Shown piece after piece: positions 1 to 38,759 of a DNA stretch of 38,759 nt; position 1 is the first letter of the stretch, and every line of letters starts with the position of its first letter. Below the pieces are notes generated by a model. That model saw only the letters and a program-made list of their open reading frames with translations. It was not told the DNA's origin and did not search any database. The stretch is from positions 1 through 38,759 of IMG/VR virus record IMGVR_UViG_3300046167_000577. One strand, written 5' to 3'. This stretch comes from a virus. Position numbers and translations under genes: made by a program.

Positions 1-38
1 CGCATCTTCACCTAATCGAAAAAAACTTTAAAAAACAT

Positions 39-68
39 TTGTTAGTATAGAAAATAGTCTTATCTTCG
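39..68 (+). promoter_or_regulatory. Bacteroidetes-type promoter P1 for the terminal-repeat gene
   Basis: TTG at 39-41 (-33 element), a 19-base spacer, then TATCTTCG at 61-68, one base from the TANNTTTG consensus of the Bacteroidetes primary sigma factor. An A-tract with an AAACTTTAAAAA core lies just upstream (about 20-35) and also precedes promoter P3. The start codon at 91 follows at a plausible distance. The same promoter recurs at 38453-38482. Confidence 0.7.
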
Positions 69-90
69 TGTCAAATAATAAGAAAAAGCT

Positions 91-291
91 ATGAAAACAG
101 TAAAAATAAGAAAGGGTTATTACAAGGCAGAAACAAGTAAAGGTACAGTATTTATAGCCTACGATAGTAGTATAGAAGGTGAGTTAAAGTGGAACATTTG
201 GAGTGAGGATTTTGAACTTCCTTATGAAATGGATTCGTTATGGTACACTAAAAAAGAAGCCGTTAAAATGATAGTGTACTTTTTATCTTAA
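91..291 (+). CDS. Small hypothetical protein (66 aa), terminal-repeat copy 1
   Basis: A 66-residue protein with many basic and aromatic residues and no motif I recognise. It is preceded by a good promoter (39-68) and an A-rich leader ending in AAAAAGCT before the ATG. It lies wholly inside the terminal repeat, so an identical copy is at 38505-38705. In a circular or concatemeric genome it is one gene, standing first on the rightward side and back to back with the leftward operon. That place, with its own strong promoter, suggests early expression, possibly a host-takeover or regulatory protein; this is inference from position only. Confidence 0.75.
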   Translation: MKTVKIRKGYYKAETSKGTVFIAYDSSIEGELKWNIWSEDFELPYEMDSLWYTKKEAVKMIVYFLS

Positions 292-293
292 CA

Positions 294-385
294 TTGGGAA
301 AGGGAGAGGTAGGAGTGACCGAGGAAGAGTGAGAAATGGTGTATGCTAACCTCACTGAGCGGGGGGAGTGTTCGGGGGGAAGGGG
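294..385 (+). other. G-rich purine-biased tract across the repeat boundary
   Basis: Directly after the small gene the + strand becomes strikingly G-rich: runs GGG, GGG, GAGG, then GGGGGG at 361-366, GGGGGG at 374-379 and GGGG at 382-385. The terminal repeat ends inside it, at 345. A hairpin AGTGA/TCACT (about 329-355) spans the boundary. Possible roles are a packaging (cos/pac) site or a G-quadruplex, neither shown by the sequence alone. Confidence 0.5.
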
Positions 386-432
386 ACTTATCGAATTCTA
401 AAAGTACCTTTTGGAACTCTTATTATAATATA

Positions 433-448
433 TACTATTATTATAATA
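433..448 (+). repeat. AT-rich repeat TACTATTATTATAATA, copy 1
   Basis: A 16-bp sequence that recurs exactly at 467-482, 34 bp away. Shorter versions (14 and 13 bp) occur on the opposite strand at 33029-33042 and 33095-33107. In both places the motif reads in the direction of local transcription. Confidence 0.75.
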
Positions 449-466
449 GTAAATATATTAAAGTTT

Positions 467-482
467 TACTATTATTATAATA
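467..482 (+). repeat. AT-rich repeat TACTATTATTATAATA, copy 2
   Basis: Second exact copy of the 16-bp motif. It runs straight into the left arm of the hairpin at 480-508, so a protein bound here and the cruciform or RNA hairpin would exclude each other. Confidence 0.75.
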
Positions 483-508
483 AACTTTACTATGGAAGTA
501 AAGTTTAT
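480..508 (+). other. Perfect 12-bp stem-loop in the AT-rich island
   Basis: Left arm ATAAACTTTACT (480-491), loop ATGGA, right arm AGTAAAGTTTAT (497-508). It has no T-run after it, so it is not an ordinary terminator. It may be an operator dyad or part of an origin. Confidence 0.6.
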
Positions 509-579
509 AATAATTAGGTATTATAATATATTATAATAAAGGGGAGTTAGTTATGAATGAAACACAACATTCAATATTG

Positions 580-587
580 TATATTTG
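580..587 (+). promoter_or_regulatory. Possible -7 element (TATATTTG) before the late operon
   Basis: An exact TANNTTTG match 64 bases before the first late start codon. No TTG lies at the 19-21 base spacing seen in the other three promoters, so this is weak unless an activator or an alternative sigma factor is used. Confidence 0.3.
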
Positions 588-650
588 AATAGAGGGCTTC
601 TAAGAGCCTTTCTAAGCACTTTCTATACAATCATACCAAAAGAATAAGAT

Positions 651-944
651 ATGACAGCAAAACAGCTCTTAACAGCCTTAAATGGCAATTCACTACCTAA
701 AGGAGACTTGAAGATTGAGATGTTCAAGTTTTACAACTCAATGTTGGGTAAAAGTAAATACTTCACCAAGCGTGAGAACCCTGCTACGAATTGTGGTAGT
801 TGTATCCAACGAGTAAAGACTAACATTTGGAAGTGGTATCATCACGATGATAGCGCACCTACTTACAAGGGCTTTGAGTTTTCAGGAAGATACGGAGTAC
901 ATAACATTCCAATTTATAAAATAGATGGCATCAAAAAGAAATAG
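651..944 (+). CDS. Hypothetical protein with CGSC knuckle, upstream of terminase
   Basis: A basic protein of 97 residues whose only recognisable mark is NCGSCIQRV near residue 47-55, a single CxxC pair that could bind metal as half a zinc knuckle. It is the first gene of the late operon and overlaps the terminase small-subunit gene by 20 bases, so the two are probably translationally coupled. Genes in this position next to terS often help packaging or regulate late genes, but nothing in the protein itself proves a role. The ATG at 651 is the first start after the non-coding region. Confidence 0.7.
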   Translation: MTAKQLLTALNGNSLPKGDLKIEMFKFYNSMLGKSKYFTKRENPATNCGSCIQRVKTNIWKWYHHDDSAPTYKGFEFSGRYGVHNIPIYKIDGIKKK

Positions 945-1377
945 CAAAGGTTCTATCGTCAAAGGTAGAGGAGCCGAACTAACCACCCTTCAGTCTGAGT
1001 TCCTTGATAGGGTTCGTGGTGAAGGTATGGACGCATCAAGCAAGATAGCGAAGGACTTGGGTTATACGAACTACTACCGAGATAGGAGAACATCAGGGAC
1101 AGCTTTCCATAAGGAGCTTATGGTGATAGCTAATGCTGAGATGAAGAGCATTGAGGCAGCTAAGGGAACGAACCTAAGCGCATTAATTAAGATTAGGGAC
1201 ATAGCCCTTGCTAACGATGATACGAAGGCTGCTATGGAGGCTATAAAGATTATTAACGATATGCAAGGTTACAAAGCACCCACGAAAGTGGAGCAGACTA
1301 AGATTGACATAACGGCTACGATAGACCTAACAGCTACTGAAGAAGAACAAGACTACTTGGATATAGATGCAGATTAA
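925..1377 (+). CDS. terS: Terminase small subunit (putative)
   Basis: Small terminases recognise the packaging site and load the large subunit. This 150-residue protein has the expected size and layout: a basic N-terminus, a helical DNA-binding section (about 20-60), a helical oligomerisation core (about 68-115), then AIKIINDMQGYKAPTKVE (about 105-122), a pattern common in phage small terminases, and an acidic tail. It overlaps the large-subunit gene by 11 bases, the usual terS-terL arrangement. The call rests on position and this tail pattern rather than on a catalytic motif. Confidence 0.8.
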   Translation: MASKRNSKGSIVKGRGAELTTLQSEFLDRVRGEGMDASSKIAKDLGYTNYYRDRRTSGTAFHKELMVIANAEMKSIEAAKGTNLSALIKIRDIALANDDTKAAMEAIKIINDMQGYKAPTKVEQTKIDITATIDLTATEEEQDYLDIDAD

Positions 1378-3328
1378 ATTATACAAACCTACCGAGCCAC
1401 AGAAGGACTTTCATAGGCTCGTACACGAGGACAAACCTTTTATCTCTACGCTCGTTGCAGGTCGTCAGACAGGTAAGACCTTCTATATGCAGAATGATGC
1501 TGTTATGAGGGCTCTAAACAACCCTAAGCACAGAATGTTTTGGGTAATGCCCATCCAAGACCAATCTAATAAAGTGATGAAGCACATAGAGGAGATGTTT
1601 AGCGGACATCAAGAGGTTTGGGATAAAATAATAAAAAGGTTTGATAGGAAGCACAATGAGATTTATTTTTACAACGGTAGTTTTATTAAGTTCCGTTCCG
1701 CTGATAGTGGAGATAATCTTCGTGGTGCTACGCTTGACTTTATATATTTGGACGAGGCAGCGTATATGAAGTTAGACTTTATCAACGAGGTGCTTCTACC
1801 GATGGTTACAAGAACAGGAGGAAGGGTGTGTGCATCCTCTACCTTCAATGGGCCTAATTGGTTCTTTGATTGGTACAAGGATGGACAGATAGAGAGCAAT
1901 TGGGAGCAGATAAAGAGCATAAAGAGAACATACCTTGACCTTAACGATGAGGGTGTCTCTAAGACCGTCTTAGGCATTAAGAAGAGTATGACCAAGGCTC
2001 AGTTCGACCAAGAGTTTTTGTGTAAGCCTGTGTCTGCAAATGCGTTGTTTAGCAATGTGGAAGAGGCTATCGTTCAAGATATGGACACAATGTGTGATAG
2101 GGTTTATATTGGGATGGATATTGGTGTTGCCCAAGATTATACTGTGCTTACAGCAATGAGTGAGGACTATAGGGTTATAGACATAGACCGATTCAACTAC
2201 AAGGAAGAGGGTATGGACTACGAAGAGTTCAAGGAACGCATAAAAGCGTTCTACCTAAAACACGACAAGCTGTTAGCTGCCGCCTACTTTGAGGTAAATA
2301 ACAACGACCTATTGTTTGACGACTTGACTGATGACGAGAGGCTTTACAAGCTGATACCGTTTACCACCTCAGCACAAAGCAAGCCTGAGATAGTAAGGAA
2401 CTTAATCAAACTGTTTGAGGATAAGGTGATTAAGATACCGAATAACGAGGATATGGTGAAAGAGCTTTATGACTTTAGGAGTAAACGCAATGCCATAACA
2501 GGTAATTTACAATTTAGCAACACTGACGGTAAACACGATGACATCGTTATGAGCTTGGCTATCTGTGCGTACTGTGCAGTAGAAGAGCAGGACGGTGGCG
2601 ATAACCTACTTTTTATGATAACATTTAGGCAACACCTTGACATTAGCAAATACGCTGAGAAAGAGGGAGGTATAATAGAATACATAGGCAAGTTAGAGGC
2701 TTCGGAAAGGGTTGGTGTAACAAGAAGTATAAAGGAGACTTACCCACTAAAAGAACCCTTAACTAACCACTACGAGGCTCTTGACAACTTTAAATGTCAC
2801 TTTAGGGTAAGCGACCTTGTACTCGGTCAGTTTATAATGATTGAGCAGATTATCACAGGCAAGACCAAGTACCCTACAGAAGCGGAAAACGACTTTGCCT
2901 TAGCGCAACTTCTTATGCGACCTAACAACCATAGTGTGTTTGATAACAATAATGAGAAGGTAGAGGCTACAAATAGCAAAGCTATACTAAACACCGATGT
3001 AAAGGAAGTGTACTCCGTCCTACACAACTTCCTAAAAGACAGAGAGTTCGTATTGTTCAATCAGTTCAAGGGAGTGTTCTATGAGGTTCCTGACGAGGAC
3101 GATGAGTTTGAGCAGACGGAAGAAGACAAGCGTGGGGAGGCTCTATTCCAACAGCAGTGGTATTGGTACTCAATGGTGCGTATGTTGGCTAAGGAAGATA
3201 TAACCAAGTACGATGAGATATATATGCTTAATATGGGAACGGTGATGCCTGAGATGAGCTTTTTAGCGCAGAAAAGCAAGATAGAAGGGGCAAGACAGCG
3301 ACAGTCTGAGGCTATGCGTAAATTGTAA
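1367..3328 (+). CDS. terL: Terminase large subunit fused to a C-terminal extra domain
   Basis: ATP-driven DNA packaging motor and nuclease. Visible motifs are Walker A AGRQTGKT (31-38), Walker B FIYLDE (125-130), coupling motif SSTF (157-160), and an RNase H-like nuclease with D251 (YIGMDIG), E309 and the D391-D392 pair (HDDIVMSL). A normal TerL would end near residue 410-430. Here the frame continues to 653 with about 235 residues of unrelated sequence, including DLVLGQFIMIEQIITGKTKY (about 484-503) and a region ending WYWYSMVRMLAKEDITKYDE. That tail resembles proteins usually encoded separately near tail-assembly genes of flavobacterial phages (family impression only). A methionine at 417 (position 2615) could serve as an internal start. 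The stop codon lies within a TTGTAAATTA site. Confidence 0.93.
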   Translation: MQIKLYKPTEPQKDFHRLVHEDKPFISTLVAGRQTGKTFYMQNDAVMRALNNPKHRMFWVMPIQDQSNKVMKHIEEMFSGHQEVWDKIIKRFDRKHNEIYFYNGSFIKFRSADSGDNLRGATLDFIYLDEAAYMKLDFINEVLLPMVTRTGGRVCASSTFNGPNWFFDWYKDGQIESNWEQIKSIKRTYLDLNDEGVSKTVLGIKKSMTKAQFDQEFLCKPVSANALFSNVEEAIVQDMDTMCDRVYIGMDIGVAQDYTVLTAMSEDYRVIDIDRFNYKEEGMDYEEFKERIKAFYLKHDKLLAAAYFEVNNNDLLFDDLTDDERLYKLIPFTTSAQSKPEIVRNLIKLFEDKVIKIPNNEDMVKELYDFRSKRNAITGNLQFSNTDGKHDDIVMSLAICAYCAVEEQDGGDNLLFMITFRQHLDISKYAEKEGGIIEYIGKLEASERVGVTRSIKETYPLKEPLTNHYEALDNFKCHFRVSDLVLGQFIMIEQIITGKTKYPTEAENDFALAQLLMRPNNHSVFDNNNEKVEATNSKAILNTDVKEVYSVLHNFLKDREFVLFNQFKGVFYEVPDEDDEFEQTEEDKRGEALFQQQWYWYSMVRMLAKEDITKYDEIYMLNMGTVMPEMSFLAQKSKIEGARQRQSEAMRKL

Positions 3329-3332
3329 ATTA
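3323..3332 (+). promoter_or_regulatory. TTGTAAATTA late-boundary motif 1
   Basis: An exact copy whose TAA is the stop codon of the terminase gene. The next start codon (3345) follows 12 bases later. It may be a late promoter, an RNA processing site or a translation signal. Confidence 0.55.
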
Positions 3333-3344
3333 AGAAAAGACGAT

Positions 3345-3782
3345 ATGAATAGTTTAACAAGTCTATACAACGATATAAAAGGCTTTGCTGACGCACACAA
3401 GATGGTCAACGAGTTCTTCTTAGTAGGTTCTGAGGATGATATAAACAACCTTGACCTAACTTATCGTTCTATGATTATGATTCCCCTTGAGGCTAATATA
3501 TCAAGAGAGCTAAACTCTCCTGTATATACGCTTGACTTTGGAATAATAGTTATAGACAAGTACATAAACGATGATTCCGTAGCTCAGATATTATCATCTG
3601 AAGAAAATATAAATGTAATAGGTCAGCTACAAGACTTCCTGCTTCAAAGCAATGTTGATGTTAATTTTCAGTCTATTGAGCTTACAGACAGCTTCTCGGA
3701 AGACTACAATGTTTCTATAGCTATGACGGATTTTAGTGTTAATTTAGCAAGGGGTTCATACAACAGGGATATTAACTTTTAA
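3345..3782 (+). CDS. Putative tail completion or neck protein
   Basis: A 145-residue mixed alpha/beta protein (central stretch MIMIPLEANI, then YTLDFGIIVIDKYINDD). By position, between terminase and a gp10-like gene upstream of the tape measure, it is a candidate tail terminator or completion protein that caps the tail tube at the neck. The strand-rich segment around 50-80 and helical C-terminal half fit that fold class loosely. No catalytic motif is present. The gene starts 16 bases after terL and ends two bases before the next ATG, so it belongs to one operon. Confidence 0.6.
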   Translation: MNSLTSLYNDIKGFADAHKMVNEFFLVGSEDDINNLDLTYRSMIMIPLEANISRELNSPVYTLDFGIIVIDKYINDDSVAQILSSEENINVIGQLQDFLLQSNVDVNFQSIELTDSFSEDYNVSIAMTDFSVNLARGSYNRDINF

Positions 3783-3784
3783 GT

Positions 3785-4447
3785 ATGGCTTTTAATCAAA
3801 GGCAATATGAAAACCTGATAAGGACTATCGTTGTTGGCGCTGTAGCCAAAGAGTTTAGAAAAGCTAAAATAATTAAAAAAGCTACAGATAGGGCGGTGAA
3901 AGACGGTAAGATTGCTACAGGTGCTTTATCAAGACCTGATGTCACAGGCTCTATGATTCCCACAAGAGATGACAGGTGGCTTTTGAACAAGGACTCTATT
4001 ATAGTAAGGGTGGGCAGCGTTGAAAACGGATTGCCGAGTGCTATTAGTGTTGATGTCAAGGTTGACTTTGGTGTTGACGAAGATTACGCTTTTACAAGAA
4101 AAGACATTAACGCCAAGTATCCAAATAAATTCCCTAACTTAGACAACATAAAGGTTTGGATAAAATCTAAATCACAGAGGGGACTTATTAGATTTGACTA
4201 CAACGGCAAGCCTGCCGACCTAAATAACGACAAGGTTGTTAGCAGAATAGCTTACGCTGTAGGAAGAAAGATTAAAAAAGAAGGTATAAGCAAGAGGTAT
4301 AGAAGTAACTATTTCAAGCCTGTTGAAAACGAAGTTGACAAAGTATTAAGCATTGCTATGTTTAACGCTTCGCAAAGAATTTTAGATAAATACGAACAAG
4401 AATTGTACAGCTCTATACTTGAAGCTGTAGACATAAATATAGTATAA
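3785..4447 (+). CDS. Putative head-tail joining protein (HK97 gp10-like)
   Basis: A basic 220-residue protein with DGKIATGALSRPDVTGSM (about 40-57) near the N-terminus and a helical C-terminal half (IAYAVGRKIKKEGISKRY). The pattern of an RKIKKEGI-type helix and a YRSNYFKPV loop followed by a long amphipathic helix is seen in phage neck and minor tail proteins. It lies directly upstream of the tape measure; its stop TAA shares its last base with the next ATG (TAATG). Function is inferred from position and general layout. Confidence 0.55.
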   Translation: MAFNQRQYENLIRTIVVGAVAKEFRKAKIIKKATDRAVKDGKIATGALSRPDVTGSMIPTRDDRWLLNKDSIIVRVGSVENGLPSAISVDVKVDFGVDEDYAFTRKDINAKYPNKFPNLDNIKVWIKSKSQRGLIRFDYNGKPADLNNDKVVSRIAYAVGRKIKKEGISKRYRSNYFKPVENEVDKVLSIAMFNASQRILDKYEQELYSSILEAVDINIV

Positions 4448-7400
4448 TGGCAAAACAAAATGTGCAACAGAAGGTAGAGAAACTTACATTAGATGTTAAG
4501 AAGTTTCAATTAGCCGTTAAAGACATAATTAAAAATGGCGAGAGTGCTAATAACACATACGCAGGGTTAGTTAAAGAGTTTAAAAAACTCGAAACATCGG
4601 CACTATCCCTGTCTAAAGCGTCAAAGAACTCTTTTGCTCAAACTAAAGACCAAAAGGAATACAAAGATAATCTTGGTAAGATTAACACATCTTTAAACAG
4701 TATTTCTTCAGCTAACAACAAGCTAATAAAATCTACAAAGTCTTTAGACAACTTGCAAAAAAACGCCTCTAAGGATGAGGTTGCGAGGCTAAAGCAAAAA
4801 CAACAAACCGCAAACAAGGTACAAAAACAGATACTTGACAGAGAGGTAAGCAGGATTAAAAAAGTTAAACAAGCTGAACTCAAAGCTCAAAAGGAATTAA
4901 GAGACAGAATATCTCAAGGCAACAAGAAAAGAAGCAAAGAGGTAGAGGCTTTTGAGAAAAGGCAAGTTGACAGAAGGATAGCTTATCAAAAGAGAAAGGA
5001 GAAGGAATTAACAAACTCTATAAAAAAAGAAGAGCAGAAAAGAAAGAACTCTTTAACATCGAGAGTTGGTAGTGCTATAAAAACACTTGGAGCTTATGGT
5101 CTTGCTTATAGGGCATTAAACGCTGTTACTCAGTTGTTTACAGAGCTTGCTATAGGTTCAGTAAAACAAGCTATAGAGTTTCAAAAGTCTGTTGCTAACT
5201 TAGGTGCTGTCGCAGGTGTGTCAGGCAAAGAGTTAGAAAACCTATCAAGAAACGCTCTTGATGTAGCAGGGTCTACCAAGTTTACAGCAAATGAAATCAT
5301 AGGCTTGCAGACAGAGCTTAGTAAATTAGGGTTTAGTTCACAAGAGGTGATTGAAGCTACACAAGGAATAGCCTTTACAGCTCAAGCACTTAATGCACCT
5401 CTTAACTCGGTAGCAGAGCAGGTAGGTAAGGTTATAAATCAATTCGACTTACTCGCAGAACAATCAGCTTTTATAGGCGATGTGTTGGTAACATCTATAA
5501 ATGAGAGTGCATTATCGTTTGATTCTTTCGGTACAGCTATTCAGTATGTAGGGCCTATTGCTAAGAACTTAGGTCTTACCTTTGAGCAAACAGCAGGTGC
5601 AATGGCTGTGTTAGCAGATAACGGCTTTACAGCATCTCGTATCGGTACAGGTCTTCGTGGTATATTCACGGAGCTTGGTAAGACATCAGCAGATGTTGAG
5701 CAGTCCCTCAAGAAATTAGCAGAGCAAAACATATCATTGTCTGAAGCGGTAGACTTAGTAGGCAAGAGAAACGCAGCACAGCTAATCACACTACTAAAAA
5801 ACATTGAGGCTATTGACGAGGGTAACGGAAAGTATTACGAGCAAGGTAGGGCGTTAGAAGCAGCTGCAAAGCAAACGGAAACATTTAGTGGTCAGGTTCA
5901 GTTGCTAAATTCAGCCTTTAGAGAAACGCAAATATCTATGGGCAAGTTTGCAGCCGAGAGTGATGTCGTGTTAAACATTTTAGAAACATTCTTTCCTAAA
6001 GCCGCTAAAACAGCTCAAGGACTAAAGCTGATGCGAGATGTTGGGTTTGATAATTTTACGGAAGGAGCAAAGGAGGTAGCTGATGGTGTCAGCTCTGTTG
6101 AAGTTGCTTTTGATTTATTGGGAGATAAGGTTGCTGATAATGGAATAGCTTTTAGCGAGCTTAAAGAAACGATGAAGGGTTTAGGGTTGTCTATGGATGA
6201 AGATGGTCTTAACGCTTTTTCTAACTCATTAAGGTCAGCAGGATTTGAGGGAAAGCAGACAGCAATCCAACTTGAGGGTCTTGTAGATAAATTAAACGAG
6301 CAGGGCAAAGAAATGCTCAATCAAAAACTCATAACAGAAGGTCAAACGGAAGTTACTGACAAGTACGCAGATACTGTTGAAAGACTTACTAACGCTCACT
6401 TAAATCTTATAAATGTAAACTCAGAGGTTGACAGTACATCAGAAGAGGTTCGAGAACAGTTAGAAGAAGTAAATATGGCTGTTGAAACAGGAGAGAAGCT
6501 CGTTACCGATTGGGTCACAGGCAGGGTGTCTTCTGTAAAAATGACTGAGGACGAGATACTTAAATACAAAGGGCTTCAAAGTCAGCTACAGTCTTACTTA
6601 GATACATTGGCTAACTTAACATTCGACCAAGATACAGCAGACCAAGCGAGGCAGAAAAGGGTTAGCGAAGAGTCTAAAGCTGCTCGTAAGAGAATAAAAG
6701 AAATAAAAAACAACACAAAAGAAGAGGTTGACTCACTCAACGAAAGAGCAAGGGTAGAAACAGCTATCGCTCGAACAGCAGAAGAAAAGGCTGATATTGA
6801 GACAGAAAGAACAAGGCTTGTGTCTCAGGCTTACGAAAAACAAGCTGCTGCTATTCGTGATTTAAGTAGCGAGTACGAAACACAGAAGGATGTGATAGAA
6901 GAAGCCGCAAAGTCTTCGGACAAGTTGGCAGCTATACTGACATCAGACATATTCAAAGATGTTGAGAGCAGCTTTAAGGATTACGAGGAGTCTATCAAGT
7001 CTGCACAGAAAGCGTTGAATGACAAGAAGATAACTCAAGAAGAGTACAATCAAATACTTGAAGACGAAAGAGGTTCTTTAGTAGGTAGCATAGATTTGTT
7101 CAGAGAGTTAGCAGGAACATCTCCCGAGCTTGAGCAGTTCTTTAACATAATTCTAAACAAGTTTGACGGTTTAGGAAGTTCTACGGAAGAAACGACTAAA
7201 AGCATTAAGGAGCAAATTAAAGAGGCGTTTAGTGCGGAGAATATCAGAGGTATCCTTAGTCAGTTTGTAAGCTCTGCTGATGAGGTATTGTCGGAGTTTA
7301 ACGATACTCAGTTAGAGAACACTAAGAACAGATTAGAGTCAGAGGTAGACGCTATAAAGAACAGGTATAAAACTGAAGAAGACATACTTAGGTCACAGCT

Positions 7401-8079
7401 AGACAATCAGCTTATTACTGAAAGCCAATTCCGTTCAAAGAGTATTCAACTCCGTAAGAATCAGTTGCGTGAAGAAAACGAGATTGATAGACAAATCTTT
7501 GAGGCTGAGAAGCAACAAGATAGGCAAGACGCTATTATAGATGGTACTGCCGCTATAGCACAAGCGTTTGTAACAGTGTTTGGAGCTAACGACCCTGCAA
7601 CGGCTGCTATAAAGGCTGCTATTAGTTCAGCAATAATAGGTGTTCAAACGACTGCTCAAGTTTCTGCAATCAACAGTAGACAGTTCTTCCCTAAGAAGTT
7701 TGAGCAAGGGGGTATGGTAAGCGGTCCTTCACACGCTGAGGGTGGTGTGCCGTTCACAGTTCAAGGCAACAGTGGCTATGAGATGGAAGGTGGTGAGTTT
7801 ATCATTAACAAGAGAGCTACATCTATGCACAGAGACTTGCTTGAGCGTATAAACAACTCATACCGCACCAATCCACAAGTTGGTCGTATGAAGTTCGCTA
7901 ACGGAGGTATTGTGCAAGGACAAGCCAACGAAAGTGTAGATTACCTAAAGGCTATTGCTGAAGCTACCACATCAACAGCTATTGGTGTCAGTAGACCTGT
8001 AAGAGCCTATGTATCAGACAAAGATTTGCGTAGCGATTCTAATGAACGAATAATCAGAGATAGAAACGATAGAATATAA
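4447..8079 (+). CDS. Tail tape measure protein
   Basis: Sets tail length and acts in DNA ejection. The 1210-residue protein has a long charged coiled-coil N-terminus (about 1-200, rich in K, E and Q), then the conserved phage tape measure core (about 235-430) with AIEFQKSVANLGAVAGVSG, LSRNALDVAGSTKFTANEI and GLTFEQTAGAMAVLADNGFT, followed by more coiled coil (about 690-1030). Near the C-terminus (about 1035-1080) is an Ala/Ile-rich hydrophobic segment that may insert in the host membrane, and then a Gly-rich GGMVSGPSHAEGGVPF segment typical of this family. At about 1.5 angstrom per residue a tail near 180 nm would be expected (general rule, not measured here). Confidence 0.95.
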   Translation: MAKQNVQQKVEKLTLDVKKFQLAVKDIIKNGESANNTYAGLVKEFKKLETSALSLSKASKNSFAQTKDQKEYKDNLGKINTSLNSISSANNKLIKSTKSLDNLQKNASKDEVARLKQKQQTANKVQKQILDREVSRIKKVKQAELKAQKELRDRISQGNKKRSKEVEAFEKRQVDRRIAYQKRKEKELTNSIKKEEQKRKNSLTSRVGSAIKTLGAYGLAYRALNAVTQLFTELAIGSVKQAIEFQKSVANLGAVAGVSGKELENLSRNALDVAGSTKFTANEIIGLQTELSKLGFSSQEVIEATQGIAFTAQALNAPLNSVAEQVGKVINQFDLLAEQSAFIGDVLVTSINESALSFDSFGTAIQYVGPIAKNLGLTFEQTAGAMAVLADNGFTASRIGTGLRGIFTELGKTSADVEQSLKKLAEQNISLSEAVDLVGKRNAAQLITLLKNIEAIDEGNGKYYEQGRALEAAAKQTETFSGQVQLLNSAFRETQISMGKFAAESDVVLNILETFFPKAAKTAQGLKLMRDVGFDNFTEGAKEVADGVSSVEVAFDLLGDKVADNGIAFSELKETMKGLGLSMDEDGLNAFSNSLRSAGFEGKQTAIQLEGLVDKLNEQGKEMLNQKLITEGQTEVTDKYADTVERLTNAHLNLINVNSEVDSTSEEVREQLEEVNMAVETGEKLVTDWVTGRVSSVKMTEDEILKYKGLQSQLQSYLDTLANLTFDQDTADQARQKRVSEESKAARKRIKEIKNNTKEEVDSLNERARVETAIARTAEEKADIETERTRLVSQAYEKQAAAIRDLSSEYETQKDVIEEAAKSSDKLAAILTSDIFKDVESSFKDYEESIKSAQKALNDKKITQEEYNQILEDERGSLVGSIDLFRELAGTSPELEQFFNIILNKFDGLGSSTEETTKSIKEQIKEAFSAENIRGILSQFVSSADEVLSEFNDTQLENTKNRLESEVDAIKNRYKTEEDILRSQLDNQLITESQFRSKSIQLRKNQLREENEIDRQIFEAEKQQDRQDAIIDGTAAIAQAFVTVFGANDPATAAIKAAISSAIIGVQTTAQVSAINSRQFFPKKFEQGGMVSGPSHAEGGVPFTVQGNSGYEMEGGEFIINKRATSMHRDLLERINNSYRTNPQVGRMKFANGGIVQGQANESVDYLKAIAEATTSTAIGVSRPVRAYVSDKDLRSDSNERIIRDRNDRI

Positions 8080-8633
8080 TGGCTCAATTATTATTTAGAC
8101 AGGGGATAGCGAACCAATACGGAGTAGCTACCTTTACAAGGACTGCCAACAATGTCATAGAAGCAGGCAGTGCAGTAGGGTTAATGACAGTAAACGATGC
8201 CGTTAAAGTCGTGTATACAGATACCTACGATAGAGCAATCTACGGAGTATGCACAAACGAATCTACAGGAGAGGTAACCTTTGATGATAACATCTATTCA
8301 GCAACCTTGTCTACATTTTCCGCTACACTATCACTGTACAACGACACAGCTGTTGATGAGGTTAGTGTTTACAGGTTAGGCGTGGATGTAGAGAACGGAC
8401 TGTACTCAAAGGCTTACAGCCAATACACATCTAACATATCCTACACGCTAAGAATACCTGCAAGGAGGAATGACTACTTTGGAGTGGCTTCTACAGTTGT
8501 AACATCTTCGGATGTGGTGTTTGTAGATTTATGTGATAGCAAGGCTTATGGGGTAGGTATATCAGAAGCATCATTCGACACACTAAACAACAAATTCAAG
8601 TCTTCTTTAGAATTTAATATCGCAACACGATGA
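8079..8633 (+). CDS. Putative tail-associated virion protein
   Basis: A Thr/Ser/Val-rich, beta-type protein of 184 residues with no motif I recognise. It sits directly behind the tape measure (start codon overlaps the stop, TAATGG) and overlaps the next gene by the ATGA arrangement. Position suggests a distal tail or tail-tip part. A conserved-looking stretch is RIPARRNDYFGVAS (about 126-139). Confidence 0.6.
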   Translation: MAQLLFRQGIANQYGVATFTRTANNVIEAGSAVGLMTVNDAVKVVYTDTYDRAIYGVCTNESTGEVTFDDNIYSATLSTFSATLSLYNDTAVDEVSVYRLGVDVENGLYSKAYSQYTSNISYTLRIPARRNDYFGVASTVVTSSDVVFVDLCDSKAYGVGISEASFDTLNNKFKSSLEFNIATR

Positions 8634-9181
8634 CAGAATTTAAGTTAGAGATTAGCAGGAATAATGTAACATTCTTTGATGTAGACTTATTTCCTCAGCA
8701 ACAGCTTGAATATGATTTAGATTTTTATGATAGCCTTGAAGTAGATAAGGTAAAGTTACCCTTCTACACAAAGCTGCGTATACCGTTAACCGCTGATAAC
8801 AAATCATCTAACAGGTTTAATTTTGACCCTGAGACATCTTTGTCAAGTGCCTTTCCAAGAGATGACTTTTACTTTAATGTATTTGTTTACGGTTCTTCGA
8901 CAACTAAAATATCGGGCGTGTTAAATGTGGTTTCGTTTGAGTATAACTCAGCGCAATCCTACATAGAAATAGAACTTAAAGACTTTCTCTCTAAATACAT
9001 AACGGAGATTAAAGACTTAAAACTTGGCGAGATATACACCGATACTTACCATACGAGCAGACAAAGATTCTTAGAGTTTTCTAACGACACTGCGGCTTCA
9101 GGCAATGGCGAGGCAGGTATAATAGACACTAACCCTGACTACACACGACCTATATCTTTCTCATACATAGACTTTTTGTAA
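8630..9181 (+). CDS. Tail protein, N-terminal part of a split gene
   Basis: A beta-rich protein of 183 residues (FKLEISRNNVTFFDVDLF at the start) that ends abruptly at RPISFSYIDFL. The stop lies just after a run of five T bases (9173-9177). Dropping one T, or a +1 or -2 shift there, gives SYIDFCNDVDGKFGYAERQF and runs straight into the 9186-11312 frame. The two parts probably make up one tail protein of about 890 residues. It follows the tape measure module, so a distal tail or baseplate-like role is likely. Confidence 0.7.
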   Translation: MTEFKLEISRNNVTFFDVDLFPQQQLEYDLDFYDSLEVDKVKLPFYTKLRIPLTADNKSSNRFNFDPETSLSSAFPRDDFYFNVFVYGSSTTKISGVLNVVSFEYNSAQSYIEIELKDFLSKYITEIKDLKLGEIYTDTYHTSRQRFLEFSNDTAASGNGEAGIIDTNPDYTRPISFSYIDFL

Positions 9182-9185
9182 TGAT

Positions 9186-11312
9186 GTGGACGGTAAGTTT
9201 GGTTACGCTGAAAGGCAGTTCTTAGAGTATGGACCTTTTATGAATAGAGGTGGTCTTGCCCCTGTATTCTCTGTAGGTAAGTTCCTTGAGTATATAGGTG
9301 CTTATGTGAACAGCACTAACTTTCCTGTTCGTGTGGATTCTAACCTATTCGCATTAGGTAGTTACGATGGCAACCCTGCTTTTGAGGATATGCAACCTGA
9401 GAAGCTACACTTCCTTGCCCCTGCACAACTGCTTGCCAAGAACGACACAAACACAAGAAACTTCTTTGTTAGGCAATCACCTGCTTGGGTGGGTGTTAAC
9501 GAGAACCTTGATACCACTACAGACGAGGACAACAATACTAAGCTGATTAAAACTAATTACTTCGGTAATATGGAAACGGCAGGTAACTACGGTACTGATG
9601 CTGAGGGCAACCCATTGTATGACGATGTATCTTGGGGAAGCGAGAAGCGTATGGGATTCTATCCTGACGATGAAGACGAAGGTATTAGAGGGTTTGTAGT
9701 GCCAAGAAGGTCTTTCAACACTACTATAGGCTTTAACTCAGGAAACGCAAGCGCATCACCAACAAATGTGAAGCTTGAGATACCTGTTGTTGAGGAAGAC
9801 AAGATGGTTAAGAGTATAGATTTAGCACACGCTGACTCTACAATGACCTTTAGACCATACTTAGGTGTATATGAAGATGGTCTTATGGTTAAGAAGATAG
9901 GTATGGTAGACGCTTCAGGCGACCTAATTACATTAGCTATTGAAGATATATCAGGCACATCAGCAGGCAACTCTAACAAAGACACAGCCTCAGCAACGCT
10001 TGAGTACGATTACTTTGCACCATCTACTGACATAAACAAAGGGATGATAATAAGCGTAGGTGCTTCTTTTGAGGACACATTAGACTTTGATGATTTAGAT
10101 TGGTATATGCCTTCTAACGAGGAGTTGTTTGTTAATCTTGGTAGTCAGTATAGTGTAAACTATTTTGTTGAGCCTTTAGGTGGCACACTAAGAGTAAACT
10201 ATGTTGATTCATATTCACCTGTAAGTGGTGACAATTACTATATAGAAAACACAAACGCAGACGGAACATTTAGCGTTACAGATATTAGAAAGGCTATTAC
10301 AAGAGCTGACGACTACGGAGAGCTTAACTTGAAGTTTACATCTAACGAGGATGTGTTGTTAGACCTTAACACCGATGAGTTTATCATTAGTGAGTCTATA
10401 AACAAAACCTGCCCGCTGACTGTTTCTGAAATATTCGCAGCGGTTCTAAAGAGGTTTGACTGCGGTGTATTCTATCAATACGATAGCGTTAACGAGCAGA
10501 ATGTTTTAAGGATAGACCCATTGAAAGTTGTTCGCTCGGGAAGTCAGAATATTAACTCAATGATAGACGACCTAAAGTCTGCAAAGATTAGTATAGGTGG
10601 CGATAGGGTTAAGACACTCGAACTAAACAACGAAGACTACGACTTGTACTTTGATGACCTTGATGATGACGACATTACCATAGGCTCTACTAAGCAAGAG
10701 ATAAATAGCGAAGGTATATCGGAGATTAAAATAGACTTTAAGTCATCAGTTTACTATCGCTCAGTATGTGGTGATGACGCTACAGGTGTTTTATCAGAAG
10801 ATAACTTAGGAGCGTTTAGTGCTTACCAATTAGGATACACTACAAACCTATTCACACCATTCAAGGATGTAGGACTTAGGTTCGGATACCTTGACAAGCC
10901 ACAGTACACAACAAGGTTGCAAAGCCCTATAATCAAGCTGAAAGGTCGTGATACATCAGGGAAGATGCAGACTGAATCAGAGGTGTGTTACAGGTTCGCA
11001 AAGACTATGGTGTTTAACGGAAGGTTTACACACATAAACCCTTTAGGATATTCTGTGATGTTTGAATCTCAAGGTAGCCTTACGGATATGTACACAGATG
11101 TGTTTAGCGATTCTGAGAAGATATTACAAGCCGAGAACCCAAGAATAGAGTTTGACATCGTAGTGCCTACCACAGACTTGGCTGACTTAGACTTCTTCCT
11201 ACAGAACCTATCTGCAACAAGACTAACGCCTAACAGCATACTTGTTAAGAGCGCAAGTGGCGAAGTGTTTGACGATTACGCTTACTTGACAATAGAAGGT
11301 ATATTACAATAA
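9186..11312 (+). CDS. Tail protein, C-terminal part of the split gene
   Basis: About 708 residues, acidic and beta-rich, with FLEYGPFMNRGGLAPVFSVG near the start and SINKTCPLTVSEIFAAVLKR in the middle, a pattern of large structural tail proteins in flavobacterial phages. The frame has no ATG near its start: it opens at 9171 after a TAG, and the first usable codon is GTG at 9186. The codons before the GTG (CNDV) read as natural protein joining the upstream frame, so this is better seen as the rest of that gene than as an independent gene. Its end runs into a TTGTAAATTA motif. Confidence 0.75.
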   Translation: MDGKFGYAERQFLEYGPFMNRGGLAPVFSVGKFLEYIGAYVNSTNFPVRVDSNLFALGSYDGNPAFEDMQPEKLHFLAPAQLLAKNDTNTRNFFVRQSPAWVGVNENLDTTTDEDNNTKLIKTNYFGNMETAGNYGTDAEGNPLYDDVSWGSEKRMGFYPDDEDEGIRGFVVPRRSFNTTIGFNSGNASASPTNVKLEIPVVEEDKMVKSIDLAHADSTMTFRPYLGVYEDGLMVKKIGMVDASGDLITLAIEDISGTSAGNSNKDTASATLEYDYFAPSTDINKGMIISVGASFEDTLDFDDLDWYMPSNEELFVNLGSQYSVNYFVEPLGGTLRVNYVDSYSPVSGDNYYIENTNADGTFSVTDIRKAITRADDYGELNLKFTSNEDVLLDLNTDEFIISESINKTCPLTVSEIFAAVLKRFDCGVFYQYDSVNEQNVLRIDPLKVVRSGSQNINSMIDDLKSAKISIGGDRVKTLELNNEDYDLYFDDLDDDDITIGSTKQEINSEGISEIKIDFKSSVYYRSVCGDDATGVLSEDNLGAFSAYQLGYTTNLFTPFKDVGLRFGYLDKPQYTTRLQSPIIKLKGRDTSGKMQTESEVCYRFAKTMVFNGRFTHINPLGYSVMFESQGSLTDMYTDVFSDSEKILQAENPRIEFDIVVPTTDLADLDFFLQNLSATRLTPNSILVKSASGEVFDDYAYLTIEGILQ

Positions 11313-11322
11313 TTGTAAATTA
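11313..11322 (+). promoter_or_regulatory. TTGTAAATTA late-boundary motif 2
   Basis: An exact copy immediately after the tail gene stop and five bases before the next ATG (11328). Here it extends into a dyad, TTGTA-AATTAA-TACAA. If a transcript began just downstream it would be nearly leaderless. Confidence 0.55.
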
Positions 11323-11327
11323 ATACA

Positions 11328-12101
11328 ATGGCTACATACAACGACTATCCACAATCTGCTTCCAACAACGCTAAGAAAGTTCTTGAGTGGAAGAAGAAGT
11401 ACGGCTCAGAGGTTAAGGGAATGACTTCTGTGGGGTGGACTCGTGCAAACCAATTAGCATCAAAAAGAAAACTGTCCTATGAAACAATTGCTCGTATGGC
11501 TGCGTTTAATCGTCATCGTAAGAATGCTGCGGTTGACCCTAAGTATAAGGACACTCCTTGGAAAGATAGGGGTTATGTTGCTTGGCTTGGATGGGGAGGC
11601 ACGAGTGGTATCAATTGGGCGATTAGAAAAGCTGAATCTATACGAGAAGGACGAGTTAAGGCAAGTGCTACAATATCTGATGCTCCGTATGGCAATCGCA
11701 AAGCTAAGGATGATTACGCTACACAAGGCAAGGATGGCAGTATTAAGAAGTCTCCCAAAGCACCTAAGAGTGACACTCCTAACAAAAACCCTAAAGGCGT
11801 TGGAAAAGGTGGAAAGCTTTCTCCACAGATTATTAAGTCTATAAGCTCAAAGGTTAGTAAGCATAATGAGAAGTACCCTGATAAAAAGATTGGTAACGGA
11901 GCTGCAAAGCGTGTTGTCCTTCGTGGTATGGGTGCATACAATACATCCCACTCACCGAAAGTTACATCGCCTGCACAATGGGGACTCGCAAGACTAAACG
12001 CATTTTTATACTTAGTGAAGAACGGTAAGCCTTCTAACCCTAAGTACACACAAGATAACGACTTGTTACCAAGTTGGCATAAAAGAAGTAAAAATGGATA
12101 A
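11328..12101 (+). CDS. DUF5824-like virion or head morphogenesis protein
   Basis: A very basic 257-residue protein with two recognisable blocks. The N-terminal block has VGWTRANQLASKRKLS (35-50), TIARMAAFNRH and YVAWLGWGGTSGINWA (83-98), a module often found attached to phage head proteins. The C-terminal block has AAKRVVLRGMGAYNTSHSP (about 193-211) followed by QWGLARLNAFL, the DUF5824-type signature. A Lys/Pro/Gly-rich linker (about 135-165) joins them. It overlaps the protease gene by eight bases and is probably a minor capsid or head-assembly component; its reaction, if any, is unknown. Confidence 0.75.
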   Translation: MATYNDYPQSASNNAKKVLEWKKKYGSEVKGMTSVGWTRANQLASKRKLSYETIARMAAFNRHRKNAAVDPKYKDTPWKDRGYVAWLGWGGTSGINWAIRKAESIREGRVKASATISDAPYGNRKAKDDYATQGKDGSIKKSPKAPKSDTPNKNPKGVGKGGKLSPQIIKSISSKVSKHNEKYPDKKIGNGAAKRVVLRGMGAYNTSHSPKVTSPAQWGLARLNAFLYLVKNGKPSNPKYTQDNDLLPSWHKRSKNG

Positions 12102-13143
12102 ACTACCATTATTTGACATATCGTTAGAAGATATAGAACAAGGGATGTATAAAATCTCTCTTGTTGATAAGCCTGCTATTGAAGAAAATTTTATCTACTT
12201 CAATGAGGTTAAGAAAATTGAGATGTTTTCTAATGACGAAAAGAAAGAGGTTGTAGGGCCTATTATGATTCCTAACAAGGAAATCCTACGCCACAGTCCT
12301 GATATGGGTTACTACTATGTAAGGTTCACGCAAGATACTATTCGTGACATTATGTATAAGTATTCTAAGGAAGGGTTGTTTAACGCATTTGGTGTTAACC
12401 ACGCATACGATACTGATGATGTGGTAATGCTTGAGGTTTGGATGAAAGAGTCTGATAACGATAAGTCTAAGGACTATGGTTACGACCTTCCAAACGGAAC
12501 CGTATTCGTAAAGGCTAAAATTGAGTCTGACGAATTGTTTGCTGCAATTAAAGATGGAGAGATAAATGGTTTCTCTATTGAGATTAAGGCTGATATTAAA
12601 CCAACAAATAATAACGAACAGATGAATGAATTTGCTTTCGCTAAGGAACTTGGTAAATTAGAGGCTCAGTTTGAGACTATGATGAACAAGTACGAGGCAC
12701 GAATTGAGGCTTTGGAGAACGAGAACAACGGACTCCTTGAAGCTGTAACATCTTTTGAAGAAAAGTTTGGTGGCGTTTCTGATTTAAAGGACGCTATTGA
12801 AAAAATTCAAAAGCACATTGAATCTATGGGTGCTTCTCAAGAAGATGAGAAGATGGCTGAAGAAGACAATGACGAGAAGGAAGAAAAGAAGGAAGAAGAA
12901 ACTTACGAAGCTACTGAAGCTACTGAACAAGTAGAAGAGGTAAAGGAAGAAGTTGCTGAAGAATTTGAGGCTACCTCTGAAGAGAACGAAGAAGTAACTA
13001 ACGAAGCTGAGGTTGAGGAGCAATTCGCTGCTGAGCAAAAGGCTGAGGAAGTTGAAGAAACAGTAGAAAACAAAACTGTAGAGTTTAGTGGAATCACTCC
13101 TGAAAAGGTTGATTTGATTAATAACTTCTTCAATCGTAAGTAA
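12094..13143 (+). CDS. XkdF-like prohead protease with scaffold tail
   Basis: The N-terminal 170 residues match the XkdF-like family: YKISLVDKPAIEENFIYF (19-36), VVGPIMIPNKEILR (53-66), NHAYD with H103, PNGTVFVKAKI, and INGFSIE with S161. H103 and S161 are candidates for the His/Ser of a herpesvirus-type prohead protease. From about 175 on the protein is a coiled coil that becomes extremely Glu-rich (about 245-330), as in scaffold domains fused to the protease, ending in a short hydrophobic tail (PEKVDLINNFFNRK) that may bind capsid. It is next to the major capsid gene, as expected. Confidence 0.8.
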   Translation: MDKLPLFDISLEDIEQGMYKISLVDKPAIEENFIYFNEVKKIEMFSNDEKKEVVGPIMIPNKEILRHSPDMGYYYVRFTQDTIRDIMYKYSKEGLFNAFGVNHAYDTDDVVMLEVWMKESDNDKSKDYGYDLPNGTVFVKAKIESDELFAAIKDGEINGFSIEIKADIKPTNNNEQMNEFAFAKELGKLEAQFETMMNKYEARIEALENENNGLLEAVTSFEEKFGGVSDLKDAIEKIQKHIESMGASQEDEKMAEEDNDEKEEKKEEETYEATEATEQVEEVKEEVAEEFEATSEENEEVTNEAEVEEQFAAEQKAEEVEETVENKTVEFSGITPEKVDLINNFFNRK

Positions 13144-13146
13144 TTA

Positions 13147-13156
13147 TTGTAAATTA
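13147..13156 (+). promoter_or_regulatory. TTGTAAATTA late-boundary motif 3
   Basis: An exact copy three bases after the protease stop codon and 32 bases before the capsid start. The extra spacing leaves room for an A-rich leader, which would suit the most highly expressed gene of the phage. Confidence 0.55.
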
Positions 13157-13188
13157 AGTAAAAGAACTTTTAACAAAAACTAAATAAA

Positions 13189-14085
13189 ATGAGTTTAACT
13201 ATCTCTTCTTTACCATACGGTGACCGTAGACCTAATTTGTTTATCGACACTATGGTAAAATCAGCGGCTGTACTTAACCGCTTTCGTTTAATTGACGGTG
13301 TTAAAGCTAAGGTTAATGTACCTATCTTTGACGCTTCTTTGTCATTCGGCAACGACCTTTGTGTATTTGATTCAGCTTCTTCTGCCTCTGTAGGTGAGAA
13401 AGAAATGACTGTTGAAACATACAAGTGGTCTTTCCTTAACTGTAAAGATGCTCTTGAGGCTTCTTACCGTGGTCTTTTATTGAAGAAAGGACAACACAAC
13501 CCTGAAACTATGGACGCTGAGTTCAAGGATTGGGTATTTGACCACTTCGCTAAATTAGCTGCTCAACAAGCTCTTAACCTTGCAGGTACTGAGTTGACTA
13601 CTGAGTTGGCTGCTGATGGTGATGTAAACGACTTTGACACTAACCAAGCTACTTTGGATAGCTCAAACATCCTTGCTGCTTTAGAAGGTGCTTACGGTGC
13701 TATGAGTGATGTTATGTTGTCTGCTGTTTATGGTGACGCTGACCGTGACTTTAAACCTGCTATCTTCTTAGGTACTGCTGCTATGCAAGCTTACCAAATC
13801 GCTATCGCAGGTCTATACACAACTACTCCTCAAGGTGTTGTTGAAGGAAGCATCCCTGCTTACTACGGAATGGAAGTTGTACACTTCTCTTCTTTACCTG
13901 CTAACGAGATTTTAATCTCTGCGCCTCAGAACATTGTTATGTTGACTGACGACTACAACGATGTTAAGGCAATTGATATGAAGTACGAAGCTGAGCTTTC
14001 TTCTGACAAGATTTGGGGACAGTTCAAGTTAGGTTTCTCTTACCTTAAAGGTGAAGAAATCGTTTACGCTAAGGACTTCGCTTAA
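13189..14085 (+). CDS. Major capsid protein
   Basis: A 298-residue protein, probably of the HK97 fold, that builds the shell. Evidence is its position directly after the protease/scaffold gene, its size, and a layout seen in flavobacterial phage capsids: N-terminal SLPYGDRRPNLFIDTMVK, a long central helix region (HFAKLAAQQALNLAGTEL) and a C-terminal domain with PAYYGMEVVHFSSLPANEIL. Codon use is markedly biased to GCT, GAC, AAC, CTT and GGT, more so than in neighbours, consistent with very high expression. It has a long A-rich leader (AACAAAAACTAAATAAA) and a GC-rich hairpin after the stop. Confidence 0.85.
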   Translation: MSLTISSLPYGDRRPNLFIDTMVKSAAVLNRFRLIDGVKAKVNVPIFDASLSFGNDLCVFDSASSASVGEKEMTVETYKWSFLNCKDALEASYRGLLLKKGQHNPETMDAEFKDWVFDHFAKLAAQQALNLAGTELTTELAADGDVNDFDTNQATLDSSNILAALEGAYGAMSDVMLSAVYGDADRDFKPAIFLGTAAMQAYQIAIAGLYTTTPQGVVEGSIPAYYGMEVVHFSSLPANEILISAPQNIVMLTDDYNDVKAIDMKYEAELSSDKIWGQFKLGFSYLKGEEIVYAKDFA

Positions 14086-14100
14086 TTAAATTAACCTAAC

Positions 14101-14120
14101 GGGAGGGCTTCGGCTCTCCC
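14101..14120 (+). terminator. Stem-loop with TTCG tetraloop after the capsid gene
   Basis: GGGAGGGC-TTCG-GCTCTCCC forms an eight-pair stem (one G-U) with a very stable UUCG loop. There is no T-run behind it, so it may be a partial terminator or an mRNA-end stabiliser that raises capsid yield rather than a full stop. The stem sequence GGGAG/CTCCC recurs in the hairpins at 14695 and 22399. Confidence 0.7.
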
Positions 14121-14138
14121 TATAATAAATTATAACAA

Positions 14139-14669
14139 ATGGCTTGTAATGTAACTTTAACAGGTATCGCTTACGACTGTAACGACTTAGGTATCGGTGG
14201 TATCGTAGAACTTCACATCGCTGAGAGAAGTAGTGTGACAGGTATCGTAACCGCTGACGCTGCTACTCGTCTCGTAACTGCACCTACAGGTTCAGCTTCG
14301 CCTATCACTTTAGGATTTAACCTAAAGGATGGTTTCTCTGTATTTAGTGAAGTTAAAACCGTAAACGCTGACGGAACATCTACTACTGTTCCTACTATCT
14401 CTGTTGAGCTTCCTAAGATGGACTCTGACAAGATTGCTTCCCTTAACCAAATGGCTGTGGGTGGTGCTGAATTAGTAGCTTTCGTTAAGACTGCCGCAGG
14501 TACTTTCCACATTAGTGGTTTAGACTACGGTCTATACGCATCTACTGTAGACGGAAACTCAGGAACAGGTCGTGCTGAAAAGAACCGCTTCCAACTAACC
14601 CTAACAGGTGAAGAGAACGGATTGTCTTACAGCGTGGCTGAGGCTGACTTCAATACATTGGTTGCTTAA
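14139..14669 (+). CDS. Putative major tail tube or virion protein, paralogue A
   Basis: A 176-residue beta-rich protein with capsid-like codon bias, hence probably abundant in the virion. It begins MACNVTLTGIAYDCNDLGIG and is clearly related in layout to the next gene: both have an N-terminal Cys-rich opening, a DG(F/V)xxFSE segment, a P(K/A)xDS segment and a GLxxGL-type C-terminal part. Tail tube protein is the most likely role; a decoration protein is the alternative. The leader TAATAAATTATAACAA resembles the late-boundary motif. Confidence 0.6.
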   Translation: MACNVTLTGIAYDCNDLGIGGIVELHIAERSSVTGIVTADAATRLVTAPTGSASPITLGFNLKDGFSVFSEVKTVNADGTSTTVPTISVELPKMDSDKIASLNQMAVGGAELVAFVKTAAGTFHISGLDYGLYASTVDGNSGTGRAEKNRFQLTLTGEENGLSYSVAEADFNTLVA

Positions 14670-14678
14670 TAGCAATTC

Positions 14679-14688
14679 TTGTAAATTA
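14679..14688 (+). promoter_or_regulatory. TTGTAAATTA late-boundary motif 4
   Basis: An exact copy, extended to TTGTAAATTATAACAA. It lies between the stop of paralogue A and a strong terminator that starts seven bases further on. This placement argues against a simple promoter here. Confidence 0.5.
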
Positions 14689-14694
14689 TAACAA

Positions 14695-14725
14695 GGGGAG
14701 TGGAGAAATCCTCTCCCTTTTTTTT
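14695..14725 (+). terminator. Rho-independent terminator between the tail-tube paralogues
   Basis: GGGGAG, mismatch, GGA, GAAA loop, TCC, mismatch, CTCCC, followed by eight T bases. This is the clearest intrinsic terminator of the rightward half and should lower expression of paralogue B relative to A. Confidence 0.85.
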
Positions 14726-14745
14726 ATTCTTAAAACAATACTACT

Positions 14746-15273
14746 TTGGGATTCAATTGCAACATATTACTTAGCGACATAGATATAAATTGTAACAAGC
14801 GTGTTACAGGAGGTATCAAGAAAGCTATATTGCTTACACAAGAGGATTTACTGTTAACTATCAATCCTTTAGATGAAACAGAAATTATTTCTGTAGATAC
14901 TGCTAACACCGTAACTTTTGAGCATAACGGTAAAGATGGGGTAACTAACTTTAGTGAAAGCAAAAGCACATCTAACGGATTAGGTGTTATTACAACAGAT
15001 ATCACAATACAAGTTCCTGCTGTTGACAGTAAAATCAATCAATTAGACTATATGAGTCGAAGAGAAGATATAGCGTGTGTATTGTTGCATAACAATGATT
15101 CTGTAACTATATCAGGTTGGCTAGACGGCTTAACAATGAACTATGAGTCAAGCTCAGGTGCAGGTGTAAGCGATAAGTCTATGGTAAACATAACACTAAA
15201 CACCCAAAGTGGGATAGCTTCTTTTGTGTTGGATGACACAACGAAATTCACAGACCAAACTATTTTTGAATAA
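14746..15273 (+). CDS. Virion protein, paralogue B of the tail-tube-like protein
   Basis: A 175-residue protein sharing the architecture of paralogue A (N-terminal FNCNILLSDIDINC, KDGVTNFSESKS, VPAVDSKINQL, ISGWLDGLTMNYE). It has no ATG: the frame opens after TAA at 14731-14733, and the first plausible start is TTG at 14746. Together with the terminator just upstream this predicts low expression, so it could be a minor tail protein while A is the major one. The end overlaps the next ATG (TAATG). Confidence 0.6.
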   Translation: MGFNCNILLSDIDINCNKRVTGGIKKAILLTQEDLLLTINPLDETEIISVDTANTVTFEHNGKDGVTNFSESKSTSNGLGVITTDITIQVPAVDSKINQLDYMSRREDIACVLLHNNDSVTISGWLDGLTMNYESSSGAGVSDKSMVNITLNTQSGIASFVLDDTTKFTDQTIFE

Positions 15274-15428
15274 TGCAAGAATCTAAAGACTACATATATG
15301 TTAATAGTGGCTACTACTTTAACACATTCACCATCCCTCAAAAGGATTTTATTAACAGAGTAACAGCAGACGGAGGCAATGTTGAAGCAGTTTCTTGCTT
15401 GGTTTCCGAAGTTATCAGTTTATCTTAA
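15273..15428 (+). CDS. Small virion-region protein (51 aa)
   Basis: A short frame beginning MQESKDYIYVNSGYYFNTFT and ending VSCLVSEVISLS. The ATG shares its A with the stop of the previous gene (TAATG), which supports real, coupled translation. It continues straight up to the tail spike leader. It may be a tail adaptor or spike chaperone; no family is recognised. Confidence 0.6.
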   Translation: MQESKDYIYVNSGYYFNTFTIPQKDFINRVTADGGNVEAVSCLVSEVISLS

Positions 15429-15438
15429 ATATATAAAT

Positions 15439-17826
15439 ATGTCATTTTACGAAGACGCATCACTTGTTAACTTTCCTTACGGTACTAAGTCAGGGAAAAT
15501 ATACTCATCAAAGCCTGAAAACGGTTCGGGAGACTTGTCTTTCACGAGGTCAAGTGAAGCTACAAGAACTACATCTCCATCTACAATTGATAGCGTGGAT
15601 GAAAATGTGCCTGTTTTAGATTATAGCAACAATGAGTGTCCTGCCTTATTGTTAGAGCCTCAGTCTGTTCAGTTGGTTAGATACACTAACGATTTCACTC
15701 AATGGACAAGCGACAACATTACCGTAACATCAAACTTTTCTACATCGCCTGATGGAACTTCTAACGCAGACAAGTTGGTAGCTACATCAGAAAACGCTAC
15801 GCTTACAGGAGAGGGTTGTTCCACAGAAATAGGCAAAAATTACTTGGTAACATTTTGGTTAAAAAGTAACACAAGCTCATCTCAGAATGCTTCTGTTTAT
15901 GTAAATGGTAACACATCCGACACAGAAACCTTTACTGCAACTACATCTTGGCAAAAGTTTTCAAGAAGCTTTACATCTACAAACATAAAAGAAGTTGGTA
16001 TGTTGTTAGCCAATAATACAGATGTAAGTGTTTTTGAGTTTAACCTAATACAAACAGAACACGAGGTAAGCACTATCAAGAATGATGGTACATCAGCTAC
16101 CATTACAAGAGAAAAAGACTCTATAAGCGACTTATCCTTGTCTACTATTGACGGAGATTTATCGTCTTTCTCTTTAAATTATAAATTTAGAGATTTAGCT
16201 CAAGATTTCAATAATGACGAAACCTTTGAAATCCCCGCTTCTTTTGGGTATACGCCACCCTTTACCATTAAAAAGTCAAGGTTTAGTGGCAAACACTATC
16301 CTGCTGATTTTAATTTGAGGTCACACGCAAATGTGGTTTCTACACAGACATTGTATGTAGACAAAGACGCTTCAGGTGCTAACAACGGAACATCTTGGAC
16401 TGACGCTTACACAGTTATATCGGACGCTATTCAAGCTGTAAATCAGAACACAACCATATATATTAAAGGCGGTTACTATGGTTATGATAATTCTTCAAAG
16501 TCTGCTCAAATTCCTGCTTACGATGTTGAGTTTATTGCCGTTGACGGACAAGTACACAATACTGCTGACCAATGGGAAGATGCGGGTAGTTGGTCTGCTT
16601 CAGGTGACGCTTATGTAGCTACATTCCCTAACGATACACACGCTGTGGTTGACTACAATAACTTGGATGCTGATGGTGTCCCCTATGTTCTTGAGCCTCA
16701 ATCATCAATAGCTGATGTTCAAAATAACGGTGGATTCTTTTGGGATGGTTCTGACCTGTACATAAGAACTTCAGACGACAGAGTTCCTGATAGCGACCTA
16801 AGAATATACAGAAGTCAATTGACAGGTGGTCAGTTCGGAGGTATATATATGAGAGGTGGTGGATACACTGTTTACTGTGAAGGAATTACTTGTACAGGAT
16901 GGAGTGGTGGATTTAGAACTCGTGACCAATCGGGAACTTATTTAGGTATGAACTTGTACCTTAACAATTGCGGTGCAGACAAAGTTATTCTTCCTTATGG
17001 TGACGAGATTATGATTTTTAACTCGGAATTTAACAAGATAAAACCTACTGAAGATTGTCTTAACTATGACGGAAATGCCTCATCGTCATCTCAGAATGTA
17101 GTTGAGTATAATGTTACAGTCAACACAGCAAACCCTTCTTGGTCTTCAGGGGACTCTTCTGCTCAGTGTAGCACAGGTCATCAAGGCGTAGACATCATCA
17201 GGATAGGCTCCGTATACAAGAACGCTTATGGGCAAAATATAGCTGATGTTACAGGGGCAAACACGCTTATTATAGATTGTCAATCTATAAACTCTCAGTT
17301 GCCGTCCCAAGCGGGTTACTTCATAGGCACAGGAATAGGCGGTAATATGTGGCTTTACAATTGTGTTTCAAGCAACGATACAGCTTCGGTTCAAATAGGA
17401 GATTCTAATTCTGCTGTTTACTACTACAACTTCACCTATGACGGAACACTTGAGAATGGAGGTGGAGGAACACTATCTGAAATATTCGATAGTGGATTAA
17501 GTGCAGACACATCTGTTGATACTGTGTTTGAGGCTGATTCAGCAATAAGAATAGAAACTGCAATCGGAGGTGGATACAAGGTGTACTACACAGGCGAAAG
17601 TGAATACATAACAGAATCAGGAGCGCACAACATTGTTATAGTTAATGATAACGGAAGTGTATCTCAGTACAACGATGGAACGCTTGTAGGAACATCTACT
17701 CATACATTTGACTACTCTGTACTAAAGATAGGAACAGGCACAGGTGGTAACGCTCCTGTGGCTTTAGAGAGAATACTTTTTGACGGAACGGCTGTCTCTG
17801 ATGGAGCAGGCTTGTCAAACATTTAA
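15439..17826 (+). CDS. Tail spike or fibre with beta-helix domain
   Basis: Host recognition or polysaccharide-degrading tail protein of 795 residues. The N-terminus carries a known phage tail motif (DLSFTRSSEATRTT at 32-45, then NVPVLDYSNNECPALLLEPQ at 56-75). Residues about 90-205 form a carbohydrate-binding-like beta sandwich, and about 303-650 look like a right-handed parallel beta-helix opening with TLYVDKDASGANNGTSWTDA, the usual start of such domains. The C-terminal 130 residues may form a trimerisation or sugar-binding domain. I place the start at 15439 because the upstream ATG at 15379 lies inside the 51-aa gene, while this ATG has an A/T-rich leader just after that gene's stop. Confidence 0.8.
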   Translation: MSFYEDASLVNFPYGTKSGKIYSSKPENGSGDLSFTRSSEATRTTSPSTIDSVDENVPVLDYSNNECPALLLEPQSVQLVRYTNDFTQWTSDNITVTSNFSTSPDGTSNADKLVATSENATLTGEGCSTEIGKNYLVTFWLKSNTSSSQNASVYVNGNTSDTETFTATTSWQKFSRSFTSTNIKEVGMLLANNTDVSVFEFNLIQTEHEVSTIKNDGTSATITREKDSISDLSLSTIDGDLSSFSLNYKFRDLAQDFNNDETFEIPASFGYTPPFTIKKSRFSGKHYPADFNLRSHANVVSTQTLYVDKDASGANNGTSWTDAYTVISDAIQAVNQNTTIYIKGGYYGYDNSSKSAQIPAYDVEFIAVDGQVHNTADQWEDAGSWSASGDAYVATFPNDTHAVVDYNNLDADGVPYVLEPQSSIADVQNNGGFFWDGSDLYIRTSDDRVPDSDLRIYRSQLTGGQFGGIYMRGGGYTVYCEGITCTGWSGGFRTRDQSGTYLGMNLYLNNCGADKVILPYGDEIMIFNSEFNKIKPTEDCLNYDGNASSSSQNVVEYNVTVNTANPSWSSGDSSAQCSTGHQGVDIIRIGSVYKNAYGQNIADVTGANTLIIDCQSINSQLPSQAGYFIGTGIGGNMWLYNCVSSNDTASVQIGDSNSAVYYYNFTYDGTLENGGGGTLSEIFDSGLSADTSVDTVFEADSAIRIETAIGGGYKVYYTGESEYITESGAHNIVIVNDNGSVSQYNDGTLVGTSTHTFDYSVLKIGTGTGGNAPVALERILFDGTAVSDGAGLSNI

Positions 17827-17866
17827 AAGTACATAAATAAAATACTGTAGTAACTGCTCAAGTAGT

Positions 17867-18211
17867 ATGAAGAGACTTAAAAACAACACCCTAAACACCT
17901 TATCTTTTGTTAAGCTAAGTTCTTTTGTAACAAATAGTTTTGACATCACATTAGAAAAGGTAGTGGGTAATGAAACACTAAGTCTTACGAGCCTAACAGA
18001 TAGTGGTAACTTAGCACCCTGCAAGGACTTTATATCTATATCTATAGACTTAGTATCGGTAGGTAATGTCTTGAATGATGGTGGTGAATACATACTCACA
18101 TTGAGCAATGATGGTAACTCATACACATACTTGACTATCGTTGATGACTACCAAGAAGTGCAAGGTAGCGGTGGTATATATGCAGACACAGTTAGGTTCA
18201 CAGACTTGTAA
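17867..18211 (+). CDS. Small virion protein downstream of the spike
   Basis: A 114-residue Ser/Thr-rich beta-type protein with GGEYILTLSND and VDDYQEVQGSGG in its C-terminal half, reminiscent of short tail-tip or adaptor proteins. Its stop codon TAA is inside a TTGTAAATTA motif, and the portal gene starts 11 bases later. Function unknown. Confidence 0.55.
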   Translation: MKRLKNNTLNTLSFVKLSSFVTNSFDITLEKVVGNETLSLTSLTDSGNLAPCKDFISISIDLVSVGNVLNDGGEYILTLSNDGNSYTYLTIVDDYQEVQGSGGIYADTVRFTDL

Positions 18212-18215
18212 ATTA
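18206..18215 (+). promoter_or_regulatory. TTGTAAATTA late-boundary motif 5
   Basis: An exact copy containing the stop codon of the preceding gene and lying six bases before the portal ATG (18222). Confidence 0.55.
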
Positions 18216-18221
18216 TAGTAT

Positions 18222-19463
18222 ATGGGATTAATTAAGAACATAACAGAATACTTTGCTTCTAACACTTATGTGCAAGCTACAGAGAACAGCATTGCTACTA
18301 ACGAGTTAGAGAACTCTATTGACGACCTTAACGGACGCTATAAGTTAGGACACACCACATTAGGTGACTACATCAAGTTTGGTGTTAATGACGACTTTCC
18401 TGTAATCCTTGAGAAGATGTTAAGACAATCTCCTGTACACAGTGGTATCTTAACAAAGAAGGCTAAGATGGTTGTCGGTAACGACATTGGCTACTCTACA
18501 GATTTCGCAAGCACTAACAAGGCTAAGGCTGAGGTTAGAGCGTTTGTCAATCATTGTGGCGGTAACAACAAGGGTTTATACGAAGTTCTTACTCACGCAG
18601 CTTTCCAATACGAACACAAGGGAGCTTTAGCTTTCTATGTGCGTTGGAACAAAGGTCGTACAAAGATACTTGAATTTAAGTCTTTAGACCCTAAAGGAGT
18701 GCGTGTAGGAGAGCCAAATGCTAAGGGTGAGGTAACACACTACATCGTGCGTAGAACCTTCGGCTATGGGGCTAATTCTGTACAGCATAACGAGCCTCGT
18801 AAGATTAAGGCTTTTAACAAGTTTGACAAGTCGGGAACAGAAGCAATACTTTATGTAGCTAACCCTTATAGTGGCAACCCATACTACGGAGTGCCTAACT
18901 ACATATCAGCTTTCCATTACATAGCTTCTGACTTTAGCTTTGGTAAACACATTAAAAACAGCGCAGAGAACGGATTTACTCCTAAAGTAATAGCTACCTT
19001 TACAGGTAGAAATATGAGTAACGAGCAGAAGCGTGAAGAGTACAATAAGTTTAAAGATTCTTTCACAGGACCTGAAGGCGATAACTTTATGGTTTCTTGG
19101 GTAAAGAAGGTAGAAGACGCTCCCAAGTTTGACACCTTAGATGTTGCTAACTTAGACAAGACTGTAGATGTGTTGTCAAGACTTAACGATGCAAAGATAC
19201 TTACTGCACACAATGTAACATCACCAACATTATTCGGTGTTATGGTAAGCGGTAAGCTCGGAGGTACAGGTAACGAATTGGTTACAGCGTATCAGATATT
19301 TAGAGCTACTGAAACTCTTCCTAACAGAGAGATTCTTTTAGACTCAGTAAACAGAGTGTTCGCTACCGTAGGGTACGATGCTATGAACCTTTCAGTAGTT
19401 GAGGAAGACATCAACTTAGAAAGTATTAAAGGTGCTAATACAACAGACATAAGCAATGGTTGA
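18222..19463 (+). CDS. Portal protein
   Basis: Dodecameric ring at the capsid vertex through which DNA is packaged. The 413-residue protein has typical portal features: LRQSPVHSGILTKKAKMVVG (about 67-86), the stretch EFKSLDPKGVRVGEPN, NPYYGVPNYISAFHYI (about 222-237) followed by a long helix, and the crown/stem-like C-terminal part with VTSPTLFGVMVSGKLGGTGNE (about 330-350). It overlaps the connector gene by eight bases. Finding the portal here, 15 kb after the terminase and behind the spike gene, is an uncommon order. Confidence 0.85.
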   Translation: MGLIKNITEYFASNTYVQATENSIATNELENSIDDLNGRYKLGHTTLGDYIKFGVNDDFPVILEKMLRQSPVHSGILTKKAKMVVGNDIGYSTDFASTNKAKAEVRAFVNHCGGNNKGLYEVLTHAAFQYEHKGALAFYVRWNKGRTKILEFKSLDPKGVRVGEPNAKGEVTHYIVRRTFGYGANSVQHNEPRKIKAFNKFDKSGTEAILYVANPYSGNPYYGVPNYISAFHYIASDFSFGKHIKNSAENGFTPKVIATFTGRNMSNEQKREEYNKFKDSFTGPEGDNFMVSWVKKVEDAPKFDTLDVANLDKTVDVLSRLNDAKILTAHNVTSPTLFGVMVSGKLGGTGNELVTAYQIFRATETLPNREILLDSVNRVFATVGYDAMNLSVVEEDINLESIKGANTTDISNG

Positions 19464-19971
19464 TATAATATTTATAGACGACAGTTACTTGTACCAAAAC
19501 TTTCCTTTACCAAAGAGATTGGATAGAGGAGCGTTGTTGGCACTTATTCAATTAGAACAATTCACTTCTATTCAAGACTTGTTAGGCACTTGCTTGTACG
19601 AGGACTTGGAAGCTAAGGTATTAGCGCAAACATTAACGGCTAATGAAGAGTCACTATTTAAGTTAGTGAAGTACACATTAGCAATGTACTCAGCTAAGGC
19701 TGCGATAAGCATACTACGCACCGAGGCAGCGAGAACAAAAAACGAGGAAGGGAAACAAGACCAATATATCCTTGATACTATATCTTCAACAATTGATAGT
19801 AAACTATCTTATATCAACAAGCGAATTACCAATTTTATATTGGACAATAGCGACATTAAAGCAATCGCTACAGCAGAAGGCTGTGACAACGATTTATTTG
19901 ATGAAGAGGACACTTATCAAGGCAGTGTGTTTTACCCTTCGGACGGATTAACCGATTCCGAGTGTCAGTAG
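19456..19971 (+). CDS. Head-tail connector protein (DUF6712-like)
   Basis: An acidic, mostly helical 171-residue protein, a pattern of connector proteins that dock under the portal. Features are LGTCLYEDLEAKVLAQTLTA (about 43-62) and a helical middle with KYTLAMYSAKAAI. It overlaps the portal gene, supporting a joint role at the neck. The assignment rests on position and helical layout. Confidence 0.65.
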   Translation: MVDIIFIDDSYLYQNFPLPKRLDRGALLALIQLEQFTSIQDLLGTCLYEDLEAKVLAQTLTANEESLFKLVKYTLAMYSAKAAISILRTEAARTKNEEGKQDQYILDTISSTIDSKLSYINKRITNFILDNSDIKAIATAEGCDNDLFDEEDTYQGSVFYPSDGLTDSECQ

Positions 19972-19992
19972 GGGTCACAACACAGAAGATAA

Positions 19993-20802
19993 ATGCAAGA
20001 TAAAAAACTAATAAACCTCACTACAGGTGTCGCAAGACCAAGTGGCGTTTATTCTATTGAGTTCCACGAGGACGAACACTCAGCCCACATTAAGCGGTCA
20101 AGCAAAGGGGTGTCAACTACACATCCTTTAGCTACCTCTCAGTCAGCAGAATCAGGCTACTCGCACACAGGTGCTTTCGCAGGTAAGCCACTGTCTAACA
20201 ACTATGTATGGGAAGCGGGTGTGGGTATCAATTACACTCAAAATGATGTAAACAACGATACTTACAAGGTTTTTAGTCTTGATAGAGATGTTCACTTAGC
20301 TGTAGATAACCCTTATTGGTCAACGCCTACTCCATCAGGAGTAACAGGCATAGGCCTATTCCAAGGTGCTAACCTACCCGCAGGTGTTACCTCATTAGTA
20401 GACTACGAGTTTGACTACGATACTGAATACCCGACATCATCAGGCACAGGCTTTGAAGGTTCAACAGGACGCATCAAACTTAACGACTTGCAATATGGCG
20501 ACCAACTAAGAGTACGCTTTGACTACAATGTAATCCCTCAAATTGCGAATACCACAGTAGAACCTGCGCTATGGTACTCCAACAGAAACGACAATGATGA
20601 CATTACATTTACCTTTCCTTTAACTACTAACCCACAATTCTATGGTGGTGGTACAGTAGGCGAAACATTCTTGAATCGTATAGAAATTTCAGCTTGGATA
20701 ACCTCTAATGAAGATGTTAACGCTCTTACCTTGCCTGCTATTAAGGCTGATAATCCGATTATCGTTCAGCCATTAGGAATGCTAATAACTATTATAAGAT
20801 AA
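19993..20802 (+). CDS. Virion protein of unknown role
   Basis: A 269-residue beta-rich protein with Gly/Asn/Thr-rich loops, VARPSGVYSIEFHEDEHSAH near the start and QYGDQLRVRFDYNVIPQI in the middle; the end is strongly hydrophobic (PLGMLITIIR). It has the look of a jelly-roll-like structural protein such as a head fibre or capsid decoration protein. It lies between the connector and the LamG-like fibre gene with only short gaps. No family is recognised. Confidence 0.6.
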   Translation: MQDKKLINLTTGVARPSGVYSIEFHEDEHSAHIKRSSKGVSTTHPLATSQSAESGYSHTGAFAGKPLSNNYVWEAGVGINYTQNDVNNDTYKVFSLDRDVHLAVDNPYWSTPTPSGVTGIGLFQGANLPAGVTSLVDYEFDYDTEYPTSSGTGFEGSTGRIKLNDLQYGDQLRVRFDYNVIPQIANTTVEPALWYSNRNDNDDITFTFPLTTNPQFYGGGTVGETFLNRIEISAWITSNEDVNALTLPAIKADNPIIVQPLGMLITIIR

Positions 20803-20804
20803 TT

Positions 20805-22382
20805 ATGTCAATAAAAATTGTAAGAAACGAGGCAGGAAACTGTGTAACCTTTCAAGGTTCGAGTAACCCTGTATATTGGAACTCTTGTCTTAGCGGTGAA
20901 GTAGACAGCGTTGACTCAAATGCTGTTAATATAAAGAATGATGTAAGAACTATCACAGAAGAAAGAACAGTATACGAGTTCTTTAGAATACCTTATACAG
21001 AGTTTTTAGATGCTGATGGTAACGCTTTTGCTAATCCTCAAGCTGCCGCAGACTACATCACTCAAGAGGCTAATGTATTGGGTAGCATAGGCGAGCAAGT
21101 AGCAGCAAGTACGGATTCTTTTGACTTTTACATAGACGCAAGAGATAATACAGTAATAATGAACACAGGGGATTACTTTCCTGTAAACACAATACAAGCT
21201 GTATTGGATGACGAAACAATGAGCATATCTTCTGTAACAGGTTCTAAAGTATATTACTCAGGAATCAACTTAGGCAATGTTTCTGTAGACAGCACACCTT
21301 TGTCGGGAAGCGACAATGATAAGATAAACACATTAAACGCATTGTTTCAAAATTCGGGAACAGCATCAGGAGATATACCAAGCATTACATCAAGTTTATC
21401 TGTATCTTTAACTGAAGGTGACACGATAAACTACGAGCTTACTGCTGATAACGGAGTAGGATACGAGTGGGACTTGTCTAATGTTAATGGCATTACTACA
21501 GTAGAAGGGAATGTTAGAAAACTTATAGGTGGCTCGTCCTTAGCTGTAGGCACTTACAACATACCTGTAAAGGCTATAAATTACAATGGTGAAGATAGTC
21601 AGACGATAGCACTTACCGTTTCTGCACCTCCTTTTTCCAATACTAAAAGCGTTCAGTTAAATAGTTCGGATTACTTAGGCGCAAACGCATCACTATTAGA
21701 TAGCACATTAGGAAGAAGTGGAAATGGCAGCGGCTCTTCAGACGCTTGGACTGTTTCTTTTTGGATAAAGCCGACACACACAGCAAGCGGAAGGGTTGTA
21801 TTCTATTACGGTTCTAACGATACCACAAACGGTGGTATAATAGAAATAAGAATGACAAGCACTCACAAGTTAAGACTTCAGTACGGTAGCGCAAACAATA
21901 ACATTAAAATAATATCACCAAACGCTTTGACAAATAATGTTTGGCAGCACATAGTTTACACTTATGACGGAGGAGCTACAGGCGCATCAAGCGGAAGCAT
22001 AGAGAGTTACTACAATAAATTTGAATTGTTTATTGATGGAGTAAGTCAGACGACATCAAACAGCCATAATAATTACGGTTGGAGTGGAGCTTTAAGTGGT
22101 CAGAATTTAAGAGTCGGAAAGCTAGTAAGCGGAAACACTTTGACAGGAGAAAAAATAGACGAGTTAGCTATATGGGACAGCGACCAAACAGCAAATATAT
22201 CTTCCATATATAACAGTGGAAGTTCTTTCGATTTGTCTACGCTGACTACAGAGCCTAAGCATTGGTGGAGAATGGGAGATGGCGATACCTACCCTTACTT
22301 GCAAGACAGTGGTACAGAGGGAAATTGTATTTTCCAAATGTATAATATGACTGTCTCAGACATAGTTACGGATGCTCCATAA
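20805..22382 (+). CDS. Fibre protein with Ig-like and LamG-like domains
   Basis: A 525-residue protein, probably displayed on the virion. Residues about 195-275 resemble a bacterial Ig-like or cadherin-like domain (SVSLTEGDTINYELTADNG, then AVGTYNIPVKAINYNGED). Residues about 278-485 resemble a LamG/concanavalin-type lectin: WTVSFWIKPTHTASGRVVFY, NNVWQHIVYTYDGGATG, KFELFIDGVSQ and IDELAIWDSD. Such domains bind glycans, so a role in host surface binding or capsid decoration is likely. A TTGTAAATTA motif follows the stop directly. Confidence 0.75.
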   Translation: MSIKIVRNEAGNCVTFQGSSNPVYWNSCLSGEVDSVDSNAVNIKNDVRTITEERTVYEFFRIPYTEFLDADGNAFANPQAAADYITQEANVLGSIGEQVAASTDSFDFYIDARDNTVIMNTGDYFPVNTIQAVLDDETMSISSVTGSKVYYSGINLGNVSVDSTPLSGSDNDKINTLNALFQNSGTASGDIPSITSSLSVSLTEGDTINYELTADNGVGYEWDLSNVNGITTVEGNVRKLIGGSSLAVGTYNIPVKAINYNGEDSQTIALTVSAPPFSNTKSVQLNSSDYLGANASLLDSTLGRSGNGSGSSDAWTVSFWIKPTHTASGRVVFYYGSNDTTNGGIIEIRMTSTHKLRLQYGSANNNIKIISPNALTNNVWQHIVYTYDGGATGASSGSIESYYNKFELFIDGVSQTTSNSHNNYGWSGALSGQNLRVGKLVSGNTLTGEKIDELAIWDSDQTANISSIYNSGSSFDLSTLTTEPKHWWRMGDGDTYPYLQDSGTEGNCIFQMYNMTVSDIVTDAP

Positions 22383-22392
22383 TTGTAAATTA
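22383..22392 (+). promoter_or_regulatory. TTGTAAATTA late-boundary motif 6
   Basis: An exact copy starting at the base after the fibre gene stop codon, followed by the stem-loop at 22399-22443 and then the GAF-like gene at 22465. Confidence 0.5.
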
Positions 22393-22398
22393 CAGTAG

Positions 22399-22443
22399 GG
22401 GAGATTGAAATGTTCTGATACAAAATGAGCAGTTTAGTCTCCC
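22399..22443 (+). terminator. Stem-loop before the GAF-like gene
   Basis: Arms GGGAGATTGAA (22399-22409) and TTTAGTCTCCC (22433-22443) give 11 pairs including two G-U, with a 23-base loop. There is no clear T-run. It shares the GGGAG/CTCCC core with the hairpins at 14101 and 14695. It may be an attenuator or processing site. Confidence 0.5.
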
Positions 22444-22464
22444 TTGCTAAACAACTAAAATATA

Positions 22465-23094
22465 ATGCTGCAACATATAAAATCAATAGTTGAATCTTTT
22501 TTTAACTATCTTCGGTATGAAAATAGAAGGTGGGTAATCTTACTTGTATTCATCACTATAATTTCTTTTGTATTTAAAGACTCAATACATCACATAGCTA
22601 CTAAAGCTAAAGACCCTGTAAAGAGTCAGTTGGAAATGAGTCAAAGGGTTAACGATAAGTTAAGCGAAGTGTTGGAAATGGCAGACGGAAGTCGTGTGTA
22701 CATCTTTCAGTTCCATAACGGAGTAACATACTACACAGGACAACACGCCCAAAGATTTACTTGTACCTACGAGATTGTAGGAAAAGGAATAAGCCGAGAG
22801 GCTAACAACCTACAGAACTTGCAGGTGTCCATCTTTAGTTGGTGGATAAGCGAAGTGCTTAAAGGAAATATGGTGTATAGTGACATCAATGAAATGAGTG
22901 ACTACACAACTATGATTACTCTAAAGCAGCAAGGTATAGAGTCTGTTATCTGCTACCCTATCATACATCAAGGTAAGGTAGTAGGCATTATTGGTATTGA
23001 CTATGTGAATAGGCCTACAAACATAGTAGACAATGAGGAGTTTAGAGAGTGGTTTAGTGGTGTGTCTAACAACATTGGAACTATCTTAAAGTAA
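22465..23094 (+). CDS. Membrane-anchored GAF-like domain protein
   Basis: A 209-residue protein with one N-terminal membrane span (about 23-38, WVILLVFITIISFVF), a short linker, and a soluble domain from about 60 that looks GAF-like: VYIFQFHNGVTYY (78-90), GISREANNLQNLQVSIFSWW, then VICYPIIHQGKVVGIIGIDY (a typical C-terminal GAF strand pair). The N-terminus is short and basic, so the domain could face either side of the membrane. It ends the late operon and lies beside the lysis genes across a two-way terminator. It may sense a signal for lysis timing or superinfection state (inference); no partner domain (kinase, cyclase) is attached. Confidence 0.65.
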   Translation: MLQHIKSIVESFFNYLRYENRRWVILLVFITIISFVFKDSIHHIATKAKDPVKSQLEMSQRVNDKLSEVLEMADGSRVYIFQFHNGVTYYTGQHAQRFTCTYEIVGKGISREANNLQNLQVSIFSWWISEVLKGNMVYSDINEMSDYTTMITLKQQGIESVICYPIIHQGKVVGIIGIDYVNRPTNIVDNEEFREWFSGVSNNIGTILK

Positions 23095-23120
23095 AAGAGA
23101 GGGCTATTGCCCCCTCTTAT
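23095..23120. terminator. Two-way terminator between the converging operons
   Basis: AGAGGG-loop-CCCTCT stem (23096-23118 region). Read leftward it is followed by TTTT; read rightward by TTATTCTT. It separates the late rightward operon from the leftward lysis end. A second perfect hairpin, GGTGC-AATATC-GCACC (23153-23168), lies just behind the holin stop codon and would add to termination of the leftward transcript. Confidence 0.75.
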
Positions 23121-23171
23121 TCTTGCAGTTACCTGAACAAGTACATTCTATTGGTGCAATATCGCACCATA

Positions 23172-23537
23172 CTACTTTACCTTTGTTCTCTTGTCCACGC
23201 TTCTTACTGCGAAGTAACCGCCTATCACTGTTACGCTTACCATTTCCCATAAACCTATCCATCTTTCGTTAACACTACTTATACCAAAGCCTTCAAAGAA
23301 AGTCATAAGTACAAGGAATACCATAACGGTAACTAAGGTTAATGGTCTTACATTCTTAGAGAGCCAAGAGTCTGTTAAGCTATCTGCTTCCCAACGCTTA
23401 GTTATCTCGTTTTCTATTGCAGCACGAGCAGCTTCCTTCTCTTCGGGATTCTGCACAAATCTGTCTACTACATTGGCAACTGCTTCCACAGTTTCCTTTG
23501 CACCTATGTTTAGGATTTTCTTTAGTGGATTCTTCAT
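23172..23537 (-). CDS. Holin (3TM-type family)
   Basis: A 121-residue membrane protein: an amphipathic, charged N-terminal half (PEEKEAARAAIENEITKRWE), then KNVRPL, a membrane span at about 65-83, a short loop and another span at about 94-112, with a basic end (RTKVK). This matches the phage holin family in which a charged N-terminal region precedes an N(V)RP turn and two or three spans. It is the last gene of the leftward unit, next to the amidase, and would open the membrane for the endolysin. Confidence 0.8.
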   Translation of the reverse strand: MKNPLKKILNIGAKETVEAVANVVDRFVQNPEEKEAARAAIENEITKRWEADSLTDSWLSKNVRPLTLVTVMVFLVLMTFFEGFGISSVNERWIGLWEMVSVTVIGGYFAVRSVDKRTKVK

Positions 23538-23547
23538 AACTCATTTA

Positions 23548-23667
23548 TCAGCTGCCACACGCCTCGCAGTCTTCAGGGTTATCTAAATTACAAGCGTTCT
23601 CGTTCTTCTCGCTCATTTCCAAGTCATCAATAAAGTCTTGGAAGTCATTGTCAAAATCATCATTCAT
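23548..23667 (-). CDS. Small acidic Cys-containing protein (39 aa)
   Basis: A short frame between amidase and holin: N-terminus MNDDFDNDFQDFIDDLEMSE and a C-terminus with three cysteines (NACNLDNPEDCEACGS). About a third of its residues are Asp or Glu. Spacing to both neighbours is tight (five and ten bases), which supports it as a real gene. The cysteines could bind a metal or form a disulphide. It might modulate lysis; no family is recognised. Confidence 0.5.
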   Translation of the reverse strand: MNDDFDNDFQDFIDDLEMSEKNENACNLDNPEDCEACGS

Positions 23668-23672
23668 AGTGT

Positions 23673-24110
23673 TTAGTTTTTAATTAAAAATTCATATTCT
23701 TTCTGTACATCAAAGCTCGGACAAGCCTTGCCTTTGTTAAATTCATTGTGTCCGTATATCGTAGCTATAGGGTACATATCTAATAGTGCAGACAATAGGT
23801 TAGTTAGTGCGGTATCTTGCTCAGGAGTTCTCGTGTCTTTAGGACTCATAAACCTATCACATCCTCCTACATAAACAATCCCTATACTGCCTACATTGTT
23901 TCCCTTAGTGTGTGCGCCTACCATTTGTACGCTACGACCTTCTTCTATCGTTCCGTCAAGTTTAACAACATAGTGATAACCAATGTTTCTCCAACCTTGA
24001 TTCTTATGCCATCTTGCGATTTCCTCTGCGTCTACATCTCTACCTTCAGGGGTAGCTGTGCAATGCAGTATAATCTTGGTAATCTGTCTTACTGATTTAG
24101 TTAAGTTCAT
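23673..24110 (-). CDS. N-acetylmuramoyl-L-alanine amidase (endolysin)
   Basis: Cuts the bond between muramic acid and the peptide stem of peptidoglycan. The 145-residue protein is a complete T7-lysozyme-type amidase: zinc ligands H16, H121 and C130, catalytic Y45 and K128, within KIILHCTATPEGRDVD, GYHYVV, GAHTKGNNVGSIGI and IYGHNEFNKGKACPSFD. Spacing of these residues is almost the same as in T7 lysozyme. There is no signal peptide, so it depends on the holin. Upstream lies a near-copy of the late motif (TTGTAAATTTA on this strand, about 24118-24128). Confidence 0.93.
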   Translation of the reverse strand: MNLTKSVRQITKIILHCTATPEGRDVDAEEIARWHKNQGWRNIGYHYVVKLDGTIEEGRSVQMVGAHTKGNNVGSIGIVYVGGCDRFMSPKDTRTPEQDTALTNLLSALLDMYPIATIYGHNEFNKGKACPSFDVQKEYEFLIKN

Positions 24111-24144
24111 AGGTAATTAAATTTACAATATTTACATTACTAAT

Positions 24145-24375
24145 TTACGATACGATAGCTCTGCTATAAAAGCTGTATATATAGCGTATAAAGGGACTAA
24201 CTCCTAAGTAAGCATACAAGAGTAGGCTACACCAAAAAGAAAGGCACAGAACGCAAGAGAATGGCTTATAAGGGAACTTCTCTATGAACCAAGCATAAGG
24301 CTCAAACAAGAACAAGAACGCAAACATAAGTCCTACTGAGGATATTAACATCCAATCGTTATAAATTTCAATCAT
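24145..24375 (-). CDS. Small membrane protein with CxxC/FWC motif
   Basis: 76 residues from the ATG at 24375, which overlaps the upstream stop as ATGA; a longer frame from 24414 would overlap the upstream gene further and is less likely. Membrane spans at about 8-25 and 44-60 flank PYKPFSCVLCLSFWCS with C41, C44 and C49. Such a C-x2-C-x2-FW pattern at a membrane edge is seen in small phage proteins near lysis genes. It may be an accessory holin or spanin-like factor; this is not proven. Confidence 0.6.
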   Translation of the reverse strand: MIEIYNDWMLISSVGLMFAFLFLFEPYAWFIEKFPYKPFSCVLCLSFWCSLLLYAYLGVSPFIRYIYSFYSRAIVS

Positions 24376-24611
24376 AATTTTATCTTTGATATTTCGTTTG
24401 TGGTTTCTATCCAAACCTTAGCACCGCAAGATAACGGTTTATCAGGTCTATACAAAACCCTACAAGCCTCTAATCCGTCTTGTCCATAAACTATTACTTC
24501 GTTAGCATAGTCGTTAGACTTGTATGTCTTGCAAGTTATAACAGGGTTTCTCTCTCCTTTCTTTGAGTTTGACCTAATTATATGTTGGTTTATATGAATA
24601 ATAGTCTTCAT
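24372..24611 (-). CDS. Conserved hypothetical protein (79 aa)
   Basis: A short basic beta-type protein: INQHIIRSNSKKGERNPVIT near the start, VIVYGQDGLEACRVLYRP in the middle, and PLSCGAKVWIETTNE near the end. I have a general memory of such proteins in mobile DNA of Bacteroidetes but cannot assign a function. It overlaps both neighbours by four bases (ATGA), so it is part of a coupled cluster between the sigma-like gene and the lysis genes. Confidence 0.65.
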   Translation of the reverse strand: MKTIIHINQHIIRSNSKKGERNPVITCKTYKSNDYANEVIVYGQDGLEACRVLYRPDKPLSCGAKVWIETTNEISKIKL

Positions 24612-25021
24612 AATCTTTCGCTTAAATAAGAATCTTTAATATACCTTTTGAGTTTTGTAACCCTTTCTCCGTTCTCTATACACACTACATAACCTTTTAT
24701 ATTATGACCATACACATCACTGTGGTTAAGGGCTACTATGCGATTTGTCATTGTACTATATATAATACTTATAACAAGGTTAGCAGCACTCTTGCCCTCT
24801 ACATAGTAATACAAGAACTTCTCACAAGTACGCATCACAGCAGCATCTATCAGAGCTTGCTTCAGTTCTTCGTTACCATTAGTTACAAAGGCTGAGCCTG
24901 CTATTTCTATAGACCTTTGAAGGATAAAAGAGCCAAGTGGCTCTGTTAATCTTCCTTGCTCAAGTGATAGTATAGCTTCACGCTCTATCAACTGCTTATC
25001 GTATCTCGTATTCTTCTTCAA
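24608..25021 (-). CDS. Possible T4 gp55-like late sigma factor
   Basis: A 137-residue helical protein. The stretch LTEPLGSFILQRSIEIAGSA (about 25-44), LKQALIDAAVMRTCEKFLYY (about 53-72), then EGKSAANLVISIIYSTMTNRI (75-95) follows the order of T4 gp55: an N-terminal helix, a DAI/DAA helix, an Fxxxx-K-NxxAY-like turn and an xxSxxxNRI helix, equivalent to sigma region 2. Region 4 is absent, as in gp55. If right, it would redirect host RNA polymerase to late promoters. The match is by pattern only and needs profile comparison. It overlaps neighbours at both ends. Confidence 0.45.
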   Translation of the reverse strand: MKKNTRYDKQLIEREAILSLEQGRLTEPLGSFILQRSIEIAGSAFVTNGNEELKQALIDAAVMRTCEKFLYYYVEGKSAANLVISIIYSTMTNRIVALNHSDVYGHNIKGYVVCIENGERVTKLKRYIKDSYLSERL

Positions 25022-25214
25022 CTTTGTTAAGTATTTGAATTATTGTAGGTAGGTGGTCAGCTAATTCATCAGGTCTTACGCCAAGGTCGTATCCCAACCC
25101 GACCAATGTGACAGGTCTGCCGTCAAGTACCATCCTTTCGACTGCGTTGTATATGTCAAGTATGAAATTCGCTTCGTCATTAGTTAAATCTTCGTAGTAG
25201 TTCTCAATTTCCAT
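24996..25214 (-). CDS. Small acidic conserved hypothetical protein (72 aa)
   Basis: An acidic, helical 72-residue protein with LTNDEANFILDIYNAVERMV at the start, GYDLGVRPDELADHLPTIIQ in the middle. The second half could be a degenerate winged helix or helix-turn-helix. It overlaps the gp55-like gene by 26 bases, more than simple coupling needs, and starts two bases after the RusA-like gene ends. It might act with the sigma-like protein. Confidence 0.6.
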   Translation of the reverse strand: MEIENYYEDLTNDEANFILDIYNAVERMVLDGRPVTLVGLGYDLGVRPDELADHLPTIIQILNKVEEEYEIR

Positions 25215-25216
25215 TA

Positions 25217-25582
25217 TTACATTTCTTTGTATCCGTACAGTTTAATATTTACTTTGAATATAGCCTTGTCCATATTTTCGTCAACCCTGATTGAGAGCTT
25301 TTTAAAATACTTCTTAGTATCGTCTTTAACCCAACCCCTATGACGGAGATAATCTGCCGTAAATTTGATAGCAAGAATACAATTGTCAGTATCATAGCGA
25401 CTATTGTGGTAAACATCAATGTTAAAAGTTTCTGCAAAAAAATCATCGTAGTTTTCAAATGCTTTTTCAAGTGCTTCAAAATATTCTTTTTTATATTTCT
25501 GTCTTATTGCAAAGTGCTTCCCTGCGTAAAACTGATTAAGGCTTGGTGGTTTAGGTAAGTTAAGTTCTATCTCGTTATACAT
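25217..25582 (-). CDS. RusA-like Holliday junction resolvase
   Basis: Resolves branched DNA before packaging. The 121-residue protein has the RusA layout: an N-terminal LPKPPSLNQFYAGKHF strand/loop and the acidic triad region RYDTDNCILAIKFTADYLRH (D64, D66, D77) followed by GWVKDDTK (D87-D88). Size equals the family norm. It overlaps the upstream nuclease gene by eight bases, and the two may act in the same late DNA-processing step. Confidence 0.8.
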   Translation of the reverse strand: MYNEIELNLPKPPSLNQFYAGKHFAIRQKYKKEYFEALEKAFENYDDFFAETFNIDVYHNSRYDTDNCILAIKFTADYLRHRGWVKDDTKKYFKKLSIRVDENMDKAIFKVNIKLYGYKEM

Positions 25583-26096
25583 ATAAATCTATCTTATCGT
25601 ATGTCAAGTCTTTAATATCTTCAAGGCGAAGGTATGTAAACACATCTTTACTGTTCCATCTTCCTAACCACTTGCCCAATCCATCGTAAGGCTTCACTCT
25701 GTTCTTTCTAAGTACAGCGTCTTCCGAGTATTCCTCACAAAGCTGTATAGCTCTCATCCTTAGAGCATCCTTCTCAAAAACATAGAATGCATCAGGGAAC
25801 TGAAAGGCTATATACTCAGCCTTAGATTCTTTAGCGCACCAACCGTGATTGCCCCATACATTTAGAAACTCAAGAAGAACAAACCCTTGCTTGTGCATAG
25901 GCTTAGGGCCTTTAACATCAACTTTCTTGCCATTCCAATCAAAGTCAATGTGTTGTTTATCTTCAGCAACATCAGTCTTAATAGCTTTGGTTAGTTCACG
26001 AAACAAGTCTTCACCTTTAGTGCCTAAGTTTAGGCAGTGCTTAACTCTGTCTTCGTCTAACTTCCTTGAGCCTGATAGGTAATTTTCTAAACTCAT
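25575..26096 (-). CDS. PD-(D/E)XK-type endonuclease (putative)
   Basis: 173 residues. The N-terminal half carries GTKGEDLFRELTK (E29), HIDFDWNGKKVDVKG (D51, then D60-V-K62) and LLEFLNVWGNHGWC (E76), the order E ... D ... DxK expected of a PD-(D/E)XK nuclease core that binds a metal and cuts DNA. The C-terminal half (RVKPYDGLGKWLGRW) may bind DNA. It overlaps the diphosphohydrolase-like gene by one base. It could degrade host DNA or trim replication products; the substrate is not evident. Confidence 0.65.
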   Translation of the reverse strand: MSLENYLSGSRKLDEDRVKHCLNLGTKGEDLFRELTKAIKTDVAEDKQHIDFDWNGKKVDVKGPKPMHKQGFVLLEFLNVWGNHGWCAKESKAEYIAFQFPDAFYVFEKDALRMRAIQLCEEYSEDAVLRKNRVKPYDGLGKWLGRWNSKDVFTYLRLEDIKDLTYDKIDLYV

Positions 26097-26491
26097 TACT
26101 CCTCTTCTTTAGGTTCTTGTGTGTACTGACCTTCTAAGTATCTTTGCAATGCAGCAAGACCTCTCCAAGCTACCTTGTGGTAGTGTGTTAGTCCGTCTGT
26201 ATCCATTACCTCCCCACTCGCTAAATCAACTAAGTGCCTCGTAAGGCTACCAAGTTCGTCTGCTGATACTTCTTTGTTCCAATGCATAGGGGCATCACCA
26301 TTATGCTGAGCGTTAGCCACAGCACTACATCTCGCTACTTCTCTTATAGCGTCAGGAAAGTAAGCCAACACACCATCAAATATAGGTGTAGACTTTCTCT
26401 CTTTATCTTTTGTTTTGGTAATAAGAAGGGAGTATTTCTGAAGCTCACCCTCTCTTTCCAACATTTCATTTTGCCATTCTTGCCATTCCAT
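26096..26491 (-). CDS. dATP/dGTP diphosphohydrolase-like (DUF5664-type)
   Basis: 131 residues with TPIFDGVLAYFPDAIREVAR (35-54), NAQHNGDAPMHWNKE, LTRHLVDLASG and TDGLTHYHKVAWRGLAALQR. This is the pattern of the helical DUF5664 family, named after dATP/dGTP diphosphohydrolase because of an all-helical HD/MazG-like core found in phages. It could balance dNTP pools or remove a canonical nucleotide. No PurZ-type gene that would point to 2-aminoadenine DNA is present. An acidic tail (EPKEEE) ends the protein. Confidence 0.65.
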   Translation of the reverse strand: MEWQEWQNEMLEREGELQKYSLLITKTKDKERKSTPIFDGVLAYFPDAIREVARCSAVANAQHNGDAPMHWNKEVSADELGSLTRHLVDLASGEVMDTDGLTHYHKVAWRGLAALQRYLEGQYTQEPKEEE

Positions 26492-26503
26492 ATTCTAATA
26501 TAC

Positions 26504-26773
26504 TTAATTGTCTAACAAATCTACCTCTAACTTGTAAACTTTACTAACACCGTTACCCTCAATAACCAACCTTCCTGAAGATGGGTTAAAGAATATGTAG
26601 TTGGTAGCAGAGCCTGTGTAGTCGTTTACATCAAACTTATATTCCTTGTCGTTGATAGTTATGTTTCCATCTTCTAGCACTACGACCTTTAATGCGTCAC
26701 TTACATTAAACTTTAGGTATGCCCTTACTAAATTAGCAAAGGCTACCTTTCTCTCTCTTATCAAACTTATCAT
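26504..26773 (-). CDS. Hypothetical protein (89 aa)
   Basis: A beta-type protein with ITINDKEYKFDVNDYTG and SGRLVIEGNGVSKVYKLEVD; the N-terminal 25 residues are helical and basic. No family recognised. It has the full ACCAAAGAGAGATG leader repeat directly in front of its start. Confidence 0.6.
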   Translation of the reverse strand: MISLIRERKVAFANLVRAYLKFNVSDALKVVVLEDGNITINDKEYKFDVNDYTGSATNYIFFNPSSGRLVIEGNGVSKVYKLEVDLLDN

Positions 26774-26785
26774 CTCTCTTTGGTT

Positions 26786-27013
26786 TTAAAGGTTTATAAA
26801 TGAATCTTCCATAACAAGGTCGTAATGCTCTTCCTCCCATTCCTTGTATTTTTCTTCTTGAAAACAAGCCTCAATGTTGCCCATTGGTTTAGGTTTAGAC
26901 TTAGCAGTTTCTAAGTTGCGAAGAATCATCTTCAATACATTTCTTAGGTGGTCAGTAGACATCTCATCAACATCTATCTTTGTACCACCTTTAGTTGTCC
27001 AATAGTATTTCAT
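26786..27013 (-). CDS. Small conserved hypothetical protein (75 aa)
   Basis: WTTKGGTKIDVDEMSTDHLRN opens the protein and an acidic, aromatic stretch (EEKYKEWEEEHYDLVMEDSF) closes it. The phrase 'specified by MSTxHLxN' is familiar from small phage proteins without known function. Its leader TAAAACTAAAGAGAGATG is a one-base variant of the early leader repeat. Confidence 0.6.
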   Translation of the reverse strand: MKYYWTTKGGTKIDVDEMSTDHLRNVLKMILRNLETAKSKPKPMGNIEACFQEEKYKEWEEEHYDLVMEDSFINL

Positions 27014-27025
27014 CTCTCTTTAGTT

Positions 27026-28003
27026 TTATTCTATTCTTAATTGTTCACCACTCTGTGGTTCTGACTTAACTACTTCAGCGTTTGGGTCTTCATAAGCGTA
27101 GCACTTATTACCTCTATCGTCTACCTCGTAGTATCTGTTTTTCATCTTATCGTAGTAAAGGGTAACAGTACCGAGAGAACCTACTATCTTTGGTTTAGCC
27201 TTGACAATAGTAATCTCTACTTGGTTAGGCTCGTAAGGAATACCGTTACCATCCTCTAATCCGTAAGGACATCTCCATACATTGACTACCATCATACCTT
27301 TACGACTCCATTGCATACCACCTGCTATGTCATTCATAGTAGGCTTATCTACATAAGGCACTCCGTTCTTGTACTTAGCTTGTTGGTGCTTAGTGTGTAC
27401 GGTTACGATAGTGTGAAAGTCTTTCTCAGCACTATGCTTACGAACCTTTGTTAGCACTTGACCGATAGCGATGTCATCACGAACACCTGAAGATACATCA
27501 GTCTTAATCTCTGTGAACGGGTCAATCATACACCCGTCAATCTTGATATTGTTATCCTCTTCAATAGTATCAATAGCCGTATAGAAACCTTCTACTGAAA
27601 GGTCTTGCAGACCGCTATCAATAATGTAGAAATGCTCATTAACAAACTTAATGGCTCTTGATGTTTCCTCATCAGTAGCTGTCAAGTGGTCGTTGATTAG
27701 GAAAGGCTTACGCAAGTACACCCATAGTAGCTCGGCAAACACTTCTGTTGGTGAGCCTGTTTCGGGAGTGTACACTGCCCACTTCCAACCGCTATACTCA
27801 GCAAGGTTCATCATTAGCTCAAAACCAAACTGTGACTTACCTTGATGCGCTCCTGCGTAGATATAGGTAGTGCTACCTTTCTTTACAGAATACTTGTTAA
27901 AGAGAGAGCTGAACCCTGTCCAAGCTCCCTTCTTAACACCTTCCTTTCTTAGAGTAGATAGTGAGTCTACTACATCTTCTGCTTTGTAAATTATGTTTCT
28001 CAT
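27026..28003 (-). CDS. DnaB-like replicative helicase (SF4 ATPase)
   Basis: A 325-residue RecA-type ATPase without the DnaB N-terminal primase-binding domain. Motifs: Walker A AGAHQGKS (50-57), a post-A segment WAVYTPETGSPTEVF, Walker B IDGCMIDP with D161, and the H3 region TIVTVHTKHQQ (H203) followed by AGGMQWSRKGMMVVNVWR. The order and length fit phage replicative helicases of the DnaB/gp41 type. The loader and primase are not obvious in the window, so host proteins or the DnaA-like genes may supply recruitment. Confidence 0.85.
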   Translation of the reverse strand: MRNIIYKAEDVVDSLSTLRKEGVKKGAWTGFSSLFNKYSVKKGSTTYIYAGAHQGKSQFGFELMMNLAEYSGWKWAVYTPETGSPTEVFAELLWVYLRKPFLINDHLTATDEETSRAIKFVNEHFYIIDSGLQDLSVEGFYTAIDTIEEDNNIKIDGCMIDPFTEIKTDVSSGVRDDIAIGQVLTKVRKHSAEKDFHTIVTVHTKHQQAKYKNGVPYVDKPTMNDIAGGMQWSRKGMMVVNVWRCPYGLEDGNGIPYEPNQVEITIVKAKPKIVGSLGTVTLYYDKMKNRYYEVDDRGNKCYAYEDPNAEVVKSEPQSGEQLRIE

Positions 28004-28014
28004 TGCTCTTTTTT

Positions 28015-28263
28015 TTATAGTTTAAAATCATCTACCCATAAAGGAGTTTTTTCTCCAACATAAGCATTAAATGTGTTGTACTCAAGGTAGTCTATAGCTT
28101 CTTCTACACTCATATGTTTAGAAAGTATATCTACACACTTATCTCGTGAGTAAACAACCTTCCATAAATTAGGCTCGAATCCTATAATAGCTTCATCAAG
28201 CTCATCTGCAAAAAGAACATCCTCTGTATCAGAATATCTTTCTATTATCATATATCTTGTCAT
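28015..28263 (-). CDS. Small conserved phage protein (82 aa)
   Basis: An acidic 82-residue protein with AIIGFEPNLWKVVYSRDKCV and MSVEEAIDYLEYNTFNAYVG, a pattern found in many phages without assigned function. It overlaps the upstream gene by four bases. Confidence 0.65.
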   Translation of the reverse strand: MTRYMIIERYSDTEDVLFADELDEAIIGFEPNLWKVVYSRDKCVDILSKHMSVEEAIDYLEYNTFNAYVGEKTPLWVDDFKL

Positions 28264-28568
28264 TCTCCAAATTCTTTTGCGTAATCGCTCTCTTTGTAGT
28301 AGTTGCTTGAGCTTATCTCCTTGCGGTAAAACTCTTCAACTATACAGAAGTCATAAACAGCCTTGCCCGTTAATCCATTAAACGCCATCAGCTTAGCTAC
28401 TAACTCAGGGTTTCTGTTGATGTGGTCAATAGACTTGGCTCTTGTCACCATTTGAAACGGTCTATCCTCAGTACCTAAGTACATATTCATATAGCCGTTA
28501 CCTCTCTTCTTTTTCCACGCTAGGCGAACACCTATGTCGTAGATTGTTTGCATTTCTTCACTCATCAC
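28260..28568 (-). CDS. Hypothetical protein (102 aa)
   Basis: A helical protein of mixed charge (YDIGVRLAWKKKRGNGYMNM, then AKSIDHINRNPELVAKLMAF). No recognisable family. Coupled by four-base overlaps to both neighbours. Confidence 0.6.
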   Translation of the reverse strand: MMSEEMQTIYDIGVRLAWKKKRGNGYMNMYLGTEDRPFQMVTRAKSIDHINRNPELVAKLMAFNGLTGKAVYDFCIVEEFYRKEISSSNYYKESDYAKEFGE

Positions 28569-28906
28569 CTTGTGTATCTAAAGTATTTACTTGTAAACAT
28601 ATACGCAGAAACTATAATACCTGCGCCACCTAATATACCTGCTATCGGACTAACATTGCCGTAGACTAACGCCCAACTGAACAAAGTTATTATCAATGAG
28701 TAAGCACTTATCCAAGCGAATAAAGGCACTTCTTTGATTCTATCTGCTTTGCGTTGTCTCATAACAGTAGCTAACGCTGAACGCATATCAACGCCATTAG
28801 CAATGTCTATATTCTCGTTGTTGTTAGAATCTACCCAAGTAATCTTGTAGGTCTTGATTCCTTTTGCTTCACTCAGAAGCTCTGATTTAGTTGCGTATGC
28901 TTTCAT
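28565..28906 (-). CDS. Two-span membrane protein (113 aa)
   Basis: A soluble N-terminal part of about 60 residues is followed by membrane spans at about 62-82 (PLFAWISAYSLIITLFSWALV) and 87-105. It is the first gene after the terminator at 28929-28965, so transcription must read through or restart here. Function unknown. Confidence 0.6.
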   Translation of the reverse strand: MKAYATKSELLSEAKGIKTYKITWVDSNNNENIDIANGVDMRSALATVMRQRKADRIKEVPLFAWISAYSLIITLFSWALVYGNVSPIAGILGGAGIIVSAYMFTSKYFRYTR

Positions 28907-28928
28907 ATTATTTGGTTTTAGTGTTCAT

Positions 28929-28965
28929 AAAAAAGGGGAAGAGCCTCCGCAGTACCCTTCCCCTT
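28929..28965 (-). terminator. Rho-independent terminator after the SSB-like gene
   Basis: On the minus strand GGGGAAG pairs with CTTCCCC around a 15-base loop, and six T bases follow (28934-28929). It would end or weaken the early replication transcript directly behind the SSB-like gene. Confidence 0.85.
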
Positions 28966-28984
28966 AGTAAAATGTTTGTTAGAC

Positions 28985-29239
28985 TTAGAACGGTAAATCT
29001 CCGTCTCCGTCATTAACAGCAGAAGGCTTTGAAGTGTTACCTCCGTTGTACTCTCCTTGTAATTGGATGTACTTACCGCCATCACGCTTGTCTTTAATCT
29101 CAAGGTTTACCCAACCCTTATCGTTCTTGTTGTTCATAAGAACCTCAAAGTCTTGAGGGCCTAAAGCCACCTTAACGATTTCACCAAACTTAGTGGTTAC
29201 TACATTTGTCTTGCCTACGAATACTTTGTCGTTTGCCAT
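28985..29239 (-). CDS. SSB-like protein with acidic C-terminal tip
   Basis: Small (84 residues), mostly beta, ending GDGDLPF. Bacterial single-stranded DNA binding proteins carry a flexible linker and a D-D-x-x-P-F tip that recruits repair and replication partners; the linker here is GGNTSKPSAVNDGD. The body (FGEIVKVALGPQDFEVLMNN) is shorter than a standard OB fold but could be a reduced one. Its position after the recombination genes (ERF, exonuclease) and before the helicase supports an SSB role. A strong terminator follows. Confidence 0.65.
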   Translation of the reverse strand: MANDKVFVGKTNVVTTKFGEIVKVALGPQDFEVLMNNKNDKGWVNLEIKDKRDGGKYIQLQGEYNGGNTSKPSAVNDGDGDLPF

Positions 29240-29259
29240 AATAATTGTTTTTGTTTTGA

Positions 29260-29679
29260 TTAGTTACTTGTTAATAATTCCTTTAAGTGTTCGTACTTAC
29301 CTTCCATAGCTGTTACTTTTAAAGCTATCTCGTTAAGACGATTAACACTTACCTCATTAGAAGACTCATAGCCTTCTACAAACGCTTTGACCTTGTTGTA
29401 CTTGATTAAGTACTTCTTGTCAGCCATTCGGTTATCGTGTGAGCCAATGTAAACCGATACTCCTTTATGGTCAATGTTCAATAGCCTTGCTATCTCACGA
29501 ACACCGTAACCATAATCATTAAACACTGCACAAGCTACGCTCTTAGCTAATGCAACTTCCTTTCTTTTACTGTTAGACATTATATCCACAATAGCAACAC
29601 TACTGATAGTGCTAACGCCTGAGATGATTACATTCTCTAAGCTACTATAATTGACCAATGTCCGCACCGTATGATTCAT
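29260..29679 (-). CDS. DnaA domain IV-like DNA-binding protein, copy 1
   Basis: The centre of this 139-residue protein reads KRKEVALAKSVACAVFNDYG, then REIARLLNIDHKGVSVYIGS and HDNRM (about 38-85), the helix-turn-helix layout of the DnaA C-terminal domain that binds DnaA boxes. There is no AAA+ domain. The annotated start overlaps the exonuclease gene by 35 bases; a second ATG at 29580 (residue 34) would give a compact 106-residue domain and may be the true start. It could mark the phage origin or regulate transcription. Confidence 0.7.
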   Translation of the reverse strand: MNHTVRTLVNYSSLENVIISGVSTISSVAIVDIMSNSKRKEVALAKSVACAVFNDYGYGVREIARLLNIDHKGVSVYIGSHDNRMADKKYLIKYNKVKAFVEGYESSNEVSVNRLNEIALKVTAMEGKYEHLKELLTSN

Positions 29680-30424
29680 ATTCTCCGTTTAAAAATAATC
29701 GTTCGTACTCTAATATACTCTGCTCGAAATGATTTTTACCTTTTTCTAAGAATTTTTCTGATGCTTTGTATATTCCACAATCGTAAGGAAACTCTTTAGT
29801 AATTACACAGAAGTAAAAGTCTTTAGCACCAACCATCTGTGAGTACATATACGCTTGTCTTGGATAGCTTCCCCACCAAGCATTACGCTTCCAATCGCTT
29901 AACCCCTTGCCTGAAGTCTTTAAGTCCATAATGATGATGTCATCACCTTTCTTAATCACTCCATCTAACTTACCTCTGATGTCTATGAAGTTACCGCTAT
30001 CGGTAATCACTTGAGACATAACAGGCATCTCAGGAATAAACTCATCGCCAAAATCCATAAGCTGTTTAACTTGTGGAACTTTGCGTAGCTTGTCAACCAT
30101 AGAGTCAACAAGTCTGTAATCTGAACTTGGTAGAACCAATGCACTTGGATTCTCTTCCTTAGCTAACTTATATTCTTTAGTTCTGCGAGTACCTTCAACT
30201 AAAATTCTTCTGTCTTTATCTTCTAAGAATAGTTCGTGTACTGCGCTACCTATATCAAAATAAGAAGCTGAAGGATATTCCCACTTACCGTCTAAGAATA
30301 ACTTAAACTTGGTAGGCGAGTCATCAAGTATCGAAAGCATAGAATTGCTTAGTGCGCTTTTGTTAGCAAAATAAGCATCATCACTTGCCCAAGCTGTATT
30401 CTCTGTACCTTTAAGAATCTTCAT
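29645..30424 (-). CDS. PD-(D/E)XK exonuclease (phage recombination type)
   Basis: 259 residues of the RecE/lambda-exonuclease-like class: IGSAVHELFLED (H63), PEMPVMSQVI (E132), RGKLDGVI (D154), IIIMDLKTSG (D167, K169) and YPRQAYMYSQM (Q190). These are the motifs of a Mg-dependent exonuclease that resects ends to single strands. It overlaps the ERF gene by one base, so exonuclease and annealing protein form the usual two-part recombination system, with the SSB-like protein downstream. Confidence 0.88.
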   Translation of the reverse strand: MKILKGTENTAWASDDAYFANKSALSNSMLSILDDSPTKFKLFLDGKWEYPSASYFDIGSAVHELFLEDKDRRILVEGTRRTKEYKLAKEENPSALVLPSSDYRLVDSMVDKLRKVPQVKQLMDFGDEFIPEMPVMSQVITDSGNFIDIRGKLDGVIKKGDDIIIMDLKTSGKGLSDWKRNAWWGSYPRQAYMYSQMVGAKDFYFCVITKEFPYDCGIYKASEKFLEKGKNHFEQSILEYERLFLNGEYESYGADIGQL

Positions 30425-30972
30425 TAACCTAAGATTTCTTTACGCTGTGATGCGCTCACTTCGTAGTTCGCTAATGCTGAAGTTACTTGCTCCTTATTAC
30501 CTGAAGTTACTGCATCTTTCATCTTAGTAATGATGTCCTTAGTTAACTTCTTCTTAGCTGTTGGAGTAGAAGCACCCTTGCCGTGCTGATTTGTAGCGTC
30601 TGCATCTTTGGTGTCATCCAACAAGAACAGATTACCCAAAGCATACTTCTTAGCGTAAGAGCTTGATGCTCCTGTTGCTTGTGCTTTAGACATACCTTTA
30701 GCGTTGAGGTCAATACCTGCGTATGCTGTTGCTGTGATTCCATTCTCGCCATCGCTTAGAGTAGCAAAAGACTTGATGAATAGCTCACCACCCATATCCA
30801 TAACTTCCTCCATAAGTTGGATAGTTACATTGTGCTTTGTAAGATGAGGCTTTAATGCCTCTAAAACATCTTCAGCAGAACGATAGTTGTACTTGCCGAA
30901 TGAATTGCGTTGCCCCTTGTGCGCTTTCAATGTTGTTTGAATTTCACAAAGAATCTTGTTCAAATTGCTCAT
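30424..30972 (-). CDS. erf: ERF-family single-strand annealing protein
   Basis: Anneals complementary single strands during phage recombination. The 182-residue protein has the ERF signature FGKYNYRSAEDVLEALKPHL (25-44) and ATGASSSYAKKYALGNLFLL (about 100-119), and a Lys-rich C-terminal linker leading to a small helical end. Length agrees with the family. Its partner exonuclease is directly downstream. Confidence 0.88.
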   Translation of the reverse strand: MSNLNKILCEIQTTLKAHKGQRNSFGKYNYRSAEDVLEALKPHLTKHNVTIQLMEEVMDMGGELFIKSFATLSDGENGITATAYAGIDLNAKGMSKAQATGASSSYAKKYALGNLFLLDDTKDADATNQHGKGASTPTAKKKLTKDIITKMKDAVTSGNKEQVTSALANYEVSASQRKEILG

Positions 30973-31005
30973 AAATAATTGTTTTGATTGTTACTAATAT
31001 AATAA

Positions 31006-31488
31006 TTACTCTTGGTTATTTACGCTTTCAAGTGAGATATTATTGATTACTTTATTCAGCACATCAAGTTTACTCTCAGGTGATAGCATAGTGGTGTTTA
31101 GGTGGTTGTTGATTGTCTCTACTAATTCAGATTTTGTTTCCTCGCTGTTTGGCATCACTTCCGTAAAGATTTTTGCCCAATTATTTATCTCCTGAATAAA
31201 TAGATTATCTTTCCATTCTAAGGCGTTATCTACTACCCTTGCGCTATGCAATATGGTAGCGTGGTTACACTCCATTATATTCCCTAAGTGAGAACAGGTC
31301 TGTCGATACTTCTTATAGAGTATGTAAGAAAGACATTGCCTCACTATAATCACGCTCTCTCTCCTTGTCTTTTCCAACGGATTCAAGTTGTGTACTGATT
31401 CGTAACTTGCTACTAACCGCATCAATGTATTCTTGCTGATTATTTGGCTTCGTAACATTCTCTTCTTTGGTGTGTAGTTCCCTGACAT
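31006..31488 (-). CDS. DnaA domain IV-like DNA-binding protein, copy 2
   Basis: 160 residues. Residues 41-90 read TRRESVIIVRQCLSYILYKK, then CSHLGNIMECNHATILHSAR and VVDN. This is a close pattern match to the DnaA box-binding domain, including the NHATILHS segment, which is nearly the canonical DnaA signature. As with copy 1, there is no AAA+ ATPase. The first 59 codons overlap, in another frame, the end of the sigma-like gene by 176 bases. It may act as an origin-binding initiator or as a decoy for host DnaA. Confidence 0.75.
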   Translation of the reverse strand: MSGNYTPKKRMLRSQIISKNTLMRLVASYESVHNLNPLEKTRRESVIIVRQCLSYILYKKYRQTCSHLGNIMECNHATILHSARVVDNALEWKDNLFIQEINNWAKIFTEVMPNSEETKSELVETINNHLNTTMLSPESKLDVLNKVINNISLESVNNQE

Positions 31489-32026
31489 AATTTTTTACTT
31501 TTCTAATTGCTCTTCTTTCTGCTAAGTCTATTTTTCTATAACTGATTTCTAAATTGTCTGATAATTCCTTTTTCGTACTGTCTCCCAATACAAGCTCTGT
31601 AAAGCACTTTCTCTCTAAGTATGGTAGATTGGTATCAACAAACTGAGAAACCACTTCTATGAGGTTGTTATGCTGTCTGTCGTATGATACTAACGCTTGT
31701 TCGTACTTGCTAACTTTCTCTTCATCGCTCCCATAGGTAACTTGAGACTCACTATAAACCTCTAAGTTCTTTTCGTTAGCTGTCTTGCTGTAAGAGTTTA
31801 GAATACCATACCTAAAACAGCTCATTACCATAGCTGTCATCTCTGATTCATCTTTAAACTCTGTTTCTTTGTTCACTAAGCGCATTATGTTTAATGCAGA
31901 CTTGTGTAGTGCGGAATCTACGACATCAGCGTTATAGAACGAATAGCCGTAATACTTAGCACAGTAATGTAGAAACCTATTGTCTTTAGGAAACCACTTT
32001 CTTAAATCGCCTTCTGTTATCTTCAT
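31313..32026 (-). CDS. Sigma-factor-like protein with region 4 helix-turn-helix
   Basis: 237 residues. Residues about 30-85 form helices similar to sigma region 2 (ALNIMRLVNKETEFKDESEM, then MVMSCFRYGILNSYSK). Residues 134-180 fit sigma region 4: LPYLERKCFTELVLGDSTKK, then ELSDNLEISYRKIDLAERRA and IRKVKNY. The last 59 residues lie over the start of the DnaA-like gene in another frame and are low in complexity. It could be an early/middle transcription factor or a sigma-derived DNA-binding protein. The early leader repeat precedes its start. Confidence 0.55.
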   Translation of the reverse strand: MKITEGDLRKWFPKDNRFLHYCAKYYGYSFYNADVVDSALHKSALNIMRLVNKETEFKDESEMTAMVMSCFRYGILNSYSKTANEKNLEVYSESQVTYGSDEEKVSKYEQALVSYDRQHNNLIEVVSQFVDTNLPYLERKCFTELVLGDSTKKELSDNLEISYRKIDLAERRAIRKVKNYVRELHTKEENVTKPNNQQEYIDAVSSKLRISTQLESVGKDKERERDYSEAMSFLHTL

Positions 32027-32057
32027 CTCTCTTTGGTGTTAAATTACTTTATGGTGT

Positions 32058-32171
32058 TTATTGGGGGTTGTAGGAAATTAGATTCAGCATCACAAAGTAT
32101 AAAATCAATGCTATAATTATTCCTATAAAAACTGCTTTTGTTGCACTTGGATAACTTGGTATTCTATTCAT
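32058..32171 (-). CDS. Small single-span membrane protein (37 aa)
   Basis: MNRIPSYPSATKAVFIGIII opens a 37-residue peptide with one membrane span (about 13-30). It lies four bases after the end of the next upstream small gene, in the same small-gene cluster. Function unknown. Confidence 0.5.
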   Translation of the reverse strand: MNRIPSYPSATKAVFIGIIIALILYFVMLNLISYNPQ

Positions 32172-32175
32172 AATT

Positions 32176-32301
32176 TTATCTTAAAGTTATTGTAGGGTGT
32201 GCATAAACATAAGCTAAAGCCAACACGCTTAGAGCAAATATGCAAATCGTAAACACTAAAAGGTAGAATAGAATCCTTGTGGCTTTTTCTCTTTCACTCA
32301 T
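32176..32301 (-). CDS. Small single-span membrane protein (41 aa)
   Basis: A charged start (MSEREKATR) followed by a long hydrophobic stretch (ILFYLLVFTICIFALSVLAL) and a short tail. The start has the early leader TTAAAACCAAAGAGATG, which strongly supports expression. Confidence 0.6.
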   Translation of the reverse strand: MSEREKATRILFYLLVFTICIFALSVLALAYVYAHPTITLR

Positions 32302-32319
32302 CTCTTTGGTTTTAAATTG

Positions 32320-32445
32320 TTACTCAAAATAGATTTTACCATTGTAAGCATCTATGATACCCCACTTTTTTAACTTTCCATAAGACATATTAGGAAAGTA
32401 GTTAGGGTTGAAGTAGTTAATTAGTAGTGCTAATAGTTTTTTCAT
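32320..32445 (-). CDS. Small hypothetical protein (41 aa)
   Basis: MKKLLALLINYFNPNYFPNM followed by SYGKLKKWGIIDAYNGKIYF. Its ATG overlaps the stop of the 67-aa gene (ATGA) and has the leader ACCAAAGAAAGATG. The N-terminus is weakly hydrophobic. No family recognised. Confidence 0.55.
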   Translation of the reverse strand: MKKLLALLINYFNPNYFPNMSYGKLKKWGIIDAYNGKIYFE

Positions 32446-32645
32446 CTTTCTTTGGTGTTAAAGGTTTCCATTGATTTTGATATGTGCATAGCAATTTCCA
32501 ATGCTTCGTGCTTCCACCTTGTGTTCAAAATATCATTATCGTATTGTGGATAAGGGATTTTTGCAATCTTATACTTACCGCCCAATTCCGTATTCACTAC
32601 ATTCCAAGCATTTTTACTTTGTGAGTGTACTACTTTTGTTTTCAT
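32442..32645 (-). CDS. Hypothetical protein (67 aa), possibly DUF2188-like
   Basis: KTKVVHSQSKNAWNVVNTEL near the start and RWKHEALEIAMHISKSMET near the end: a strand-strand-helix layout as in small DUF2188-type proteins, in which a first strand with a conserved Trp is followed by a helix of the KxEAxxxA type. The early leader repeat precedes the start. Confidence 0.6.
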   Translation of the reverse strand: MKTKVVHSQSKNAWNVVNTELGGKYKIAKIPYPQYDNDILNTRWKHEALEIAMHISKSMETFNTKER

Positions 32646-32666
32646 CTCTCTTTGGTTTTAAATTTT

Positions 32667-32900
32667 TTATGCACCATTGTACTCATTCGGGAAATCATCA
32701 GCCGAAAGAATAGGCTTATTAACACACTTTTTCATTTTATCTAATACCCATTTAATACCATCTAAACTTTCAGACCCTACATTTGCGCCATCGGTAGTAT
32801 AGCTTATAGGTTTACCATCCTCATCATAGTAAACTTCGTGTATTTCGAAATACATTTCGTCTCCGTCTTTGTGTGCTAATATTCTGTGGTTCCAACTCAT
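32667..32900 (-). CDS. Conserved hypothetical protein (77 aa)
   Basis: MSWNHRILAHKDGDEMYFEI and HEVYYDEDGKPISYTTDGA are a recognisable pattern of a widespread small protein of unknown function in phages and bacteria. The C-terminal half has a helix (SLDGIKWVLDKMKKCVNKP). The exact ACCAAAGAGAGATG leader precedes the start. Confidence 0.7.
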   Translation of the reverse strand: MSWNHRILAHKDGDEMYFEIHEVYYDEDGKPISYTTDGANVGSESLDGIKWVLDKMKKCVNKPILSADDFPNEYNGA

Positions 32901-32912
32901 CTCTCTTTGGTT

Positions 32913-33017
32913 TTAATAGTTAATTAATTCCACAGCAAGCGCTACAAAGCACATTGTAAAAATTCCTATCAAGAAGCCTGCTATCATCGCTCCTGTGTTA
33001 TTATTTTGATTTTCCAT
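32913..33017 (-). CDS. Small single-span membrane protein (34 aa)
   Basis: MENQNNNTGAMIAGFLIGIF opens a peptide whose residues about 10-30 form one membrane span. It is the first gene after the AT-rich island at 33018-33192, whose repeat copy at 33029 lies 12 bases in front of the start. Confidence 0.5.
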   Translation of the reverse strand: MENQNNNTGAMIAGFLIGIFTMCFVALAVELINY

Positions 33018-33028
33018 TTTAAATTGCT

Positions 33029-33042
33029 TTATAATAATAGTA
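33029..33042 (-). repeat. AT-rich repeat, minus-strand copy 3
   Basis: TACTATTATTATAA on the minus strand, the first 14 bases of the 16-bp repeat at 433 and 467. Confidence 0.65.
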
Positions 33043-33065
33043 TTTGCTTATTATACTAGTATAGT

Positions 33066-33095
33066 AGAGTAATATCTTTTAAGAGATATTACTCT
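33066..33095 (-). other. Perfect 12-bp stem-loop in the leftward AT-rich island
   Basis: Arms AGAGTAATATCT and AGATATTACTCT around a six-base loop. The island also holds the 10-bp palindrome ATACTAGTAT (33053-33062). As at 480-508, a 12-bp perfect stem neighbours the ACTATTATTATAA repeats; the two sites are built alike. Confidence 0.6.
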
Positions 33096-33107
33096 TATAA
33101 TAATAGT
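33095..33107 (-). repeat. AT-rich repeat, minus-strand copy 4
   Basis: ACTATTATTATAA on the minus strand, 66 bp from copy 3 and touching the hairpin at 33066-33095. Confidence 0.65.
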
Positions 33108-33192
33108 TATTAATTTATTATATTAATTATTAAATAGTATAAGATACTCTGAAAATCTGAATTCTGAATCTAAGAACTCATCAATTATTGTA

Positions 33193-33504
33193 TTAGTTAT
33201 TAACATCGCTATCTATCTTTTCATTCATAATTTTGTTAAGTATTTCTCGCGTTTCTGCGAGATGTTCCTTTGCACCATCGTATTTTAGTTTAAGACCTCG
33301 GTACTCATTTCTCGCTTTCTTAATGGTATCTCGATAAGTAACCATATCGTTGGTCCTTGTTTTGTGGATTTCTACAAATTGCTCAAGTTTTAAGAGGACT
33401 TGGATAAACTCCTTGTCCTCTTTTACTTTCTCAGCTACCCTGTCAAGCACCCAATAGAGAACTTTAAGGTCTGCTTGTATTAGTAAATCATCTTCTATCT
33501 TCAT
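33193..33504 (-). CDS. Coiled-coil hypothetical protein (103 aa)
   Basis: Almost wholly helical and charged, with heptad-like spacing (VLDRVAEKVKEDKEFIQVLL and GLKLKYDGAKEHLAETREIL). Probably an oligomeric coiled coil. Last gene before the AT-rich island; coupled to the 46-aa gene by an ATGA overlap. Confidence 0.6.
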   Translation of the reverse strand: MKIEDDLLIQADLKVLYWVLDRVAEKVKEDKEFIQVLLKLEQFVEIHKTRTNDMVTYRDTIKKARNEYRGLKLKYDGAKEHLAETREILNKIMNEKIDSDVNN

Positions 33505-33641
33505 TCTTTGCTTATTAGTAGTTTAGCGTTTCTATTATGGAGTATTGATAGCATCATACGAGCCGTTTCAATATCTTTAAATTCCTCTTTGCACTCTCCA
33601 TTATTACCATCCCACTGTACAAAGTATCGGATAGTACTCAC
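33501..33641 (-). CDS. Small protein with GTG start (46 aa)
   Basis: The frame begins at GTG, which overlaps the upstream stop as GTGA, and ends overlapping the downstream ATG as ATGA. Both junctions are typical of coupled phage genes, so I accept the GTG start. The peptide STIRYFVQWDGNNGECKEEF then KDIETARMMLSILHNRNAK looks like a strand-strand-helix fold, similar to the 50-aa protein at 36795 in layout. Confidence 0.6.
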   Translation of the reverse strand: MSTIRYFVQWDGNNGECKEEFKDIETARMMLSILHNRNAKLLISKE

Positions 33642-33871
33642 GCTTTGGAGGTGTTTAGAGTGAGTATATTATCAGGCAATAGGGACATATACCTTTTACG
33701 CTTTAAATCCCATATAAGCAGGTTATTTGGATTCAATGAAGATACACCACCTTTAAGGTGCTTATGCACTCCCGCTCTACCGTGAAATGTGGTTACATCA
33801 CCGTTCTTTTTTAGGTAAGTGCCTGAGACAAACTTACCTGAGTTCATTAGTTCTTTAAAATTATTTTTCAT
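33638..33871 (-). CDS. Small basic hypothetical protein (77 aa)
   Basis: YLKKNGDVTTFHGRAGVHKH followed by LKGGVSSLNPNN and LLIWDLKRKRYMSL: an SH3-like small beta-barrel layout met in phage genomes. Might bind nucleic acid given the positive charge. Overlaps the next gene upstream by four bases. Confidence 0.6.
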   Translation of the reverse strand: MKNNFKELMNSGKFVSGTYLKKNGDVTTFHGRAGVHKHLKGGVSSLNPNNLLIWDLKRKRYMSLLPDNILTLNTSKA

Positions 33872-34062
33872 AAGTATAATTGTTTTTCGTGTATTGTTTC
33901 ATTCACGCTGTCAATATAGTCATTATTGATAACATCTAATTCTTCTTCTGTAGCATTACGCCACTCGCCATCAAAAACTTCTGCCTCCACACAGTACGCA
34001 TCACAGAAATCAGGGAAATCCCTCATATCAATGTCCTCGATGTCTAAAATTCTAAACTCCAT
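33868..34062 (-). CDS. Small acidic conserved hypothetical protein (64 aa)
   Basis: MEFRILDIEDIDMRDFPDFC then DAYCVEAEVFDGEWRNATEE. The DxPDFCDAY phrase is one I associate with small phage proteins of unknown role. About 30% acidic residues; it could be a DNA mimic or an inhibitor, but nothing proves this. Confidence 0.6.
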   Translation of the reverse strand: MEFRILDIEDIDMRDFPDFCDAYCVEAEVFDGEWRNATEEELDVINNDYIDSVNETIHEKQLYL

Positions 34063-34064
34063 AT

Positions 34065-34247
34065 CTAATCGTTAAGCCATTTGTTAAATTCGTATGTATG
34101 TACTATGGTATCCAATGCCTTTGGTTTAAGATTGTCACACATCCACTCTATAAGGTTTTCAGGTTTTTCTGCATCGCTTAACAACCATTCAGCGTACCAT
34201 TCAAATATTTCCTTAAGTTCCTGTGGTGTTTTGTTTAAATTACTCAT
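34065..34247 (-). CDS. Small hypothetical protein (60 aa), WYAxW family A
   Basis: Helical; carries FEWYAEWLL, NLIEWMCDNLKP and TIVHTYEFNKWL. The same three blocks occur in the 62-aa protein at 36385-36573, so the two are paralogues within one operon. Confidence 0.6.
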   Translation of the reverse strand: MSNLNKTPQELKEIFEWYAEWLLSDAEKPENLIEWMCDNLKPKALDTIVHTYEFNKWLND

Positions 34248-34253
34248 TTGTTT

Positions 34254-34532
34254 TTAGTTTACTGCTTCATCCAAATAGACTCCGCAAAGTTCATAAATTA
34301 CTTCTGATGTTTCAAGTGTTATCGTAAATTCTCCATTAAGTTCTACACGCTCGTTATATCTGTGAGCTATGTCACTTGCTTCAAGTTCCAACATAAGCCA
34401 TTCTGCGTACGCTCTGCTGTCCTCAAATGCTGTTAAGGGCTCTGAGTACCTAACGCTATCTATTTGTTCGTTAGATGCGCTCTGAGGGGTTAATTCACTT
34501 TCTATTACATAGAATCGTTTTTCTGTTCTCAT
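34254..34532 (-). CDS. Hypothetical protein (92 aa)
   Basis: RTEKRFYVIESELTPQSASN followed by a helix (AYAEWLMLELEASDIAHRYN) and strands ending EVIYELCGVYLDEAVN. Overlaps the upstream 44-aa gene by four bases. No family recognised. Confidence 0.6.
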   Translation of the reverse strand: MRTEKRFYVIESELTPQSASNEQIDSVRYSEPLTAFEDSRAYAEWLMLELEASDIAHRYNERVELNGEFTITLETSEVIYELCGVYLDEAVN

Positions 34533-34663
34533 ACTTCCTCTATTTTAATGTTTCTAATTGATATATCTGCTTCCTTCCACGCATTAGCGTAATACTGTGC
34601 TTTTTCCCTTGTGCTTGTGGTTTCAACTATGATGTTATCAACCCATACTATAAACTTATCCAT
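34529..34663 (-). CDS. Small hypothetical protein (44 aa)
   Basis: MDKFIVWVDNIIVETTSTRE, then KAQYYANAWKEADISIRNIK: a strand-strand-helix-strand pattern. ATGA overlap with the downstream gene and a six-base gap to the upstream gene support it as real. Confidence 0.6.
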   Translation of the reverse strand: MDKFIVWVDNIIVETTSTREKAQYYANAWKEADISIRNIKIEEV

Positions 34664-34669
34664 TTTCTA

Positions 34670-34831
34670 TTAAATTAAGCGCATAGCACCATCACTTATA
34701 GCTTGGCGGTATGCAGGTTCTTGTTCATTGTAATTGTCGTAAGACTCTCCTCGCCTAACGGACTCAGCTATCACCAAGTCCATAAGCATTTCTTGTTCAC
34801 CCTGTGCAGGGTACTTGTAATTGTTCATCAT
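34670..34831 (-). CDS. Small conserved hypothetical protein (53 aa)
   Basis: YKYPAQGEQEMLMDLVIAES then VRRGESYDNYNEQEPAYRQA and ISDGAMRL. It starts MM; the first ATG overlaps the upstream stop as ATGA. A hydrophilic protein, probably a single helical unit, of unknown role. Confidence 0.6.
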   Translation of the reverse strand: MMNNYKYPAQGEQEMLMDLVIAESVRRGESYDNYNEQEPAYRQAISDGAMRLI

Positions 34832-35100
34832 AATACTTTTCTTTCTATTACGCCTACTACGACATCATTAATAACTCCCATTTGATTTAGCGTGAGCGCA
34901 TCTAAGTCTACCACTACTTCATCTCCGTATTCGGTTAGGTAGTACAACTTTGTAACATTATACTCCCAGTCCCAAAACTTACTCCTTGAGTCCTGTGTGT
35001 CGTAGCAGTCTTCCCAAGAGTTGTACTCAAATTCAACCTCAAAGGATTCTCTTCCAACTCCATAGCCCATATCGAACCATTCACTTCCGTAATTATCCAT
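34828..35100 (-). CDS. Acidic aromatic-rich hypothetical protein (90 aa)
   Basis: The first half is unusually rich in Tyr, Trp, Phe, Asp and Glu (MDNYGSEWFDMGYGVGRESF, then WEDCYDTQDSRSKFWDWEYN) and the second half is a beta/helix unit (DEVVVDLDALTLNQMGVIND). The negative surface suggests a protein or DNA-mimic interaction; no family recognised. Confidence 0.6.
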   Translation of the reverse strand: MDNYGSEWFDMGYGVGRESFEVEFEYNSWEDCYDTQDSRSKFWDWEYNVTKLYYLTEYGDEVVVDLDALTLNQMGVINDVVVGVIERKVL

Positions 35101-35107
35101 ATCTATT

Positions 35108-35169
35108 TATTTATTAATTCAAAATCATTGCCTGTTCCATAGCCCATTATTTATTAATTCAAAATCATT
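35108..35169. repeat. 40-bp tandem duplication at a gene end
   Basis: The 22-base sequence TATTTATTAATTCAAAATCA plus TT occurs at 35108-35129 and again at 35148-35169, with a 40-base period. The second unit encodes the C-terminal NDFELIN of the 73-aa gene; the first is its out-of-frame echo after the stop. Confidence 0.8.
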
Positions 35170-35346
35170 CTCCTTTACGAATTCCTCGAAGTCCAATGCC
35201 GTATGAAACTCCATAACATACCAATGGTCATCGGTAAATATTACCGTAGCCTGTATAATGTTGTGTTCTAATTGGTGGTAAGCGTACATCTTTGCGTTAC
35301 CATCGGTTACATATGTTTCTTTTTTAAATACTTTTGAATGTTCCAT
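35125..35346 (-). CDS. Hypothetical protein (73 aa) with duplicated end
   Basis: ETYVTDGNAKMYAYHQLEHN and HWYVMEFHTALDFEEFVKEN: a beta-rich body with a C-terminal helix. The C-terminus GLWNRQ comes from a 40-bp tandem duplication; collapsing the duplication would give NDFELINK as the natural end. So the present C-terminal six residues are probably recent and dispensable. Confidence 0.6.
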   Translation of the reverse strand: MEHSKVFKKETYVTDGNAKMYAYHQLEHNIIQATVIFTDDHWYVMEFHTALDFEEFVKENDFELINNGLWNRQ

Positions 35347-35356
35347 ATCTATTTGT

Positions 35357-35965
35357 TTATCTGTTCCACACTCTTTTAATTGTTACCCAAATAATGGCTT
35401 GTAACTCATAGCCCTTCAAACCTAACTGGTGTGCAAGGTTAGCAGTTATCGCCTCAACTCTCCTGTACTGCACTGCGGTACAACTCTCCATACAATCCAC
35501 AATACCTTGCTTTGGCAGTGTTACACACGCTCTAAGATGCCACTTGTCTATGGTTATATGGTCGGGACTCATTAGCCCTACATTCATCGCAAAGCTATGT
35601 GTCTTAGGACTCTTTGCAGTTATCTCGGTACTGCCTCGCAATATCTCAAACGCTTTCTTCTTGTTGGCGTTGTAGGTACACACTTTCACATCTTCGGGGG
35701 GAATATCCGAAAGGTGCGCCTTTATCACCGTTACTGCATCGTACTTGTTGCGCTCCCACTTGTTGTTAGGACTCAACGCACTCACCACACCTGCGACCTT
35801 GTAAGGTTCTATGTCGTAGGTTTCTGCACAATACTTCACAAACATTTGTGCTTCTTTGTACCACAGCATACCATCAGTACGCTCTTGCTCTGTGGACTCA
35901 TTGAACCAATCACTGAGTCGGTTCGTAATTTGCCTGTCTGACAGGTCTTTTACACTTCTTTTCAT
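35357..35965 (-). CDS. HhH-glycosylase-like protein (DUF7178-type, putative)
   Basis: 202 residues, largely helical. Blocks are MLWYKEAQMFVKYCAETYDI, YKVAGVVSALSPNNKWERNK (56-75), NANKKKAFEILRG (K104 region), PKTHSFAMNVG, HITIDKWHLRACVTL (D140, W142) and YELQAIIWVTIKRVW. This order (helix pair, K-x-x-KA helix, TxxF, TIDxW) resembles the helix-hairpin-helix DNA glycosylase superfamily as found in DUF7178-like phage proteins, where Lys and Asp do the chemistry. It might remove or tolerate modified bases. It is the only sizeable enzyme-like gene in the 33-38 kb cluster. Moderate confidence. Confidence 0.5.
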   Translation of the reverse strand: MKRSVKDLSDRQITNRLSDWFNESTEQERTDGMLWYKEAQMFVKYCAETYDIEPYKVAGVVSALSPNNKWERNKYDAVTVIKAHLSDIPPEDVKVCTYNANKKKAFEILRGSTEITAKSPKTHSFAMNVGLMSPDHITIDKWHLRACVTLPKQGIVDCMESCTAVQYRRVEAITANLAHQLGLKGYELQAIIWVTIKRVWNR

Positions 35966-36192
35966 ATCTCAAATTCTATTAGTGGTTTATGTGTATAACC
36001 TATGAGTTCATCTTTGTTGTCCGTATATCCTACGCCACGAACATAGTTCTCATCGCTACCAAGTAGGCTAATAAGCCTCGTATTAAAAAATGTACGCTCT
36101 GGTACCTTACATTCTACACTACCTACATAGTAGTTCATCGTCCCTTTGATTGTATCTACTTTGGCGTAGAAATACCATTTCTTAGTTTTCAT
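35962..36192 (-). CDS. Small hypothetical protein (76 aa)
   Basis: MKTKKWYFYAKVDTIKGTMN, NYYVGSVECKVPERTF and GVGYTDNKDELIGYTHK: a beta-type protein. It overlaps the glycosylase-like gene by four bases, and the upstream membrane gene overlaps it by ATGA. Confidence 0.6.
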   Translation of the reverse strand: MKTKKWYFYAKVDTIKGTMNYYVGSVECKVPERTFFNTRLISLLGSDENYVRGVGYTDNKDELIGYTHKPLIEFEI

Positions 36193-36353
36193 ATCTCGCT
36201 TTTATTTACTTTATACATTATAGCCGTCCACCCTATGATGCCCAGCCCAAACATTACAAACAAGTTCTCACCCTCTACAGGGTTACTCAATCCAAGTGCT
36301 ATGTTCATCAGTCCGAACACTACACACAAAACCATAATCTTTGTCATTCTCAT
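36189..36353 (-). CDS. Small two-span membrane protein (54 aa)
   Basis: MRMTKIMVLCVVFGLMNIAL is a first membrane span, and NLFVMFGLGIIGWTAIMYKV a second, with a short polar loop (SNPVEGE) between. The stop overlaps the next ATG (ATGA). Possible role in the host envelope during takeover; unknown. Confidence 0.6.
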   Translation of the reverse strand: MRMTKIMVLCVVFGLMNIALGLSNPVEGENLFVMFGLGIIGWTAIMYKVNKSEI

Positions 36354-36384
36354 AGTTTTAAAAATTTAACTGATTAGACCATTC

Positions 36385-36573
36385 TTAAAATGGTAGTTTA
36401 TTATCACCCTCTCCGTCTGATTTAAGTGATTTATGCATTTTATATACATCTATAATTTCCTTGAATGACTCTTTATCTAGTTTGCTTACAAGCCATTCAA
36501 TTTCCCCGTACGGGTCATTGCTGAGGTTTACCGCCCAATCAGCATACCACCTAATAATTTGTTCTTTGTCCAT
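36385..36573 (-). CDS. Small protein (62 aa), WYAxW family B with SSB-like tip
   Basis: Helical body with RWYADWAVN, GEIEWLVSKLDKE and IIDVYKMHKSL, matching the paralogue at 34065-34247. The tail DGEGDNKLPF resembles the acidic tip of SSB and the end of the SSB-like protein at 28985 (DGDGDLPF). It could mimic or compete for SSB-tip partners. The leader repeat (36582-36609) precedes the start. Confidence 0.6.
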   Translation of the reverse strand: MDKEQIIRWYADWAVNLSNDPYGEIEWLVSKLDKESFKEIIDVYKMHKSLKSDGEGDNKLPF

Positions 36574-36581
36574 CTTACTAC

Positions 36582-36609
36582 GCCTTTTTAAAGGACTTTA
36601 TTTGTTATT
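36582..36609 (-). repeat. Leader repeat copy 1 (AATAACAAATAAAGTCCT...AGGC)
   Basis: On the minus strand AATAACAAATAAAGTCCT then TTAAAAAGGC, eight bases before the ATG at 36573. CCT(TT) can pair with (AA)AGG. One of four copies. Confidence 0.75.
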
Positions 36610-36787
36610 TTCTTAATTGATTTTCCTTTATTCTAAACCACTTGAAGCCATTAGAGGTTAAGTAGTGCCAACACGACCACATTGTTCTCTCTTCATCTTT
36701 GGTCATTGGTCTTTCCGACAAGTATTGCTCTCTCAATGAGAGGTACAATGATTTGTTTTGCTCAAATGTAAGTCTATGTACATTCAT
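36605..36787 (-). CDS. Small basic hypothetical protein (60 aa)
   Basis: Helical: MNVHRLTFEQNKSLYLSLRE, QYLSERPMTKDEERTMWSCW and HYLTSNGFKWFRIKEN. No family recognised. Its stop overlaps the leader repeat of the next gene. Confidence 0.55.
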   Translation of the reverse strand: MNVHRLTFEQNKSLYLSLREQYLSERPMTKDEERTMWSCWHYLTSNGFKWFRIKENQLRK

Positions 36788-36794
36788 TTAAAAA

Positions 36795-36947
36795 TTATTT
36801 CAGGGTTACTTGCATAGTTACAGTATAACCATCTTCAACGCTATATTCTCTTTCTGCTATTTTCTGTGCTTCTATAAAACTTTTTGCTTTTATTAAAGCT
36901 GTAAACTCAACTCTTGCTACTCTAATATTTGCTAAATAATATTCCAT
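36795..36947 (-). CDS. Small hypothetical protein (50 aa)
   Basis: MEYYLANIRVARVEFTALIK, then AKSFIEAQKIAEREYSVEDG and YTVTMQVTLK: a strand-helix-strand unit. The leader repeat copy 2 lies eight bases before its ATG, which supports it as a genuine gene. Confidence 0.65.
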   Translation of the reverse strand: MEYYLANIRVARVEFTALIKAKSFIEAQKIAEREYSVEDGYTVTMQVTLK

Positions 36948-36955
36948 TTGGTAAT

Positions 36956-36983
36956 GCCTTTTTACAGGTCTTTATTTGTTATT
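36956..36983 (-). repeat. Leader repeat copy 2
   Basis: AATAACAAATAAAGACCT then GTAAAAAGGC on the minus strand, eight bases before the ATG at 36947. Confidence 0.75.
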
Positions 36984-37164
36984 ATTTGGTTTTAAATGTT
37001 TCTATTTTTGCTCTAATTTTTATCAATCTCCAATACTCTTTAGTATCTTTTTTACCACTCCATATTAATTGAGAGATTCTTTTTTCTACTTCAGCATAAG
37101 CCGTGCCTTTAGTAATGTTTTTCTCTGTCCAATTCTCAAAGGACACTGAGTTTAATTCTTTCAT
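36982..37164 (-). CDS. Small basic hypothetical protein (60 aa)
   Basis: Helical and basic: ENWTEKNITKGTAYAEVEKR, then ISQLIWSGKKDTKEYWRLIK. It might bind nucleic acid by charge. Leader repeat copy 3 and a tRNA-like element lie upstream. Confidence 0.55.
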   Translation of the reverse strand: MKELNSVSFENWTEKNITKGTAYAEVEKRISQLIWSGKKDTKEYWRLIKIRAKIETFKTK

Positions 37165-37173
37165 ATTATTATT

Positions 37174-37201
37174 GCCTGTTTAAAGGACTTTATTTGTTAT
37201 T
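37174..37201 (-). repeat. Leader repeat copy 3
   Basis: AATAACAAATAAAGTCCT then TTAAACAGGC on the minus strand, nine bases before the ATG at 37164. It directly follows the tRNA-like element at 37213-37255. Confidence 0.75.
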
Positions 37202-37212
37202 TAATAGTTAGT

Positions 37213-37255
37213 AGCGCAGAGGGGAATCGAACCCCTCTTAATACCGTTATACGCT
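37213..37255 (-). ncRNA. tRNA-like element 1 (acceptor-like stem plus T-arm)
   Basis: Minus strand: AGAGGGG-TTCGATT-CCCCTCT (37238-37218) is a perfect T-arm with the classic TTCGATT loop. Flanking AGCGTA and TGCGCT pair (six pairs, one G-U) as an acceptor-like stem, followed by ACTA. No D-arm or anticodon arm fits in the 11 bases between, and no extended tRNA fold reaching into the upstream gene works. It is thus tRNA-like, not a tRNA. It may be a tRNA remnant, an RNase P/Z processing site, or an att-like fragment. Confidence 0.5.
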
Positions 37256-37539
37256 TATTTGAGCTCTATAAACTCACTTCCCCAATTATCGCAAAGGATA
37301 GTATAAGAACTTGTTTCTGATGTTCTACAAACAGGCTTAAAGCCTTTGTCTAAAAGGTAGTTCAAGGCTTGCTGTGCAATATCGCCAATTGCGTAATCAT
37401 AGGACAAAGTAACTGAGATAGTTTTTCCGTCCACAAATCTTTTAGGCTCAGTAATTTTAACCCTTGCGCCTCTATGGTTTGTAGGCCCTAAAAAAGTTAC
37501 TTTGAATTGTCTGTAGCTTGGTAAATCGTAAGTATTCAT
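37255..37539 (-). CDS. Conserved hypothetical protein (94 aa)
   Basis: MNTYDLPSYRQFKVTFLGPT then NHRGARVKITEPKRF, TLSYDYAIGDIAQQALNYLL and TILCDNWGSEFIEL. This is a family I associate with mobile DNA of flavobacteria; function unknown. It is the first gene of the transcript expected from promoter P3 and has a leader of about 290 bases. Confidence 0.7.
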   Translation of the reverse strand: MNTYDLPSYRQFKVTFLGPTNHRGARVKITEPKRFVDGKTISVTLSYDYAIGDIAQQALNYLLDKGFKPVCRTSETSSYTILCDNWGSEFIELK

Positions 37540-37548
37540 TATATTAAT

Positions 37549-37577
37549 GCCTGTTTTTGCAGGTCTTTATTTAGTTA
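37549..37577 (-). repeat. Leader repeat copy 4
   Basis: On the minus strand ACTAAATAAAGACCTG then CAAAAACAGGC, nine bases before the ATG at 37539. CCTG and CAGG form a four-pair stem here. Confidence 0.7.
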
Positions 37578-37579
37578 GT

Positions 37580-37631
37580 AGTAGTAGAGGAATTGATACC
37601 TCACTAAGTTCGCGCCATTGCGAATACTACT
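37580..37631 (-). ncRNA. tRNA-like element 2 (three-stem fold)
   Basis: Minus strand: AGTAGTA (37631-37625) pairs perfectly with TACTACT (37586-37580). Inside lie TTCGC-AATGGC-GCGAA (five pairs) and GAGG-TATCAATT-CCTC (four pairs). This gives a three-way junction of acceptor-like, middle and T-arm-like stems followed by ACTAAC, with the same downstream order as element 1. It is too short (52 bases) for a normal tRNA. Some pairing could be chance in repeats of AGT. Confidence 0.4.
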
Positions 37632-37836
37632 TACCGATAATTTAAAGGGAATAGTTAGTTAAACCTATCGCGCCTTCTTATCGTTTATCCTCTTTTGAGC
37701 CTTTAACCCTTTCGGGAACCTTTCACACCGAACTCATCTTTGCGTTACTCTCAGGTTATTATGTCAAATATCGTTTGAATGTTGGGGCATCATTCTACAC
37801 CTCGTTGGGCATCTTATCTTTCCCTGTTTGCTTTGT

Positions 37837-37868
37837 CAAAGGTAAGAAAACTTTTTTTAATAATCCAA
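37837..37868 (-). promoter_or_regulatory. Leftward promoter P3
   Basis: Minus strand TTGGAT (-33, TTG at 37868-37866), 21-base spacer, TACCTTTG (37844-37837), an exact TANNTTTG. AAACTTTAAAAA tracts lie directly upstream, as at P1. It would start a transcript near 37830 that runs into the 94-aa gene and beyond. Confidence 0.8.
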
Positions 37869-37917
37869 AACTTTTTAAAGTTTTTTTTAAAGTTTTTTTT
37901 GCTTACTCTTTCTACTA

Positions 37918-37953
37918 CCAAAACCCCGCATTTGTTTCAGTGCGAGGCGTTGG
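37918..37953 (-). terminator. Stem-loop between leftward promoters (possible attenuator)
   Basis: Minus strand CCAACGCCTCGCA and TGCGGGGTTTTGG make 12 of 13 pairs, two of them G-U pairs that exist only in the leftward RNA. There is no T-run after it. It would separate the P2 gene from P3. Confidence 0.5.
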
Positions 37954-37973
37954 TATTTCGTTTGTTGGTTAGC

Positions 37974-38207
37974 TTATAAAACTTGCACCCTTGTTTTGTA
38001 CCTTTTGAAGAAGAAGTTATCGCTTCCCACTTGATATTCATTAAATCTTTCGTCCTTGTTAGTAGTGGTCAGTATAACGCCCTTGATTTGGACTTCCTTT
38101 CTAAAGGCTGAACTCACTTTAGTAACTACCATTGTATGGGTCCCAAACATATCGCTTACCTTAATTACCTGACCTGCTTTCAAGTTTACTGCACTTACCT
38201 TGTTCAT
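37974..38207 (-). CDS. Small basic protein (77 aa), first leftward gene
   Basis: VNLKAGQVIKVSDMFGTHTM, VVTKVSSAFRKEVQIKGVIL and NEYQVGSDNFFFKRYK: all-beta, basic, SH3- or OB-like in layout. As the first gene behind the strong promoter P2 it is likely expressed immediately after infection, perhaps as a host-takeover or nucleic-acid-binding factor. No family recognised. Confidence 0.65.
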   Translation of the reverse strand: MNKVSAVNLKAGQVIKVSDMFGTHTMVVTKVSSAFRKEVQIKGVILTTTNKDERFNEYQVGSDNFFFKRYKTRVQVL

Positions 38208-38246
38208 AATTTCTATTTGTTTAATTGTTATTTCGTTTGAACACTA

Positions 38247-38278
38247 CAAATGTAAGCAATAAATATTTAACCATCCAA
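38247..38278 (-). promoter_or_regulatory. Leftward promoter P2
   Basis: Minus strand TTGGAT (TTG at 38278-38276), 21-base spacer, TACATTTG (38254-38247), an exact TANNTTTG. It shares the TTGGAT box and spacer length with P3. An AT-rich AAAAGTTTTTTAAATAAA tract lies upstream. Confidence 0.8.
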
Positions 38279-38452
38279 ACATTTATTTAAAAAACTTTTA
38301 AAATAATTTATAATAGTTTGTAAATCAGTAAGTTAGACAGCAAAATAATTTTTACAGCACTGTGAAAGGTGTGTTATTGAGTGGTTATATAAAGGCAAGA
38401 GAGGGAATAGTCTACGCATCTTCACCTAATCGAAAAAAACTTTAAAAAACAT

Positions 38453-38482
38453 TTGTTAGTATAGAAAATAGTCTTATCTTCG
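38453..38482 (+). promoter_or_regulatory. Promoter P1, right copy
   Basis: TTG at 38453-38455, 19-base spacer, TATCTTCG at 38475-38482; identical to 39-68. Confidence 0.7.
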
Positions 38483-38504
38483 TGTCAAATAATAAGAAAA
38501 AGCT

Positions 38505-38705
38505 ATGAAAACAGTAAAAATAAGAAAGGGTTATTACAAGGCAGAAACAAGTAAAGGTACAGTATTTATAGCCTACGATAGTAGTATAGAAGGTGAGTTA
38601 AAGTGGAACATTTGGAGTGAGGATTTTGAACTTCCTTATGAAATGGATTCGTTATGGTACACTAAAAAAGAAGCCGTTAAAATGATAGTGTACTTTTTAT
38701 CTTAA
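38505..38705 (+). CDS. Small hypothetical protein (66 aa), terminal-repeat copy 2
   Basis: Identical to the gene at 91-291 and represents the same gene in the terminal redundancy. It faces away from the leftward operon, with about 300 bases of control region between them. Confidence 0.75.
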   Translation: MKTVKIRKGYYKAETSKGTVFIAYDSSIEGELKWNIWSEDFELPYEMDSLWYTKKEAVKMIVYFLS

Positions 38706-38759
38706 CATTGGGAAAGGGAGAGGTAGGAGTGACCGAGGAAGAGTGAGAAATGGTGTATG

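Follow-up and report, generated by a model that had tools for sequence, protein, structure and literature searches.

Results

A ten-nucleotide word recurs at late gene boundaries

The 38,759-nucleotide stretch of marine phage DNA analyzed here (the window) has a rightward half that carries virion genes, including terL, a capsid-type gene and a portal gene, and leftward genes that encode a lysis amidase, a helicase-like protein and two sigma-like proteins (Table 1). A strong terminator-like hairpin, found by a minus strand scan at positions 23095-23118, separates the rightward gene block from the leftward block that converges on it. Comparison of window positions 1-25000 with known phages by megablast gave no match. 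Searches of cellular genomes with terminase and portal profiles likewise returned nothing, and thus they supplied no prophage that would name the host. Because relatives of the helicase-like protein, the portal and the product of gene 12094-13143 are found in phages of Flavobacterium, Riemerella, Tenacibaculum and Nonlabens, the hosts of this phage group are probably members of the Flavobacteriia.

An earlier, sequence-only reading of this DNA had reported six exact copies of the word TTGTAAATTA at boundaries of rightward virion genes. All six coordinates are correct, each copy is indeed located at such a boundary, and the two copies that were said to supply a stop codon do so with TTGTAA, at 3323 (gene ending at 3328) and at 18206 (gene ending at 18211). 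When both strands are counted, the window holds eight exact copies compared to 0.35 expected from shuffles, and none of 100 shuffles reaches this number. The boundary zones, which make up approximately 2.5% of the rightward half, contain 6/6 of the plus-strand copies in that half. The two further copies reside at 2503-2512 (minus strand), inside terL, and at 27984-27993 (plus strand), antisense to the leftward helicase-like gene at its start. As relatives show no systematic recurrence of either copy, both probably occur by chance.

Table 1. Features of the window that bear on the proposed late promoters. Coordinates are those of the 38,759-nucleotide window.
Feature	Coordinates	Strand	Remarks
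Putative -10 element of a late promoter ahead of gene 3345	3323..3332	+	supplies terL stop codon; predicted start ~3337
Putative late promoter element before gene 11328	11313..11322	+	predicted start ~11327
Putative late promoter element before capsid-type gene 13189	13147..13156	+	predicted start ~13161
Capsid-type late gene	13189..14085	+	assigned by position; weak match to PHROG 11320, of unknown function
Putative late promoter element before paralogue B (14746)	14679..14688	+	followed immediately by terminator-like hairpin
Hairpin with foot at predicted +1 (14693)	14693..14720	+	T-run to ~14727; -16.2 kcal/mol, z -2.8
Putative late promoter element before portal gene 18222	18206..18215	+	supplies upstream stop codon; predicted start ~18220
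Portal protein gene	18222..19463	+	phrog_11226, 3e-22
Putative late promoter element before gene 22465	22383..22392	+	predicted start ~22397; few homologues
Strong hairpin beginning at about the predicted 5' end	22394..22448	+	-28.5 kcal/mol, z -7.1; no T-run
Lysis amidase gene, leftward late gene	23673..24110	-	
Leftward variant TTGTAAATTT	24119..24128	-	8 nt from amidase ATG; variants in many relatives
Second leftward near-copy TCGTAAATTA	24141..24150	-	overlaps 3' end of gene 24145-24414
gp55-like protein, proposed late sigma factor	24608..25021	-	sigma region 2 only, from predicted fold
Second sigma-like protein, ECF type	31313..32026	-	regions 2 and 4; early leftward region

The word is conserved in related phages

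Searches of IMG/VR with terL and portal yielded 122 related loci. When all 10-mers in the 75 nucleotides upstream of rightward genes were tallied, with none chosen in advance, TTGTAAATTA proved to be the commonest (141 of 959 regions), and it is absent from all 858 regions upstream of leftward genes. Gene boundaries hold 147 of the 151 distinct plus-strand copies in the relatives. Among 20 permuted 10-mers examined as a control, 19 have zero to two boundary copies, and the exceptional word, GTAAATTATT (11 boundary copies), is TTGTAAATTA shifted by two bases.

Exact copies precede most homologues of the genes concerned: 28/35 for gene 3345 (35/35 with at most one mismatch), 25/28 for gene 11328, 30/31 for the capsid-type gene, 16/22 for paralogue B and 48/56 for the portal, where the remaining eight carry TTGTAGATTA. 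The portal copy is kept even when the upstream gene has been replaced (L052 versus L051). Furthermore, the distance between the word and the start codon is conserved for each gene. It ranges in the relatives from a minimum of 5 nucleotides to approximately 70 depending on the gene, and is mostly 5 to 7 nucleotides at homologues of the portal and of gene 11328.

Near-copies had been proposed before the amidase and before paralogue A (about 14125), of which the first held up and the second did not. The leftward amidase bears TTGTAAATTT in the window and ATGTAAATTA or ATGTAGATTA in many relatives, in each case on its own strand, and because of this the word tracks late genes rather than a strand or a place. 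The near-copy ahead of paralogue A is not conserved, and we rejected it as a promoter element; across the relatives compared, this gene has no conserved word upstream. A terminator-like hairpin does lie ahead of paralogue A, 3' of the capsid-type gene, both in the window (14085-14139) and in relatives.

The form of the signal resembles that of T4-type late promoters

Five unrelated gene contexts, aligned on the word, exhibit no conserved -35 element. The same alignment reveals a weak preference for a purine and then an A, 5 and 6 nucleotides past the word. At near-leaderless genes this signal overlaps in part with the start codon, and the related contigs are not mutually independent, and so it is only supportive of a promoter.

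In T4, the late promoter TATAAATA spans -13 to -6, and in Aeh1 the late promoter CTAAATA begins at -12 and occurs alongside a diverged gp55 (PMC1524935). Both promoters have TAAAT at -11 to -7. TTGTAAATTA contains the same core, from which we assumed the T4 register, and this places a purine at +1 and an A at +2. The word differs from T4-type late promoters at two positions, -12 and -6. Aeh1 likewise departs from T4 at -12, where TTGTAAATTA has G, but TTGTAAATTA additionally has T replacing A at -6, and Aeh1 is a T4-like myovirus.

Promoters for the primary sigma factor of Flavobacterium (TTG ... TAnnTTTG) are of a different form, in that the late word has neither TTTG at -7 nor a -33 element. 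The primary-sigma pattern has two matches in the window, no more than chance predicts. One of these, TTTG-N21-TACATTTG at 38247-38279 (minus strand), is of the Bacteroidetes primary-sigma type and is located near the head of the leftward region, whose early genes possibly use promoters of this kind. A simple sigma-70 promoter scan of the window was not informative, an Rfam search gave no match, and among the papers listed by a literature search for the letters of the word (10 of 24), all of them unrelated, none describes TTGTAAATTA as a promoter.

Two phage proteins resemble sigma factors

The 137-amino-acid protein encoded at 24608-25021, which the sequence-only reading had put forward as a gp55-like candidate, belongs to a well conserved family (29 sequences aligned). 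Its AlphaFold model (pLDDT 83) has the fold of sigma region 2 and no region 4. Among solved structures, the best match to this model is T4 gp55 in an RNA polymerase open complex (7d7c_F; Foldseek probability 1.00, E 0.024; VIA Z 12.5), and the next VIA matches are sigma factors. The nearest viral model is a protein of Tenacibaculum phage pT24, followed by a ‘sigma factor for late transcription’. Sequence comparisons give weak signals: PHROG 12791 (‘sigma factor for late transcription’) is matched by 2 of the 29 homologues with a best E of 0.0069, and hhalign of the family with gp55 is in register with an E of 0.0024 but a probability of 12%. A PDB sequence search with the family profile found no relative, and a second scan for gp55-like proteins recovered close relatives only.

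The gp55-like gene is present in 58 of the 63 portal contigs that are long enough to show it. The five contigs where it is not detected include L119, which is a short fragment, and L130, where the structural genes run on past the portal, indicating that the early region lies off the piece.

A second sigma-like protein, encoded at 31313-32026, might instead read the word. Six of ten homologues of this protein match sigma region 4 (best 1.7e-8), the family matches sigma-H in the PDB (4e-5), and the fold matches are sigma factors, with ECF types prominent. Sigma factors that possess region 4 normally depend on a -35 element, yet no such element is conserved at the word. T4 late promoters, which are read by the region-2-only protein gp55, likewise have no -35 element (PMC7892883). 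Because the late word is of this same form, the region-2-only protein seems the better candidate, and we consider it unlikely that the ECF-type protein is the reader. Perhaps it serves as the sigma factor for middle genes.

A copy of the word within a small gene of relatives

Relatives of the phage carry a small leftward gene (NYQTCKLI...; for example L105, approximately position 13964, minus strand) upstream of the sigma gene, between a RusA-like gene and the homologue of gene 24996. This gene is absent from the window. Near its start it contains a leftward copy of TTGTAAATTA, which is the exception to the siting of the word before virion and lysis genes. The codons for Cys-Lys-Leu-Ile at this copy are nearly invariant (TGT 78/79, AAA 78/79, TTA 73/74, ATT 60/61), whereas the background use of TGT, AAA and TTA is.69,.48 and.29, and neighboring conserved codons of the same gene vary freely. 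Since synonymous variation is near zero in exactly the codons of the word, the word itself appears to be under selection within this gene. We had entertained the idea that the 27 leftward exact copies in the relatives are a coding coincidence of Cys-Lys-Leu, but rejected it on the basis of this codon test, which points to selection on the DNA. The simplest reading is that the internal copy would be a late promoter from which the sigma gene, and the lysis genes that lie past it, are transcribed, and through it the word may feed back on its own sigma gene. Late promoter copies are located inside genes in T4 as well.

Predicted leaders and hairpins

If transcription starts where the T4 register predicts, the leaders would be approximately 1 nucleotide for gene 11328, making its message near-leaderless, 2 for the portal gene, 4 for the amidase gene and 8 for gene 3345. 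The capsid-type gene would have an A-rich leader of approximately 28 nucleotides, and folding prediction indicates that this segment is unstructured. Leaders longer than 10 nucleotides are found on 87% of the predicted transcripts of F. johnsoniae (PMC6847099), and therefore late messages that are near-leaderless would be atypical of a host of this kind.

A possible parallel set of near-leaderless promoters is present in Nonlabens phage P12024S (NC_018271, L225). This cultured flavophage, the closest isolate that we found, has a portal distantly related to that of the window, encodes a protein with sigma region 2 (its gp33), and carries CGTTAATA exactly 4 nucleotides from the ATG at five genes (CGTTAATA-N4-ATG starts at 3031, 5412, 23961, 25201 and 26802), plus one near-copy at 179. 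In contrast to the window, its word is a different one and is accompanied by an A-rich element approximately 20 nucleotides upstream, and its sigma protein has no detectable sequence similarity to either of the two described above.

A terminator had been noted directly after the copy at 14679, and a terminator-like hairpin followed by a T-run is in fact present there. The hairpin is kept in relatives and the order of word and then hairpin is conserved, although a terminator that follows a promoter is an odd arrangement. The hairpin that follows the copy at 22383 has no T-run, which rules it out as a terminator. These two hairpins may halt transcripts that arrive from upstream, protect the 5' end of the message, or do both. 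The word together with a terminator-like hairpin is also found ahead of other genes (L085:6601, L098:4304 and L113:362), and so the combination appears to recur as a unit in relatives.

Discussion

The late-gene specificity of the word, the lack of a -35 element, the TAAAT core shared with known late promoters and start-codon distances that differ by gene all favor a promoter. We therefore consider it highly probable that TTGTAAATTA is a late promoter of the gp55 type, composed of a -10 element only and recognized by a T4-type sigma factor that the phage itself makes. The sequence-only reading had drawn the same comparison with T4 late promoters and had named the gene at 24608-25021, and our findings on late-gene specificity, the lack of a -35 element and TAAAT in the T4 register support it.

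We infer which protein reads the word, where transcription starts and how long the leaders are. The phage would make a small sigma factor with region 2 only (24608-25021), which would displace the host sigma factor on host RNA polymerase and recognize TTGTAAATTA without a -35 element, in the way that gp55 recognizes TATAAATA in T4. Transcription would then begin approximately 5 nucleotides past the word, on a purine and then an A, and the distance from the word to the start codon, fixed for each gene, would set the length of the leader. Messages started at 14679 and 22383 would bear a hairpin at their 5' terminus.

Two other roles, RNA processing and translation, had been left open earlier. 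If the word were a signal at which a long late transcript is cut, 5' ends would likewise be formed near start codons and hairpins. The location of the word just past stop codons (-6 to +11 nucleotides) in nearly all contexts is compatible with cleavage, as are the terminator that follows the copy at 14679 and the AU-rich single-stranded stretch, which suits an endonuclease. However, cleavage requires an unknown, specific nuclease, whereas the phage has a sigma region 2 protein. The word also lies within leftward coding sequence whose synonymous sites are constrained, and its core is shared with late promoters of the T4 type. Processing is thus the less likely explanation, and we regard it as quite improbable.

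A function as a ribosome-binding or other translation signal of late genes is disfavored more strongly. At the portal gene and gene 11328 the word is 5 to 6 nucleotides from the ATG, which resembles the spacing of a Shine-Dalgarno sequence, but elsewhere this distance extends to approximately 70 nucleotides, and the word is missing before the leftward genes, which use the same ribosomes. Moreover, it has none of the character of a Shine-Dalgarno sequence, being neither a purine-rich complement of the anti-Shine-Dalgarno sequence nor fixed in its spacing, and Bacteroidetes mRNAs naturally lack such sequences (PMC6847099). A translation signal is therefore very improbable. The notion that the word serves as a recombination linker or mosaic boundary kept for module exchange, which could account for different upstream genes being joined there to one and the same portal, is scarcely credible, given that strand bias, a start distance particular to each gene and selection within a coding gene call for a function in expression; linker behavior may be a by-product.

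The proposed gp55-type promoter shares with its T4 counterpart a -10-only element with TAAAT at -11 to -7, the lack of a -35 element, an association with late genes and a phage-encoded protein with sigma region 2 only, the last being predicted here from a model. The two systems differ in the word itself (TTGTAAATTA rather than TATAAATA) and in their setting, which here is a small (~38 kb) tailed flavophage. Late sigma factors of the gp55 type have gp33 and gp45 as partners and a C-terminal motif that binds the sliding clamp. No relative of gp33 or of a sliding clamp was found among the scanned window proteins, many of which are small and have no match of any kind. The spacing is also different: in T4 the gap from TATAAATA to the next start is typically 24 to 28 nucleotides, whereas near-leaderless spacing is predicted here.

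On a more tentative level, these phages might represent a minimal, clamp-free form of T4-type late transcription in small flavophages, wherein an ECF-type early sigma factor would be followed by a region-2-only late sigma factor. The latter would feed back on its own operon via a promoter hidden in a coding gene. Spacing alone would give rise to leaderless late mRNAs, an A-rich capsid leader and 5'-end hairpins, and would thereby set protein dosage. We can see this broader scheme as a possibility, though we would not put it at even chances.

To our knowledge, studies of late transcription of the T4 type have been confined almost entirely to T4-like phages. The possible novelty of the present system lies in a gp55-type late promoter in a new setting, an unusual spacing design and potential feedback on its own sigma factor. 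If our interpretation is true, a compact version, apparently lacking a clamp partner, operates in common marine flavophages and would show the core of the system. The promoter and its sigma factor could then be used as a compact pair for Bacteroidetes, and the near-leaderless late messages would provide a clear case for leader-free initiation by Bacteroidetes ribosomes.
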